From: Prochlorococcus marinus XMU1408
Lineage (GTDB): Bacteria > Cyanobacteriota > Cyanobacteriia > PCC-6307 > Cyanobiaceae
Assembly: GCF_003208055.1 (NCBI RefSeq)
Contig: NZ_QJUE01000002.1
Coordinates: 62,001 to 126,000, forward strand
Length of the DNA: 64,000 nucleotides
Direction: 5' to 3'
Of this stretch, positions 1-64,000 are shown piece by piece. Position numbers and translations under genes: made by a program. The notes beneath the pieces are model-generated. The model worked only from the letters and a program-made list of their open reading frames with translations. It was not told the origin of the DNA and ran no database searches. How positions within the stretch are numbered: position 1 is the stretch's first letter; each line of letters starts with the position of its first letter.

Positions 1-824
1 ATAGATTAATTCTGGAGACAAATGATGGAGGAATTACCTGGAATGAAAGGAATTTGGATATCCCTAGCGAAGGTAACTTTCGCTTGATAAGCATTGATTT
101 CAAAGATCAAGAGGGCTGGATCGCAGGCCAACCAGGTTTAATTCTTCATACAACTGACGGAGGAAAAAATTGGACTCGTCTCGATCTAGGAAATAAGTTA
201 CCAGGAGACCCTTATTTGATTACCACAATTGATTTTGATTCTGCTGAATTGGCAACCACTGCGGGAGCAATTTATAAAACTACAGATGGAGGTGCAAACT
301 GGGAAGCATTGGTTGTTGATACTTCTGGATCTGGAGGTATCAGAGAATTAAGACGAACAACTAATGGAGGATATGTCAGCGTAAGTAGTCTTGGGAATTT
401 TTTCTCAGTTCTGAGTTCAGATAGGGAGACTTGGAGTCCTCATCAGAGAGCAAGTAGTAAAAGAGTACAAAGTGTTGGTGAAATGCCAAATGGAGATTTA
501 TGGATGCTTTCTAGAGGAGCTGAAATCAGATTTAATGAAGATTCAGATAATATTGACGCTTGGTCTAAGCCCATAATCCCAATAGTTAATGGCTATAACT
601 ATCAAGATCTTGCTTGGGATCCTGCTAAGTCAATTTGGGCCGCAGGAGGAAATGGGACTTTATTAATCAGTAATGATGATGGGAAAACTTGGGAACAAGA
701 CCCTGTTGGTGATTCTGTGCCGACAAATTTCATTAGAATTCTGTTTATGGACGATTTAAATAGTGTCAGTACAAAGGGATTTGTATTTGGCGAAAGAGGG
801 AATTTATTGAGATGGCAGGGTTGA
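1..824 (+). CDS. ycf48: Ycf48-like photosystem II assembly factor, 3' part
   Basis: The reading frame is open from base 3, so the gene starts before the window and only the C-terminal ~273 residues are present. The protein carries repeated beta-propeller (BNR/Asp-box-like) motifs of the form T-x-D-G-G-x-x-W, for example HTTDGGKNW and KTTDGGANW. Ycf48 is a lumenal seven-bladed propeller that helps assemble and repair the D1 protein of photosystem II. It lies directly upstream of psbE, the usual cyanobacterial order. A TTG at 54 is internal and not the true start. The assignment is firm. Confidence 0.9.
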
Positions 825-932
825 AATCATTAAATTTTGATGATTTCCGTGACTCTGTGTAACCAGCTTGCAACAGAGATCCATTCTTTTGATTTTCGCT
901 TGATAAGATCACTGAGCTGATTAAGTGAGGCT

Positions 933-1181
933 ATGGCTGCCGGCTCTACCGGGGAACGCCCGTTTTTTGAGATCATTACTAGTGTCCGCTATTGGATTAT
1001 CCATGCGGTAGCACTTCCTGCGATCTTCGTTGCAGGTTTTCTATTTGTGTCTTCTGGGCTTGCCTACGACGCTTTTGGAACTCCTAGACCAGATACGTAT
1101 TTTCAGGCTGGAGAAAGCAAAGCTCCTGTTGTAGTTCAGCGCTTTGATTCGAAGGCTGAACTTGACACGCGTCTGAAATAA
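933..1181 (+). CDS. psbE: Cytochrome b559 alpha subunit (PsbE)
   Basis: An 82-residue protein of normal PsbE length. One membrane helix spans about residues 19-40, and the haem-ligand histidine sits in [10 protein letters not shown]. PsbE forms the haem-bridged cytochrome b559 of photosystem II, normally as a heterodimer with PsbF. It follows ycf48 by 108 bases and begins the psbE-L-J run. Oddly, only 29 non-coding bases separate it from psbL, where psbF is expected. Confidence 0.97.
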
Positions 1182-1210
1182 CCAAATTTCATCTGATTGC
1201 TTTTTTATCC

Positions 1211-1330
1211 ATGCAAGTCAATCCAAATCCAAATAAGGTTCCGGTTGAACTAAACCGAACAAGTCTTTATCTTGGACTCTTACTTGTTTTTGTAATGGGA
1301 ATTCTTTTTTCCAGCTACTTCTTTAACTAA
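1211..1330 (+). CDS. psbL: Photosystem II protein L (PsbL)
   Basis: A 39-residue ORF beginning [20 protein letters not shown] and ending SSYFFN, typical of PsbL in sequence and length. It has one membrane helix in the C-terminal half. PsbL stabilises the photosystem II dimer and the acceptor-side quinone site. It lies between psbE and psbJ on the same strand and is probably in the same transcript. It normally follows psbF, which is not found here. Confidence 0.95.
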
Positions 1331-1341
1331 ATCTCTTTATC

Positions 1342-1539
1342 ATGAGCAAATTAAAAGGACCTGATGGACGAGTAGGAGATCGTCTACCCGATGGCCGTCC
1401 TGCAATCTCCTGGGAAAGACGGTGGACAGAAGGGGCACTTCCTTTGTGGTTAGTAGCTACTGCAGGTGGAACAGCTGTGATTTTTGTTCTTGGTATTTTC
1501 TTCTACGGTTCATATACTGGTATTGGAAACGCTGGTTAG
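1342..1539 (+). CDS. psbJ: Photosystem II protein J (PsbJ)
   Basis: A 65-residue protein with one C-terminal membrane helix (about residues 34-55) ending in the PsbJ signature [10 protein letters not shown]. The N-terminus is extended and hydrophilic ([19 protein letters not shown]), as in marine picocyanobacterial PsbJ. It starts 11 bases after psbL and is the last gene of the run. A strong hairpin terminator follows 38 bases after the stop. Confidence 0.95.
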
Positions 1540-1576
1540 TTTTAACTAGAAAAATACTATTTTCCAAATTAATTTC

Positions 1577-1613
1577 AAAACCAGGTGACATTTTTTTATG
1601 TCGCCTGGTTTTT
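1577..1613. terminator. Bidirectional hairpin terminator between psbJ and mtnP
   Basis: A 12-bp stem (1579-1590 with 1599-1610, one G-T pair) has a T-rich 8-base loop. It is followed by a T-run on the plus strand and preceded by A residues, so it can stop both convergent transcripts, psbJ (plus) and the MTA phosphorylase gene (minus, stop at 1616). Confidence 0.8.
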
Positions 1614-1615
1614 AA

Positions 1616-2548
1616 TTAAAGCCAATATTTATTAGTAAATAATTGAATTCTGCTTTTAGTTGTTTCTGGGACATGTTCTTTAGGAGTTACTAAGGCATCT
1701 TTTAGTGAATTATGAAAAGAGCTTGATGGCCTTGATAATGAAATTCTTTTTGCAGCAGCAGAAATTATTGATTTTGCAAAACTTGCATTTTCTTTGAGAT
1801 TGTCAATCACCATCTCTACAGAAACACTTTCGCAATTCTGCTTCCAACAATCATAATCAGTAACCATAGATAAGCTTGAATAAGAAATTTCGGCTTCTTT
1901 TGCCAATCTGGCTTCTGTGTGATTTGTCATTCCTATTATTGAGCATCCCCAATCTCTATATAATTTTGATTCTGCCCTTGTTGAAAACGCTGGTCCTTCC
2001 ATCGCGAGATATGTCCCTCCTACATGTAATTTTTTTTCTTTAGTTAAAAGTTTGCCGATTTCCTTTGAAAGTATTTCAGATACAATTTCGCAAAAAGGAT
2101 TTGCCATACTTATGTGAGCTACAACTCCATTGGTGAAAAAAGTTAATGGCCTTTGATGTGTTCTATCAATAAATTGATCGGGTATAACAATGTCGCATGG
2201 TTTGATATTTTCCTTTAGCGACCCGACGGCCGATACTGATATTAACCATCTAACATTCAGAGAGCGCAACGCCCAGATATTTGCTTTGTATGGAATTTCA
2301 CTTGGATTTAAAGTATGGTTTTCTCCGTGGCGAGCAAGAAAAACGACCTCTATTCCAAATAGATTACCTATCAGTAAATTGTTAGATGGTTTTCCATATG
2401 GGGTGTCTAAACTTAATTCAATTACGTTTTCTAGGTTGTCAATCCTATACAGTCCGCTTCCACCGATTATTCCTAATCTAGCTTTTTTTAAATCATATGT
2501 ATCTGGTTGTGATTCAGAAATATTCAAAAAATCATGTTGAGTGATCAT
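1616..2548 (-). CDS. mtnP: S-methyl-5'-thioadenosine phosphorylase (MTAP)
   Basis: A 310-residue protein of the purine nucleoside phosphorylase family. It has the N-terminal phosphate-binding GIIGGSGLY, the ARHGENH motif, and the C-terminal substrate motif NHTEARLAKEAEISY followed by MVTDYDCW, which marks MTA phosphorylases rather than inosine phosphorylases. It cleaves methylthioadenosine to adenine and methylthioribose-1-phosphate in methionine salvage. The ATG at 2548 overlaps the divergent selD start (2534) by 15 bases, so the two promoters must lie inside each other's 5' coding ends, or one of the starts lies further in. Confidence 0.92.
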   Translation of the reverse strand: MITQHDFLNISESQPDTYDLKKARLGIIGGSGLYRIDNLENVIELSLDTPYGKPSNNLLIGNLFGIEVVFLARHGENHTLNPSEIPYKANIWALRSLNVRWLISVSAVGSLKENIKPCDIVIPDQFIDRTHQRPLTFFTNGVVAHISMANPFCEIVSEILSKEIGKLLTKEKKLHVGGTYLAMEGPAFSTRAESKLYRDWGCSIIGMTNHTEARLAKEAEISYSSLSMVTDYDCWKQNCESVSVEMVIDNLKENASFAKSIISAAAKRISLSRPSSSFHNSLKDALVTPKEHVPETTKSRIQLFTNKYWL

Positions 2549-4714
2549 ATCGTTTTAGCTGGTGGTGGTCATACTCACGCCCTTGTTTTACTTAGATGGG
2601 CAATGAATCCCAAATTAAAGCCTGCAGGGATGATTACTTTAGTTAATCAATCAAGTACTACTATTTATTCTGGGATGTTTCCAGGCGTTATAGCAGGTAA
2701 ATACAAAATTGATGAAATACTAATTGATTTGAGGGACCTTGCTTCAAAAGCAAGGGTTTCGTTTGTAATGGCACAAATTGAAGGGATCGATCTTAAGAAA
2801 AAAAAATTACTTTTAGTTGGCAGACCAGAAATCGAATATTCATCACTATCTTTAAATATAGGAACAAAAACTAATTTAAATTCTAAACCTCTAATTACAA
2901 GTGATAAAAACTTGGCTGTTCCAATTAAACCTTTTTCTGAATCACTTAAATTTATTAAAGATCAAGATATTTATAAGGATGATTCTTCCGCAAAACCATT
3001 TGAAATTGTTGGCGCTGGATTCGCTGGTATAGAAATAGCTTTTTCTTTAAGAAAAAGATGGCCAAGACGACCCATACAATTAAAAGTCAAATCAGGAAGA
3101 AAACTAAGCAGCAATATATTAAAAGCCATTGAAGATTTAAATATTGAGATCATACAAAATAATCTATCTACATCATATCCAGCATTAATATGTACTGGTA
3201 ATGAATCGTTTGAATGGATAAAAGATAGTGGTTTACCAATAGATCAGTTTGGGAGGGTATTAACAAAAAACACTCTTCAAGTTATTAATTATCCTGAATT
3301 ATTTGCAGTGGGTGATTGTGGGGTAATCAAGGATGATTTTCGTCCCTCTTCCGGAGTATGGGCGGTTCGTTGTGCAATACCATTAGCCAAGAATTTAGAG
3401 GCTATGAATATAGGTTCTAAATTTGGTAAATGGAAACCTCAAAAAAATGCAATACAACTTTTAGATATTAATTCTAGTAAAAAAGATTCTAAAGCTTTTC
3501 TTGCTTGGGGTGGATTTATTATTGGACCTTATAGTTTCCTGTCGAGATTGAAAGATTTAATTGATAGAAATTTTATATCTAAATTTCATTTTAGTAATGA
3601 TTTAACTTCTGAAATGTTTTCTAAAAGGGAGATGATTGAATGTAGAGGATGTGCAGCAAAATTAGCTTATTCTCCGTTAAAGAAAACATTAAAAAAATTA
3701 AATCTAAAAGAACCTCCAGAAGATGATTCTATTGATATCGGACTATTAATTTCAGGTAAGACTTTGATACAAAGTGTTGATGGGTTTCCTTCTTTAGTTA
3801 GCGATCCATGGCTTACTGGAAGACTTTTAACTTTTCATTCTTGCTCTGATATTTGGGCATGCGGAGGATCTGTGATTTCTGCACAATCTGTTGTTAAATT
3901 GCCTTCATTAGCAAATGATGTGCAACAAGAATTGTTATTTCAAGTATTAGAAGGTATTAATTCTGCTTTGACTATGCAAGGAGCAAAACTTATAGGTGGG
4001 CATACTTTGCAATCAATAAAAGCATCTGATGAGTCTTCTTCTTTAGAAATTGAAAGCTCATTAACGGTAAATGGAATTATTGATGAAAATGCTAATTTTT
4101 GGTCCAAAGGAGGAATGAAAAAGGGAGATCAAATTCTTATCAGTCGCCCTTTGGGTACAGGAGTTATTTTTTCTGCATTTATGAATGCTCAAGTAAGACC
4201 TCATATCATTGACTTTGTACTCAAAGAAATGAATAAAAGTCAGCATGAAATTGTTAGAGATATTACTAAATTAGAAAGTAAATATCCTTATGTAAATATT
4301 GTAAATGCATGTACTGATATAACTGGTTTTGGATTGCTAGGCCATTTATCTGAAATGTTAGAGTCTACAAATAGTTACCGATCAAATATTAATATAGAAC
4401 CTGTTAAAATTATACTTGAACTTGATAAGATACCTTTCTATAATGGAGTAGATGAGCTTTTAGATAAAGGATTCGAGAGTTCTTTATCACCTTCAAATAG
4501 AATCTTTTTAGAAAATATTAATGGACATAAAAACCTAAGGTTTGAATTAATATATAATGAGTTTGAGCTTGATAGTCCATTATACAATAATATGTTGAAA
4601 CTTCTAATAGATCCACAAACTTGTGGACCTTTGGTTATAAGTTGCCCATCGTTATATTCTGAAAAACTTATTGAAGAGGGACCTTGGAAAAAAATTGGAT
4701 TAGTTTCTGGATAA
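2534..4714 (+). CDS. selD: Pyridine nucleotide-disulfide oxidoreductase fused to selenide, water dikinase (SelD)
   Basis: A 726-residue two-domain protein. Residues ~1-365 form an NDH-2-like FAD/NAD oxidoreductase: FAD site near the N-terminus (VLAGGGHTHALVLL), NAD site at IVGAGFAGIEIAF, and the C-terminal FAD motif FAVGDCG. Residues ~370-726 are an AIRS/SelD kinase with the catalytic loop ECRGCAAKL and TGFGLLGHLSEM. SelD makes selenophosphate from selenide and ATP for selenouridine or selenocysteine synthesis. The active loop carries Cys, not Sec. The fusion is known in cyanobacteria; presumably the oxidoreductase reduces selenium for the kinase (inference). Confidence 0.92.
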   Translation: MLSDHIVLAGGGHTHALVLLRWAMNPKLKPAGMITLVNQSSTTIYSGMFPGVIAGKYKIDEILIDLRDLASKARVSFVMAQIEGIDLKKKKLLLVGRPEIEYSSLSLNIGTKTNLNSKPLITSDKNLAVPIKPFSESLKFIKDQDIYKDDSSAKPFEIVGAGFAGIEIAFSLRKRWPRRPIQLKVKSGRKLSSNILKAIEDLNIEIIQNNLSTSYPALICTGNESFEWIKDSGLPIDQFGRVLTKNTLQVINYPELFAVGDCGVIKDDFRPSSGVWAVRCAIPLAKNLEAMNIGSKFGKWKPQKNAIQLLDINSSKKDSKAFLAWGGFIIGPYSFLSRLKDLIDRNFISKFHFSNDLTSEMFSKREMIECRGCAAKLAYSPLKKTLKKLNLKEPPEDDSIDIGLLISGKTLIQSVDGFPSLVSDPWLTGRLLTFHSCSDIWACGGSVISAQSVVKLPSLANDVQQELLFQVLEGINSALTMQGAKLIGGHTLQSIKASDESSSLEIESSLTVNGIIDENANFWSKGGMKKGDQILISRPLGTGVIFSAFMNAQVRPHIIDFVLKEMNKSQHEIVRDITKLESKYPYVNIVNACTDITGFGLLGHLSEMLESTNSYRSNINIEPVKIILELDKIPFYNGVDELLDKGFESSLSPSNRIFLENINGHKNLRFELIYNEFELDSPLYNNMLKLLIDPQTCGPLVISCPSLYSEKLIEEGPWKKIGLVSG

Positions 4715-4726
4715 ATACTATTTTAT

Positions 4727-5983
4727 TTATATAGAGTTCTGTTCATCAATTAATTTCATTCTTTGTCTCTTTATTTCTATTCCAATTTCCTGCCCTGATT
4801 TCCAACCTTTTTCTATTAAATCGTTTCCTTTTATTGGTGATTCTATATTCTTCCAGTTATATAACCATGATGATAAATATTCTTTAAAAGGACTTTTTCT
4901 ACATATTTCAAGTATGAATGAAGATTCATCAATATTAATTTCTTCTAGAAAAGTTGTCCATTTTGATGGTGACCAATCTTTATATGAATGCTTAGACTGA
5001 ATATTTTTCAGATATTTATTTAATTGATATGCACCTTGAATTATTTCTTTCTGAGATTGTGCTAGTTGTAGTCTTTCAGAAAGATATAAAGGATTTTCTG
5101 CTTCATAAACAAATGCGGTAAGTGGTTCAATATTTGAATTCTTCGCAACAAGTATTTTTTCGAAAAGAATCTGATCATTTTGTAATTTTGAGTCTATTAT
5201 TTTTAATCCTCCCCATTCTTGTAGATTTTTTATTGCATTTACCCAATCTTTACTTTTGAAAAGTAATTCAAGCTCCATTTTTAATCTTGTTGATAATGCT
5301 GAAGGTGCTAAATCAGGCTTATCACCAATACGCCAATTCCAGGGCCAATTATGAATTGTATTTTGTATTTGCTTTAAGGCTTTATTTGATAAATTAAAAT
5401 TTAACTTTGCTGCATATCTAGAGGCTCTAATAATGCGGGTTGGGTCGTCTAAAACACTTGATTCATGCAAAAAATCTATGCTCATATTTTCAATTGCATC
5501 TAATCCAGAAAATAAATCTATTATTTTATTATCTTTAAGTTCAATTGCCATTGAGTTAATATTAAAGTCTCTTCTAGTTAGATCATTTTTTATTGTTGAT
5601 AATTCAACTAATGGATTTTCACCAGGTATAGGATAAGTTTCTTCGCGAGCGCTAGCTATATCGACTTTGATATCATCAATTGTTATTTCTGATGTTTTAT
5701 AAGTTGTATTATTACGAATGATTTTTACTCTATCTGGACCGATAATAGTCATCAACTCTTTTATGTATTTTGTGGTATCTCCTTCTATAATTAGATCTAG
5801 ATCATTAAAAATAATATCATAATTCTTGTTTTTAGATTTAGTAATTAGATCTCTTACAATTCCACCTACAATTGCAACTGATTTGATATTGATCGAGTTA
5901 GCTGTATATAATAGAGTACTTAGGATTCCATCAGGTAGTTCTTTTATTTCTTTTTCAATTTTTGAGTTATTAAATAATTCCAT
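4727..5983 (-). CDS. cca: CCA tRNA nucleotidyltransferase
   Basis: A 418-residue class II nucleotidyltransferase. The N-terminal head has the GGIVRD motif and the metal-binding DLDLIIEG pair, followed by the RRDFNINSMAIEL and DDPTRIIRASRYAAKL motifs that bind nucleotide and tRNA. It adds or repairs the 3' CCA end of tRNAs; some relatives have poly(A) polymerase activity instead. It converges with selD, 12 bases apart, and lies 45 bases downstream of uvrD on the same strand. Confidence 0.9.
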   Translation of the reverse strand: MELFNNSKIEKEIKELPDGILSTLLYTANSINIKSVAIVGGIVRDLITKSKNKNYDIIFNDLDLIIEGDTTKYIKELMTIIGPDRVKIIRNNTTYKTSEITIDDIKVDIASAREETYPIPGENPLVELSTIKNDLTRRDFNINSMAIELKDNKIIDLFSGLDAIENMSIDFLHESSVLDDPTRIIRASRYAAKLNFNLSNKALKQIQNTIHNWPWNWRIGDKPDLAPSALSTRLKMELELLFKSKDWVNAIKNLQEWGGLKIIDSKLQNDQILFEKILVAKNSNIEPLTAFVYEAENPLYLSERLQLAQSQKEIIQGAYQLNKYLKNIQSKHSYKDWSPSKWTTFLEEINIDESSFILEICRKSPFKEYLSSWLYNWKNIESPIKGNDLIEKGWKSGQEIGIEIKRQRMKLIDEQNSI

Positions 5984-6028
5984 GATATATGAGATTGTTA
6001 ATTAGTTATCATTTACTTATTTTAAATT

Positions 6029-8446
6029 TTATTCTTCTATTAATTTTAAGGGAGCTAGTCTTGGGTCTAATATTTTAGCTCCTATCCCTGCGAACTTTAT
6101 GGCTAGGGAGATTTTTTCTCCAGAGCCAAAAATATGAGTTATTTTTCCTTCTCCAAATGAAGAATGTTCAACTTTATCGTTAATTGACCAGGTCCTTCCA
6201 AGAGAAGGTCCCGAATATGTTTTTCTTACGCCATTTTCAGCTTGACTAGGAAAAGAATTTGTTTTACTCGGGCGATCTATTCTTGTAAGTCTATCTAGAT
6301 TTTTCTCTCTTCTTAAGCTAGCCCCACCAGATAAGGGGATATCACCTTTGATAAGTTCTTCTGGGATTTCAGATAGAAAGATTGATGCAATAGCAGGTTC
6401 TCTCATCCCTCCCCACATTCTTCTCTCCGTAGCATGAAAGAGAAATAGCTTTTCTTTTGCTCTAGTTAGACCTACATAACAAAGTCTTCTCTCTTCCTCA
6501 AGGGAGGATGGATCATCAAGTGATCTATAGCTTGGGAATAAGCCTTGCTCCATTCCCACAAGACAAACAACAGGAAATTCCAAACCTTTACTGCTGTGAA
6601 GAGTCATTAATGTGACTCGATTTGTTGCAGTGTCTTTATTGTCTGCATCGCTTGATAAAGCAGCAGTTGATAAAAAACCTTCTAAATTGGCATCTTCACT
6701 TTCCTCCTGATATTGCAAAGCGGCATTAACTAATTCTTGAAGATTTCGTCTTCTCTCTTCTGCCTCATCTGTTCCTGTCGCAATTAATTCACTTAAGTAA
6801 CCGCTTTTTTCTAAAACTAATTGAACTAACTCGGCCGGGCTTGAGGAAAGAAGATGACTTTGTAATTCATTGATAAGCTCACTAAAAATTAAAAGACCTT
6901 TTGCTGATCTTCCAGCGAGAGATCTGACAGCTTCGGGGTCATTTACAACTTCCCAAAGAGGAATTTTTAATTGACTAGCAGCATCACTCAATCTTTGAAC
7001 TGTTGTTTTACCAATCCCTCTTTTAGGAACGTTTAAAACTCTTAGCAGACTGACACTGTCTGATGGATTAATTAAAAGTCTTAAATATGCTAGTAGATCT
7101 TTAATTTCTCTTCGATCATAAAAACGTAATCCTCCAACTACAATGTATGGAATACTCCAGCGGACCAATGAGTCCTCAATTGCTCTTGATTGAGCATTAG
7201 TTCTATAAAGAATAGCCATGTCTCCCCAATTTAATTCTGGATTCGAGGCATCTAAAATTCTTAGCCTGTGAATAACTGCCTCTGCCTCTGCTATCTCGTC
7301 GTCACACCTTGTTAATTTAATAAGCTCGCCTTCTCCTCTAGTTGCTCTAAGAACTTTATCTATTCTTTCTTTATTGTTGGAAATTAGTGAATTGGCAGCT
7401 TCGAGGATGGTAGAGGTTGACCGATAATTTTCTTCAAGTTTTACGAGAGTTGAATTGCTTGTATTGTCTAGGCTTTTCTTGCCAAAGTCCTCTTGAAATC
7501 CCATTAGTATCCTAAAATCCGCAGCCCTAAAGCTGTAAATACTTTGATCTGCATCGCCAACAACAAAAACTGATCGATTATTCCAATCTTTAAAAGAAGA
7601 TGGATCTTGACCATTGGTAACCAATTGTTTAATTAATTCGTATTGTGTCCAATTAGTATCTTGATACTCATCGACTAAAACATGTTTGAAACGACTGTGC
7701 CAATAAGTCCGAATGTTTTCATTTTGCTGTAATAATTGAACAGGGATTAATAAAAGATCATCAAAATCTAATGCATTATTAGCAGCTAAAGCTTGCCTAT
7801 AAAGTCTATAAGTTTCAGCAATTAATTTGCCTCTCTGACCCTCTTGATTCTTTAATAAATCATTAGGAAGCAAGCATTGATTTTTGGCATTACTGATTGC
7901 CCAGCGGACTTTTTTAGGCTCAAATCTTTTAGGGTCTAATTGTAGGTCTTGTGTAACTATTTCTTTGATTAGACTTTGTGCATCTGTTTCATCGTATATT
8001 GAAAACTGTCTAGTCCATGTCAATCCTTCAGGATCTTTGAACTTGTCAATATCAAAGCGTAATAATCTTGCAAATAAAGCGTGAAAAGTTCCTATCCATA
8101 ATTCACGGCTAATTTCACTATATATACGATTACGAATTTGTCTTTGTTCTGCTACTTTTAAGGCAGACCATGCTTTTCCATGCCTTACGTTTGCTAATCT
8201 TTTTGCTAAAAGAAGTTCAAGTCTATCTTTCATTTCTCTTGCAGCTTTATTGGTAAAAGTTACAGCTAGAATAGAGCTTGGATCAACATTATATTCAATA
8301 ATTAAATGTGCAATACGATGAGTAAGAGCTCTGGTTTTACCGCTTCCTGCTCCTGCTATAACTAATAATGGTCCATGAAAATGATCTACTGCTTTAGACT
8401 GAGCCTGGTTTAATCCATTTAAAAATATATTGTTTGAGTTTTTCAT
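6029..8446 (-). CDS. uvrD: ATP-dependent DNA helicase of the UvrD/PcrA family
   Basis: An 805-residue superfamily 1A helicase with all the canonical motifs in order: Q motif LNQAQSKAV, Walker A AGAGSGKTRALTHRI, Walker B VDEYQDTN, motif III GDADQSIYSFRAAD, motif IV ENYRS, motif V TLHSSKGLEFP and motif VI YVGLTRAKEKL. It unwinds DNA 3' to 5' in nucleotide-excision and mismatch repair. The length and C-terminal tail fit cyanobacterial UvrD/PcrA. It lies just upstream of cca. Confidence 0.93.
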   Translation of the reverse strand: MKNSNNIFLNGLNQAQSKAVDHFHGPLLVIAGAGSGKTRALTHRIAHLIIEYNVDPSSILAVTFTNKAAREMKDRLELLLAKRLANVRHGKAWSALKVAEQRQIRNRIYSEISRELWIGTFHALFARLLRFDIDKFKDPEGLTWTRQFSIYDETDAQSLIKEIVTQDLQLDPKRFEPKKVRWAISNAKNQCLLPNDLLKNQEGQRGKLIAETYRLYRQALAANNALDFDDLLLIPVQLLQQNENIRTYWHSRFKHVLVDEYQDTNWTQYELIKQLVTNGQDPSSFKDWNNRSVFVVGDADQSIYSFRAADFRILMGFQEDFGKKSLDNTSNSTLVKLEENYRSTSTILEAANSLISNNKERIDKVLRATRGEGELIKLTRCDDEIAEAEAVIHRLRILDASNPELNWGDMAILYRTNAQSRAIEDSLVRWSIPYIVVGGLRFYDRREIKDLLAYLRLLINPSDSVSLLRVLNVPKRGIGKTTVQRLSDAASQLKIPLWEVVNDPEAVRSLAGRSAKGLLIFSELINELQSHLLSSSPAELVQLVLEKSGYLSELIATGTDEAEERRRNLQELVNAALQYQEESEDANLEGFLSTAALSSDADNKDTATNRVTLMTLHSSKGLEFPVVCLVGMEQGLFPSYRSLDDPSSLEEERRLCYVGLTRAKEKLFLFHATERRMWGGMREPAIASIFLSEIPEELIKGDIPLSGGASLRREKNLDRLTRIDRPSKTNSFPSQAENGVRKTYSGPSLGRTWSINDKVEHSSFGEGKITHIFGSGEKISLAIKFAGIGAKILDPRLAPLKLIEE

Positions 8447-8532
8447 TTTATAGACTGAAAATAAATTGATTTAAATTTAGTTTTGTCATGTTAATAGAGA
8501 TCATTTTATATTATTTAAGTAGATAAATAAAT

Positions 8533-8757
8533 TTAAGATATTAAGCTGGTATCCATATTTTCTTTTTGTTCATTAAGTTTAGAAAGTATTATTTTTATTT
8601 GATTAAGCTCTGAATGCGAGTTGATGATTGAGTTGATTTTTTTTTGAGGCATTTTTAGCTTATTTGAAATAGTTACCACCTCTTTTTCTAAACGATTTTT
8701 GTACTTGGTTAGTTCCTTAATTGATTCTTCTAACTCTTCTTCTGTAGGACTTTGCAT
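8533..8757 (-). CDS. Small coiled-coil protein of unknown function
   Basis: A 74-residue, very Glu/Lys-rich protein with heptad-like spacing (residues ~4-35 and ~45-65), predicted by eye to be a coiled coil. There is no membrane segment or known catalytic motif. It lies on the minus strand between uvrD and the divergent phycoerythrin genes. Codon use looks like its neighbours, and the start and stop are clean. I do not recognise the family, and its place beside phycoerythrin genes does not by itself give it a role. Confidence 0.6.
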   Translation of the reverse strand: MQSPTEEELEESIKELTKYKNRLEKEVVTISNKLKMPQKKINSIINSHSELNQIKIILSKLNEQKENMDTSLIS

Positions 8758-8920
8758 TTTTTTATCTCAACAATAGCTCAAATTAGTGAAATCCCCTTTG
8801 CTTATAAGCTTTTTGAGATAACTCTATGAATGATTTTAGTAAAAATTCTTTTTTACAGTTAAGAAGCATTGCGTTCTTAGATCTCTTTCAGTGAAATTTG
8901 ACTGTAAGTCTTAAGTTAAA

Positions 8921-8955
8921 TAAGTAATGAGTAATAACTTATTATTCATTACTTA
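8921..8955. promoter_or_regulatory. Near-perfect dyad upstream of cpeB
   Basis: Two 17-base arms (8921-8937 and 8939-8955) are inverted repeats around a single central base, with one G-T exception. The dyad ends 38 bases before the cpeB ATG. Near-zero spacing favours a protein-binding operator, or a cruciform, over a classical terminator. As RNA it would form a long stem in the 5' leader. No strong purine-rich ribosome-binding site precedes cpeB, so the leader may also affect translation. The function is inferred from position only. Confidence 0.5.
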
Positions 8956-8972
8956 TTCAACTTTTTACTTAA

Positions 8973-9542
<570 letters not shown>

Positions 9543-9606
9543 ATCTTCAACTTTAAATTTTAATTCCTCTTCTAAAGCACTACAAACCATCATCTATTAA
9601 GTCACT

Positions 9607-10074
9607 ATGAAATCTGCAGTTACAACCGTTGTTAGCGCAGCTGATGCAGCAGGAAGATTTCCTAGCATGAGTGATTTTGAATCTGTGAAAGGCTCTTTTG
9701 ATAGGGCACAAGCTCGTCTAGAGGCTGCAGAAAAACTTGCTTCTTGTCTTGATAAATTTACCAATCTTGCCGTTGATGCTGTTTATCAAAATGGCTCATA
9801 TGAACAGGCTAATAAAGATAAGTGCGTAAGAGATATTCATCATTATTTGCGTCTTATTAATTATTGCTTGGTCACTGGAGGAACTGGTCCTTTAGATGAA
9901 TGGGGAATATCAGGTATGAGAGAAATTATTCGTATCCAGTTATTACCAACAGCTGCATACATAGAAGCATTTATTTTTATTAGAGATGAAATTAAAATCA
10001 GTGATGTTATGAGTCAGCAAGCTGAGACCGAATTCAAAGGACTATTGGATTATTTAATAAACGCACTTGCATAA
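9607..10074 (+). CDS. cpeA: Phycoerythrin alpha subunit, shortened
   Basis: A 155-residue phycobiliprotein, shorter than the ~164 residues usual for phycoerythrin alpha. Cys73 in DKCVRDIHHYLRLINYC corresponds to the conserved alpha-82 bilin site. The second usual site (alpha-139, in an R-x-x-x-C-V-P context) is replaced by FIRDEIKISDVM with no cysteine, and about nine residues are missing before Cys73. One bilin per alpha chain is therefore expected. It follows cpeB by 64 bases; also called ppeA in Prochlorococcus. Confidence 0.95.
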   Translation: MKSAVTTVVSAADAAGRFPSMSDFESVKGSFDRAQARLEAAEKLASCLDKFTNLAVDAVYQNGSYEQANKDKCVRDIHHYLRLINYCLVTGGTGPLDEWGISGMREIIRIQLLPTAAYIEAFIFIRDEIKISDVMSQQAETEFKGLLDYLINALA

Positions 10075-10134
10075 AAAAAATTAATTTAATTCAAATATTT
10101 TTTAGGGATTTAAATTAAATATATTCGAATTATA

Positions 10135-10731
10135 ATGATTAATTCTTTAGATATAAATAAATATATCAAACTTTACCAAGATTTCTTGCATCCAAATCCA
10201 AATATTAATTCTAAAGCATTTTTAATCTTAAGAAAAGAATTTGAGGTTAAATTCATGAATAAGCTGTTAGCCAATCTCAATGAAAAAGATTTATTTATAA
10301 GAAGGAAATCAATATTAGCTTTGGGACAATTTGGAGAGAAAATTTTAAAATCAATCGTACAAATTTACATGGATACTAATAATTCAACTGTTAAAGTTAG
10401 CTGCCTTAAAACGATGATCAAGGTTGTCGTTAATTTTAATTTAGAAGAATTAAATCAGGATGAGATGTTAGTCGTTTATTTAGCACTTAAAGATGACACT
10501 CCTGAGATGATATTGACTGTGATTTCTCTTTTGAGGCAATTAGGGAAAACTGGTAGAAATATTTTGATGAAAACTTCTAGAGATAAAAACTTATTAAGAG
10601 CAAAAGCTTCTATTAGCGCGCTTTTGGAAATGAAAGATCAGACTGTTGATGATTTTTTTGATCAATTGTTAAACGATAAATCTATTGATCCAATGATAAG
10701 AGAAGATATTTTACGAGATAAAATGATTTAA
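10135..10731 (+). CDS. cpeZ: CpeZ-type bilin lyase subunit (HEAT-repeat, E/F class)
   Basis: A 198-residue all-helical HEAT-repeat protein, for example RRKSILALGQFGEKILKSI and LRAKASISALLEM. Its length and its position right after cpeA fit CpeZ. In phycoerythrin-containing cyanobacteria CpeZ works with CpeY to attach phycoerythrobilin to CpeA Cys82, acting largely as a chaperone-like partner. It follows cpeA by 60 bases on the same strand. The family is firm; the exact orthology rests on context. Confidence 0.82.
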   Translation: MINSLDINKYIKLYQDFLHPNPNINSKAFLILRKEFEVKFMNKLLANLNEKDLFIRRKSILALGQFGEKILKSIVQIYMDTNNSTVKVSCLKTMIKVVVNFNLEELNQDEMLVVYLALKDDTPEMILTVISLLRQLGKTGRNILMKTSRDKNLLRAKASISALLEMKDQTVDDFFDQLLNDKSIDPMIREDILRDKMI

Positions 10732-10755
10732 TTTTCTAGAATGTTTTTCATGTAT

Positions 10756-11637
10756 TTAGTTATTTATTTTTTTTATAGCTAAGTTAATGATTTTTCTAAC
10801 CGTTTTATCCTGTTCAAGCTTAAGGAGTTCTTTGAGTGGATTTATAGCTTCCTTAATATTAAGTTGCATCAATGATAATACGGAAGCCTTTCGAATATCT
10901 GAGCTTTTGTTTTTTAATTTTAATATTAAGCTAGGAATTAAAGATTCTATTTTGTGCAATTTACCAACTAATTTAATAGCTTCAATCTGAACATTTTCAG
11001 CAGTATCAGAAAAAGCACTTTCTACTAATTGAATTGCTTCTTGATCTTGTGACTGTCTTAGATATTCTTCCAGTGCTGCAATTGCAGCTGATTTAACATT
11101 AGTGTTTTTTGATTTAGCCGCTTTTTTTATGGCATTTGGTGCTTTAGCCCCAATAAATCCTAAACACCATGCTGCAAGGCCATATTGCATTTCTGTATAT
11201 TCTTTATTCTCTAAGACAATGATTAGATGATTTACGGCTGCCTCACCAAAAATTGCAATTGCTCCAGCTGCGGAGAATTGCACTACAGAATCTGAATCAT
11301 TGGTAAGAGCTTTTATTAAATGAGGTAAAGCGCTTGGATCTTCAACTAACTTTAAAGTTTTGGCTGCTGCTCTTCTCTGTATTACGTTTTTACTATGAAG
11401 AAGAGCATTAATTAACTCCGGTAAAGCTGCTGCACCTATTTTGGATAATGCTTCCGAATGACTTCTTCTAACTAAACCATTTTGATTACTAAGGCCATTG
11501 ATTAATAACTTGATTTCGCGTTGACTTGATTTTTGCCTACTCCTAAAGTTCTTTTTGCCCTCTTTGGTGTTTGTTTTTTCTTCTTCTTCAGTTGTTGGTT
11601 TACTTTTCGAGTAATTATCCACCTTTGTATTATCCAC
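10756..11637 (-). CDS. HEAT-repeat bilin lyase-like protein (CpeF/MpeU/MpeV group)
   Basis: A 293-residue protein. Residues 1-45 are a charged, low-complexity tail; residues ~45-290 are regular ~31-residue HEAT/PBS-lyase repeats with motifs such as VRRSHSEALSKIGAAALPEL and VVQFSAAGAIAIFGEAA. The E/F-class lyases of phycoerythrin (CpeF, MpeU, MpeV) look like this and attach bilins to the beta subunit. It lies on the opposite strand between cpeZ and cpeY, converging with cpeZ by 24 bases. A role in loading CpeB is inferred; the precise member of the group cannot be settled by eye. Confidence 0.7.
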   Translation of the reverse strand: MDNTKVDNYSKSKPTTEEEEKTNTKEGKKNFRSRQKSSQREIKLLINGLSNQNGLVRRSHSEALSKIGAAALPELINALLHSKNVIQRRAAAKTLKLVEDPSALPHLIKALTNDSDSVVQFSAAGAIAIFGEAAVNHLIIVLENKEYTEMQYGLAAWCLGFIGAKAPNAIKKAAKSKNTNVKSAAIAALEEYLRQSQDQEAIQLVESAFSDTAENVQIEAIKLVGKLHKIESLIPSLILKLKNKSSDIRKASVLSLMQLNIKEAINPLKELLKLEQDKTVRKIINLAIKKINN

Positions 11638-11790
11638 TTGAATGCTTATAATATAATCTTGATTATGATATTTGCTAAAGTCTTATTACATGCTTTTTTC
11701 ATAAAAAATGTCCTTTTATATTAATCATCAATTATATGTTTAATATAATGTTCTTAGCTTATGAAGTAAATACAGATCCTTATATTCAAA

Positions 11791-13101
11791 GTGCAATCTA
11801 ATCCATTTAATAATCTACCTAAAATCAATAAAAGAGATGCTATCAATATTCTTAGAAAACCAATTACTGAAGTTAAGTTTTTAGCCGATTATTATAAAGC
11901 GGTCTTCCACTTATTCAATTTCCCATCTGAAGAATCAGAAAGGGTACTTATTGACTTTATTAAATATGATTATGAAAAGCTTGAATATAAAATAGCAAAG
12001 CGAAAAGCGATAGAGGTACTTGCTAACTTTGATTGTAAAAAAGCGATTCCAATTATCGCAGAATTTTTGAAAAATGATGATGATGAATATCTTCTGGAGA
12101 CCGCTATTTGGTCATTAGGTAAACTTAAATGTAATGATATTAATGTTATTAATAAAATTTGTTCTCTATTATATAAGCAATTTAATAATAAAAGATTAGT
12201 AATACAAACATTAACTAATTTAGGAGTTAAACAAGAAATAGATAAAATCAGATCATTATCAATAGAAAAGCAATCCTCAAATGGAGTTAAAGGAGCTTCT
12301 ATCGCTGCATTGATAAAACTTTCTGGTGAAGTGGATAAAGTTAGTGATTTAACTAATTTTTTGCAATCATCTAATCAAAATGATAGACATTGTGCAGTTC
12401 AAGACATTATAAATGCTGGCCATTTATCTGTTTTACCTTGTTTAGTCAAAGCCCCAATTTCTCCATCATTTAAATTAAAGGCAATAGACTCTCTTTGGAG
12501 TAATGAAATATTATATTGGAAGAATATAAACCTAATTGAATCTCTTGATTTAGTCATTATTGATAATCCAAAAATTATAAATACTTTAGGAATTAATAAT
12601 TTTAAAAAAGATCTAGTTTTTTTAATAGATCAACTCTTTCATACAGACTTTAATAGATGTTATCAATCAATGAAAGAATTGGACAAATTTCCTGCAGATG
12701 AGGTCTTGTATTATCTTAACAAAAACTGGGATAGAGCTAAATCAGATTATGGAGCATTATATTTCTTTGCAAATGCATATAAATTGCTAATAGATAAGAA
12801 ATTATCTGATAATTCAATTTTAGAGAAAGTAGAATTTTTATTATCAGATAGTTGGCCTAATTATATGAAATTTAAGTCTTCAGCTATACAAATCCTTGGC
12901 TATTTAAATGATAATAAATTCTATAATAATATTGAAGTTTTCTCAGATGAGAAGCTTACACCTTATTGGAAAAATAGATATGCAGCTTTGCTTGTATTGC
13001 AAAATAAACAAATTCATATAAAAAAAGGTTTCGCTAAATTATTTTTGAATGATAGTCATAGGTTTATCAGATTAAAGGCAAAAGAAATTAGCTTGACCTG
13101 A
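11791..13101 (+). CDS. cpeY: CpeY-type phycoerythrobilin lyase
   Basis: A 436-residue HEAT-repeat protein with typical PBS-lyase repeats near the N-terminus (AKRKAIEVLANFDCKKAIPI, LLETAIWSLGKLKC). The length matches CpeY, the catalytic partner of CpeZ in attaching phycoerythrobilin to CpeA. The start is GTG at 11791; no in-frame ATG lies nearby. It converges with cpeT, 31 bases apart. It is separated from cpeZ by a gene on the opposite strand, so it needs its own promoter, probably in the AT-rich 150 bases after 11640. Confidence 0.85.
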   Translation: MQSNPFNNLPKINKRDAINILRKPITEVKFLADYYKAVFHLFNFPSEESERVLIDFIKYDYEKLEYKIAKRKAIEVLANFDCKKAIPIIAEFLKNDDDEYLLETAIWSLGKLKCNDINVINKICSLLYKQFNNKRLVIQTLTNLGVKQEIDKIRSLSIEKQSSNGVKGASIAALIKLSGEVDKVSDLTNFLQSSNQNDRHCAVQDIINAGHLSVLPCLVKAPISPSFKLKAIDSLWSNEILYWKNINLIESLDLVIIDNPKIINTLGINNFKKDLVFLIDQLFHTDFNRCYQSMKELDKFPADEVLYYLNKNWDRAKSDYGALYFFANAYKLLIDKKLSDNSILEKVEFLLSDSWPNYMKFKSSAIQILGYLNDNKFYNNIEVFSDEKLTPYWKNRYAALLVLQNKQIHIKKGFAKLFLNDSHRFIRLKAKEISLT

Positions 13102-13132
13102 ATTTTTCAAATGAGAATCTAATAATTAAGAT

Positions 13133-13732
13133 TTATTTCCAATTCCTATCAATAAAATAATCAAAATTTTCTATTCTTTTAAATATTAATGGTCCAAAGC
13201 TTGATCCCCAAACTTTTTTATCAGTTTCTATTTCATGTCCAGAATCCTCAGAAATAAGATTATTCTTATTTAATATCACTTTGCTTTTGACATAAGTTTG
13301 GTCTTTCTCGTTTTTTATATAGCATTTGTTACCTGGTTCTAGATTTCCTGAGAAATTTCCTGGATTTGTTTCTCTAAAATGCATAGAGCATCCTGACTTC
13401 TTATCTAATTTATATTTAGATATTTCATTTAAAATAGATATATCTAAAGCACCACCCGTAAATCTTTCTTTATCCTGTATTTTATAATTACTTAAAATAA
13501 AAAATTCTTTTTCTTGTGATAATTTATTTATAGACTGTCTGTATGGGTTCCATATATCATGCTGATATCTTTGCTCTGAATAAAATGCATAACATTTATA
13601 AGTTTTAAAATATAATGGCCTGATATGTATTTGAATATGTGCAAATTTTTTTGGGTTATCTAAAGCTTGTTCCTTATTGCTAAATATGCCTGAAATTATT
13701 TTGGCGAATTCTAATATACATTTATTTTTCAT
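13133..13732 (-). CDS. cpeT: CpeT-type chromophore lyase
   Basis: A 199-residue protein of the CpcT/CpeT family. It carries the conserved YRQSINKL segment and the core CSMHFRETNPGNFSGNLEPG with a following KCYI. CpeT-family proteins bind bilins in a beta barrel and attach phycoerythrobilin to CpeB Cys165 (Cys163 here). It lies 14 bases downstream of cpeS on the same strand, so the two are probably co-transcribed with the linker gene. Confidence 0.88.
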   Translation of the reverse strand: MKNKCILEFAKIISGIFSNKEQALDNPKKFAHIQIHIRPLYFKTYKCYAFYSEQRYQHDIWNPYRQSINKLSQEKEFFILSNYKIQDKERFTGGALDISILNEISKYKLDKKSGCSMHFRETNPGNFSGNLEPGNKCYIKNEKDQTYVKSKVILNKNNLISEDSGHEIETDKKVWGSSFGPLIFKRIENFDYFIDRNWK

Positions 13733-13746
13733 GTTTCAGATATAAT

Positions 13747-14280
13747 TTATTTTTTTATAAAACGTATTTCAGATGCATAAGAGGTTTGCAAGATAGCCGA
13801 AGAATTTATTGCTTTTGTAACAGAAGATCTACTTCTTAAATTATTTGAAACAAACCATATTCTTTCTTCGGTACAAATATGATCATAGCTTGAATGAATA
13901 ATTAGAGTTCCATCCTCGAGAATTTTATATAATGATATTACTGGTATTGCTTCAGTATAACCAACGCTCCTAATTATTTTCCCTTCTGTTTTAGAAAATT
14001 TTATAGGTAAGAGAATACTTTCTCCTGATAATTTTTCTTTTTGATTCTTCTCGCTCCATTCACTTTTTGCATCCCAGCTAATTAAGAATGCCTTATTTTC
14101 TTGATTAGTAGTTACTAAGTTATCTTTTAACAATTTAATAACTCTTGAATCGTTGCTTTTAGCAGGAATTATTTTTATTCTGCTTCTTATTTCTTCAAAT
14201 TCTTGGAAGGCTAGTGAGTGTCCGCTTCTCATGGAGTTCCATTCCCCAACACTTTTTAAGAAAAATTCATCAATATTCAT
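13747..14280 (-). CDS. cpeS: CpeS-type chromophore lyase
   Basis: A 177-residue protein of the CpcS/CpeS lipocalin-like lyase family. It has the N-terminal FFLKSVGEWNSMRSGHSLAF, the conserved W-x-S-M-R-S segment, and the downstream ERIWFVSNNLRSRSSV. CpeS attaches phycoerythrobilin to CpeB Cys82, and P. marinus CpeS has this activity in the literature as I recall it. It sits between the linker gene and cpeT in a compact minus-strand run. Confidence 0.88.
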   Translation of the reverse strand: MNIDEFFLKSVGEWNSMRSGHSLAFQEFEEIRSRIKIIPAKSNDSRVIKLLKDNLVTTNQENKAFLISWDAKSEWSEKNQKEKLSGESILLPIKFSKTEGKIIRSVGYTEAIPVISLYKILEDGTLIIHSSYDHICTEERIWFVSNNLRSRSSVTKAINSSAILQTSYASEIRFIKK

Positions 14281-14319
14281 CTACTTTATTAAAATTGGTA
14301 TTAATTTATTTTTAGAAAA

Positions 14320-15111
14320 TTAAAGGATTTTACAAATGTCACTTGTTGCAAAAGCTTTTGTCATGGATGAAGTCTCTAGAAAAATTTTTGCTTTAAATCC
14401 AATTGGAGAATTCCAGGACCTCATATATGGAACTATATCCTCACCAAAAAAATTATTATATTCCTCAGAATCTATTAGAAAATCAATATGATCTTCAAAA
14501 CCTAGTTTATTAATAATATTAGAACTTTGAGTTACTTCTATTTGACTTTTGATTGGCCTACCAAGAATATGTTTATATCTTAGCTTGATAGATTGATATT
14601 GGCTAATACGATCAAAGTAGAATTTTCTATAAATATTTGATTTACAAACTTCTCTTGTAAATTCTTTTACTGTAATATCACCATTTCGAAGTTTCCTTTC
14701 TATATCAATTGGACGCTCCGATTGCATTAATGATAGGTTACCAAAGATGTTTTTATATAATGCATTTATTGCTACAAGTAAAGCATCATCATCATTAGGT
14801 GCAAATCCTTTGATTTGTAGCATATTTATTTTAGTACTTTCTTTATTTAGTAATTTATAGTTATAACTTTCAATTTTATCTCTTCTGAAACTGCTTATAA
14901 CTTTGTTATTGAATAAATTTTCGAATTGTTTAGGCTTTGTTTTAGATGTGGTTGTGAATTTGTCTTTTTCTCCTGGCATTGATGCCCCTCTAATATGTAA
15001 ATTATAGGTTATTTTACTGCTTCCTGATATTCTACTTTTATTATATTTAACTGGATTATTATTGATAGTTTCCCCTCCTAGCTTGAGTGCTTTGAATGGA
15101 ATAGTTAGCAT
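14320..15111 (-). CDS. ppeC: Phycobilisome-linker-domain protein associated with phycoerythrin
   Basis: A 263-residue protein. The first ~105 residues are basic, polar and unlike known linkers. A PBS-linker (pfam00427-type) domain spans about residues 105-255, with VKEFTREVCKSNIYRKFYF, RYKHILGRPI and FLIDSEEYNNFFGED. In Prochlorococcus this is the only linker, thought to tie phycoerythrin together or to the thylakoid. It is first in the minus-strand linker-cpeS-cpeT run, 39 bases ahead of cpeS. The name ppeC rests on its place in the known cluster. Confidence 0.85.
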   Translation of the reverse strand: MLTIPFKALKLGGETINNNPVKYNKSRISGSSKITYNLHIRGASMPGEKDKFTTTSKTKPKQFENLFNNKVISSFRRDKIESYNYKLLNKESTKINMLQIKGFAPNDDDALLVAINALYKNIFGNLSLMQSERPIDIERKLRNGDITVKEFTREVCKSNIYRKFYFDRISQYQSIKLRYKHILGRPIKSQIEVTQSSNIINKLGFEDHIDFLIDSEEYNNFFGEDIVPYMRSWNSPIGFKAKIFLETSSMTKAFATSDICKIL

Positions 15112-15204
15112 ATCAAAATCTAGTAATATCTAATTTTATCAATATAAACAGTCTAATTATAAATTTTGTTCGATTAATTATCTTTATGATTTAATTTCTT
15201 AATG

Positions 15205-15876
15205 CTAGTTTTTATTGCCTTGCTTTCCTCCTTGATTTAAAGAGGTCTTATTTTTATTGAATCCAGCTATGGTAGCAAGACCAAACATTCCAAGCAAAGC
15301 TGCCCCGAGCATTAGACCAGCACCTTGACTTACTCCTGCTCCTACAGCAACAATTATTGAGTCACTAATTAATAAACTTATTATCAAAGCAGGGGTGAAG
15401 AGTCTCCATCGTGTTCCCCCTATCCCCAGTGCATAGCTTAAAAAATCAAAAAGTCCAGTCATTAGAAGTCCAGTCATTAGAAAGAAATTGCCCTCTAATT
15501 GATTTTGATTAAAGCCCTCAATTTTTTGCATAGCTTTTTCTCCAACTAGCTTCCTAACAGGTGCTCGCCCGAAATTTCTAGCTATGAAAAATGCTAACTG
15601 ACAAAAAATCAGGTCAGACATAAATATAGTTAGATAGCCTGTTTTAAAACCAAGCAATGATCCAGCTAAAAGTGAATAAACAGAACTAGGTAGTGCTGGT
15701 AGGATTACGCTTATGCCTCTTAGTAAAAGGATCCCAAGAGGAGCCCAAATGCCCATCTCTTTAACAGCACTTCTTAATGGTTCAATTCCATAAGTCTGAA
15801 TTAAGAAGACTAGTAAAATGAAGGCACCTGTTATTAATGCAATAAGTAGGAACTTTCGTAATTTTTCTTTTCTCAA
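15205..15876 (-). CDS. TVP38/TMEM64-family (VTT domain) membrane protein
   Basis: A 223-residue integral membrane protein with about six hydrophobic segments. It shows VTT/SNARE-associated features: LLRGISVILPALPSSVYSLL, a re-entrant G-x-L-L-G-F loop, ARNFGRAPV, and FDFLSYALGIGGTRW. Members are proposed lipid scramblases or transporters. A clear paralogue lies at 48677-49450. The gene is the last of the minus-strand group next to the phycoerythrin cluster; I see no evidence it takes part in pigment assembly. Confidence 0.85.
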   Translation of the reverse strand: MRKEKLRKFLLIALITGAFILLVFLIQTYGIEPLRSAVKEMGIWAPLGILLLRGISVILPALPSSVYSLLAGSLLGFKTGYLTIFMSDLIFCQLAFFIARNFGRAPVRKLVGEKAMQKIEGFNQNQLEGNFFLMTGLLMTGLFDFLSYALGIGGTRWRLFTPALIISLLISDSIIVAVGAGVSQGAGLMLGAALLGMFGLATIAGFNKNKTSLNQGGKQGNKN

Positions 15877-16042
15877 AGTGAACTCCTTGCTAACGATGAT
15901 CAGCTCTTAAAAGATTTCTATTTATTATCCTATTTTAAACGTTCTTTATTTAATTAATCTATAAAGAGTTACGAGATATATAACTCATCAATTTCATGTT
16001 TTTTTGCAAGATACTAAAATAAATTTTTAATGCTTGAATCTA

Positions 16043-16993
16043 ATGGCCGCATCTCCTTTAAAGAATTTGATTACTGGAGGTGCTGGATTTTTGGGGTCTC
16101 ATTTGGTTGATCGGCTAATGAGATCTGGAGAAAAAGTTATATGCTTGGATAATTTTTTTACTGGGAGTGAAGAAAATATTAAACATTGGATTGGTCATCC
16201 ATATTTTGAGCTCATACCTCATGATGTTACAGATCCAATTAAACTTGATGTTGATAGGATTTGGCATTTAGCTTGTCCAGCTTCCCCAATTCATTATCAA
16301 TTTAACCCTATTAAAACAGCTAAAACTAGTTTTCTCGGAACCTATAATATGCTTGGATTGGCAAGAAGAGTTGGAGCTCGAATTTTATTCGCAAGTACTA
16401 GTGAAGTTTATGGAAACCCTGAAATACATCCTCAATCTGAAGAATATAGTGGAAATGTAAATCCCATAGGAATTCGTAGTTGCTACGATGAGGGTAAACG
16501 TGTTGCAGAATCATTATGTTATGACTATATGAGAATGCATAAAATAGAAATAAGAATTGCTAGAATATTTAATACATATGGTCCTAGAATGTTATTAAAT
16601 GATGGAAGACTTATTAGTAACTTATTAATTCAATCAATAAATGGAGAGGATTTGACTATATATGGTAATGGATATCAAACCCGAAGTTTCTGTTTTATTG
16701 ATGATTTGATTGATAGTTTAATTTTATTTATGGATTCTTCAAATACAGGACCTATGAATTTAGGCAATCCAGAAGAATTATCTATACTTGAAATAGCAAA
16801 CTTGATAAAAAGTATGTCAGATAAGAAAGTAAATATCAAATTTTTAAAAGAATTAGAAGATGATCCTTTCAGAAGAAAACCTGAAATTAGTCTTGCAAAT
16901 AAAGAATTGGGATGGCGACCTAGAATAATGTTTAATGAAGGATTAAAAATTACAAGAGAGTATTTTCAAAAGAAATTAACTTCTGGAAAATAA
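16043..16993 (+). CDS. UDP-glucuronate decarboxylase (UDP-xylose synthase) family
   Basis: A short-chain-dehydrogenase-fold nucleotide-sugar enzyme with NAD-binding GGAGFLGSHL, the diagnostic HDVTDP, ACPASPIHYQ and ASTSEVYGNP, the catalytic YDEGKR (Tyr/Lys), and ARIFNTYGPRM. These match UDP-glucuronate decarboxylases closely. I chose ATG 16043 (product MAASPLKN...) over the TTG nine bases upstream. It makes UDP-xylose from UDP-glucuronate, probably for surface polysaccharide, and is paired with the epimerase gene 87 bases downstream. Confidence 0.88.
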   Translation: MAASPLKNLITGGAGFLGSHLVDRLMRSGEKVICLDNFFTGSEENIKHWIGHPYFELIPHDVTDPIKLDVDRIWHLACPASPIHYQFNPIKTAKTSFLGTYNMLGLARRVGARILFASTSEVYGNPEIHPQSEEYSGNVNPIGIRSCYDEGKRVAESLCYDYMRMHKIEIRIARIFNTYGPRMLLNDGRLISNLLIQSINGEDLTIYGNGYQTRSFCFIDDLIDSLILFMDSSNTGPMNLGNPEELSILEIANLIKSMSDKKVNIKFLKELEDDPFRRKPEISLANKELGWRPRIMFNEGLKITREYFQKKLTSGK

Positions 16994-17080
16994 ACAATTA
17001 ATTATTTATATAGCTTAATTTTTGATCAATCAAATGTTATAATCAAATTTAATTATTTTATTTTTAATCATAATAAAATC

Positions 17081-18127
17081 ATGTATTCAAGTGAAAATAT
17101 TGACAAAGTGATAGTTACAGGAGCTGCAGGTTTTATTGGAGCTGCCTTGGTAAAAGCTCTTCTTGCCTTGGATTTGAAAGTTATTGGTATTGATAACATA
17201 AATGATTATTATTCAACTTCATTAAAAAGAGCAAGATTGTCGGAAATCGAGAAAGCTTCTAAGACGAAAGGAGAATGGATTTTTTATGAGATTCCTATAG
17301 AAGATGATAAACGATTGTCCCATATAATTAATAAATATAGTCCAAAAGTTTTAGTTCATCTTGCTGCACAAGCTGGTGTTCGTTATTCAATAACAAATCC
17401 TTCTGCTTACATACAAAGTAATTTAGTAGGGTTTGCAAATGTACTTGAAGGCTGTAGACAGAACAATATTTCCCATTTGATTTATGCTTCTAGCAGTTCT
17501 GTTTATGGTGGCAATAAGAATCTTCCTTTTTATGAAGAACAATCAGTTAATCATCCGGTCAGCTTGTATGCGGCAACTAAGAAATCTAATGAATTAATGG
17601 CTCATACTTATAGCCATTTATATGATTTACCAACGACTGGACTTAGATTTTTTACAGTTTATGGACCCTGGGGTAGGCCAGATATGGCGCCAATGATTTT
17701 TGCAAAATCTATTTTAAACAATGAGCCAATTAAAGTATTTAATCAAGGAGAAATGCAAAGAGATTTCACTTATATTGATGACATCGTAGAGGGCATAATC
17801 AGATGTTGTTTTAAAAAAGCCAGTATTGATTTTGATTTTAATCCACTTATTCCAAATCCTTCAACTTCATCTGCACCTTATAGAATTTTTAATATAGGTA
17901 ATTCAACTCCAATTCAACTTACATATTTTATAGATTTATTAGAGCAGAGCTTAGGAAAGAAAGCTAAAAAGGATTTTCAGCCTATGCAGCCTGGAGATGT
18001 TGTTGCTACTGCTGCTAAAATGGAATTGCTTAATTCATGGGTAGATTACAAACCAAAAACATCTATAGAGAAAGGAATCAGTCTATTTTCTGAATGGTAT
18101 TTGGATTATTTTAAAAAAAATACTTAA
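17081..18127 (+). CDS. UDP-glucuronate 4-epimerase-like nucleotide-sugar epimerase
   Basis: A 348-residue extended SDR with GAAGFIGAALV, the IDNINDYYSTSLKRARL stretch typical of UDP-glucuronate epimerases, HLAAQAGVRYSI, catalytic YAATKKSNE, RFFTVYGPWGRPDMA and QRDFTYIDDIV. It interconverts UDP-glucuronate and UDP-galacturonate. Together with the preceding decarboxylase it uses the same substrate pool for envelope glycans. The AT-rich 87-base gap could hold a second promoter. Confidence 0.87.
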   Translation: MYSSENIDKVIVTGAAGFIGAALVKALLALDLKVIGIDNINDYYSTSLKRARLSEIEKASKTKGEWIFYEIPIEDDKRLSHIINKYSPKVLVHLAAQAGVRYSITNPSAYIQSNLVGFANVLEGCRQNNISHLIYASSSSVYGGNKNLPFYEEQSVNHPVSLYAATKKSNELMAHTYSHLYDLPTTGLRFFTVYGPWGRPDMAPMIFAKSILNNEPIKVFNQGEMQRDFTYIDDIVEGIIRCCFKKASIDFDFNPLIPNPSTSSAPYRIFNIGNSTPIQLTYFIDLLEQSLGKKAKKDFQPMQPGDVVATAAKMELLNSWVDYKPKTSIEKGISLFSEWYLDYFKKNT

Positions 18128-18166
18128 ATAAAGAATAATACCTTGATTTTATTTTTTCATTTGCTT

Positions 18167-18397
18167 TCAGGAAAGTCCTAATAATTTTATTCTAAAAAGA
18201 GCTATATTTCTTGACTGGATAGGATTCTCAATGAGAAAAGGATGAGTTTTAATCTTTTCAAAAGTTCTTTGAATTCTTTCTTCTATATTTAGATCTTTTT
18301 CATTTTGCAAAGAACAATCTTTCCATGCTGCATCAAATGCCATAGCAAAACTATCAGCATTATTATATAAATTACCGTTAGAAGCTTCTAAATTCAT
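18167..18397 (-). CDS. Small conserved-looking hypothetical protein
   Basis: A 76-residue soluble, mixed-charge protein (middle: FAMAFDAAWKDCSLQNEKD; end: IALFRIKLLGLS) with no membrane segment. It has a clean ATG and normal amino-acid composition. It converges with the epimerase gene, 39 bases apart. I do not recognise a domain. It may be a picocyanobacterial orphan. Confidence 0.5.
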   Translation of the reverse strand: MNLEASNGNLYNNADSFAMAFDAAWKDCSLQNEKDLNIEERIQRTFEKIKTHPFLIENPIQSRNIALFRIKLLGLS

Positions 18398-18832
18398 AAG
18401 AAGAAGAAAAATGTTTTGCTAATTCAGGTTAATTAATAAGAATATAAAAAAATTGCATGCTTTTGTATTTGATTTCATCATTGTTTAATCTATTTTATAA
18501 ATTCTAGCTGCAATTTTTTGAGTCTAGAAATATAACTAATGAATTTGAAGATGAGATTGATTTGTAAACCAACATAAATTATGATTATTGCTTAAAATAT
18601 TTGCAAATAACTGGTCGTGATTTTGCCTGATATTAACGACATATTAGTTTTATTTATTGTAATCTTCATTGTGCTAATAAATTGCATTAGAAGACTAAGA
18701 AAGTAGATCAATGATAAGGATATTATATTTTATAAATCAATTTATTGTTTTTTTGATAAGTGTCAGACTTATTTGACGGAGATTTACTGTTGATTTTAAA
18801 TAATTTCTAAATATTTTGATGTCTTAGAGAAA
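18398..18832. other. AT-rich intergenic stretch without a convincing gene
   Basis: There is no ORF above 60 codons. A 29-codon GTG-started frame at 18617-18706 would encode one hydrophobic helix ending CIRRLRK, but it lacks a ribosome-binding site, so I leave it undecided. The rest holds AT-rich runs only. Confidence 0.5.
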
Positions 18833-19000
18833 CTAGGAATCTCTAAGAGTTGTTCCAAGCCTCAAAGCTAGAACCCCTGCAAACATAACCATTAAAAAGG
18901 AAATACCAGCTAGATCAGGCGAATTTATACCTAGACCTGAAGAGAAATCCACTTTGGATAAATCAAATGTGCTTTGAACTCCAAGTAAAAGGTTCATCAT
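18833..19000 (-). CDS. Small single-helix membrane protein, unknown
   Basis: A 55-residue ORF too short for usual cut-offs, starting with two adjacent ATGs. The N-terminal half is polar (FDLSKVDFSSGLGINSPDL); the C-terminal half is one membrane helix (ISFLMVMFAGVLALRLG) followed by TTLRDS. The layout resembles the small subunits of thylakoid complexes, but I cannot match it to a named Psb, Psa, Pet or Ndh protein. Balanced composition and good codon use argue it is real. It lies alone in a gene-poor stretch, on the same strand as upstream tRNA-Phe. Confidence 0.6.
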   Translation of the reverse strand: MMNLLLGVQSTFDLSKVDFSSGLGINSPDLAGISFLMVMFAGVLALRLGTTLRDS

Positions 19001-19650
19001 CTCTTAACTACTAATTACTTTCATTTTAACCCAAGATTGAAATGATCTTTTATTTTTTACGCTTCCCGTATCAACTCTTATGCGGTTTTGTAATAATTAA
19101 GAATCTTTTTCAAACAAGGTGATGAGGATACAAATTTAACTAAGTTGATATGACTGGGTTTAGTTGATGCTTAAAGATGGCTAAGTTTTTCTTATGCGAA
19201 GGTAAAAAAATGTTTTATCTCATTTTCAGGGTTGTCACCAATATTTAGAAAAATGGGTTACATATTTTGACTATTGATTATTTCTATTTAAAAGTACTAC
19301 TTCCAAGAAGATAAAAACAACTAAACTTACAATATTTGGCAAGATTTGAATATCCACAACCCACAACCTTCGCATTTACCCATCAGTTCTGGGATTTTAC
19401 AATTTTTATCTGATACTCAAAAGCATCTATGTTTCATAGTCTGTTTAGAAACTAGATAAGGAAAGTAGTTGTAGGTTATCCATGAAAACGACAAGAACTC
19501 TTCTGGGATGGAAATTGCCTAAGAATTTAGTGTTGGGTCGATCTCAGTGACTGCATGCCACAACTATGCCATCTGACCCCTTTCAGAATGTCTATATTGC
19601 TAGTGGAATTATATAAACTGTAAATTCTTTGAAATAGTACTATGACTACA
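19001..19650. other. 650-base non-coding stretch, possible structured RNA at its end
   Basis: No ORF is convincing on either strand. The last ~180 bases before the palindrome at 19651 contain local pairings, for example GGGTC near 19536 with GACCC near 19575, and GCAT/ATGC inside it. With the terminator-like hairpin just downstream, this could be a plus-strand non-coding RNA. No known RNA family was recognised. Confidence 0.3.
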
Positions 19651-19700
19651 TTTAAGCATTAAAAAAGCACCTTGTTTTAGGTGCTTTTTTAATGCTTAAA
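19651..19700. terminator. 21-bp perfect palindrome, bidirectional terminator
   Basis: Arms 19651-19671 and 19680-19700 are perfect 21-bp inverted repeats around an 8-base loop. The core is a GCACC/GGTGC stem flanked by A6 and T6 runs, so it works as an intrinsic terminator in both directions. On the minus strand it lies 14 bases past tRNA-Phe. On the plus strand it would end an unidentified transcript from the empty region before it. Confidence 0.75.
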
Positions 19701-19717
19701 TTTTCCTGTTTTAATGG

Positions 19718-19790
19718 TGCCAGGACCCAGATTTGAACTGGGGACACGGCGATTTTCAGTCGCCTGCTCTACCAACTGAGCTATCCCGGC
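19718..19790 (-). tRNA. trnF: tRNA-Phe (GAA)
   Basis: Cloverleaf on the minus strand: acceptor GCCGGGA with TCCTGGC, D-arm AGCTCAGTTGGTAGAGC, anticodon loop CTGAAAA with GAA, T-arm CAGTTCAAATCTG. The three bases after the discriminator (19717-19715) read CCA, so CCA may be encoded or coincidental. Confidence 0.95.
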
Positions 19791-19926
19791 TTGAACCTTT
19801 AATAATCTACCAATTCATTTGTACCTTATTGAAAAATAAATTGAAATCGCCTTAATTTTCTTTGTTCCTTTTTTAGAGGTAATTTAAAAAATCAGTAGAA
19901 ATCATGCTCTTTTCTGGAAGTAACTT

Positions 19927-20196
19927 TCATTTCTCAGGGATAGCTCTGATCATCTTCACCAATGTTTTATGTGCATCTGAGCAATCTTGAAGAATATGAT
20001 CGAATTTTATTTCTAATATTTTTTCATCCACTTTAAGCTTTATATATTTAGGAGAAAGGCTAATCATTTTTGCTGATCTAAAAGTTTTGATTTTTCCATA
20101 GTATTCTGCATATTTATTTACTGCATCCTGGTGGTCTTTATTCATATGATTGCATATTCGAAGACTTGACTCTTGGTTGATAGGTTCGAAACTCAT
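19927..20196 (-). CDS. DUF2470-domain protein
   Basis: An 89-residue protein made almost entirely of a DUF2470 domain: the conserved histidine-rich start ICNHMNKDHQDAVNKYAEYY and the ending DAHKTLVKMIRAI. In larger proteins this domain is found with haem- or FMN-binding split barrels, including plant GluTR-binding protein, so a tetrapyrrole link is possible. Its function here is unknown. It is downstream of the sugar kinase on the minus strand, 95 bases away. Confidence 0.8.
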   Translation of the reverse strand: MSFEPINQESSLRICNHMNKDHQDAVNKYAEYYGKIKTFRSAKMISLSPKYIKLKVDEKILEIKFDHILQDCSDAHKTLVKMIRAIPEK

Positions 20197-20291
20197 AAAA
20201 TTTTCTGAGTAAATAATTCAAGTATTATTTGATAAGTTAGGTAGATTTTTATGAATTGAGATTAAAAACTTTGTGAAGAATTTAAATATTT

Positions 20292-21527
20292 TCATAATAA
20301 GGTTTGCAATGCAATACTTGCTACTCCTGCTGCGGGAGGTCGGTTGCAAATTTTTATAGGAATGCCTATTTCTCTTTCCCTTATTTTTTTCCATGTAATA
20401 TTTTTTGCACCCCCTCCTATGGTAATTATTTGTCTAGGTAAATCAGCTCCTAATTCTTGAAGTTTTTGCCAGCCTCTAGCTTCAATTTTGGCTAAGCCCT
20501 CAAATATTGCATGAAGATAAAGAGAATCACTTACAGGACGCGGTTCAAGTTTAGGTTGTAAATTTGGATCATCTATTGGAAACCTTTCCCCTTGCTTTGA
20601 AAGAGGGATAAGATTTATTCCAGAATATTTATTGGGATTTATCTGCTTGCTTAATTCATCAATATATTCAAGATTAAAAAAGTCAAGTAGTATTGCTGCG
20701 CCTGCGTTAGAAGCTCCACCACAGAGCCAGTTTCCTAATATTTTATGATTTGATATACCTTTGCCTAAAAGGGGTTTATCAACAAACTTTTTAATTACTA
20801 TCGTACTTCCAAGAATTGTTACTCCATCATTTTTCTTTGGGAAAGTTGCTAAAACTCCTGCGTTAGAATCTGTTGTTCCTGCAATTACTTTAATATTTCT
20901 TGGTAAATTTAATTCATCGGCTTTTTTACTACATATGTTTCCCATTAATTGACCTGAAGGAATTATTTTAGGAAGACAGTTGATCCAATTTAGATTTTGA
21001 AAGCTTTTTGGCCAAGAACTATTTGAGATCTCCCAGCCCATTCTAATATTATTACCTTCCTCTCCATATTCCCAATTATTTAGAAGCCATCCACTAACCC
21101 AGTCTGCTTGATGTCTTAAGAGTATTTTAGTGCCATATAAGTTTATAAGCTTCAGGGCTCTTCCAACACTTCCACTTGTACTTGAACCGGCACATTCCTT
21201 AGAAAATAGCTTATTAATTTCGTTAGAATATAGCGAGCTTGTTAAGAAATAAGGTAGAGCTTGACCAATAGGTTCCCCATTGGTTCTACATGCTAAAAGT
21301 GTTCCAGATGTCCCTGCTACACTGCAAGAAACTAATCTTTCTTTAATATCTATAGGAATTTTTTGTATTAGATTTCTTAGGCAATTTATCCAGTCTTCAC
21401 AAAATTCTAGACTTTTAGGATAGGATCTTGATGAAGTGTACAATAACTTTTTTTTTGTATTAATTATTGCAATTCTCAATCCTGAAGTACCAAGATCTAT
21501 TCCAAGTACAAGAGGATTATTTAACAT
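20292..21527 (-). CDS. FGGY-family carbohydrate kinase (probable D-ribulose kinase)
   Basis: A 411-residue kinase of the ASKHA fold with GIDLGTSGLRIAI (phosphate 1), a DSNAG motif in IAGTTDSNAGVL, GSTIVIKKF, and the adenosine motif TIGGGAKNITWKK. Size and motifs match the cyanobacterial and plant enzyme shown to phosphorylate D-ribulose. I start at ATG 21527: a longer frame to 21596 would run 49 bases into metK and adds a basic, unconserved tail. It follows metK by 20 bases. Confidence 0.82.
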   Translation of the reverse strand: MLNNPLVLGIDLGTSGLRIAIINTKKKLLYTSSRSYPKSLEFCEDWINCLRNLIQKIPIDIKERLVSCSVAGTSGTLLACRTNGEPIGQALPYFLTSSLYSNEINKLFSKECAGSSTSGSVGRALKLINLYGTKILLRHQADWVSGWLLNNWEYGEEGNNIRMGWEISNSSWPKSFQNLNWINCLPKIIPSGQLMGNICSKKADELNLPRNIKVIAGTTDSNAGVLATFPKKNDGVTILGSTIVIKKFVDKPLLGKGISNHKILGNWLCGGASNAGAAILLDFFNLEYIDELSKQINPNKYSGINLIPLSKQGERFPIDDPNLQPKLEPRPVSDSLYLHAIFEGLAKIEARGWQKLQELGADLPRQIITIGGGAKNITWKKIREREIGIPIKICNRPPAAGVASIALQTLL

Positions 21528-21547
21528 TTTTACTTTATTATAATTTT

Positions 21548-22777
21548 TTAAACAAGCGAGCTTAATTCTTTTGCTTTTTCTTTGACGTCTTCCCATGGAA
21601 GATTAATATCAGTTCTTCCAAAATGACCATAGGCTGCGATATCTCTATAAAAACGTCCTCCTCTTCTGCCAGGGAGTTCTTGTAAATTAAAAGACTTAAT
21701 AATTGCACCTGGTCTTAAATCAAACTGTTCTTGCACGATTTGAGTTAATTCAGCGTCTGAAACTTTTCCGGTTCCATAAGACTCAACTAGTATTGATACT
21801 GGTTTAGCTACACCAATTGCATAACTTAGTTGTACTTCAACTTTTTTTGCAAGATTTGCAGCTACTAAAGCTTTTGCTACAAATCGTGCGGCATAAGCTG
21901 CAGATCTATCAACTTTTGTAGGATCCTTTCCAGAAAAAGCTCCACCCCCATGGCGAGCATATCCACCATATGTATCAACAATTATTTTTCGACCTGTTAG
22001 ACCTGCATCACCTTGAGGCCCTCCAATAACAAATTTACCTGTGGGATTAACTAGAAATCGTGTAGTTTCTTTTGATGGTTTTAAAGGTAAGTCCTCTGTT
22101 GCTGGCACAACAACAAATTTCCATAGGTCTTCTGCAATTCTTTTTTGGATCTCTTCTTCAAGAGTTATGCCAGCAACTTCAGATTTGTGCTGAGTAGAAA
22201 TTAGTATTGTGTCTATAAATGAGGGTATTCCGTTTTCATATGAGACACTTACCTGGGTTTTTCCATCCGGCAAAAGATAATCAATTAATTTTTGATGCCT
22301 AACTAATGCAAGTCTTCTAGCTAATCGATGGGCGAGACTTATTGGTAAAGGCATAAGTTCAGGAGTCTCATCACAAGCAAATCCAAACATTATTCCTTGA
22401 TCTCCTGCACCAACTTGATCTAGCGGATCTTTTGAATGATCTTCAGCCTCATCTACACCTTGAGCAATGTCCGAAGATTGTTGGTCAAGTGCTACTAATA
22501 CTGCGCAACTATTAGCATCAAATCCACCAGCACTTGCACCTTCATAACCAATGTTTTTTATTACTTCCCTAACAAGCTTATTGAAATCGACCTCGGCTTT
22601 GGATGTGATTTCGCCAGTTATTAGACATAAACCAGTATTTACTACCGCTTCACATGCCACTCTGCTTGTTGGATCTGCAGTTAAAAGTGCATCTAAGATG
22701 GCGTCACTTATCTGATCGCAAATTTTGTCTGGATGACCTTCTGTTACCGATTCAGAGGTGAAAACGTATCTACTCAT
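21548..22777 (-). CDS. metK: S-adenosylmethionine synthetase
   Basis: A 409-residue enzyme with [17 protein letters not shown], the ATP-binding [10 protein letters not shown], and the phosphate loop [19 protein letters not shown]. It makes S-adenosylmethionine from methionine and ATP. The length is normal for cyanobacteria. It lies between a HAD-type hydrolase gene (24 bases upstream) and the sugar kinase gene in a minus-strand run. Confidence 0.97.
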
Positions 22778-22801
22778 TGGAAATCTGAATTGAATACTAC
22801 T

Positions 22802-23590
22802 TTAGGTGTTTCTCTGAATCTTTAATTCATTAAATTTTTTGATCTTGAATTGTTTCTCAGTAAGTTTAGGAGGTTTTTTCCATCCGCCTGTAAAGCCTAT
22901 TACTATTGCTATATCAGCTTCTTTGGCCATTTTTAAATCAGTATCTGCATCAGAAATAAGAGCACATTCTGAAGGATTGAAGTTAATGTTTTTGCAAAGT
23001 TCTATAACTGCTTCAGGGGCAGGTTTAGAAGGTTTATTCTCGGCACTCCAAAGATAATCAAATATACCTTCTAATTTATTCCTGCAAATAAATTCTTCTA
23101 TCCCTGCTTTCGTATCATTTGACATTAAGGCTATGCATACTCCTTTGTTTTTTAGAGAAACTAATAAATCTAATGCTCCTAAAACTAAAGTTCTTTGCTT
23201 CACCATATGATCTTTTTTGTTTGATAGGAAAATATCGACTTCATTGAAGATTTCTTGACTAAGTGAAAGTGAGTTAAACCAATCGAAACCAAATAAGGTT
23301 AATATTGTTGCTGTAGATATAATATTTTGCTCTCTAGAAGCTATTGCTAAACTTGAATTAGCCAAAAGGCTATTTCCCCTTAAGCCATAAACAGAAACAA
23401 GTAATTTTCTTAATAACAAAATTTTAATATTATTTATTTTTAGCTTTTTAAATTTTTTTTCTGCAAATTCTATTCTAGTTCTTGCTAGTTCTAATAAGCA
23501 TTCTTCACTATTTGAAAGAGTTCCATCCTTGTCAAATATTATTGACTTAATAAAACCAACAGAACTATTTCTTATTAACAGTTCTGCCAT
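22802..23590 (-). CDS. HAD-superfamily hydrolase
   Basis: A 262-residue haloacid-dehalogenase-fold protein with motif I FDKDGTLSNSEE, motif II LMSND, motif III lysine at KPAPEAV, and motif IV ISDADTDLKMA. A helical cap lies between motifs I and II (C1 type). This layout suggests a small-molecule phosphatase of the phosphoglycolate phosphatase type, but the substrate is not evident. It is 19 bases downstream of rpsA. Confidence 0.85.
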   Translation of the reverse strand: MAELLIRNSSVGFIKSIIFDKDGTLSNSEECLLELARTRIEFAEKKFKKLKINNIKILLLRKLLVSVYGLRGNSLLANSSLAIASREQNIISTATILTLFGFDWFNSLSLSQEIFNEVDIFLSNKKDHMVKQRTLVLGALDLLVSLKNKGVCIALMSNDTKAGIEEFICRNKLEGIFDYLWSAENKPSKPAPEAVIELCKNINFNPSECALISDADTDLKMAKEADIAIVIGFTGGWKKPPKLTEKQFKIKKFNELKIQRNT

Positions 23591-23609
23591 TTTTTATAAA
23601 AGAAAATAA

Positions 23610-24719
23610 TCAAATACTCATTACTGCAATAGGGTCTTCACCTTCTTCAGCTTGCTCAAGAAGCATCTGTTTGTATCTTGCTGCCATCTCTTCAGCTTTA
23701 TCAAAAACTTTTTGAGGATCGGTGAGCATGTCTCCTGGCTCTGGTTCAAGTGCCTTTGTAGATAATGAAATTCTGCCTCTCTCAGCATCAAGGTCAATGA
23801 TCATAACTTTCATCTGATCATTGACATTTAATACAGAATGAGGGGTTTCAATATGTTCATGGCTTATTTCTGAAATATGAAGAAGTCCACTTACTCCTCC
23901 AATGTCGATAAAGGCACCGTAGGGTTTAATACCTCTTACTGCTCCTACAACAACTTCTCCAACTTCAAGACGATTCATTTTTCTTTCAACTAAAGCCCTG
24001 CGATGACTGAGGACAAGCCTATTCCTCTCTTCATCAACCTCTAAGAACTTCAATGGTAGAAAATCAGCAACTAGTTCTTCTTTCGCTTTTCTTGTACTTA
24101 TATGAGATCCAGGAATAAAGCCTCTCAGCCCTTCAACTCGAACAAGTGCACCTCCTCTATTAGTTGCGAAAACCTCAGAATAAATTGTGGCATCTTCTTT
24201 TTGTAGTTGTCTAACTCTTTCCCAGGCTCTTTGGTACTCAATTCGTCTAATAGATAAAGATAATTGACCATCCTCATTTTCTTCAGTCATTATGAAAAAT
24301 TCTCTAATTTCTGAAGGTTGCAAAACATCACTTAAACCCTCGACTCTATTTATAGAGACTTCTTGCATAGGCATAAAAGCAGCTGTTTTTGCACCAATAT
24401 CAATCATGGCTCCCTTGGATTCAAGAGCAAATACAGTTCCATTTACTATGTCGCCAGGTTTAAAGTTGTAGTCATACTTGCTCAGTAAAGATGCAAATTC
24501 ATCAAGAGTAAAACCAGCACTTTCAAGATCACTTTTATTGACCCTGCTTGAAGATTCATCAGCAGAAGGAATGTTTTTGGGGATATCTTCTTCTTTTAAT
24601 TCATCAATAGAATTATCTTCTAATTCAGAACTTTCCGACTTTGAGATAGCTTCTTCAGATATTGAGGTTTCTTTTTCGGAATTTTTTTCTTGAACTTTGC
24701 TTACTGTGTTTTCAGACAT
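23610..24719 (-). CDS. rpsA: 30S ribosomal protein S1
   Basis: A 369-residue protein. The acidic Ser/Glu-rich N-terminal ~65 residues precede three S1 RNA-binding domains, including PGDIVNGTVFALESKGAMID and VGEVVVGAVRGIKPYGAFID. Cyanobacterial S1 has about three S1 domains, versus six in E. coli. It helps the ribosome bind mRNA, which matters where Shine-Dalgarno sequences are weak, as for many genes here. It begins 103 bases after the nrdR stop. Confidence 0.95.
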   Translation of the reverse strand: MSENTVSKVQEKNSEKETSISEEAISKSESSELEDNSIDELKEEDIPKNIPSADESSSRVNKSDLESAGFTLDEFASLLSKYDYNFKPGDIVNGTVFALESKGAMIDIGAKTAAFMPMQEVSINRVEGLSDVLQPSEIREFFIMTEENEDGQLSLSIRRIEYQRAWERVRQLQKEDATIYSEVFATNRGGALVRVEGLRGFIPGSHISTRKAKEELVADFLPLKFLEVDEERNRLVLSHRRALVERKMNRLEVGEVVVGAVRGIKPYGAFIDIGGVSGLLHISEISHEHIETPHSVLNVNDQMKVMIIDLDAERGRISLSTKALEPEPGDMLTDPQKVFDKAEEMAARYKQMLLEQAEEGEDPIAVMSI

Positions 24720-24822
24720 GCTTTAATGGCGGTCTGCCTTTTTTGGACAGTGCGATAGAAATACAAAATGGCCCGCCGACCAAATTGAAATTAAATTCTA
24801 CTTTATTGACAGGTCTTTCTTG

Positions 24823-25302
24823 TTAAAGCACTGATGCGAATTGTTCTTTTTTTAGTGGTTGTAGTGATTCAAGGGTTGTAATGAAATCATTAATTCCATG
24901 AAATTGTCTGTAAACAGAGGCAAATCTGATATAAGCAACTTCATTAATATCTTTTAGATGAGTAAGAACCATTTCCCCAATTTCAATTGTTTCAACCTCT
25001 TTCCTAATACCTTGATGCAGTTGTTGTTCTATTTCATCAACAATAAATTCAATTTTAGTGGCATTTATAAGTGTTTTTTCACATGCTCTGTTTAATCCAC
25101 TAATTATTTTACTTCGATTAAATAATTCTTTTGCTCCGCTCTTTTTTAAAACAGTAATAGGGGTAGTTTCTACTCTTTCATAAGTAGTAAAGCGGAAGTC
25201 ACAATTTAAGCACTCCCTTCTTCTTCTTACGCTTCTTCCAGAATCAGCCGAACGAGATTCAAGTACTCGACTGTCTGTATTTTGACAAGATGGGCACTGC
25301 AT
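24823..25302 (-). CDS. nrdR: Ribonucleotide reductase transcriptional repressor NrdR
   Basis: A 159-residue protein with an N-terminal zinc ribbon (CPSC at residue 3 and CLNC at residue 31, then [10 protein letters not shown]) and a central ATP-cone domain ([18 protein letters not shown]). It senses ATP/dATP and represses ribonucleotide reductase genes through NrdR boxes; I did not find a clear target box in this window. It lies between the psbT terminator and rpsA. Confidence 0.95.
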
Positions 25303-25366
25303 GCAGCCCTTTTCAATGATTTAACTAACTTTAAACATTTATTTGGCTTCTGAGAAGGGGCAGATT

Positions 25367-25406
25367 AAATAAAACTACTTTTTTATTTAAAAAAGTAGTT
25401 TTATTT
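25367..25406. repeat. 18-bp perfect hairpin upstream of nrdR
   Basis: Arms 25367-25384 and 25389-25406 are perfect inverted repeats around ATTT. It lies 61 bases before the nrdR start and 86 bases after the psbT stop. It could be a second back-up terminator for psbB-psbT or part of the nrdR promoter. There is no GC-rich core, so terminator strength is doubtful. Confidence 0.5.
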
Positions 25407-25450
25407 TAAAGATTAAATGAATATAATAATTGATTGATAATTTAGAAACT

Positions 25451-25484
25451 AAAAAAAAGCCCTGATATATCAGGGCTTTTTTTA
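25451..25484. terminator. Terminator downstream of psbT
   Basis: The stem AGCCCTGA/TCAGGGCT closes on a TATA loop and is flanked by an A8 run on one side and a T-run on the other, so it is bidirectional. It begins 8 bases after the psbT stop on the minus strand and most likely ends the psbB-psbT transcript. Confidence 0.85.
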
Positions 25485-25492
25485 GTTTTATT

Positions 25493-25588
25493 TTACTTGT
25501 CGTACTTCGGAGGATCGCGAAATGCGACAGCAAAGAACAGGGTTACAAGTGCCAAAGTTAGTATTAGCACGTAGGAGAAAGCTTCCAT
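25493..25588 (-). CDS. psbT: Photosystem II protein T (PsbT)
   Basis: A 31-residue protein beginning [20 protein letters not shown] and ending [10 protein letters not shown]: a single N-terminal membrane helix with the conserved FRDPP exit. PsbT sits at the dimer interface of photosystem II and supports recovery of the acceptor side after photodamage. It starts 37 bases after the psbB stop, the standard psbB-psbT arrangement, and a terminator follows. Confidence 0.95.
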
Positions 25589-25625
25589 CTAAGTTCTCGG
25601 TATAAGGGGGGTAAAGAATCCTGAC

Positions 25626-27149
25626 TTAGGCTCGACCAGGGACTCGGCGAGTTGTTTCGTCTCCAAGTTTTTTGAAGAGACCAAACTCAACCTGATCGCC
25701 AAGCTCTGGATCGATTCCTGAGAATCTGTCGCCAAAGAGAGTTCTTGCGGCGTGCCACCAGTGCCCAAAGAGGAATAACAAGCCAAAGCACAAATGTGCA
25801 TAGGTGAACCATGCTCTTGGAGAGCTTCTGAATACACCATCAGACTTGTAACGATCTCTGTCAAACTTGAAGGCTTCTCCAAGTTGAGCTTTTCTAGCCA
25901 AACGTTTGACTACTACTGGATCAGTAAATGTTTGTCCATTTAATTCTCCACCATAAACAGTAGCTGTGACTCCTGTTTGCTCGATGGAATACTTAGCTTC
26001 GGCCCTACGGAAAGGAATGTCAGCTTTAACATTTCCATCCTTATCTTCAAGAATGACAGGGAAGTTTTCAAAGAAATTTGGAATTCTTCTTACCTCTAAG
26101 TCATTGCCATTACTATCTGTAAATGAGATGTGACCTTGCCATCCACTTGGAACTCCATCGCCATTAACCATTGCGCCAACTCTAAATAGACCTCCTTTCG
26201 CAGGACTATTTCCAACATAGTCGTAGAACGCAAGTTGCTCTGGGATGGATTCATAAGCTTCCGCTTTTGAAGCACCATCATTCATAGACTCTTGAACTCT
26301 ACGGTTAATTTCAGTTTTGAAATAACCAGAATCCCATTGGTATCTAGTAGGACCAAATAATTCAACTGGAGTAGTAGCTGATCCGTACCACATAGTTCCA
26401 GCGACTACGAAAGATACAAAAAGAACAGCAGCTAAAGCACTAGCTAGAACACCTTCAAGGCTTCCAAGCTTTAGAGCTCTATAAAGCCTTTCTCCAGGTC
26501 TGTTGGTGATATGGAAAATACCACCAATTATTCCTAAAAGTCCTGCCCCAACGTGATTAGCGACAATTCCTCCGGCATTGAATGGATTAAATCCTTCGGC
26601 ACCCCAAACGGGAGCAACTTTTTCTACATGTCCAGTTAATCCATATGGATCAGAAACCCATATGCCAACAGTTGAGCAATGAAATGCTCCAAAACCAAAG
26701 CATGTTAAGCCAGCTAGGAAAAGATGTATTCCAAATATTCTTGGAAGATCTAAAGCTGGTTCTCCAGTGCGGGAATCTTCCCAAAGTTCAAGGTCCCAGT
26801 ATGTCCAGTGCCATACAGCAGCTAGCATCAAAAGACCACTGAAAACTATATGAGCTGCAGCAACCCCTTCGAAGCTCCAGAAGCCGGGGTCAACTCCGGT
26901 TGCACCGGTTATATCCCATCCATTCCAGCTACCTGTAATTCCAAGGCGGGCCATAAAGGGCATGACATACATGCCTTGGCGCCACATTGGATTAAGTACT
27001 GGATCAGAAGGATCAAAAATGGCCAATTCATATAAGGCCATAGAGCCGGCCCAGCCGGCTAACAAAGCAGTATGCATGAGGTGCACGGCCAAGAGGCGGC
27101 CAGGGTCGTTAATAACGACTGTGTGCACCCGATACCAGGGCAATCCCAT
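25626..27149 (-). CDS. psbB: Photosystem II CP47 chlorophyll-binding protein
   Basis: A 507-residue six-helix antenna protein. It begins [20 protein letters not shown] and has paired chlorophyll-ligand histidines ([44 protein letters not shown]), a large lumenal loop between helices V and VI (residues ~260-440), and [21 protein letters not shown] at the last helix. CP47 is the core antenna of photosystem II. The 480 bases upstream, shared with psbM, hold the promoter region. Confidence 0.98.
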
Positions 27150-27628
27150 GGGTCAGGTTCGTATAACGAAGCTGCTTAATGCAGCAAGACTCGCATGATC
27201 GTAAATGGTATTGCTTGAGTTAATGCACAGGATGTAGATACCTGAAATGACTTTTGACACTCTTGGAAGAAATCTAGCGTGTTTTAAGCGGCTTAAATTG
27301 GCAAATAATTAGTCGTAGACTAGAAAAACGAAAAAAAAAAAGAAAAAAAAGAAATTTTGAAATTTAATGCGATTTTGTAATTTTAAGTCGTTTTTGTATC
27401 CAAGTGATTTCAAAAAACTGAAAATTCTTGGGTCAAATTTACTAGAAAACGATTATTTGAAAAAAATTTCAGACCTATTCTCATCCAAATAAATACATGG
27501 AATACAGATAAAGCAAAATTTTTCGGCAAATTACAAAATCTCAGTCTCTTTGAATCAAATCCCAGTTTTTCTGCTTAAGGGATATATAGTTTGTTTCAGC
27601 AAATTTGTTCTGAGTAAAAACCTCGGTT
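27150..27628. promoter_or_regulatory. Divergent psbB/psbM control region
   Basis: 479 bases with no ORF separate psbB (minus) from psbM (plus). A long purine tract (27328-27356, nearly all A with a few G) lies in the middle and could bend DNA. A TATATA-like -10 candidate near 27583 precedes psbM. No other structure stands out. Confidence 0.45.
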
Positions 27629-27787
27629 ATGGAAACCACTAGTTTTGGCTTTGCCGCGAGTCTTTTATTTGTTGGAGTACCAACAATCTTTCTTATTGGT
27701 TTATTTGTCTCTACCAATGATGGTGAGAAATCAAGCTTTTATTCTGATTCCAGTAAGGGTAGATTGAGTCCTCAACCTAAAAAGTGA
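27629..27787 (+). CDS. psbM: Photosystem II protein M (PsbM)
   Basis: A 52-residue protein whose first ~33 residues (METTSFGFAASLLFVGVPTI...) are a typical PsbM helix. A polar C-terminal tail of ~20 residues (SSFYSDSSKGRLSPQPKK) extends beyond the ~34 residues seen in most cyanobacteria, as in some picocyanobacteria. PsbM lines the dimer interface of photosystem II. It is divergent from psbB, and a 10-bp hairpin follows. Confidence 0.9.
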   Translation: METTSFGFAASLLFVGVPTIFLIGLFVSTNDGEKSSFYSDSSKGRLSPQPKK

Positions 27788-27810
27788 TTTAGGATTTTTT
27801 TTAGATTCAA

Positions 27811-27836
27811 TGATCTCAAGTATTTGCTTGAGATCA
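27811..27836 (+). terminator. Hairpin after psbM
   Basis: Arms 27811-27820 and 27827-27836 pair perfectly over 10 bp with a TATTTG loop, 23 bases after the psbM stop. No immediate T-run follows (AAAATTAACT), so it may be an mRNA-stabilising 3' end rather than a strict intrinsic terminator. Confidence 0.5.
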
Positions 27837-27939
27837 AAATTAACTATTGATTTTTTACTTTAAATTTATTCTTGGAGTAGGTCTTTCAATAGTTTTTTAA
27901 TTTAATTATTAGGATTTAAGATAATCTAGCTTTTTTTTA

Positions 27940-28395
27940 ATGAGTTCAATAATAAATAAAGGGTGGAAATTAACTAAATTAGTTCTACCTCAGCATACAG
28001 ACCATGCACGTGTCATGTGGCATGGTTCTTATATAAATTTCTTAGAAGAGGCAAGAATTGATGCATTAAATAAAGTTGGAATGTCTTACTCAGAATTATC
28101 TGAAAAAGGTTTTGAAATCCCAGTAGTTTCTTTAAATATTAAGTATAAAATGTCTTTTAATCATGGAGATAAAGCTTTATTAATTAGTCAATTTAAGATG
28201 GATAATAAAATAAGACTTAATTGTAAAACCTTTTTTGTAAAGGTAAATGGTGATATTGCTGCAGAAGCATTAGTAGGACTTGTTGTCGTTAGAAAGAAAA
28301 ATGACTCAATTAAGTTAATTAGAGAATTACCTGATCAAATTAAAAATATATTATTACTTTTAGAAGAGGGGCCTAAAATTGAAATGATTGAATAA
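27940..28395 (+). CDS. Acyl-CoA thioesterase, 4HBT/YbgC hot-dog family
   Basis: A 151-residue hot-dog-fold protein with the family's active-site segment (TDHARVMWHGSYINFLEEAR, bearing the conserved Asp and H-G-x-Y) and a VVSLNIKYKMSFNHGD strand. Cyanobacterial members at this size include the DHNA-CoA hydrolase of phylloquinone synthesis. That role is possible but not proven by the motifs. It stops 3 bases before the prmC frame and is probably co-transcribed with it. Confidence 0.78.
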   Translation: MSSIINKGWKLTKLVLPQHTDHARVMWHGSYINFLEEARIDALNKVGMSYSELSEKGFEIPVVSLNIKYKMSFNHGDKALLISQFKMDNKIRLNCKTFFVKVNGDIAAEALVGLVVVRKKNDSIKLIRELPDQIKNILLLLEEGPKIEMIE

Positions 28396-28398
28396 TTT

Positions 28399-29271
28399 AT
28401 GATTTATAATTCCATTACAGGCATTTCTTTTCTTCAATGGAGAAAAAAAATGATTTTGAAAGGCGGAAGGAAGGTTGATTTCGATTGGCTGTTAGATATC
28501 GCTGCTGGTATTTCTTGGAGTAATTTGCAAAACATAATTTTAAATCCTGAGCAAGGTTTCTCTTTAGAAATTTCAACTGAGGAATTAGAGTTTATCTGGG
28601 AATGTCATTTGAAAGATAAAACACCCCTTCAACATTTGATTTCTAAATGTCCTTGGAGAGATTTTGAGTTAGAGGTTTCACCAGATGCACTTATTCCAAG
28701 ACAAGAAACAGAATTATTGATTGATTTGGCTTTAAAAAAAGTTGAAAATTTAAAATTTGGAAGGTGGGCTGATCTTGGTACAGGTTCTGGTCCTATTGCT
28801 ATTGCTTTAGCAAGATCTCTTCCTAATTGGAAAGGCCATGCTGTTGACATTAGCAATGAAGCATTGCAACTAGCAAAGAGAAATTTAAAATCTTTGTCTC
28901 CTAATTCGAATGTAAAACTTTCTTTAGGAGATTGGTGGAACCCTTTAGAAAGATGGTGGGGAGGTTTTGATTTGGTCTTAAGTAATCCGCCTTATATCCC
29001 TTCTGATTTGATTGGAGGATTAGAACCAGTTGTTAAAAATCACGAGCCTCGTATTGCTTTAGATGGAGGTGCAGATGGCATGATCGCTTCAAAACAAATA
29101 ATTATGGGTGCGAAACAGGGTTTAGCTAAAAGCGGTTGGTTGATTCTCGAACATCATTATGATCAAAGTGAGAAGATAATTGATTTTATGAAAAAAATTG
29201 GAATGGAGGAAGTTTCTTTTGAAAAAGACTTAAACGGAATCAAGCGTTATGCAGCTTGCTGTAAAAAATAA
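28399..29271 (+). CDS. prmC: Peptide chain release factor N5-glutamine methyltransferase
   Basis: A 290-residue methyltransferase. The N-terminal helical domain has the P-L-Q-H-L segment, followed by DALIPRQETELLID, the SAM-binding LGTGSGPIAIAL, and the catalytic NPPYIPS. It methylates the GGQ glutamine of release factors RF1 and RF2. The ATG at 28399 is close behind the thioesterase gene; an internal ATG at 28450 is an alternative start. Confidence 0.92.
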   Translation: MIYNSITGISFLQWRKKMILKGGRKVDFDWLLDIAAGISWSNLQNIILNPEQGFSLEISTEELEFIWECHLKDKTPLQHLISKCPWRDFELEVSPDALIPRQETELLIDLALKKVENLKFGRWADLGTGSGPIAIALARSLPNWKGHAVDISNEALQLAKRNLKSLSPNSNVKLSLGDWWNPLERWWGGFDLVLSNPPYIPSDLIGGLEPVVKNHEPRIALDGGADGMIASKQIIMGAKQGLAKSGWLILEHHYDQSEKIIDFMKKIGMEEVSFEKDLNGIKRYAACCKK

Positions 29272-29272
29272 A

Positions 29273-29848
29273 ATGGTTGCAGATCAATTGCATATTCCTG
29301 AATTAAGCTTGCAACTAAAGAAGGGATCTTTAGCTTTATTCCCTACTGATACTTTGCCAGCCATATGTTCATATCCTAAATACTCAAATAAGATATGGAA
29401 TATAAAGAAAAGACCATTAAATAAGCCACTAATATTAATGGGTGGATGCTTGGAAGATTTATTTGAGTTTGTTAAACCTTGTGCGATTGAAGATGGCTTA
29501 AAAATAGCCAAAATTTACTGGCCTGGTGCGTTAACAATTATTTTGCCAACAATTGGAAATGTCTCTAAATACATGAATTGTAATTCTGATTCTTTAGGTT
29601 TTCGAGTCCCAGCCTTAAGACTCGCAAGAGATTTGCTCATGAAGACAGGTCCTCTTGCAACTACCAGTGCAAATATTTCTGGAAAACCACCTGTTAAAGA
29701 CGCAATAGAAGCTTCGGTTCAATTCCCAGGGATTCCAATTCTTGCTCCTGTCCCTTGGCCAAACGCTTCTGGGATTGCAAGTACAGTCATAGAATGGAAA
29801 GATGGTAAATGGGACATTTTAAGGGCTGGTTCAATTGTTTTGAATTAA
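29273..29848 (+). CDS. tsaC: Sua5/YciO/YrdC-family threonylcarbamoyl-AMP synthase
   Basis: A protein of ~191 residues with GSLALFPTDTLPAICSYP near the N-terminus, the KKRPLNKPLILM segment, and TTSANISGKPPVKDA. This family makes threonylcarbamoyl-AMP for the t6A modification of tRNA. An ATG at 29249 would add eight residues and overlap the prmC end; I prefer 29273, one base after the prmC stop. TsaC versus the paralogue YciO cannot be separated by eye. Confidence 0.82.
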   Translation: MVADQLHIPELSLQLKKGSLALFPTDTLPAICSYPKYSNKIWNIKKRPLNKPLILMGGCLEDLFEFVKPCAIEDGLKIAKIYWPGALTIILPTIGNVSKYMNCNSDSLGFRVPALRLARDLLMKTGPLATTSANISGKPPVKDAIEASVQFPGIPILAPVPWPNASGIASTVIEWKDGKWDILRAGSIVLN

Positions 29849-29857
29849 CAAAAAAGA

Positions 29858-30016
29858 ATGATTTATCTGTTATTAATAGTTTTTTTATTGCAGTTTATTT
29901 TTTGGTGGCTTTTTAGATCTCCAATCATGAGCTTTGAATGGATTATTGAATTAAGATTCCTCAAAATATTGCTAGCTGCCTTTTTAATTTTTATTATTTC
30001 TGGTAAATCAAAATAA
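29858..30016 (+). CDS. Small two-helix membrane protein, unknown
   Basis: A 52-residue ORF, below usual length limits, directly after the Sua5-type gene (9 bases). It has two hydrophobic segments (MIYLLLIVFLLQFIFWWLF and FLKILLAAFLIFIISG) separated by RSPIMSFEWIIELR, ending GKSK. It is probably co-transcribed with prmC. I do not recognise the family; the paired-helix design and tight spacing support it being real. Confidence 0.55.
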   Translation: MIYLLLIVFLLQFIFWWLFRSPIMSFEWIIELRFLKILLAAFLIFIISGKSK

Positions 30017-30055
30017 ATCTATTTAAAAGGAGTTTTTGAAAAAGAGTTTTTAAAA

Positions 30056-30127
30056 TGCCGGCTAACAGATTTGAACTGATGACCTTCGCTTTACAAAAGC
30101 GCTGCTCTACCGCTGAGCTAAGCCGGC
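30056..30127 (-). tRNA. trnT: tRNA-Thr (UGU)
   Basis: Cloverleaf on the minus strand: acceptor GCCGGCT with AGCCGGC, D-arm AGCTCAGCGGTAGAGC, anticodon loop TTTGTAA with TGT, T-arm ATCAGTTCAAATCTGTT. The first anticodon-stem pair (27-43) looks like a G-A mismatch. A second threonine tRNA (GGU) lies at 51106-51177. Confidence 0.92.
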
Positions 30128-30259
30128 AACGTCTATTATTCTACCTAAAAAAGTAATCTAAAAGTTAATCCATTTAGAAATTTGTTGAAAAATCCTTTTT
30201 TAAATATCTTCATTATCTTCATTGATCTAATCCCAAATTGAAGACCATCTTTAAATTTA

Positions 30260-30604
30260 TTAATGAGAACTTTGATCAGTGCTTTCTATTCCTTCAGAAT
30301 TCTCTTCTGAAGGAATATCAGGCTCTATAAGCTTGATTTGACCATTTAATGTTCTTTTTATTGGTAGGTTTGCAACTAAAGCTGTCATACGATCTTCCGT
30401 CTCAAGACTAACAGCACCTTCATCCATATCTATTTCTACATATCTTGCAACCACCTCTAAGATTTCTTTTCTCATCTGATCTAAAAGCTCTGTACTGAGA
30501 TCTGAACGATCATGAGCTAGAACTAGCTGAAGCCTTTCTCTTGCAGTGCTAGCGCTAGAGGGCTGCCTACGCAGTAATTTGTTGATAATGTCTCTTAGTG
30601 TCAT
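30260..30604 (-). CDS. minE: Cell division topological specificity factor MinE
   Basis: A 114-residue protein with an N-terminal amphipathic segment ([17 protein letters not shown]), the MinD-binding segment [15 protein letters not shown], and the dimerisation domain ending LPIKR. MinE drives MinD off the membrane so that the Z ring forms at mid-cell. It begins 4 bases after the minD stop. The acidic C-terminal tail is longer than in E. coli. Confidence 0.96.
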
Positions 30605-30608
30605 TGCT

Positions 30609-31445
30609 TTAGAAAATTTTTGTTTGCATTAGTCTTCTAAATTTTGCACCAAATCCAGAACTTTCCTCTACGGGATCAATAAGCGGAATATCTTCACCTT
30701 GTAATCTCTTCGCAATATTGAGATAACATTTGGCTGCTGGTGAATTAACGCTATTTAAAGTAAGCGGCTCTCCTCTATTTGTACTGACAATAACTTGTTC
30801 ATCCTCTAGAACAAGACCTAGTAAAGGTAACGCTAAAATATCAGTTACATCGTCAATAGAGAGCATTTCTTGGCTTGCCATCATTTTTGGCCTAACTCTA
30901 TTAAGAACTAATTGGACTGGTTTTATCTCGTTCGTATTTAGCAAACCAATCACCCTGTCAGCATCTCTGACTGCAGAAACCTCTGGATTGGTAACGACTA
31001 TTGCTTCTTGCGAGGCAGCCATTGCATTCTTAAATCCATCCTCAACTCCAGCAGGGCAATCAATTAAAACGTAGTTGAAATGCTCTTTTAACATTTCTAC
31101 TATGCGTTTCATATCTTCAGGTTTTAACCAATCAAGCATTCTTGGATTGCCTGCGGGAAGTAAAGATAGATTTGACTCTTGCTTATGTTTAACCAAGGCT
31201 TGATCAAGTCTGCATTCTCCCTCAAGAACTTCTTGCGCTGTATAGACAATTCGATTTTCTAGACCTAATAGTAAATCTAAATTTCTCAGACCAAAGTCTG
31301 CATCTAAAACAGCAGTATTTAGACCTTGCCTTGCAAGTGAAATGCCTAGATTTGCTGTAAGAGTTGTCTTGCCAACTCCACCCTTTCCTGAGCAGATAAG
31401 AATGACGCGCGTATCTGTCGCCACGGACCTCCTTGGATTCGACAA
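30609..31445 (-). CDS. minD: Septum site-determining ATPase MinD
   Basis: A 278-residue ParA-type ATPase with deviant Walker [34 protein letters not shown] and [11 protein letters not shown]. The C-terminal end ([13 protein letters not shown]) is the short amphipathic membrane-targeting helix. It recruits MinC to block division near the poles. It is the middle gene of minC-minD-minE on the minus strand. Confidence 0.97.
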
Positions 31446-31582
31446 ACTTTAGTTCGATTTTGATGAAGAAAAAAGCTTTATTGTTATATCGGCTGCATTG
31501 AGTTTGCTTTTGAAGACATCTCTAAGGTTTTATTTGCTTATTTTAACCTTGTTGAAACCTTTTTTTTGATTAACTTTTCAAA

Positions 31583-32233
31583 TTAAATTGAGTCCAACGG
31601 GGAAATAATAATTTGTTCCAAATCTATCCTTGCTTGCTCTGCAAGGCCTAGTTGTGGTTTCTCTTTAGGTCCTCTAGCAACTTTATTTGCGATTCTTAGT
31701 TGAACTGGTCTGAGTTGAAGTGCAGAAATAGTTGCTTGAGAGTTTCCTTCCCTCCCTGCATGAGCAATTCCGAGAAGTCGTCCCCAAATAATTATATTTC
31801 CCTCTGCGCTAACTATTGCTCCTGGATTAACATCCCCAAGGATTAATAAATCACCAGGGCTATCCAGGTATTCCCCTGATCTGATAGTGCCTTGGTGAAA
31901 GTTGGTTTTTGATGAATTTAAACATTTATTATCTATTTTTGAGATTTTATTTGAGTAGTTTTTAATAATATAATGTGATTTAAAACCAAGTGAATGACTG
32001 CTTATTATTGTTTTAGGAGATGTGGAGGAGAAGCTAACAACTCTGCAACTATGTTGATTTACTATTGATATTAATTCTAAGATATCTGTACAAGATAGAT
32101 TTAGATTACTACAACCAATTTCTATATATTTAGAGTGTATATTTTTTAGTTTATGTTTTAAACATGATTTCCAGTTTAGATATTTTTTTTCATCATCAAT
32201 ATTAATTATTATTTTTTGCGATGTTGAATCCAT
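31583..32233 (-). CDS. minC: Septum site-determining protein MinC
   Basis: A 216-residue protein. The C-terminal beta-helix domain is clear (IRSGEYLDSPGDLLILGDVN, then SAEGNIIIWGRLLGIAHAG and ALQLRPVQLRIA). The N-terminal domain is divergent and poorly conserved. MinC inhibits FtsZ polymerisation when bound to MinD. It is separated from minD by 137 bases, so minD may also have its own promoter. It starts 7 bases after the HD hydrolase stop. Confidence 0.92.
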   Translation of the reverse strand: MDSTSQKIIINIDDEKKYLNWKSCLKHKLKNIHSKYIEIGCSNLNLSCTDILELISIVNQHSCRVVSFSSTSPKTIISSHSLGFKSHYIIKNYSNKISKIDNKCLNSSKTNFHQGTIRSGEYLDSPGDLLILGDVNPGAIVSAEGNIIIWGRLLGIAHAGREGNSQATISALQLRPVQLRIANKVARGPKEKPQLGLAEQARIDLEQIIISPLDSI

Positions 32234-32240
32234 TTTGTAA

Positions 32241-33497
32241 TTAATTTTTAATTGCTAGATTTTTAATCTCTATTTTTAAGTCATGTTCAATTTCTTTGGG
32301 ATAAATTAACCATGAAGATTGATTAGCTTCTATTAATCTCTCAACTAATTGCGAGGCTTTTTCTAAAGCCTCTAGCTTGTTTCCGTCCCATAAACGAAGT
32401 CCATATTTATAAGGATGATAACTTTTAATTATTTGCTCTCTTAGACCACATGATATATCAGGCTCGATACTATATTTTTCCGATAATATTCTGGCTTTTG
32501 CGAGAGCTTCTAATCTAATCTCTAAAGAGAAAGAAGATACGTTTAAGGCCTTTAATAAATCTCTTTGTATAAAACGTCTGCATAGAGTTGATAAATTATT
32601 ATTGGAAGATTCTTGCCATCTATTAATATGGTATCCGGTGATTATATCATCATTTGATAAAAACCTTTCGGGGCTCATTCTTTCATAATTCCATAGCCAT
32701 TCAGACATGCTTACATCTGCCCATATTTCTTTTGGACCAAGCTTCCTCGCTGTTTTTACAATTTGCTCTAATAACCAATTACAAACTTCATTTAATCGAT
32801 GATTATACACGCTCCTATACATCAAATTTCTTATGACTAAATAATGCTCAACTGCCATTAAACCTTTTGGATGTATTGCTAAATCACCATCTGGTGCAAT
32901 AGTCATTGCTGATATTATTCGATCAATATCTAATTGACCATATCTTGCTCCTGTCGTATAACTATCTCTAATTAAATAGTCAAGTCGATCGCAGTCTAAC
33001 TGACTACTTATTAGTGAAATTATTAATTTTTTTGGTGCTTCTCTAGATTGAATTAAATCAGAAATTGCTTTTGAATGACCCTTTCCATATTTATTAAGTA
33101 TGAAATTAATTTCTTCATTTGATTGTATCAACTTAGCTGTCCAATCTTCATGACTGATTTTGAATATCTCCTCACTTGTATGACTTAGTGGTCCATGTCC
33201 TAAATCATGTAAAAGAGCAGCACCATAGAGAAGAAATTTGTGCTCATTTAGTTTTGAATCAAATGTGGATAAATGATTTATTGCTCTTCTTGCCAGATGA
33301 AATACACCTAGTGAATGTGTAAATCTGCTTGACTCTGCTCCATGAAAGGTTAAATATGCAGGACCTAATTGTTTGATTCTTCTTAGTCTTTGAAATGGGG
33401 AGGAATCAATTAATTCCATCACCATCTTTTCTTCTGGGATTAATGTGTTTAGTGTTATTGATTGATGTAGCGGGTCGTAATAAGTTCTTGTTGACAT
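32241..33497 (-). CDS. HD-domain phosphohydrolase (dNTPase-like)
   Basis: A 418-residue protein with the HD metal-binding signature LLHDLGHGPLSHTSE, an upstream R-F-x-H-S-L-G segment (SSRFTHSLGVFHLARRA), and SSQLDCDRLDYLIRDS. These match the dGTPase/YwfO subgroup, whose members hydrolyse dNTPs or related nucleotides. The substrate is not known here. It lies 3 bases after ctpA and just ahead of minC, probably in one transcript. Confidence 0.86.
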   Translation of the reverse strand: MSTRTYYDPLHQSITLNTLIPEEKMVMELIDSSPFQRLRRIKQLGPAYLTFHGAESSRFTHSLGVFHLARRAINHLSTFDSKLNEHKFLLYGAALLHDLGHGPLSHTSEEIFKISHEDWTAKLIQSNEEINFILNKYGKGHSKAISDLIQSREAPKKLIISLISSQLDCDRLDYLIRDSYTTGARYGQLDIDRIISAMTIAPDGDLAIHPKGLMAVEHYLVIRNLMYRSVYNHRLNEVCNWLLEQIVKTARKLGPKEIWADVSMSEWLWNYERMSPERFLSNDDIITGYHINRWQESSNNNLSTLCRRFIQRDLLKALNVSSFSLEIRLEALAKARILSEKYSIEPDISCGLREQIIKSYHPYKYGLRLWDGNKLEALEKASQLVERLIEANQSSWLIYPKEIEHDLKIEIKNLAIKN

Positions 33498-33500
33498 GTC

Positions 33501-34811
33501 TTATTCAATTTCTTTAAGAGCTGATTCTTCTTCATTTGTTTGACTTTCTTTTGACAGTTTTTCTGAGGCTTCTTCTTTGTCCAAAGTGGCTTGCATGATT
33601 AGCTCAGCATCTAAAAGCCATCTATCTTCATCAGAACCAGGACTTAGTGGCTCTGGCATCTCTAAGAGACGATCAGGATCTATTCCAAGATTTTGTATAT
33701 CTCTTCCGCTTGGAGTTAGGTAGCTTGCGACTGTAACGGCTAATCCACTGCCATCACTAAGATTTGTTAGAGATTGTATGAGGCCTTTCCCAAAAGTTTT
33801 ATTACCAATAAGTTCAGATCTTTTGTTGTCTTGCAAAGCGCCAGCAAGTATTTCACTAGCACTTGCAGTACCTTCATTTACGAGAGTCACCATAGGGCCA
33901 TCATAAAGAGTTTCTATGCCAGAACTGATTGGATCGTTTATGGAATCTCTTTTTTTCGTTTCAACAATGGGCATGTTGCTGAGGAAGTTATCTGCAACTG
34001 CGAGACCTGAACTTACTAGACCTCCAGAGTTATTTCTTAAATCTAAAATTAATCCCTCTATCTCTTTCTCAGAAAGTTCTTCTAGTGCTTCCTTCACTTG
34101 ATCAGGAACTCCTTCGCTAAATTGTGTGATTCTTAAATAACCAAGAGTATGAGATTCATTTCTTATCCTTTTTGTTCTTACAGGTCTTAAATCAACACTT
34201 CTTCTCTCTAGAGTAATTTCTTTTATTTCGTTATCAGTTTGTTCTAGTTCAACAATTACTTGTGTACCTGTTTGCCCTCGCAATTTCGCTGCGGTCGCCT
34301 CAAGTCCTAATTTTTTTGGTGATTGGCCATTTACTTTTCTTAAAATGGTTCCACTTGTAATCCCTTCGTCTGAGGCAGGTGAGCCTTCGAGAGGAGATAT
34401 TACAACAATTTCTCCATCCTCCTTTCTTGCACCCAACTGCAGTCCTACTCCATTGATTTCGCTGCCTATATTGCTTTTTTTCATTGCTTCGTAATCTTCC
34501 GGTCTTAATAATCGCGTGTATGGATCTCCAAGAGGAAGAAGCATTGCTTCTATTGCTGAATAGGCTTGTTGGGAATTATTTATTGGTTTTTCAAGGGCTT
34601 TTTGACGAAGTTTTTTCCATTGTATTTCTTCAAATTTTTTAGGAGCTAGATAACCCTCATTAACTAGATTCCATGCCTCAATAACCAGCAGTTGTCCATC
34701 ATTAAGAGCGAAAGCTGGCTGAGTTAAGACTTGAAATAAAAGCCCAAAGCTAATTAAAACTGCAAAAAGTCTTTGCAGTTGCTTAGTTAAAGATTTAACA
34801 GATGAAAGCAT
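33501..34811 (-). CDS. ctpA: Carboxyl-terminal processing protease CtpA
   Basis: A 436-residue S41 peptidase: N-terminal signal peptide (hydrophobic [15 protein letters not shown] then QPAFALND), a PDZ domain around [20 protein letters not shown], and the Ser/Lys catalytic core [11 protein letters not shown] (Ser) and [11 protein letters not shown] (Lys). CtpA removes the C-terminal extension of the photosystem II D1 precursor in the lumen. I start at ATG 34811; a longer frame to 34874 would leave only 6 bases to petB and puts residues before the signal peptide. Confidence 0.9.
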
Positions 34812-34880
34812 TGGATTGATCTTTTGCGGCGACCAAGGGGCACATCGAGTAAGATATTTGAAAATACAGTGCATAAGTGG

Positions 34881-35537
34881 ATGGCGAATTCTTCACCGGT
34901 TTATGACTGGTTCCAGGAACGTCTTGAGATACAGGACATAGCTGATGATGTCACATCAAAATACGTTCCTCCACATGTCAACATTTTTTATTGTCTTGGT
35001 GGAATAACACTGGTTTGTTTTTTGATTCAATTCGCGACTGGATTCGCGATGACCTTTTATTACAAACCTACAGTAACTGAAGCTTATAGCTCAGTTAGTT
35101 ATCTGATGACAGATGTGAGCTTTGGTTGGTTGATTAGGTCAGTGCATAGATGGAGTGCTTCCATGATGGTACTCATGCTTATTTTGCATGTTTTTCGTGT
35201 TTATTTAACCGGTGGATTCAAAAGGCCAAGAGAATTGACATGGATAACTGGCGTGATAATGGCAGTTATAACAGTTGCATTTGGAGTTACAGGTTATTCA
35301 TTGCCTTGGGATCAAGTTGGCTATTGGGCAGTTAAAATTGTTTCTGGTGTACCAGCTGCCATTCCAGTCATTGGCGACTTTATGGTAGAACTCCTCAGAG
35401 GTGGTGAGAGTGTGGGTCAATCAACTTTGACTAGGTTTTATAGTCTCCACACGTTTGTAATGCCATGGTTATTAGCAGTATTTATGTTGATGCATTTCCT
35501 AATGATCAGAAAGCAAGGAATCTCAGGTCCCTTATAG
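34881..35537 (+). CDS. petB: Cytochrome b6
   Basis: A 218-residue four-helix protein beginning [20 protein letters not shown]. It has the haem-ligand histidine pairs ([20 protein letters not shown], and [20 protein letters not shown]) and the cysteine in FYCLGGITL that binds the extra haem c. It is part of the cytochrome b6f complex. A frame to 34824 would add 19 unconserved residues, so I use ATG 34881. petD follows 57 bases later; ctpA is divergent. Confidence 0.97.
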
Positions 35538-35594
35538 TTTTAAGTGCTTTATAAAACCAATCCTTCAATATCCTTTAAAAATTTTTCTTAAACC

Positions 35595-36077
35595 ATGTCT
35601 ACTCTTAAGAAACCAGACTTATCTGATACGAAACTAAGAGCCAAGCTTGCCAAAGGAATGGGGCATAACTATTACGGAGAGCCTGCATGGCCAAATGACT
35701 TATTATATATTTTCCCCGTTGTTATTCTTGGAACAATTGCGTGTGTTGTTGGTTTAGCGGTATTAGACCCTGCATTCCTTGGGGACAAAGCAAACCCATT
35801 TGCAACTCCATTAGAAATCTTACCTGAGTGGTATTTGTACCCTGTTTTCCAAATTTTACGAGTTGTACCTAATAAATTACTTGGTATCGCTCTGCAAACC
35901 TTAATTCCTTTGGGTTTAATTATTCTTCCTTTTATTGAAAATATCAATAAATTTGCGAATCCATTCAGAAGACCAGTTGCAATGACATTATTTTTATTTG
36001 GAACAGTTTTGACGATGTATCTAGGTATCGGAGCATGCTTACCTATTGATAAGTCTCTTACTTTAGGCCTTTTCTAA
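35595..36077 (+). CDS. petD: Cytochrome b6f complex subunit IV
   Basis: A 160-residue three-helix protein beginning [20 protein letters not shown] with the quinol-site motif [13 protein letters not shown]. It corresponds to the C-terminal half of cytochrome b and completes the quinol oxidation site of the b6f complex. It is co-transcribed with petB. Its last four bases overlap the end of the convergent invertase gene. Confidence 0.97.
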
Positions 36078-37525
36078 AAGTCCTCTCCTAGATCCAACAT
36101 CAACACATCATCAGGCTCAGCTCTTAAAAGATGATGCATTAATAAAAATCCAACAATTGTCCAAGTTTGATAAGTCCTTGATTGTTGACCTACCCATGTG
36201 CCAGTAGGACCATCAAAATATTCAGCCCATTTTTGTCTTGGTAGTTGATTTAATTGACTCCAATAGCATTCTTCTATTAGAGCTCTCATTTGCCCCATAA
36301 GTAAAACATCAGCTTTTGGGTATCGCTTTTCATGAAGCAATATAGAAGCACCAAAAAACCATAAAAGGCTAGGCCAATGCCCGCCATTGTGGTAACTCCA
36401 TGGCCAATTTTTTGGATCGGAACCAGTTTTGTTTTGCCATTCTTCTATGTCCATTGGTGGATGGCATATCCTCATTGGCATTTGTGCCATAAGATGCTCT
36501 CGATTATGAAGAACCAGACGGAATAATGCTCTTTGCTGAGGAGCGGTTAATACTCCAAACATGCATGCTAGAGAATTTCCCAAGCTATAAAATCGAAAAT
36601 CTGGTCTTCCAGTTCTTATGTTCCCGATAAGATATCCACCTCTATTTTCTAGCCAGTCTTGAAGCCATGAAGGGACTACTTGAGGCTGTACATTGAATTC
36701 ATTCTGATGTTGATCTTCACCATATTGCTCGGTAGGCCTTCTCCTAAGCACCTGCATAGTTTTGCTTGTGACCCAATAATGTTTCAAAAGAAATTGACGG
36801 AGGTCATGCACCCATTGACGAGTTAAAACAAGTCTCTGATCTAATAATCGGCTCTTTTGATGTTTCCTACTTAATTCCATTAATTGAATACAACTTTTTA
36901 AACATGCATGTAATAAAATCTCCACTTCAAGGGGCGCCCCCCATACATCCATTGGTCGATCGATCATAAATGAGCAATCTGGTACGAATAAAACTGGATT
37001 CCCCTCAAAAGTCGGATGCAGAACTAAATCCAGAAGAAGTTGAACACCTCTTTGAACCTGTTGACTGGTTCCAAAACTTTGATCGCCACTTTTTTTTACG
37101 TAGAGCCAACAAAGTATTGGCCACCATAAGCTTGCATCAGCAGAAGTAATTCTTCCTATAGATCTTTGCCCATAATCTGCTATTAACTTCCCTTTCTCTT
37201 CTATAAAGCTTGTTGGAAAAACCCCTCTGGTTTGATATGTAGTACTTTGTAAATCTAGACTTACCGTCAAGAATTTTTTGACTATTTCAAATCGTTTTTG
37301 AGTTAATAGGTAAATCATTACTGGGACATTGTCCCTTAAAAAGATTTCTCCATAATTGAGTGCATCGTTTTTCGTTGGGTGCTCCAAAGCAGCAACACTT
37401 CCAGCAATATCGCCAGAAATTTCAATCAGAGTTTTTTCAAAATGTTCTTTAGCTCTTGCAACAACTTTGTCTTCGTTTGAGTTGGGGCGCACTCTTTGGT
37501 GCTGTTGGCTAAAACGTGCGGGCAT
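36074..37525 (-). CDS. Alkaline/neutral invertase (glycoside hydrolase family 100)
   Basis: A 483-residue GH100 enzyme with [15 protein letters not shown], the catalytic-acid region [37 protein letters not shown], and [18 protein letters not shown]. It splits sucrose into glucose and fructose in the cytoplasm, with no signal peptide. Marine picocyanobacteria use sucrose or glucosylglycerate-type solutes, so a role in osmolyte turnover is likely (inference). It converges with petD. Confidence 0.9.
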
Positions 37526-38163
37526 TAAGATAATTTGATGCCATCGCTAAAAGCTAGTTATGGCTTACTCCTTTGATATTGATAGTAAGAGGTAAAACAT
37601 TTCATTTGCAACTTTGTTGCATCTAAGTACGTTGAGGGTCTACAATATTTTTCTGCGCAAAAGTAAATCTTGAGCGTACTCACTGAACGAAAATTACGTA
37701 ACGTATTTTACTTAAGTGGGAGTTTTACAACATTTAAGGACTAAACCCTTCTGTGTTGTAAGCTGAAAAACGGTCGAAAGATCGGAAAATGTTTTGGCTT
37801 TTTGCCAAAACAGAACCTAGACAACTTAAAAGTTTAGGAACTGACGCTTTTATCGCGTCTGGTTCTTTTTTGAACTGGATGTATTGCGATAAAGGTGTGA
37901 GGTCCCGTCAAAAGAAATTAGTTGCCAAATTTTGTAGCAATGTTGAATACGAGTTTCACGGCTCGATTTAATATTCGGTGTTACAAGAGGTAAGCAACGA
38001 CGGATCTGAGATCCGGGAAAGTCACGAAGATAAATCTAAGTGCACTCTTTAGAACCCTTACAAAAATAAGGTGGCAACAATCACAATCAGTACGCCAGTG
38101 CTGTTATCAGTGGGAGAAGCAAATCAGACTGAGTAGAATTAATTTTTACAATAGGGCCTGAAT
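37526..38163 (+). promoter_or_regulatory. rRNA operon promoter and 16S leader
   Basis: 638 bases without a credible gene. A promoter candidate has TTGCAT (37617) and TACAAT (37641) spaced by 18 bases. A 9-bp hairpin with a T5 loop (TGTTTTGGC/GCCAAAACA) follows at about 37791-37813. An ACTCTTTAGAA box at ~38045 resembles the antitermination boxA. ATCACAATCA at 38080-38089 pairs with 39665-39674 beyond the 16S, forming the processing stem. Confidence 0.5.
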
Positions 38164-39648
<1,485 letters not shown>

Positions 39649-39814
39649 CAGGGAGACAATTAATTGATTGTGATGTCTAAGCAATTTATTCTTAGGCCGC
39701 AATCCTGTCACCTTAGGTCGATCGGTACCTCAGATTTTTGAATTAATTTTATAATTAATCCTTTAATTTCAGTTTCTAAACTTGTCTAGGTCACACCCAA
39801 CAAGGGTTTCTCCT

Positions 39815-39888
<74 letters not shown>

Positions 39889-39897
39889 TTCGTTGTT

Positions 39898-39970
39898 GGG
39901 GGTATAGCTCAGTTGGTAGAGCGCCTGCTTTGCAAGCAGGATGTCAGCGGTTCGAGTCCGCTTACCTCCA
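39898..39970 (+). tRNA. trnA: tRNA-Ala (UGC)
   Basis: A 73-base cloverleaf nine bases after tRNA-Ile: acceptor GGGGGTA with TACCTCC (one G-U pair), anticodon loop TTTGCAA with TGC, T-arm GCGGTTCGAGTCCGC. It is the second tRNA of the rRNA spacer. Confidence 0.97.
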
Positions 39971-40141
39971 CTGAAAACTACCCTGATAACTAATTTCAGG
40001 AGAAAATTTGTGAATGTGACTTAGTAATGTCTATTTGAATTAGAACCTAGCTTCTTGTCATCTTTTTATAGTTGATAATATGCTGGGCTCACATGGGATT
40101 ACTTCCATGAGAATTCAGTAGAACCTTGAAAACTGCATAGA

Positions 40142-40157
40142 TTGAAAGAATAAAGCA
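40142..40157 (+). repeat. 5' arm of the 23S rRNA processing stem
   Basis: TTGAAAGAATAAAGCA here is perfectly complementary (16 of 16) to 43178-43193 just past the 23S gene. The two arms would bring both ends of pre-23S together for RNase III cleavage. It follows AACCTTGAAAACTGCATA, which resembles the spacer antitermination element found before 23S genes in many bacteria. Confidence 0.8.
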
Positions 40158-40277
40158 TCTCATGGATGCATAGTTCCGTATAAATTTTTTAGCTTAAGAG
40201 CTAAAAAATTTATATTTGGAATTCATGTTTAATTCTTGAGTAAAAGCCGAGCACAATTGATTTTGTGATTGTATTAA

Positions 40278-43155
<2,878 letters not shown>

Positions 43156-43177
43156 CTTTTGTTTTTACTTAAATTAT

Positions 43178-43193
43178 TGCTTTATTCTTTCAA
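43178..43193 (+). repeat. 3' arm of the 23S rRNA processing stem
   Basis: TGCTTTATTCTTTCAA is the exact reverse complement of 40142-40157 and lies 22 bases past the end of 23S, between 23S and 5S. Confidence 0.8.
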
Positions 43194-43244
43194 GTTATTT
43201 TTTAATAATATCTATGCAGTTTTCAGGGTTCATAAACAACACTA

Positions 43245-43361
43245 TCCTGGTGTTCATGGCGATGTGGAACCACTCCGATCCATCTCGAACTCGGTTGTGA
43301 AACGCATCAGCGGCGACGATATTTGGGGGGTAGCCCCCTGAGAAAATAGCTCAATGCCAGG
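43245..43361 (+). rRNA. rrf: 5S ribosomal RNA
   Basis: Starts TCCTGGTGTTCATGGCGATG and ends CAATGCCAGG, whose ends pair as helix I. It contains the conserved CACTCCGATCCATCTCGAAC segment. Length is about 117 nt. It closes the rRNA operon; a terminator follows within 10 bases. Confidence 0.95.
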
Positions 43362-43369
43362 TAAAAATA

Positions 43370-43402
43370 TTAAAAAAGGGTCATTATTGGCCCTTTTTTA
43401 AT
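43370..43402. terminator. rRNA operon terminator
   Basis: An 11-bp stem (AAAAAAGGGTC with GGCCCTTTTTT, one G-U pair) and an ATTATT loop, followed by AATGATT. The T-run forms part of the stem, so the structure is bidirectional and also serves mutM, which ends at 43409 on the minus strand. Confidence 0.85.
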
Positions 43403-43408
43403 GATTAA

Positions 43409-44257
43409 TTATTTTTGGCAATTAGGACACCAATGGGTGCTCCTACCACAAATTTTTTCACGCATTATTAATTCCCCACATTTCTTACAATTTTTACCGG
43501 TTCTCCTATATACCCACGCTTGTCCACCATAGTTTCCATTGACTCCCTCTAAATCTCTAAAATCACTAAAAGTAGTCCCCCCTTCACCAATACTGGTTTT
43601 TAGTATTTTTACCAGACTATTGCAAATCCTATTTAATTCAGTCTTATTTAAATTTCTACTTTCAGTTTTTGGATTAATACCTGCATCAAATAATGTTTCA
43701 TCTGCATATATATTCCCAACACCAGCAACAGTTTCTTGATCCAATAAAGCAGATTTAATTGAGCGTTTTTTATTCTTTAAATATTTTCTTAAATAACTAC
43801 TATTAAAATCACTGCTAAATGGCTCTGGACCTAATCTTTTTATTCCCGATACTATCTCCGATATTGATTGAGAAGAAGGTACATACCACATTTGCCCGAA
43901 ATTTCTTATATCTATAAAACGAAGTTCTTTACCCGTTTCTTCAAAAAACCTTACCCTTGTATGAGAACACGGTGGTATTTTGTTATCTATTAGTTTGAAT
44001 TGTCCAGTCATTCTAAGATGAATAACTAAAAAACCTTTGTTATTTTGATTTTTTTCTTTCAGGGAACTTATTAAATACTTACCTCTTCTATTCCAATTAC
44101 ATAAATAACTATTTTGTATGTTATTTATAAAAATTTCAGATCCACCAATACTTGCTATTGTTCGTTCTTTTAAAACATCTATTTTTTTAATATAAAAATT
44201 ACCAAGAAGTTTTTCTAGTCCTTTTCTAACTGTCTCAACTTCAGGTAATTCTGGCAA
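43409..44257 (-). CDS. mutM: Formamidopyrimidine-DNA glycosylase
   Basis: A 282-residue enzyme with the catalytic N-terminus (Met)PELPEVETV, Lys in RRGKYLISSL, the helix-two-turn-helix DQETVAGVGNIYADETLF, and a C-terminal zinc finger C-x2-C...C-x2-C (CKKCGEL ... CPNC). It excises 8-oxoguanine, the main oxidative lesion in a phototroph. It lies 12 bases after psaE on the same strand. Confidence 0.95.
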   Translation of the reverse strand: MPELPEVETVRKGLEKLLGNFYIKKIDVLKERTIASIGGSEIFINNIQNSYLCNWNRRGKYLISSLKEKNQNNKGFLVIHLRMTGQFKLIDNKIPPCSHTRVRFFEETGKELRFIDIRNFGQMWYVPSSQSISEIVSGIKRLGPEPFSSDFNSSYLRKYLKNKKRSIKSALLDQETVAGVGNIYADETLFDAGINPKTESRNLNKTELNRICNSLVKILKTSIGEGGTTFSDFRDLEGVNGNYGGQAWVYRRTGKNCKKCGELIMREKICGRSTHWCPNCQK

Positions 44258-44269
44258 AAGTAATAAGCT

Positions 44270-44488
44270 TTAAATTGCAGCAGCCTCTATTTCTTTCATT
44301 GAAAACTGGCTGGTATTGGCACCACCATCAACACCGCTAAATGCTTTGAAATCACATTTTTCAAATTTAACAGTAACTGGGTACCTCATCGCCGGAGATT
44401 TATCGATAGAGACTATTTCTCCAATTTGATTGAACCAATATGATTCAGGACGCAAGATGCGAACCTTATCTTTTCTAGCAAAGCTCAT
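44270..44488 (-). CDS. psaE: Photosystem I subunit PsaE
   Basis: A 72-residue SH3-like protein with FARKDKVRILRPESYWFNQI, DKSPAMRYPVTVKFEK, and the terminal NTSQFSMKEIE. PsaE sits on the stromal side of photosystem I, helps dock ferredoxin and supports cyclic flow. The length is normal. It precedes mutM, an order seen in other Prochlorococcus. Confidence 0.96.
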   Translation of the reverse strand: MSFARKDKVRILRPESYWFNQIGEIVSIDKSPAMRYPVTVKFEKCDFKAFSGVDGGANTSQFSMKEIEAAAI

Positions 44489-44675
44489 CTGACTTCCCTA
44501 AATAATTTAATTATCATTATTATCTATCAAAATAGGAGATATTTGTGTTTGTGTCACAGACTGTCGCTGGCATTTTGAAAAAATAGCTAGGGTTTTAGTG
44601 GTTTTTTGCTTTTAGAGAATAATAATTCATGTTGATTTTTGGGTGAATTTTCAATTAGCTTGAGATGTTGAACCA

Positions 44676-45743
44676 TTGAAGATTTTATTTTTTGTGATAT
44701 CTCAGCCATCTTTAGATCCATCTTCTATTAATTTTGATTTACCTGATCCTGAGCAAGATGACTTAAGTAATATTGATTTCATTGAGAGATTAGAGAATGC
44801 ATGGTCAATATGTGAACAGTTTGACTTGCAAACTGAAATTTGGAGAGGAAGGATTTTACGCGTTGTAAGAGACAGAGAAAAGCGAGGAGGAAATGGGCGA
44901 GGTAAAGGTTTTTTGCAATGGTTAAGGGAGATGGAAATTAGTAAAAGTAAGGCATATTCTCTTATTCAATTAGCTGATTCTTCAGATAATCTTGTAGAGG
45001 ATGGAATTCTTGAAGAATCAAGTGTAAACAATTTTTCTAAGAGAGCTTTTATAGAGACAGCGCAAGCAGAGCCTGAGATTCAACATATGATTTCTGAGGC
45101 TGCTAATGAGGGAAAAGACATAACACGAAGGCAAGTAAAGAGCTTGACTGACGAATTTATGGCGGCAACCAGCTCTCTTTTGCCTGACGAAATTAGAGAG
45201 AAAACACAATCTAATTTGTTGCCAGCAAAGTTTGTTGCACCATTGGTAAGAGAATTATCTAAATTATCTCCTATCCAGCAAGAGGAAATTTGTGAAACCC
45301 TAAGAGAAAATCCAGAAATAGATTCTGTGAAAGATATGACGAATACTGCAAAATGGATAGGTAAGTCTGTAGATGCTTCTCTAGCATTAAGAGCGTTTCA
45401 AAATAAGAATTTAAATTTAGATAAAGCTACTCAAGAAGCACTTAGGTTGGATTCTTTAGGATTACTTTCAGATGCTTTTGGACAAGCAAAAACTATAGAG
45501 AATTCAATTTTAAAATTTCATTCTGCTTGGAAAAGATTAGAAGGTTTGCAAGAAAGGCTATGGCTCGAGTCTGGTAGTAGTACTCCATATTTAAGAGAAC
45601 TTTTAGACATCCTTCAAACTCTTACTGGATCAACTATAAGAGTTTCTCTTGGAGAACTTTCAGGTGGAAAAAAATTAAGATTGCAATTGGTTGAAGAAGA
45701 CTCTCAAAGATTAGATCCACCATCTATTGATTTGAACAACTAA
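44676..45743 (+). CDS. Conserved cyanobacterial protein of unknown function
   Basis: A 355-residue soluble protein, largely helical and acidic. A basic patch KRGGNGRGKGFLQWLREMEI followed by SKSKAYSLIQLAD resembles a helix-turn-helix/ParB-like DNA-binding segment (residues ~65-100); this is only a resemblance. The C-terminal ~150 residues are Leu/Glu-rich with no motif I know. The start is uncertain: TTG at 44676 or GTG at 44694, with no strong ribosome-binding site for either. It converges with the LysM gene. Confidence 0.65.
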   Translation: MKILFFVISQPSLDPSSINFDLPDPEQDDLSNIDFIERLENAWSICEQFDLQTEIWRGRILRVVRDREKRGGNGRGKGFLQWLREMEISKSKAYSLIQLADSSDNLVEDGILEESSVNNFSKRAFIETAQAEPEIQHMISEAANEGKDITRRQVKSLTDEFMAATSSLLPDEIREKTQSNLLPAKFVAPLVRELSKLSPIQQEEICETLRENPEIDSVKDMTNTAKWIGKSVDASLALRAFQNKNLNLDKATQEALRLDSLGLLSDAFGQAKTIENSILKFHSAWKRLEGLQERLWLESGSSTPYLRELLDILQTLTGSTIRVSLGELSGGKKLRLQLVEEDSQRLDPPSIDLNN

Positions 45744-45753
45744 TTTAAAATTT

Positions 45754-46626
45754 TCAATCCTGCTCACAAAAATCATTAATTATTTTAAATTCAAAATCAA
45801 TATTAGGAAAGTACCAGCTTGTCCAATAAGAATCTTTCAATGTATTATTTAAGGCTCTTTTTTCACAACTAATAGCTAAAAAGAAAGATTTATTTTTTAT
45901 GCTTTTTGCTTGAGTTATGTAATTACCATCAAGATATATCCAGTCTGACCAATTTATTAATAATGAGCCATACTTTAACCATTTTATAGTTTTGTTTCTT
46001 CTTATTTTTAATTTAGTATTAGGTTTGACTTTTTTACGAGAGTTTAATTGATTTAAAGAAATAATTTCTTCTATAGGAACTTTATGTATCTTTGCTATAT
46101 ATGAAAGTTCTTCCTCTTTGGAGGTTTGATGATAAGAGACTTTTTTACTTGCTATTAAAATATTATCTTCATTATTTGCTTTTTTATAAACAGTTTCTTT
46201 TGGAAGTAGAATAATCTGATTAGGTTTAAGAAAATATTCATTATCTATATTATTTATAGAAAGAATACTTTTTAGACTTACATTGTAATCTCTTGCTATC
46301 TTATAAAGAGTATCTCCTTCTTTGACTTTATATTTAAGAAGATCATTATTGCTTTTTTCCTTTTCAAAATCTTTGCCATTATTATTATCTTTTAGAGGTA
46401 TAATAATAACTTTACCTTCTACTATTTTATTAGCATCATTGATATTATTTTTGTGCATTAGTTCTTTTAAGGGGATACCATATTGGTTGGATAACTTGAA
46501 TAGTGTATCGCCACTTTTTGCTGTTATACTTGTCTCTGAATTAACTTGCGAAATAAAAATTGCTAAGAAAAAAATGATACTTTTAAAATAAAAAAAACTG
46601 AAAATTAGTTTTGTATTTTTGATCAT
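45754..46626 (-). CDS. Secreted LysM-repeat protein
   Basis: A 290-residue protein with a signal peptide (FFYFKSIIFFLAIFISQVNS) and three LysM domains: residues ~33-77 (ITAKSGDTLFKLSNQYGI...), ~96-140 (YKVKEGDTLYKIARDYNV...), and a weaker third at ~157-205. The C-terminal ~80 residues are unrecognised and contain no peptidase motif. LysM binds peptidoglycan, so it is a periplasmic wall-bound protein of unknown job. Confidence 0.85.
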   Translation of the reverse strand: MIKNTKLIFSFFYFKSIIFFLAIFISQVNSETSITAKSGDTLFKLSNQYGIPLKELMHKNNINDANKIVEGKVIIIPLKDNNNGKDFEKEKSNNDLLKYKVKEGDTLYKIARDYNVSLKSILSINNIDNEYFLKPNQIILLPKETVYKKANNEDNILIASKKVSYHQTSKEEELSYIAKIHKVPIEEIISLNQLNSRKKVKPNTKLKIRRNKTIKWLKYGSLLINWSDWIYLDGNYITQAKSIKNKSFFLAISCEKRALNNTLKDSYWTSWYFPNIDFEFKIINDFCEQD

Positions 46627-46673
46627 CTCAAAATTATTAAGACTCTATCCTATAAGTGAATGATAAGTTTATA

Positions 46674-48065
46674 TTAACCTATTAATTTTTTAAGTAAAGA
46701 TAGATCTAGTGAATAGGGAGGATATCTGAAATTAAGATCCAGCCAAAAAGGTCTTTTTAGAATTGATTTGTAATGAGTGAAGTTATCAAAGCCTGATTTG
46801 CCATGATATTTTCCCATTCCACTTGAACCGACTCCTCCAAATGGAAGTTCTGGGATTCCTGCTTGTAAAACAACATCATTGAAGCAAACACCTCCTGAGG
46901 ATGTCATAGAAAGAACTTTTTCCTGATCTTTATCCCTCCCACCAAAAAGATATAAGGCAAGTGGCTTAGGTAATAATTTCAAATCTGAAATAGCTTCTTC
47001 GAGACTTTTGATACACAAAATAGGTAGTAAAGGACCAAACAATTCTTCTTTCATAAGTGGATCATCTCGATTTTCGATTTTAATAAGAGTAGGGCTAATT
47101 CTTTTTTCTGATTCATTACAATCTCCTCCATAGATGATTTGTCCATTGGATTCAGCTTGTTTTACTAAATTATTAAGTCTATTGAATTGTCTTTGATTAA
47201 TAATGCTACCAAGATGTTTTGAATTTAATGGTGTATTTCCATAGAAATCATTAATTGATGTTTTTAAATTGGTAATTAAAGGATCAAAAAGATTTTGCTC
47301 AACAAGTAAATGATCTGGTGCAATACACGTTTGTCCAGCATTTAGACTTTTCCCCCATATAATTCTCCTGGCTGTTACTTCTAGATTGGCTCCATTTATA
47401 ACAACAGCAGGGCTTTTCCCTCCTAGCTCTAGAGTTACTGGCGTAAGGTTTTTTGCAGCCGCCTCCATTACTTTTTTCCCTATGCGCTCTCCACCTGTAA
47501 AAAAGACATGATCAAATTTCTTAGTCAATAAATCAGCAGCAATATTTCCATCTCCCTCAATCACTTGAGCAATGTTTGGTTGAAAATATTTTTCTATGAG
47601 CTTTTTGATTAGACTTGATACATGAGGCGAATGCTCTGATGGCTTAAGAACAGCAGTATTACCTGCTGCTAAAGCTCCTACAAGTGGTTGAAGTGTAAGT
47701 GAAAAAGGATAATTCCATGGACCAATTATTAAGATGCAACCTAAAGGGTCTGGTTGGATAAATGCCTGGGCTGGTTTTAAAGAGACTGGAACATTGATTC
47801 GTTTAGATCTCATCCAGTTGCGTAAATTTTTCTGTGCAAGTTTTATTTCTTGTTTAATTGCAATAATTTCGAAGAATGCTTCTGTAGGAGGTTTTTTTAA
47901 ATCTTTGCTCAGAGCATTTAAAATTTCTTGTTGATGATTTTCTACTAAATCTGATAGAGCATGTAGCTGTTTCCTTCTCCATTTTTCTTGTCTAGTTTTC
48001 CCAGATAAGACTAAGTCTTGTAATTGATTAAAAACGGAATTTTCTAATTGCAATGATTTTTCCAT
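46674..48065 (-). CDS. Aldehyde dehydrogenase, class 3 / fatty-aldehyde type
   Basis: A 463-residue ALDH. It has GPWNYPFSLTLQPLVGALAAGN, the catalytic Glu in TLELGGKSPAVV, the nucleophile Cys in NAGQTCIAPDHL, and a C-terminus (RYPPYSLDLSLLKKLIG) with hydrophobic character like class 3 enzymes. In cyanobacteria this class oxidises fatty aldehydes to acids. No acyl-ACP reductase or aldehyde decarbonylase lies next to it in this window. Confidence 0.88.
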   Translation of the reverse strand: MEKSLQLENSVFNQLQDLVLSGKTRQEKWRRKQLHALSDLVENHQQEILNALSKDLKKPPTEAFFEIIAIKQEIKLAQKNLRNWMRSKRINVPVSLKPAQAFIQPDPLGCILIIGPWNYPFSLTLQPLVGALAAGNTAVLKPSEHSPHVSSLIKKLIEKYFQPNIAQVIEGDGNIAADLLTKKFDHVFFTGGERIGKKVMEAAAKNLTPVTLELGGKSPAVVINGANLEVTARRIIWGKSLNAGQTCIAPDHLLVEQNLFDPLITNLKTSINDFYGNTPLNSKHLGSIINQRQFNRLNNLVKQAESNGQIIYGGDCNESEKRISPTLIKIENRDDPLMKEELFGPLLPILCIKSLEEAISDLKLLPKPLALYLFGGRDKDQEKVLSMTSSGGVCFNDVVLQAGIPELPFGGVGSSGMGKYHGKSGFDNFTHYKSILKRPFWLDLNFRYPPYSLDLSLLKKLIG

Positions 48066-48273
48066 TTTTTCTTATCTTTCTAACAAAATAAATCATCCGT
48101 TGAGGTTTGGACTCTATGGACATAGCTTCTAAGTAATTTGACCTAGTATTATTACTTGATTATTCTTTATTGCTTCTGAGAAGTAGAGCTTGTTATCCAG
48201 ATGGTTAAAAAGAATTTTAAGCAAACTATCCAATGAATGATCATTATCTCGACTAAAAATAAATAAGGGCATT

Positions 48274-48597
48274 TTGAGTATTATTTACGAGTTACTTTTT
48301 TTTGACAATAGGCATAAAATAATATTCCCCAGTAGTGATAGATTGATTAATCATCTATTTGTTGTTTTAACTTTCTCTTTCGCTTTTATAAGTGTTGCTG
48401 AGATAATGTATTGGTTATACAAAAAAGAATATCTCAGGGCGAAAGCTAAATATCTAAGAGAATTAATAGATCAAAAAAATGATTCAACCAGTTTAAATGA
48501 ACCTTTTTATTCATGTGTATATGAGAAATGGAACTCAGGAGAAATGCCTTTAATAGAAGCTAATACAATGTGTAGCTTGAAATTTGATCAAAATTAG
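48274..48597 (+). CDS. Hypothetical membrane-anchored protein
   Basis: A 107-residue protein. One membrane helix (LFVVLTFSFAFISVAEIMYWL, residues ~28-48) is followed by a basic stretch and a soluble C-terminal half with two cysteines (FYSCVYEKWNSG, NTMCSLKF). The start is probably TTG 48274, preceded by AAGGG five bases away. I do not recognise the family. It sits in a stretch of small, unfamiliar genes that looks accessory. Confidence 0.55.
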   Translation: MSIIYELLFFDNRHKIIFPSSDRLINHLFVVLTFSFAFISVAEIMYWLYKKEYLRAKAKYLRELIDQKNDSTSLNEPFYSCVYEKWNSGEMPLIEANTMCSLKFDQN

Positions 48598-48676
48598 AGA
48601 TTTTTATAACAACATGATAAATAACTTTATAGTATAATTTTGAAGTAATTTAGATTCAATCTGAAATTAATAATTT

Positions 48677-49450
48677 ATGGCTAATAAGTTATTAAGTAGT
48701 CAGGTATTTAAGTATTTAATATTTTCTATTTTAACTCTTATCTTAATTATTATACTTAGTTCTTTCGACGCTAATATAATTAGAGACCTCTTTTATAATG
48801 TTGTAAGCAATATAAATTCCAATAGATTTTTCACTCCAATATTAATATTCTTATTGTTTTTACTGCGTTCTGTCAGTATTATTATACCAATTTTGCCTGG
48901 GACAATATTTTCAGTAGCAGCAGGATTTCAGTTTGGCTTTAGCCAGGGTTTAATTGTTATTTTCTTCGCAGATTTTATATCTTGCTCTACATCATTTTTA
49001 TTGGCTAGGAAATTTGGAAGAAAATATATTAGTAGCTTATTAGGTTTAAGACAAATGAGTAGGGTAGAGAGCATTAGCAAAGATTATTTAGAAAAGAACT
49101 ATTTTCTTATGACAGCTTTACTAATGTCAGGATTTTTTGATTTTGTTTGTTATGCAATTGGGCTTACAAAAATAACATGGAAGAGGTTTATGCCTGCATT
49201 GATCTTTAGCATAATAATTTCTGATTCCCCTTTTGTTGCTAGTGGTTTTGCCGCGAGAAAAATAAAGGATATTGGCTTGAAAAATTTCTTACAAAAAATA
49301 CTAAATGGGGAATTAGATATGATATCTGGAAATTTCCTTTTGCTATTTATAATTTCATTTTTAACAATATTAATATTGGCAATTATAAATATATATTTTA
49401 ATAAAAAGAACAAATTTCTCAAAAAAAAAGCCCTTAAGAAAGAGCTTTAA
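48677..49450 (+). CDS. TVP38/TMEM64-family (VTT domain) membrane protein, paralogue
   Basis: A 257-residue membrane protein with the VTT core: LLRSVSIIIPILPGTIFSVA, ARKFGRKYI, ALLMSGFFDFVCYAIGL and KRFMPALIFSIIISDS. It aligns without gaps over this core to the protein at 15205-15876 but has a longer C-terminal helix and a lysine-rich tail. The last ~8 codons overlap a minus-strand terminator. Lipid scramblase or transport functions are proposed for the family. Confidence 0.83.
   Translation: MANKLLSSQVFKYLIFSILTLILIIILSSFDANIIRDLFYNVVSNINSNRFFTPILIFLLFLLRSVSIIIPILPGTIFSVAAGFQFGFSQGLIVIFFADFISCSTSFLLARKFGRKYISSLLGLRQMSRVESISKDYLEKNYFLMTALLMSGFFDFVCYAIGLTKITWKRFMPALIFSIIISDSPFVASGFAARKIKDIGLKNFLQKILNGELDMISGNFLLLFIISFLTILILAIINIYFNKKNKFLKKKALKKEL
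49421..49450 (-). terminator. Terminator inside the 3' end of the VTT gene
   Basis: On the minus strand a 9-bp stem (one G-U pair) with a TCTT tetraloop is followed by nine T residues, just after the small DUF4278 gene. It lies entirely within the plus-strand coding sequence (the Lys-rich tail and stop of the VTT protein). Confidence 0.8.
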
Positions 49451-49468
49451 AAATTCTAGAGGTACTAC

Positions 49469-49570
49469 TTAGTTTTGGTAAGACTTCCCACGATAGGTAA
49501 GCTGAACATGCTGTTTTTCTACAACTGCTTTGTGCTGGTTGTACTTTAGGCCTCTGTAAGTTAAAGACAT
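49469..49570 (-). CDS. Very small DUF4278-type protein
   Basis: A 33-residue ORF beginning MSLTYRGLKYNQHK and ending QLTYRGKSYQN. The L-T-Y-R-G-x-x-Y motif appears twice, the hallmark of DUF4278, which is common in marine picocyanobacteria as tiny proteins. The function is unknown. A strong terminator follows 19 bases after the stop. A longer 65-codon frame over the same bases (49434-49631) is in another phase and lacks any recognisable motif. Confidence 0.8.
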   Translation of the reverse strand: MSLTYRGLKYNQHKAVVEKQHVQLTYRGKSYQN

Positions 49571-49987
49571 TTTTCGTCTCCGAAATATGCTCAAGTCCCC
49601 GTTCCTTGGCTTGAGTCAAACTGCGGCCCATCGCTAGATGAGTTGAACGTTTTCTGTAGCACTTGCTACAAAATTACTATAACCCTATTGGTTTCCTTTT
49701 GTTGTTCATGTTGTTACATAAAATTTACTGTCTTTTATTTACTGATGTGAATGTGAGATTTTTGCCAAATATTTATTCTCTAATTTTAGAGGAATTCAAT
49801 CTTCAGGCTTATCTAAGAACTCAATGATTGTAATAGATTATACTTGGCAAATAGTTGTGAACATTTTCAATAAAAGATGAGCAACATCCAAAAGAGTGAA
49901 TATGATTTTTCAATCTTTATGGCCTGTGACAGTTTATAAACTTTACTGTAAGTAATTGTTCAATACAAATATACATATAAATTAAAT

Positions 49988-50079
49988 GGGTGAGGAGTTG
50001 GGATCCTCCAGCAGTGGAAACGAGGAAACACTTGCTTACAGATCCTCAAAAAAACCACCTAGAAATAGGTGGTTTTTTT
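49988..50079 (+). ncRNA. Yfr2-family-like small RNA
   Basis: A ~92-nt transcript candidate. A TATAAA -10 box lies at about 49976-49981. A short stem GCAGTG/CACTTGC (50011 to 50034) presents the loop GGAAACGAGGAAAC, the doubled GGAAAC motif typical of cyanobacterial Yfr2-type RNAs. An excellent terminator follows (13-bp stem 50049-50061 with 50066-50078, GAAA loop, T7). The Yfr2 family is abundant in picocyanobacteria; its role is not settled. Family assignment rests on motif and layout. Confidence 0.75.
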
Positions 50080-50124
50080 GTTGATTAATTTAATTTAGGA
50101 AAATCAAGAATATTTTTCTTTGGT

Positions 50125-50259
50125 TTAATTTTTCAATTGGAAGTAATAAGGAATTAGATGAGGGAGAGTCCCTAAGGAAATCAAAAGGACAGAAAACCAT
50201 AGGAATAAAGATGACACAGTATTAGATCCATTAGATCTGAAAGTTCGTGATACTTGCAT
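50125..50259 (-). CDS. Small single-helix membrane protein, unknown
   Basis: A 44-residue ORF below usual length limits. It begins MQVSRTFRSNGSNTVS, continues with a membrane helix (SLFLWFSVLLISLGTLPHLI) and ends YYFQLKN. An excellent ribosome-binding site, AAAGGAG, lies 8 bases before the ATG, rare in this genome segment and strong support for translation. No family recognised. It converges with the Yfr2-like RNA. Confidence 0.65.
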   Translation of the reverse strand: MQVSRTFRSNGSNTVSSLFLWFSVLLISLGTLPHLIPYYFQLKN

Positions 50260-50855
50260 GATTAGAACTCCTTTGGGTTAAGGAGAAGGTATTCCACCCT
50301 TATATGATCTTGAACACCTTCCCTTTGAAATCAGAACTGAGTGATGGGGATTTAATAGTTCTGATTTATCTGGTCTAGTCGAACCAATAGTAGAAATTCA
50401 ACAGCATAAATTCCTATCCAGTTTCATGAAACACTCAATTTTCTATAATTCTCTTTTTGAGCAACTCACTTACTATCTAGTGATCTATTTACAGAAAGTA
50501 AGGGCAAGAGCTTCTAATTAAGTGATGTAAGAACTGGCAAAAGATATTGGCTTGAAATTTGATGGTGTCCATGGGCCAGTTCAACTTATTTTTATTGGTG
50601 GTCTACTTTCTATGTATCGAAAACTTTGGTGTTTTTCAAAAAAACTCATCAAATATGCCTCATCATTAGGAAGCGTCATTTTTTATTTCTAATTGACATT
50701 CTTTAGGTTGCTTTTTATAAAAAATTTTATTATTAGAAAATCTTATCAAAAATATCCCTTTTAATCTCGAATAAATAGATTTCCAATTAGTGATATTTAA
50801 TTTATACATAAAAAAACTATTTGAGTTCTTTTTGTCTCATATCAACAGCCCATTT
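50260..50855. other. 596-base stretch with no gene seen
   Basis: No ORF with convincing composition on either strand. A GAGAAGGTATTCCACC/GAACACCTTCCC-type partial pairing near 50281-50325 is the only local structure noticed. The stretch looks like decayed or intergenic DNA. Confidence 0.4.
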
Positions 50856-50979
50856 TTAAAAAGGTGCTCTAGCTTCACGGTACTTGTCAGTTGCACCTGT
50901 GTATACAGCTATAAGTCTAAGATCAGTCCTTAAGTATGTATCCCATTCTTCTAATCGTTGCCATTTTTGCTTGATGCAT
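50856..50979 (-). pseudogene. Frameshifted small gene
   Basis: The minus-strand frame ending at 50856 encodes a well-composed stretch (WQRLEEWDTYLRTDLRLIAV then YTGATDKYREARAPF) but has no start codon before an in-frame TGA at 50981-50979. An ATG at 50979 lies in a neighbouring frame. Removing one A from the A5 run at ~50965 would join MHQAK to W-Q-R-L and give a clean 40-residue protein. So it is either a real frameshift or a sequencing slip. Family unknown to me. Confidence 0.45.
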
Positions 50980-51006
50980 CAGGTCAGATGCATCAAGCAA
51001 AAATGG
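50961..51006. repeat. 20-bp perfect inverted repeat
   Basis: Arms 50961-50980 and 50987-51006 are perfectly complementary around AGGTCA. The left arm contains the presumed start of the frameshifted small gene. There is no T-run after either arm, so it is not an intrinsic terminator. Confidence 0.75.
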
Positions 51007-51105
51007 TCTAAAAACAACAAAAGTGGACTCAAAATTGGACGTCCACTTTCAAAGATTTGTGATCCTAGTGCCTCAGATCACATGCCCTGGTTAAGCTTCC
51101 GACGA

Positions 51106-51177
<72 letters not shown>

Positions 51178-51188
51178 TTGTGGAAAGA

Positions 51189-51270
51189 TGGGCCGGGTTG
51201 GATTTGAACCAACGTAGGCGTAGCCAGCGGATTTACAGTCCGCCCCCATTAACCACTCGGGCACCGACCC
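51189..51270 (-). tRNA. trnY: tRNA-Tyr (GUA)
   Basis: An 82-base class II tRNA on the minus strand: acceptor GGGTCGG with CCGGCCC, anticodon loop CTGTAAA with GTA, a long variable arm (GCTGGCTACGCCTACG region), and T-arm TTGGTTCAAATCCAA. It is transcribed ahead of tRNA-Thr. Confidence 0.95.
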
Positions 51271-51378
51271 GATCCACCTAATGAGATTAACAGTAAAGGG
51301 TGCCACTTTTCTCGAATTTGTTGGTCCTTTTAGATTGGAATAGATACGATCATTAAAGATGTTTAATTTGAAAGGCAT

Positions 51379-51816
51379 ATGGATCTTTTGTTAATTAATG
51401 GACCTAATTTGAATCTTGTTGGGAAAAGGGAGCCATCTATATATGGGGCACAAACTTTGGAGGACATTCAAAAAGAGTTGTTGACTTTAGCTAAAGAACT
51501 TGATGCAAAACTGACATTCTTCCAAAGTAACTCAGAAGGAGAGATGATTGATCGCATTCAAAAAAGTGTTGGTTCAATTGACGGAATATTAATTAATGCA
51601 GGCGCTTATACGCATACCTCCATTGCCCTTAGAGATGCTTTACTAGGAGTTGCTATTCCTTATGTTGAAGTGCATTTAAGTAATATTTATTCTAGGGAAG
51701 AATTTCGTCATAAATCATTTCTTTCAGACAAAGCATTGGGCTTGGTATGTGGTTTTGGACCAACTAGTTATCAACTTGCTTTACGAGGAATAGTTTCTTT
51801 TTTGAGACGAGTTTGA
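51379..51816 (+). CDS. aroQ: 3-dehydroquinate dehydratase, type II
   Basis: A 145-residue enzyme with the full type II signature: [45 protein letters not shown] (catalytic His) and [15 protein letters not shown]. It carries out the third step of the shikimate pathway. It begins 108 bases from the divergent tRNA-Tyr and is followed by miaE after 7 bases. Confidence 0.96.
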
Positions 51817-51823
51817 AGAACTG

Positions 51824-52438
51824 ATGGATAAATCACATTCTAAAATGGTTGAGCATTCAAAGATTCGCTGGCTAATTAATAAAACAACTGAGGACTGGGT
51901 AAATCTTGCAATTTCTAATCCTATTGAAATACTTTTGGATCATGCACATTGTGAAAGAAAGGCAGCTGGAGTAGCTCTTCAGCTTATGTTTCGCTATGTG
52001 AGTGAACCTGGTCTGTCAGAAGTTCTAAGTCCACTGGCGCGGGAGGAACTGGAACATTTTGAAAGGGTTTTAGCTATTTTAAATTCACGTGGAAAAAAGC
52101 TCCAAAAATTAGCCTCACCTCCCTATGGAGCTATTTTGGCAAAAAATATTTGCAAAGAAGAACCAATGAGAATGTTAGATAGCTTTCTTGTGGCCGGGCT
52201 CATTGAGGCAAGGAGTCATGAAAGAATGAAATTATTGTCCATACATTCGCCTGATTTGGAACTTCGTAATTTATACGCTGATCTATTAAAAAGTGAGGCT
52301 AGGCATTTTGGGATTTATTGGAAGTTGGCAGATGAACGTTTTGATAGAAATATTCTTACTTCCAGATTAGATGCATTAGCTAGGGTTGAATCTGATGCCC
52401 TAGTTGAAATGCATCAGGCACCAAGAATGCATAGTTAA
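51824..52438 (+). CDS. miaE: tRNA-(ms2io6A)-hydroxylase MiaE
   Basis: A 204-residue ferritin-like diiron protein with an iron-ligand helix pattern: DHAHCERKAAGVALQLMFRY, EELEHFERVL, GLIEARSHERM, and a terminal SEARHFGIYW. MiaE hydroxylates the isopentenyl group at A37 of certain tRNAs using oxygen. It is 7 bases after aroQ, so probably co-transcribed, with cobI next after 35 bases. Confidence 0.9.
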   Translation: MDKSHSKMVEHSKIRWLINKTTEDWVNLAISNPIEILLDHAHCERKAAGVALQLMFRYVSEPGLSEVLSPLAREELEHFERVLAILNSRGKKLQKLASPPYGAILAKNICKEEPMRMLDSFLVAGLIEARSHERMKLLSIHSPDLELRNLYADLLKSEARHFGIYWKLADERFDRNILTSRLDALARVESDALVEMHQAPRMHS

Positions 52439-52473
52439 TTAGCTCTTTTGAGTAGACACTTGTTACCAATTCA

Positions 52474-53202
52474 ATGAAACTTTTGACTATTACTGGCGTA
52501 GGGCCAGGTGACCCGTCTCTGTTGACTTTGGCAGCTGTTCAGGCGATTCAAGAGTCAACAGTTGTTTCTTATCCTGTTTCTATTTTGGGAGGAGAGAGTC
52601 TAGCTGAAAAAATTGCTTCAAAATGGATTACAAAAGATAAGAAAAAATTACCATTATATTTCCCTATGGTTGATGATGCGAAGGCTTTAAAAAGTTCATG
52701 GAAATTAGCTGGTAATCATTTAATTAATATGATTGAGAATGGTGAAAGAGTCGTTTTCCTCTCTCAAGGAGACATCTCTCTTTTTTCGACAGGTTCATAT
52801 CTTCTAAAAGAATTAGAAAAATATTATCCAGATTGCAACATTAAATTAATTCCTGGGGTTACATCTTTTTCAGCAGCAGCAGCCATAAGTAAATTGCCAC
52901 TTGCTTTTCAAAACGAGCAATTCCTTGTAGTGCCAGTTCCACACTCGCGTAAAGAGCTAAAGATTATTTTATCTGAGGCAGCGTTAATGAAAAGGGTAGT
53001 TGTTTTGCTCAAACTTGGTAAAAATTGGACATGGGTCCAACCTTTACTGAAAGAACTTAATCTTTTAGAAAGTTCTATATTCGCAGAAAGGGTAGGATTT
53101 TCAGATCAACAAATTTTTAGAGCAACAGATTTATCTTCAAAAAGTAGGCAATATTTTTCATTATTACTTATTCGACAAAGTTGGCCTTTAGTAATGCCTT
53201 AA
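52474..53202 (+). CDS. cobI: Precorrin-2 C20-methyltransferase
   Basis: A 242-residue tetrapyrrole methylase with the N-terminal GVGPGDPSLLTLAAVQAI, VVFLSQGDISLFSTGSYLL, and PGVTSFSAAAAISKLPL. It adds a methyl to C20 of precorrin-2 in the pathway to the cobalamin-like pseudocobalamin of picocyanobacteria. It converges with dus, five bases apart. Confidence 0.93.
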   Translation: MKLLTITGVGPGDPSLLTLAAVQAIQESTVVSYPVSILGGESLAEKIASKWITKDKKKLPLYFPMVDDAKALKSSWKLAGNHLINMIENGERVVFLSQGDISLFSTGSYLLKELEKYYPDCNIKLIPGVTSFSAAAAISKLPLAFQNEQFLVVPVPHSRKELKIILSEAALMKRVVVLLKLGKNWTWVQPLLKELNLLESSIFAERVGFSDQQIFRATDLSSKSRQYFSLLLIRQSWPLVMP

Positions 53203-53207
53203 AGTTA

Positions 53208-54200
53208 TTAATTTAATTTTATAAGTTCTTCTTCAAGTAGTTTTATTGCTTCATTTGGAGTACTAGCTCTGACTAATTTGTGTCTAAGTGCAGAAGCTCC
53301 TTGAAACCCCCTACAAGTCCAATTCATATGTTTTCTTGCAATTAAAAGTCCATGATTACCTTTTTTTAAGACTAGTAACTTTAGATGCTCTAAAGATAAA
53401 CTGACTTTCATCTTTGCGTCAGGTGCTATAAAAGTTTTTTGATTTTTGATTTCTTCATCAATTTGTCCAACTAACCATGGAGCCCCCATGCTTGCTCTCC
53501 CAATCATGACTCCATCGGCATTAGTTATCTCAAGACATTTAATTGCATCCTTTGAATTTTTTATATCACCATTTGCTATGACAGGGATATCCAATGACTT
53601 TTTGATTTTCGCAATAGCTTCCCAATTTGCATTACCTGAAAAGCCTTGTCTTCTTGTTCGGCCATGTACGGTAATTAGTTGTGCGCCAGCCTCTTGTAGT
53701 CCTAACGCAAAAGATATTGGATCACTGGTGTCTTCACACCACCCCAATCTTATTTTTACTGTTAAGGGTATTGAGATAGATTGAGAAACTTTTTTGACGA
53801 TTGTTTGAGCAAGTTTTGGTTCTTTTAATAGAGCACTGCCACCTCCTTTTCGCGCTATTTTTTTTACTGGACAGCCCATATTAATATCTATAAGAAAAGC
53901 TCCGGATAATTCAGCTTTGATAGCAGCATCAATCATTGAATCTGGTCGATGGTCAAATAGCTGAACACCAATTGGTCCGCTCTCCTTTGAAAGCTCAATT
54001 ACCTTTTCTTTCCCGTGCCCTAGTTCAAGACTTTTAGCATTAACCATTTCTGTGAAAAGCAAAGCTTTTGGAGACCATCTACGAACAAATGTTCTGAAGA
54101 TTTGATCGCTGACCCCTGCAAGTGGAGATTGAAGTATTGGGCACTCTAAAGATCTCGAAGTCCCGTTACCTGATAAGAAAATCGGTGGTAATACTTTCAT
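53208..54200 (-). CDS. dus: tRNA-dihydrouridine synthase
   Basis: A 330-residue FMN-dependent TIM-barrel enzyme with QSPLAGVSDQIFRTF, the diagnostic NMGCPVKKIARKGGGSALL (catalytic Cys), VKIRLGWCE, ITVHGRTRRQGFSG and NGDIKNSKDA. It reduces specific tRNA uridines, mostly in the D-loop. It converges with cobI. Confidence 0.94.
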   Translation of the reverse strand: MKVLPPIFLSGNGTSRSLECPILQSPLAGVSDQIFRTFVRRWSPKALLFTEMVNAKSLELGHGKEKVIELSKESGPIGVQLFDHRPDSMIDAAIKAELSGAFLIDINMGCPVKKIARKGGGSALLKEPKLAQTIVKKVSQSISIPLTVKIRLGWCEDTSDPISFALGLQEAGAQLITVHGRTRRQGFSGNANWEAIAKIKKSLDIPVIANGDIKNSKDAIKCLEITNADGVMIGRASMGAPWLVGQIDEEIKNQKTFIAPDAKMKVSLSLEHLKLLVLKKGNHGLLIARKHMNWTCRGFQGASALRHKLVRASTPNEAIKLLEEELIKLN

Positions 54201-54224
54201 CTTGAAAATGAACTTGGATTTATT

Positions 54225-54431
54225 TCAGTCATTACAAAAAAACAAATTTTGATTTGTTGTGCTTGGTTCAGAAAATAAGCAAATGATGCTCAAGGAGGCT
54301 TTTATTGAAGTTGGTACTTGTAGCAAAGCTATCGATATCAGCAGAATTGCTAATAAAGACGGTTTTGTATTGAATGAATTCCTTTTTTTTGAGGTTAATC
54401 TTTTTAGGGAAGTTCGATTTTTTAATCTCAT
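54225..54431 (-). CDS. Possible small exported protein
   Basis: A 68-residue frame with a very basic N-terminus and a signal-peptide-like hydrophobic stretch (SLLAILLISIALLQVPTSIKA), then a short tail with two cysteines. It lies 24 bases upstream of dus on the same strand. There is no ribosome-binding site, and an antisense frame (54259-54462) is also open, so this is tentative. Otherwise the 326-base gap between dus and der holds nothing I can name. Confidence 0.3.
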   Translation of the reverse strand: MRLKNRTSLKRLTSKKRNSFNTKPSLLAILLISIALLQVPTSIKASLSIICLFSEPSTTNQNLFFCND

Positions 54432-54526
54432 GGTGGATTCAAACTCATGCGCATACTTGTAGTATGAAGAATTAATCTCAATTTTGACCTATAAAGGGTA
54501 AATAATCTCATGAAAGGTAGAGAAAA

Positions 54527-55891
54527 TTGGCGCTACCAATAGTTGCGATAATTGGGCGCCCAAATGTTGGGAAATCTACATTGGTAAATCGCTTATGTCA
54601 GAGTAGAGAAGCCATTGTTCATGATGAACCAGGGGTAACTAGAGACCGAACTTATCAAGATGGATTTTGGAGGGATAGAGATTTTAAAGTTGTAGATACT
54701 GGTGGCTTGGTTTTTGATGACGATAGTGAGTTCCTTCCCGAAATTAGAGAGCAAGCTAATCTTGCTCTTGAAGAAGCTGTGGTTGCTTTAGTAATTGTTG
54801 ATGGCCAGGAAGGTATAACCACAGCTGATGAATCGATTGCTGAGTTTTTGAGGTCTCATTCTTGTAAAACACTAGTGGTAGTTAATAAATGTGAGTCTCC
54901 AGAGCAAGGGTTAGCAATGGCAGCTGAATTTTGGAAGCTTGGCTTAGGAGAGCCGTATCCAATCTCTGCAATACATGGCGTAGGAACAGGTGATTTGCTC
55001 GATCAAGTAGTCACTTTGTTTCCCTCTAAAGACTTGGATGAGGTTGGTGACACTCCTGTTCAATTGGCAATTATTGGGAGACCTAATGTAGGGAAGTCAA
55101 GTCTCCTCAATTCAATTTGTGGAGAGACAAGAGCAATCGTTAGTTCCATTCGAGGTACTACTCGAGATACTATTGACACTCGAATAACTCATCAGGGTAA
55201 ACAATGGAAATTAGTTGATACTGCGGGAATACGTAGACGTAGAAGTGTTAATTATGGTCCAGAATTCTTTGGTATTAATCGTAGTTTTAAGGCAATAGAG
55301 AGAAGTGACGTTTGTGTATTGGTTATAGATGCTTTAGATGGAGTAACAGAACAAGATCAAAGGCTTGCAGGTAGAATTGAGCAGGAAGGAAGAGCTTGTT
55401 TGATTGTGGTTAATAAATGGGATGCTATTGAAAAAGATAGTCATACAATGTCTGCAATGGAAAAAGACATTCGTTCAAAGCTATATTTTCTTGATTGGGC
55501 TGAAATGATTTTTACCTCAGCTCTTACAGGGCAGAGAGTAGAAGGTATTTTTGCATTGGCAACTTTGGCAGTGGATCAGAATAGAAGAAGGGTTAGTACA
55601 TCAGTTGTGAATGAAGTACTTACTGAGGCATTAAAATGGAGAAGTCCTCCTACTACGAGAGGTGGAAAGCAAGGACGTCTTTATTACGGCACTCAAGTAG
55701 CTATTAATCCGCCAAGCTTTACTTTGTTTGTCAATGAACCAAAATTGTTTGGAGAAACTTATCGAAGATATATTGAGAGACAAATTAGAGAGGGGCTTGG
55801 ATTTGAAGGCACCCCTATTAAATTGTTTTGGAGAGGAAAGCAGCAACGTGATGTCGAAAAAGATTTGGCGCGCCAACATAAAGGGAGCTGA
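54527..55891 (+). CDS. der: Ribosome-assembly GTPase Der (EngA)
   Basis: A 454-residue protein with two tandem G domains: [14 protein letters not shown] at residue ~10 and [14 protein letters not shown] at ~185, each with D-x-x-G (DTGGL, DTAGI) and NKCE/NKWD. A C-terminal KH-like domain follows. Der is needed for 50S subunit maturation. The start is TTG 54527, which gives the conserved [13 protein letters not shown]; no in-frame ATG is near. cbiQ follows 15 bases later. Confidence 0.96.
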
Positions 55892-55906
55892 AATTAGCAA
55901 TAATTT

Positions 55907-56821
55907 ATGGATTGGCTAAAAAAGATTCCTATAGGTCAATATGTTTCTGGTAAATCAAGCTGGCTTCGTGTGATTGATCCTCGAGTCAAGCTCTCTTGGG
56001 TCCTTTTATTTTTGTTGACGCCAATTTTAGCAAACTCTATTTGGAGAATATCAATAGCTTATGTTCTTCTGTTGATAACATTTTTTAGTTTTTTACCTCT
56101 TCGCGTTTGGTGGAGGCCTTTCGTCTTTTTATTAGTGCTCTCCTTAGTTTTAGGACTCTTATCGATTGTATTGCCTGCAAGTGAAGCATCAAGTGAATTA
56201 GCAATTAGAGCACCTGATGAAATACCTGGAGCAATTGTCGTTACTCGATCATGGGAGATTTTTAGAGTGGGACCATTTAACTTCGGAGGCATTTCATTGG
56301 GCCCGTTAATCGTCGATCGTCGCTCTGCTGAATTAGGTATCAAAACATCAACTTTGATTTTTACAGTTATACATAGTGTGAATTTGATGCTGATTACAAC
56401 TCCTCCTGAAGATCTTGTATGGGCAATAAGGTGGTTTTTTTCTCCTCTAACTTTCTTAGGATTCCCTCTGGAAAAATTTTCATTCCAACTTCTTTTGGCA
56501 TTAAGATTTTTACCTTTAGTTCAAGAAGAACTTCAAAACCTTTTCCGCTCAATTGGTGTTAGGGCAATTGAATTTAGGAAATTAGGACTTAAAAGCACTT
56601 TGAATGTATTTATTTCTTTAGGGGAAAGACTTTTATCAAATATTTTGCTGAGGGCAGAACAGGGAGCCGATTCTTTAATGTTGAGAGAGGGGCTTTGGCT
56701 ATCATCTGAACAACTTCGACCTTCCATTGTCACTAATCCTAGATATTTGTGGATTAATTTTGGTTCAATTTTTTTGCTTTTGATAGCTATTATCTTACGT
56801 TGTCTGTATGGTACAACTTAA
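55907..56821 (+). CDS. cbiQ: ECF/CbiQ-type transporter transmembrane component
   Basis: A 304-residue membrane protein: amino-terminal WLRVIDPRVKLSWVLLFLL, about six helices, and the two coupling motifs of the A-R-x-x-G class near the C-terminus (RSIGVRAIEFRKLG and LRAEQGADSLMLREGL). CbiQ/EcfT couples the ATPases to the substrate-binding component. No ATPase or S-component lies in the window, so it must work with subunits encoded elsewhere; the substrate is unknown. Confidence 0.85.
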   Translation: MDWLKKIPIGQYVSGKSSWLRVIDPRVKLSWVLLFLLTPILANSIWRISIAYVLLLITFFSFLPLRVWWRPFVFLLVLSLVLGLLSIVLPASEASSELAIRAPDEIPGAIVVTRSWEIFRVGPFNFGGISLGPLIVDRRSAELGIKTSTLIFTVIHSVNLMLITTPPEDLVWAIRWFFSPLTFLGFPLEKFSFQLLLALRFLPLVQEELQNLFRSIGVRAIEFRKLGLKSTLNVFISLGERLLSNILLRAEQGADSLMLREGLWLSSEQLRPSIVTNPRYLWINFGSIFLLLIAIILRCLYGTT

Positions 56822-56838
56822 ATAAAAAAAATTAAGAT

Positions 56839-57105
56839 TTGAACGCTGAACGCTATCTAAATCATCCTACTTTTGGGATGCTGTATCTAGTTTCACCAGC
56901 GAGTAATGGTAGAGATGTATATGCAACTTTATATGCACAAAAAATATTTTTTTTAGTTACTTTGCAACCTAGGGGAGCAACTTTTGAAGTCATTCCATAT
57001 ATGGATGCCCGACATTATGCAGAAATGCATTTATCTAAATGTAGGAGAGAGAAATTATCCGATATTGCTACTTGGCGAGAATTATTTAATCAAACTTTTA
57101 TTTGA
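56839..57105 (+). CDS. pipX: PII-interaction protein X (PipX)
   Basis: An 88-residue protein with ERYLNHPTFGMLYLVSPASN, YATLYAQKIFFLVTL and ARHYAEMHLSKCRREKL, typical of PipX. PipX binds the PII signal protein and coactivates NtcA, the nitrogen regulator. The start appears to be TTG 56839, giving MNAERYLNHP as in relatives. It overlaps the next gene by one base (TGATG), the usual pipX-pipY pairing. Confidence 0.92.
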   Translation: MNAERYLNHPTFGMLYLVSPASNGRDVYATLYAQKIFFLVTLQPRGATFEVIPYMDARHYAEMHLSKCRREKLSDIATWRELFNQTFI

Positions 57106-57749
57106 TGTTGATTTGCTCTAGTGATTTTGAAAAAATAAAAGCTTTGTTACCCTTTGGGGTTAGTTTACTTGCTGTAAGCAAGGGACATGATCAAGACTCC
57201 ATTCGTAAACTGTCAAGTTACGGTCAAGTTGATTTTGGAGAAAGTCGTTTACAAGAGGCTATCCCCAAAAAAAAAGACTTAAATGATTTAAAGCAACTTC
57301 GCTGGCATTTTGTTGGAACATTGCAGAAAAATAAAGTTCGAGGAGTTATTAAAGAATTTGATTTTATACATTCTGTTGATTCGCTCCCTTTGCTTGAGAG
57401 AATCTCAAGAATTTCACAAGAAGAAAAAAAAAATCCGAATGTATTTTTACAAATAAAACTTAGAGATGATCCCAACAAAGGTGGTTTTTTAAAACAAGAT
57501 CTTTTGAAAAATTGGACCAATATTGTCTCTGTTAAGAATATTCATATAATCGGCCTAATGACTATCCCACCAGTTGCTTTAAATTCATTTCAAAGAAAAG
57601 ATTTGTTTTGTGAATGTAGAAATCTTGCAAATTATTTGGGATTAAAGGACTGCTCAATGGGAATGAGCACAGATTGGGAAGAGGCTATTGAAGGTGGCGC
57701 TACATGGATACGTTTAGGCTCTCTTTTGTTTGGGGAACGTCATTATTAG
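57105..57749 (+). CDS. pipY: YggS/PROSC-type PLP homeostasis protein (PipY)
   Basis: A 214-residue PLP-binding TIM-barrel protein with the Schiff-base lysine in LLAVSKGHDQDSIRKL, DFGESRLQEAIPK, LRWHFVGTLQKNK and MGMSTDWEEAIEGGATWIRL. PipY, co-transcribed with pipX in cyanobacteria, buffers pyridoxal phosphate. I use ATG 57105, which shares one base with the pipX stop; a TTG three bases earlier is an alternative. Confidence 0.92.
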   Translation: MLICSSDFEKIKALLPFGVSLLAVSKGHDQDSIRKLSSYGQVDFGESRLQEAIPKKKDLNDLKQLRWHFVGTLQKNKVRGVIKEFDFIHSVDSLPLLERISRISQEEKKNPNVFLQIKLRDDPNKGGFLKQDLLKNWTNIVSVKNIHIIGLMTIPPVALNSFQRKDLFCECRNLANYLGLKDCSMGMSTDWEEAIEGGATWIRLGSLLFGERHY

Positions 57750-57905
57750 TCAAATAATCAAAGATATGAAAAAAACAAGAAAAAAGCTTGCTCCTTAAGT
57801 TAAGTAGCGTTATTTAAGTATATGGTTCATTCTTCATTCTATTGAAGATGCATCTTTCGTTGGCTTATCCAACTTTTTAACAAATCATCCCGAGAGGATT
57901 AACTG

Positions 57906-58481
57906 GTGTCGCTTATTTCCCGTCTTCGTGCTGTCGTCGCTGGTGATGACTTTTTAGATAGTGATTTTGATGAGCTCGATTACGACACAAGCGAGGATTT
58001 TGAAAACTTTAGTAGAACTAATAAAGAAGGAAGTGGAGAAATAGCGACCCTATCTAAAACTAATCCTTTTGATGCTCGCAATAGTCTTAATTCTTCTAAT
58101 GTCATTGGTATGCCTGGAATTTCAACAAATGATTCTGAAGTTAGCTTAATGGAACCTCGAAGTTTTGATGAAATGCCAAGAGTGATTCAGGCTTTACGTG
58201 AGCGTAAAACAGTAATTTTAAATCTCACGATGATGGAGCCTGATCAAGCTCAAAGAGCAGTTGATTTTGTCGCAGGTGGAACTTTTGCTATTGATGGTCA
58301 TCAAGAAAGAGTTGGAGAAAGTATTTTCCTTTTTGCACCTTCTTGCGTGACAGTAACTAACTCGTTCCAAGAAGAAGCTTCTCCTTCAAGCATGACTAAT
58401 AAAGGAACAGAATTAATCTCTAAGGAGTCTTCTCCTGCACCAGAGCCAGCTTGGGGGGAGACAGTAGCTACAGCTCTTTAA
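57906..58481 (+). CDS. sepF: Cell division protein SepF
   Basis: A 191-residue protein. N-terminal membrane-binding segment [15 protein letters not shown] and an acidic linker precede the SepF/YlmF core at ~75-150, with [39 protein letters not shown] and [10 protein letters not shown]. SepF bundles FtsZ at the division ring. The start is GTG 57906, with GAGAGGA seven bases upstream. It lies 13 bases before proC and so may be co-transcribed. Confidence 0.92.
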
Positions 58482-58494
58482 AAGATTAAATAGA

Positions 58495-59340
58495 TTGGAA
58501 ATTTCTATTGGTATAATTGGCTTTGGTCGTATGGCTAAAGCTATTATTTCGCCTCTTTTGGAAAGAGGTGAATTTAAACCTGAGGATGTTTTTGGAATTG
58601 TTGGCTCTACTTCAAGTATTTCGTCTGCATTGAGCGATCTTCCAAAAGGAGTGAAAATCGTATCTAGTGAAGATGCATTATCTAAAGATGCATGGAGTGC
58701 TCCGTTGAAATTATTGGCTGTTAAACCTCAACAATTCAGAAAAATAAAACAATGTTCTATCTCAACATTTTCATCGACTGATGAGTGTCCTAAGCCAATA
58801 TTGATTTCGGTTTTGGCCGGAATAACATTAAAAAGTCTTAAGAAAGCTTTTCCAGATCACACATGTGTAAGGGCTGTTCCAAATACCCCCTCTTTGGTTA
58901 GAGAAGGGCTTACTGGCTTAGCTTGGGAACATGACATCACTTTGGAACAAAAAATTGCAGTTAAAAAGATTTTCGAACCGATAAGTGAAATTTTTGAGTT
59001 ACCGGAGAGACAGCTTGATCCTTTTTTAGCTTTAACCTCTTCAGGACCTGCATATATAGCTTTAGTGGTTGAAGCAATGGCAGATGGAGCTGTCGCCTCT
59101 GGTTTGCCACGATATTTGTCCAATCAATTAGCTCATAAAACTCTTTCAGGTACTGCCTCACTATTAAGAGAAAAGGATTTGCATCCTGCTGAGCTTAAAG
59201 ATATGGTCGCCTCGCCTGCTGGGACGACCATTAGTGCTCTTCGACACCTTGAACTTGCGGGCTTGAGGTCCGCTTTAATTGAAGCAGTTGTCTTGGCTGC
59301 TGAGAAGAGCCGTCAATTGGCTGAGGAGGTCTCGATTTAG
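58495..59340 (+). CDS. proC: Pyrroline-5-carboxylate reductase
   Basis: A 281-residue enzyme with the NAD(P)-binding IGIIGFGRMAKAII, VRAVPNTPSLVREGLTGLA, the proline-site ALTSSGPAYIALVVEAMADG, and VASPAGTTISALRHLE. It makes proline from pyrroline-5-carboxylate. The start is TTG 58495. Its conserved 3' end overlaps the convergent glycosyltransferase frame by 110 bases. Confidence 0.95.
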   Translation: MEISIGIIGFGRMAKAIISPLLERGEFKPEDVFGIVGSTSSISSALSDLPKGVKIVSSEDALSKDAWSAPLKLLAVKPQQFRKIKQCSISTFSSTDECPKPILISVLAGITLKSLKKAFPDHTCVRAVPNTPSLVREGLTGLAWEHDITLEQKIAVKKIFEPISEIFELPERQLDPFLALTSSGPAYIALVVEAMADGAVASGLPRYLSNQLAHKTLSGTASLLREKDLHPAELKDMVASPAGTTISALRHLELAGLRSALIEAVVLAAEKSRQLAEEVSI

Positions 59341-60505
59341 ATGTATTAAGTACGTTTGCATATAAATTTTCAAGCGAGTCAATATTTTGTTGAAGTGTAT
59401 ATTTTTCTTCTACTCTTAAACGAGCACGTCTACCTAACTCGTTGGTAAGTACTTGTTGATCACGCAAAACAGGTAAGAGTGTCCTTAATTGAGATGCGAC
59501 TCCCTCTGTATTTAGTATGATTCCAGCTCCATTTTCAAGGACTTCTCCATCGGCCCCCGCATCTGTCGCTACGCAAGCAGTGCCAGTTGCCATGGCTTCC
59601 AGTAAGGCGATAGATAATCCTTCTACAAGGCTTGGAAGTAAAAAAACCTCAGCGATCTGAAGAAGGGCAACTCTTTTATTTTGATCAGCTTCGTATCCCC
59701 ACCAAAAAACATTATCTTCTTTACTAAATATTGAATTATTTTCAAGTGTAGGTCTTAGTGGTCCATCTCCTACTATTACTAGTCGACATCCTTTTGGTTG
59801 GACAAACCTCCATGCCCGGAGTAAAGCCTCAACGTTTTTCTCTGAAGCTATTCTACCCATATAGATAAAAATTCTTTCAGGACCTAATTTTCTCCTTATT
59901 TCAACTTGAAGGTCGTTGAGTGAATGATTTGAATTAAGGGGTTTCCATTTCTTTATGTCAATTCCATTAGGTATTACATCCAGTCGATTTTCTTTAACGC
60001 CTAGTTTTGCTAGAACTTCTGCTTGCATATCTGAAAAAACTATAACCTTGTCATATTTAGCTAAAGAAGGTGCATAAAGTTGGTAAGTAAGTTGCTGTGT
60101 ATTGGCTGTAAGATTTCTGAGTTTTGCATCGAAAGCTGGGTGAAAAGTTGCAATTAAAGGTAAATTAAGTTTATGACACAGTTCAGGCAGGCGAAAATCC
60201 AATGGTGAAAGAGTCAGACTTGCATGGACCAAGTCAGGTTTAAGTCTAGAGAGAGATTCTCTAAGCTCTCTTTGCGCATTTAAAGAAGGGATTGTATAAA
60301 CCTGAGATTTAATTAAATAAGGAAGGCTTACATCTGGATCATTTGCAAGAAGCGAAGTTTTGTTATTCCCTTCCCTAAGTGGGTTGTCAAAGTGAATAAA
60401 ACTCGTTTGATATCCCCTTTCTCTAAGCTCTTCAGTCGTGCTTAGCCCGTAACAGACGTTTCCGCAAAAAGGTGTTTTTTTGCCTAGCCAGGCGATATGG
60501 GTCAA
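59231..60505 (-). CDS. Family 4 glycosyltransferase
   Basis: A 424-residue GT-B protein. The C-terminal half has IYMGRIASEKNVEALLRAW, RLVIVGDGPLRPTL, and the E-x7-E site LPSLVEGLSIALLEAMATG, then ATDAGADGEV. The acceptor and donor are unknown. The last ~35 residues (after the NVLNTSK region) are Gln/Pro-rich, lie entirely antisense to the conserved end of proC, and are unlikely to be part of the fold. Confidence 0.85.
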   Translation of the reverse strand: MTHIAWLGKKTPFCGNVCYGLSTTEELRERGYQTSFIHFDNPLREGNNKTSLLANDPDVSLPYLIKSQVYTIPSLNAQRELRESLSRLKPDLVHASLTLSPLDFRLPELCHKLNLPLIATFHPAFDAKLRNLTANTQQLTYQLYAPSLAKYDKVIVFSDMQAEVLAKLGVKENRLDVIPNGIDIKKWKPLNSNHSLNDLQVEIRRKLGPERIFIYMGRIASEKNVEALLRAWRFVQPKGCRLVIVGDGPLRPTLENNSIFSKEDNVFWWGYEADQNKRVALLQIAEVFLLPSLVEGLSIALLEAMATGTACVATDAGADGEVLENGAGIILNTEGVASQLRTLLPVLRDQQVLTNELGRRARLRVEEKYTLQQNIDSLENLYANVLNTSKSRPPQPIDGSSQQPRQLLQLKRTSSPQVQGVEEH

Positions 60506-60628
60506 ACTTTAAAAAATCTGGTATTTCAAATTAGCAGCCATCCTATATTTCTTCTCAAACTATTGTTAATAATTAAATAATTTATAAATTAGGGTTTAAA
60601 AATAATAATTGTTTCCAAATCTATGTTT

Positions 60629-61429
60629 TTAATTAGTATTAAGATCATTACTAATTATTACTTCTCTCAACATTTGAAGAGATGTGATTCTTCGTTCTAA
60701 ATGAGTTTCGATCCAGGTTTCAACGATTTTCAATAATTTTAACCATACATGTTTAGGACCTAATAATTTGCCATTACTATGAAACGGCACTTTCTCTAGT
60801 AATAGTCTTTGAAGTAAAGCTAGTTCAGATGGATTCATTTCAATGCTTGCATTAGGGCTCGCTCCAATAGCAAAACCTTCTTCAGGAATAAAGCTGCACT
60901 TCCAACTCCATTTCCCAATAGGAGGTATTAACTTTGAGCCCGATTGACAACAGTTTTGCAGTGGTAAGCAATATCCACCCAGGGCTAATATATGTATGCA
61001 TGATTGAATGCTTATAGCTAAAGCTTGTAAAGAATCAAACTCTGCTTTATTTAAATCGTCTAATCTATTTAAATGAATTAATATAAGTTTAAGTAAATCT
61101 TTTTGTGGGTTTTCATTGCCAAACATAATTATTATTAGCTCTGAAATTGCTTGCGCTGCCGATAGAGTTTCTAAATGCTTACCAAGATTGCCATAACTTC
61201 TAAGAATTTTTATTTGCGTAACTCTTTTTAGATTTTTTTTTCCAACTATATGTAAATCTAACAAATTAAGTGGAGATGTCGCTCCAAGTCTACTTTTTGG
61301 TTTTCTTGCTCCTGGTATTGCAAGACGACATATACCATTTTCCTCAGTTAGTATGGTTAAAAGTCTGTCATTCTCACCAAGAGGTCCAATTTTTAAAGAT
61401 AGTCCTTTTACTCTTTGAGTTAAACTCAT
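60629..61429 (-). CDS. recO: DNA repair protein RecO
   Basis: A 266-residue protein with an N-terminal OB-fold (LTQRVKGLSLKIGPLGENDRLLTILTEE broken here; AIPGARKPKSRLGATSPLNL follows) and a helical C-terminal domain with a partial zinc-binding cysteine set (GGYCLPLQNCCQSG). RecO loads RecA with RecR and anneals strands. Its ATG shares one base with the deoC-like stop (TAATG), indicating translational coupling. Confidence 0.9.
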   Translation of the reverse strand: MSLTQRVKGLSLKIGPLGENDRLLTILTEENGICRLAIPGARKPKSRLGATSPLNLLDLHIVGKKNLKRVTQIKILRSYGNLGKHLETLSAAQAISELIIIMFGNENPQKDLLKLILIHLNRLDDLNKAEFDSLQALAISIQSCIHILALGGYCLPLQNCCQSGSKLIPPIGKWSWKCSFIPEEGFAIGASPNASIEMNPSELALLQRLLLEKVPFHSNGKLLGPKHVWLKLLKIVETWIETHLERRITSLQMLREVIISNDLNTN

Positions 61430-62112
61430 TAATTCTTTTTCTTTTGTTCTTGGGCAATTTCAAAGCCAAAGGTTGTACCGACGTATGTAGCTCCTGATTC
61501 CATGATTTCTATAGCTTGATCAAGAGTTTTGATACCTCCAACTGCCTTGATTGAGCAGCGATTATTAACAATTTTAGAGACTTTTTGAGTTTGATTTTTG
61601 GTTAAAGTTTGACCAAAGCCATTCCCTATTTGAATTCCAGTTGCGCCTGCATCAATTGATGCATTTATTGCTAAGGAAAGTTTTGATGAGTTTAAGAGTG
61701 TATTCCCATCAATTATTACTTTTACTGGAGTACCCAGCTCACTTAGTTGATTTATTTCCTCAGCAAAATTTTCAATATTTCCATCTTCCAATGCAAAATA
61801 ATTTGGAACAAAATCTAATTCCTCTGCGCCATTCTCTATTGCATACTCGGCTTCTTTAAGTTTATTAGAAATTGGTATAAAACCAAAAGGGAAGGCAATT
61901 ACTGATATTAACTTTGTAGTACTTTTGCTCCCTAATCTTTCACGTGCAATCGGTATATTCGAAAGGCTAGTGCATAAACCTGCAAAGCCAATTTGCTGCG
62001 ACCCATTACAAATCTGAATGAGCGTTTCTTTATCTAAATGAGGATTTAAGACTGCTTGATGAATTACGTTAGAGATATTGGAATAAGCTTCTTGCAAACT
62101 ATTTTTACCCAT
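61429..62112 (-). CDS. DeoC-like aldolase-family protein with altered active site
   Basis: A 227-residue TIM-barrel protein clearly of the deoxyribose-phosphate aldolase family, with AIENGAEELDFVPNYFALED, PVKVIIDGNTLLNSSKL and the C-terminal IKAVGGIKTLDQAIEIMESG. The Schiff-base lysine, normally in K-T-S-T-G-F, is missing: the aligned segment is IQIGNGFG, with Gln in its place. The start motif (usually IDHTLLKP) is IHQAVLNPH. The helper lysine in IKAVGG is kept. Aldolase activity is therefore doubtful. It lies between hpf and recO. Confidence 0.8.
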   Translation of the reverse strand: MGKNSLQEAYSNISNVIHQAVLNPHLDKETLIQICNGSQQIGFAGLCTSLSNIPIARERLGSKSTTKLISVIAFPFGFIPISNKLKEAEYAIENGAEELDFVPNYFALEDGNIENFAEEINQLSELGTPVKVIIDGNTLLNSSKLSLAINASIDAGATGIQIGNGFGQTLTKNQTQKVSKIVNNRCSIKAVGGIKTLDQAIEIMESGATYVGTTFGFEIAQEQKKKN

Positions 62113-62123
62113 TTGAATAGTAT

Positions 62124-62708
62124 CTAAACCTTTTCTTGAATCACGCCATAGCCTCCATGAGTTCTCTTGTAAATAACTCGTAACGCTGAGCCTTCTTCCT
62201 CTCTAAATAAATAGAAGTCATGATCAATTAGATCTAATTGGGCTCTCGCTGTCTCAATACTCATAGGTGTCATTTCGAAATATTTACGTCGTACTCCTGG
62301 GCTTGGAAGATGAGGTTCTTTGCCTTTAATTAGTGGATTATCTGAGGAAGAAAATCTTTGAGTTTCTTCATTTTGAATTGATTTTGTTGACTTATTAGTA
62401 TGGACATGGTGTTTATTATGACGCTCTTTATACTTACGTAATTGCCGTGCAAGCTTATTTGCTACTAAGTCAATGCTTGCATATAGATTCTCACTTCTCT
62501 CTTGAGCTCTTATTACAGTTCCATTTGCAAAAACGGTCACCTCAGCTGTTTGTTGTGGAACCCGAGGATTACGAGCGACTGAGAGATGGACATCAGCTTC
62601 CTTCACCATTTCATGGAAATTATGAGTTGCTTTATCAATTTTTGTTTTGGTGTAATCACGAAGTGATGGAGTTAATTCAAGATTGCGTCCATGAATAAGA
62701 AGCTTCAT
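62124..62708 (-). CDS. hpf: Long-form ribosome hibernation promoting factor
   Basis: A 194-residue protein (LrtA in cyanobacteria). An N-terminal HPF domain (LLIHGRNLELTPSLRDYTKT, then FANGTVIRAQERSENLYASI) is joined by a charged linker to a C-terminal dimerisation domain (YFEMTPMSIETARAQLDLID, then GGYGVIQ). It pairs 70S ribosomes into inactive 100S dimers; in cyanobacteria lrtA is light-repressed. Its start overlaps the divergent lipB frame by 18 bases. Confidence 0.93.
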   Translation of the reverse strand: MKLLIHGRNLELTPSLRDYTKTKIDKATHNFHEMVKEADVHLSVARNPRVPQQTAEVTVFANGTVIRAQERSENLYASIDLVANKLARQLRKYKERHNKHHVHTNKSTKSIQNEETQRFSSSDNPLIKGKEPHLPSPGVRRKYFEMTPMSIETARAQLDLIDHDFYLFREEEGSALRVIYKRTHGGYGVIQEKV

Positions 62709-63413
62709 TCTGTTTCGCCTGAATCAGGGCCTAATAGCAACTTAGATCTAACACCTCAACTTGTACAATTTTCTTCGGCTTTTCTTTTTGAACCTAAAAA
62801 TTTTGTGCCGTTTGATACTGCCTTGGGTTGGCAGAAAAATTTTCAGCAAAGCCTTATTGAGAAACCTTTTTCACCACAAGCAGTATGGTTTCTGGAACAT
62901 TTTTCTTGCTACACCTTAGGTAGGGGAGGCGACAAACAAAATTTATTATTTGAAGAAAATCAATCCTCCATGCCAGTTTTTAGGATTGATCGAGGAGGTG
63001 AAGTGACTCATCACATGCCTGGTCAAATTGTTGGATACCTAGTTTTAAATTTAGGTCTACATAAAAAAGATTTATCTTGGTATTTGAGAGAATTGGAACA
63101 AGTACTGATTGATGTTCTTAATTTGTTGGATATTGAGGGGAAGAGGGTAGATGGTTTAACAGGCGTTTGGTGCGAAGATAAAAAGATTGGTTCAATAGGA
63201 ATTGGATGCAAAAGATGGGTGACTCAACATGGATTTTCACTAAATGTAGATTGTGACCTTGTTGGTTTTGAGCAGATAATTCCTTGTGGACTTAATAAAG
63301 TTAAAGTAGGGAAATTGAGTGATTGGATACCTGGCATCAAAGTCTGTGACGTTAAGCCTCTTCTTCGAGAATCTGTGAAAAGACGTTTTAAATTGAACTG
63401 GGAAAACATTTAA
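62691..63413 (+). CDS. lipB: Octanoyl-[ACP]:protein octanoyltransferase (LipB)
   Basis: A 240-residue enzyme with FSCYTLGRGGDKQNLLF, RGGEVTHHMPGQIVGYLVLN, and the catalytic Lys/Cys region IGSIGIGCKRWVTQHGFSLN, IIPCGL. It moves octanoyl groups to lipoyl domains of 2-oxoacid dehydrogenases. The first ~25 residues are unconserved, so a later start is possible, which would remove the 18-base overlap with hpf. Confidence 0.92.
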   Translation: MNKKLHSVSPESGPNSNLDLTPQLVQFSSAFLFEPKNFVPFDTALGWQKNFQQSLIEKPFSPQAVWFLEHFSCYTLGRGGDKQNLLFEENQSSMPVFRIDRGGEVTHHMPGQIVGYLVLNLGLHKKDLSWYLRELEQVLIDVLNLLDIEGKRVDGLTGVWCEDKKIGSIGIGCKRWVTQHGFSLNVDCDLVGFEQIIPCGLNKVKVGKLSDWIPGIKVCDVKPLLRESVKRRFKLNWENI

Positions 63414-63455
63414 ATTAATCATTACTAAAAATAATAGAAATTATTTTTCATAGCT

Positions 63456-64000
63456 ATGGTAAAAACTAATTCACAAAAAAATATATTGGCTTCTAAAAAT
63501 GCTTTAGCCTTTTGGATCCCAAATACAAAAGAGAAAAAAGCAATAAAGAGAAGATCTCATCTTGAGACCATTAATCAAGTTGACGAGATTTGGGAAAGAT
63601 TAAAAATTCCTTTAGGTGATGTATTAGCAGTTAATTCACCTCATACTTTCCACCCAGAAAGTTTTACATATAAACAACTTGCTGAGAATATTTCCAAGGC
63701 AGCAGCTTCTTTTTCTCAAATCGGTGTAGAACCTGATGATGTAGTCGCACTTTTTGCAGAGAATAGTCCTAGATGGCTAATTGCTGACCAAGCTCTTATG
63801 CGAGTAGGGGCATCAGATTCAGTCAGGGGTGCGACTGCACCACCAAGTGAACTTAGATATATTCTTGAGGATTCAAATGCGGTTGGATTAATTGTTCAAA
63901 ATTCAGATGTCTGGGAGCGACTTTCTCTTGATAAGAAACAATTCGATAGTTTGAAATTTGTTATTCAGCTTGAAGGTAAAGCTTGTGAAGGGATATTGGA
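63456..64000 (+). CDS. Long-chain acyl-CoA/ACP synthetase, 5' part
   Basis: The first ~181 residues of an AMP-forming acyl synthetase; the gene runs off the window. It begins MVKTNSQKNILASKNALAFW. The fold's N-terminal features are present: FTYKQLAENISKAAASFSQI, VALFAENSPRWLIADQALM and VRGATAPPSELRYILEDSNA. In cyanobacteria this single enzyme recycles free fatty acids onto ACP. The conserved ATP-binding and C-terminal parts lie outside the window. The start is 42 bases after lipB. Confidence 0.88.
   Translation, partial: MVKTNSQKNILASKNALAFWIPNTKEKKAIKRRSHLETINQVDEIWERLKIPLGDVLAVNSPHTFHPESFTYKQLAENISKAAASFSQIGVEPDDVVALFAENSPRWLIADQALMRVGASDSVRGATAPPSELRYILEDSNAVGLIVQNSDVWERLSLDKKQFDSLKFVIQLEGKACEGIL

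Follow-up and report, generated by a model that had tools for sequence, protein, structure and literature searches.

The DeoC-family protein encoded on the minus strand at positions 61429 to 62112 of the window (the whole 64,000-nucleotide stretch of Prochlorococcus DNA analysed here) carries a glutamine where deoxyribose-phosphate aldolase (DERA, EC 4.1.2.4) carries the lysine that forms the Schiff base. This substitution is clade-wide and not a local mutation. Alignments and trees show that lysine gave way to glutamine once within the window's family, on the stem of a large clade. The comparisons also show that pocket residues changed together with the lysine, and that the predicted fold, the proton-relay pair, the gene order and the selection on the gene were kept. 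The glutamine-carrying (Gln-type) DeoC, being intact and under selection, probably has another function or performs its own chemistry in a new way. The features concerned are:

60629..61429, minus strand: recO, whose start codon shares one base with the deoC stop (ORF and profile match)
61429..62112, minus strand: DeoC-family protein of 227 aa with Gln161 in place of the imine lysine (ORF, profile match, alignment, predicted structure)
61546..61548, minus strand: codon AAG, Lys189, at the E. coli K201 position on β7, retained (Lys in 121 of 124 Gln-type)
61621..61623, minus strand: codon AAT, Asn164, at the E. coli T170 position, changing together with Gln161 (Asn 91, Asp 30, others 3; n = 124 Gln-type)
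61630..61632, minus strand: codon CAA, Gln161, at the E. coli K167 position on β6 (alignment and model; Gln in 124 of 146 family rows)
61813..61815, minus strand: codon GAT, Asp100, at the E. coli D102 position, kept as an acid (Asp 81, Glu 43; n = 124 Gln-type)
62059..62061, minus strand: codon CAT, His18, at the E. coli D16 position, altered (His 74, Tyr 27, Asp 11, Asn 9, others 3; n = 124 Gln-type)
62124..62708, minus strand: hpf (ribosome hibernation promoting factor, HPF/YfiA family), directly upstream of deoC with an 11-nt gap (ORF and profile match)

The deoC frame begins with ATG and runs intact to a product of 227 aa, as had been predicted. This product scores 129 bits against TIGR00126, the NCBIfam deoC equivalog with a cut-off of 117.3 bits, so that the annotation "deoxyribose-phosphate aldolase" passes automatically. 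Its score against Pfam DeoC (PF01791) is 15.4 bits, below the cut-off of 23.8, which leaves it outside that family, and a whole-genome Pfam search with PF01791 gave zero matches. TIGR00126 matches at E ≤ 0.001 were present in all 55 relatives scanned; among Gln-type relatives, L055 passes with 132.4 bits, and L064 (113.9), L058 (112.9) and L079 (56.2) fall below 117.3. The protein is single copy, its sole match in its own genome being itself, and it is 33–44% identical to those DeoCs of the same family that have the lysine (Lys-type). An AlphaFold2 model built from 55 homologues (pLDDT 95.0, pTM 0.91) has eight barrel strands, and its best solved neighbours in Foldseek are DeoCs (TM 0.90 to 1mzh_A). 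VIA superpositions on the solved DeoC 1mzh_B (Z 33.0, rmsd 1.2 Å, 214 residues) and on E. coli DeoC 1jcl_B (Z 27.2, rmsd 2.3 Å, 220 residues) identify the predicted structure as the (β/α)8 barrel of DeoC. Judged by its sequence, the protein is a diverged DeoC, a vertically inherited cyanobacterial orthologue. Matches to another barrel family, of the DHO dehydrogenase type, were weak (Pfam 26.2 bits against a cut-off of 27, NCBIfam at most 19.5 bits) and would fit a common phosphate-binding end.

In E. coli DeoC the Schiff base is formed by K167 (PMC6016325; see also PMC8403123, PMC6244999), which is described as non-exchangeable without loss of function; K201 lowers the pKa of K167 and acts with D102 in a proton relay, and D16, T18, C47 and K201 line the pocket (PMC6016325). 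When E. coli K-12 DeoC serves as the alignment control, K167 aligns to Q161 of the window protein on strand β6, D102 to D100, K201 to K189 on strand β7, T170 to N164 and D16 to H18. Similarly, in each of the three phmmer alignments displayed against solved DeoCs, K-T-S-T-G-F stands over Q-I-G-N-G-F. Together with the codon CAA, these alignments bear out the original prediction that glutamine replaces the Schiff-base lysine within this segment. The altered N-terminal and KVIIET segments that it named are real (the window protein has IHQAVL, and KVIID for KVIIE), and the barrel framework and second lysine that it took to be retained are found as a confidently predicted barrel and as K189. As a possible refutation, the prediction had named another lysine at the imine position. 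None was found among the 124 Gln-type proteins, in which the sole near-fixed lysine column is K189 (98%), followed by K84 (74%), K195 (70%) and K67 (62%). Of the attributes of a functional DERA, the protein has the relay of D102 and K201, as D100 and K189, and lacks the Schiff-base lysine on β6, where Q161 stands. Canonical chemistry on a β6 lysine is impossible in the Gln-type protein, and loss of the canonical imine mechanism is supported.

The lysine is one of seven columns that differ between 68 Gln-type and 21 Lys-type rows of the same family, a comparison from which genus g18 and most rows of the window's genus were left out to cut their weight. From Lys-type to Gln-type these switches are H19Q, S50L, V72I, E135D/N, K161Q, S164N and A186C. 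Six of the seven lie at the catalytic mouth (the final three residues of a strand or the four that follow it), a placement that is non-random against all positions (hypergeometric 0.001) and falls short of significance against other conserved positions (Fisher p 0.07). K189 is kept in 121 of the 124 Gln-type family rows and in 35 of the 36 named Gln loci among the best 80 of 223 relatives, and position 100 is an acid in all 124. G165, F166, G192 and T213 are invariant across the 124 rows, the phosphate-site residues G192, G193, G212 and T213 are invariant in 37 Gln-type rows, and C47 is present in 88 of 124. The presence of Asp at the D16 position in 11 Gln-type rows suggests that the D16 change came after the loss of the lysine. 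As Lys-type DeoC has K189 and Asp100 too, their retention alone is no proof of catalysis free of the imine lysine. Three Gln-type rows have lost K189 as well (L037 and L139 to Gln, L152 to Thr). The genus g18 (L079, L093–L121) is very diverged within the Gln type, with Asp164, mostly Glu100, and Asn135; its member L079, for all its low deoC score, is still a predicted barrel (pLDDT 92.6).

A DeoC homologue was found in 371 of 400 genomes of the window's family, and in 249 of the 251 with completeness of at least 90% and low contamination; four of the family genomes listed have two matches each. Among the 146 family genomes read at the imine position, 124 have Gln, 21 Lys and one Ile (L038, from the single-contig genome G043, with the K201 and D102 equivalents kept). 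In 53 genomes from other families of the class, the residue is Lys in 48, Met in 3 (all of family f4) and Gln in 2 (both of family f11). The original prediction raised the question of whether the substitution is fixed across the clade: in the window's genus, Gln stands in all 34 rows, 34 of the 41 genomes searched having a match, and the clade that carries it is far wider than the genus. The named loci among the best 80 of 223 relatives divide into 36 with Gln, which are Prochlorococcus for the most part, Prochlorococcaceae, two presumably marine Synechococcus (AG-679-B05 and a metagenome bin) and Cyanobacteria bacterium TMED177, and 44 with Lys, which are Synechococcus (WH 5701 and others), Cyanobium, Vulcanococcus and unclassified bins. 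One Lys-type locus, L257, lies on a picocyanobacterial contig that carries the label of a Bifidobacterium breve MAG, probably through a mistake in binning.

Trees built after removal of the trait columns place the 77 Gln or Ile rows of the family in one group (SH-aLRT 100, 120-row tree), and the corresponding group in the 50-row tree, from which g18 was left out, has support of 100/99. Several tree rows have an odd letter make-up, and some branches are long, chiefly that of g18, with 3.47 changes per column in the 120-row tree. The starred branches of the 50-row tree require three Gln changes (5–95% bootstrap range 3–3), which include the nested Ile row and the f11 pair, and the Gln of f11 is on this basis a separate event. 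The f4 Met pair is a further separate event (100/100). By these trees, f11 and f4 lost the imine lysine separately from the window's family; that 0 of 200 trees had a single change proves little by itself, given the nested Ile row. Horizontal replacement is unlikely, because the Lys-type relatives have the same gene order and the family tree contains the clade as a nested group. The two f11 DeoCs (L086:2971-3657, L186:1974-2657) resemble the window protein in having Gln at the imine position and a gene that precedes recO, but in them K201 has become His and D102 Asn, whereas T170 is kept. L186 scores 212.9 bits to the deoC equivalog despite three changed catalytic residues. In the f4 DeoCs (L088, L184, L194) the imine lysine is Met, and the K201 and D102 equivalents are kept in all three.

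The order hpf–deoC–recO on one strand is found in 123 of 124 Gln-type loci, in the Ile row and in 20 of 21 Lys-type loci of the family, and it suggests an operon. In the window the deoC stop and the recO start have one base in common (TAATG), and among the 68 Gln-type loci (of 124) with a placeable RecO start, 62 have an overlap of 1 or 4 bases. The overlap behind the original statement that deoC is translationally coupled to recO is therefore there, and coupling is what such an overlap would suggest. Of 53 cyanobacteria from other families, 35 also have recO directly after deoC on one strand; this order may reflect an old link of DeoC with DNA repair. A scan of positions 60400–63000 revealed no promoter-like site upstream of hpf or deoC on the minus strand, and its 5 sites compare with 8.3 in shuffles. 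In a transcriptome study, Prochlorococcus deoC transcripts are listed as enriched in the first 5 h of extended darkness (PMC5974335, Table 2), which would fit expression with the hibernation factor.

The search for deoxynucleoside partners covered DeoB and pyrimidine-nucleoside phosphorylase (the deoA product), the usual, though not strictly defining, partners of a functional DERA. DeoB (TIGR01696) was over the cut-off in none of 149 genomes and pyrimidine-nucleoside phosphorylase (TIGR02644) in none of 119, the window's and the Lys-type genomes included in each case, compared with 6 of 14 controls for either. It appears that the usual substrate supply is missing. The DeoB matches seen in 56 of the 149 genomes were all partial and below the cut-off, and were taken as phosphoglycerate mutase-type relatives; the pyrimidine phosphorylase matches in 81 of the 119, likewise all below the cut-off, were taken as anthranilate phosphoribosyltransferase. 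A nucleoside-deoxyribosyltransferase-like gene (PF05014) was over the cut-off in 57 of 119 genomes, including the window's, where it lies outside the window (G000:C2:416645-416989, E 1.2e-29), and it is a possible source of deoxyribose phosphate.

The reading favoured here, held at about even confidence, is that of a remodelled phosphosugar enzyme that uses K189 and the acid at position 100 and forms no imine on β6. The cyanobacterial DeoC would have been remodelled once, in the ancestor of the clade that holds Prochlorococcus and some, presumably marine, Synechococcus, with the imine lysine becoming Gln in one family event and neighbouring pocket residues differing alongside. The mouth of the barrel may still bind a small phosphorylated aldehyde or sugar, and the pair of K189 and Asp/Glu100 could serve as acid and base in a reaction without an imine on β6, such as the enolisation, isomerisation, hydration or elimination of a C3–C5 phosphate. 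The setting might be a dark or DNA-repair-linked state, since deoC sits between hpf and recO, although this position fits many roles. A new role for the Gln-type DeoC, as the original prediction proposed, is likely, but whether it is a non-aldolase role is less plain, as an imine relocated to K189 would still be aldolase-like.

It is possible, if doubtful, that the protein has remained a class I aldolase, which may use a different donor and in which K189 on β7 is the Schiff-base lysine and Gln161 fills the old place. The fuller form of this idea, in which the move of the imine from β6 to K189 goes with a rebuilt pocket (Q161, N164, Q19, D/N135), a new aldehyde-phosphate substrate and a dark or repair state, is likewise improbable. 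Directed evolution of KDPG aldolase reportedly moved the lysine from β6 to β7, with a Lys to Gln change, and f4 made a like change independently, to Met, with the K201 and D102 positions intact. K189 is the sole near-fixed lysine, and the K201 position belongs to the same pocket as D16, T18 and C47 (PMC6016325). Furthermore, the "pseudo" kinase POMK is reported to owe its activity to a catalytic lysine that has migrated, like that of WNK1; like the window protein, both lack the family-defining lysine and have another lysine near the site, but they are kinases, and the activity of the migrated lysine is shown for them (PMC10211241) and proposed for K189. Exchange of E. coli K167 is nevertheless stated to abolish function although K201 is present (PMC6016325), K189 is missing in three Gln-type genomes, and the absence of DeoB and pyrimidine-nucleoside phosphorylase above the cut-off seems to leave such an aldolase without its usual substrate supply.

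A non-catalytic phosphosugar-binding protein, acting as a sensor, scaffold or regulator that binds its ligand without chemistry, is also unlikely, even though the invariance of G192, G193, G212 and T213 speaks for it and K189 and D100 could serve binding. The f11 DeoCs lend it some weight, because with His for K201 and Asn for D102 the proton relay is gone there, in addition to the imine lysine. In the Gln clade, however, both relay members are kept, which goes beyond the needs of phosphate binding.

The original prediction offered decay as the other half of its explanation, and pointed to dN/dS as a check. By the Nei–Gojobori method, a simple one that saturates and whose ratios are to be taken as guides, the median dN/dS of deoC is 0.212 in the window's genus (525 of 561 pairs usable), 0.192 in g18 (418 of 435), 0.153 in g5 (21 of 45), 0.119 in g35 (22 of 66) and 0.176 in g30 (6 of 6). 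These five Gln-type groups thus span 0.12–0.21, as compared with 0.317 in the Lys-type rows of the family (210 of 210 pairs); the values for f11 and f4 are 0.049 (1 pair) and 0.059 (3 pairs). The neighbours give 0.122 for recO and 0.086 for hpf in the same 33 rows of the window's genus, so that deoC is constrained there, yet less than recO and hpf. Neutral decay, in which the function is lost and the gene drifts while it is kept as a leader of recO, might draw on this weaker constraint, on the recO overlap as a reason to keep the frame open, on the long branch of one group, on the missing partners, and on the description of DERA, from S. elongatus work, as conserved but non-essential in cyanobacteria (PMC5464585). 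It is nonetheless very unlikely, as medians of 0.12–0.21 lie well below 1, the Lys-type relatives are not more constrained, and there are zero in-frame stops among the matches listed. The same residue, Gln, stands in 124 of the 125 family rows without Lys, and G165, F166, G192 and T213 are invariant in those 124. With a homologue in 249 of 251 genomes, a single clade-wide change and a conserved pocket, the decay half of the prediction is not supported. An alignment artefact, in which the imine lysine would stand elsewhere or the ORF would be no DeoC, can be set aside almost entirely, for although PF01791 gives only 15.4 bits, the three phmmer alignments, a 200-row alignment and the confident predicted fold agree and offer no alternative conserved lysine.

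With DERA as defined by TIGR00126, the window protein shares an orthologous sequence, the predicted barrel, the phosphate-site glycines and the K201 and D102 equivalents. It differs in the Gln at the imine lysine, in the changed D16, E141 and T170 equivalents, and in that deoB and pyrimidine-nucleoside phosphorylase were not found in its genome group. The literature titles and abstracts searched hold no description of a lysine-less DeoC in cyanobacteria, which does not imply its absence from print. Prochlorococcus is called the most abundant photosynthetic organism in the transcriptome study mentioned above, which places its deoC in the category of sugar degradation (PMC5974335, Table 2). Should the lineage indeed lack the lysine, this reading of Prochlorococcus deoC is unsafe. 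The Lys-type DeoCs of the same family (Cyanobium, Vulcanococcus, Synechococcus WH 5701) still have the K-T/S-G-S/T-G and D-H motifs and are its un-remodelled relatives; with the same gene order in 20 of 21 loci, the two types form a natural before-and-after pair, in which a move of the imine lysine or a change of chemistry is directly testable.
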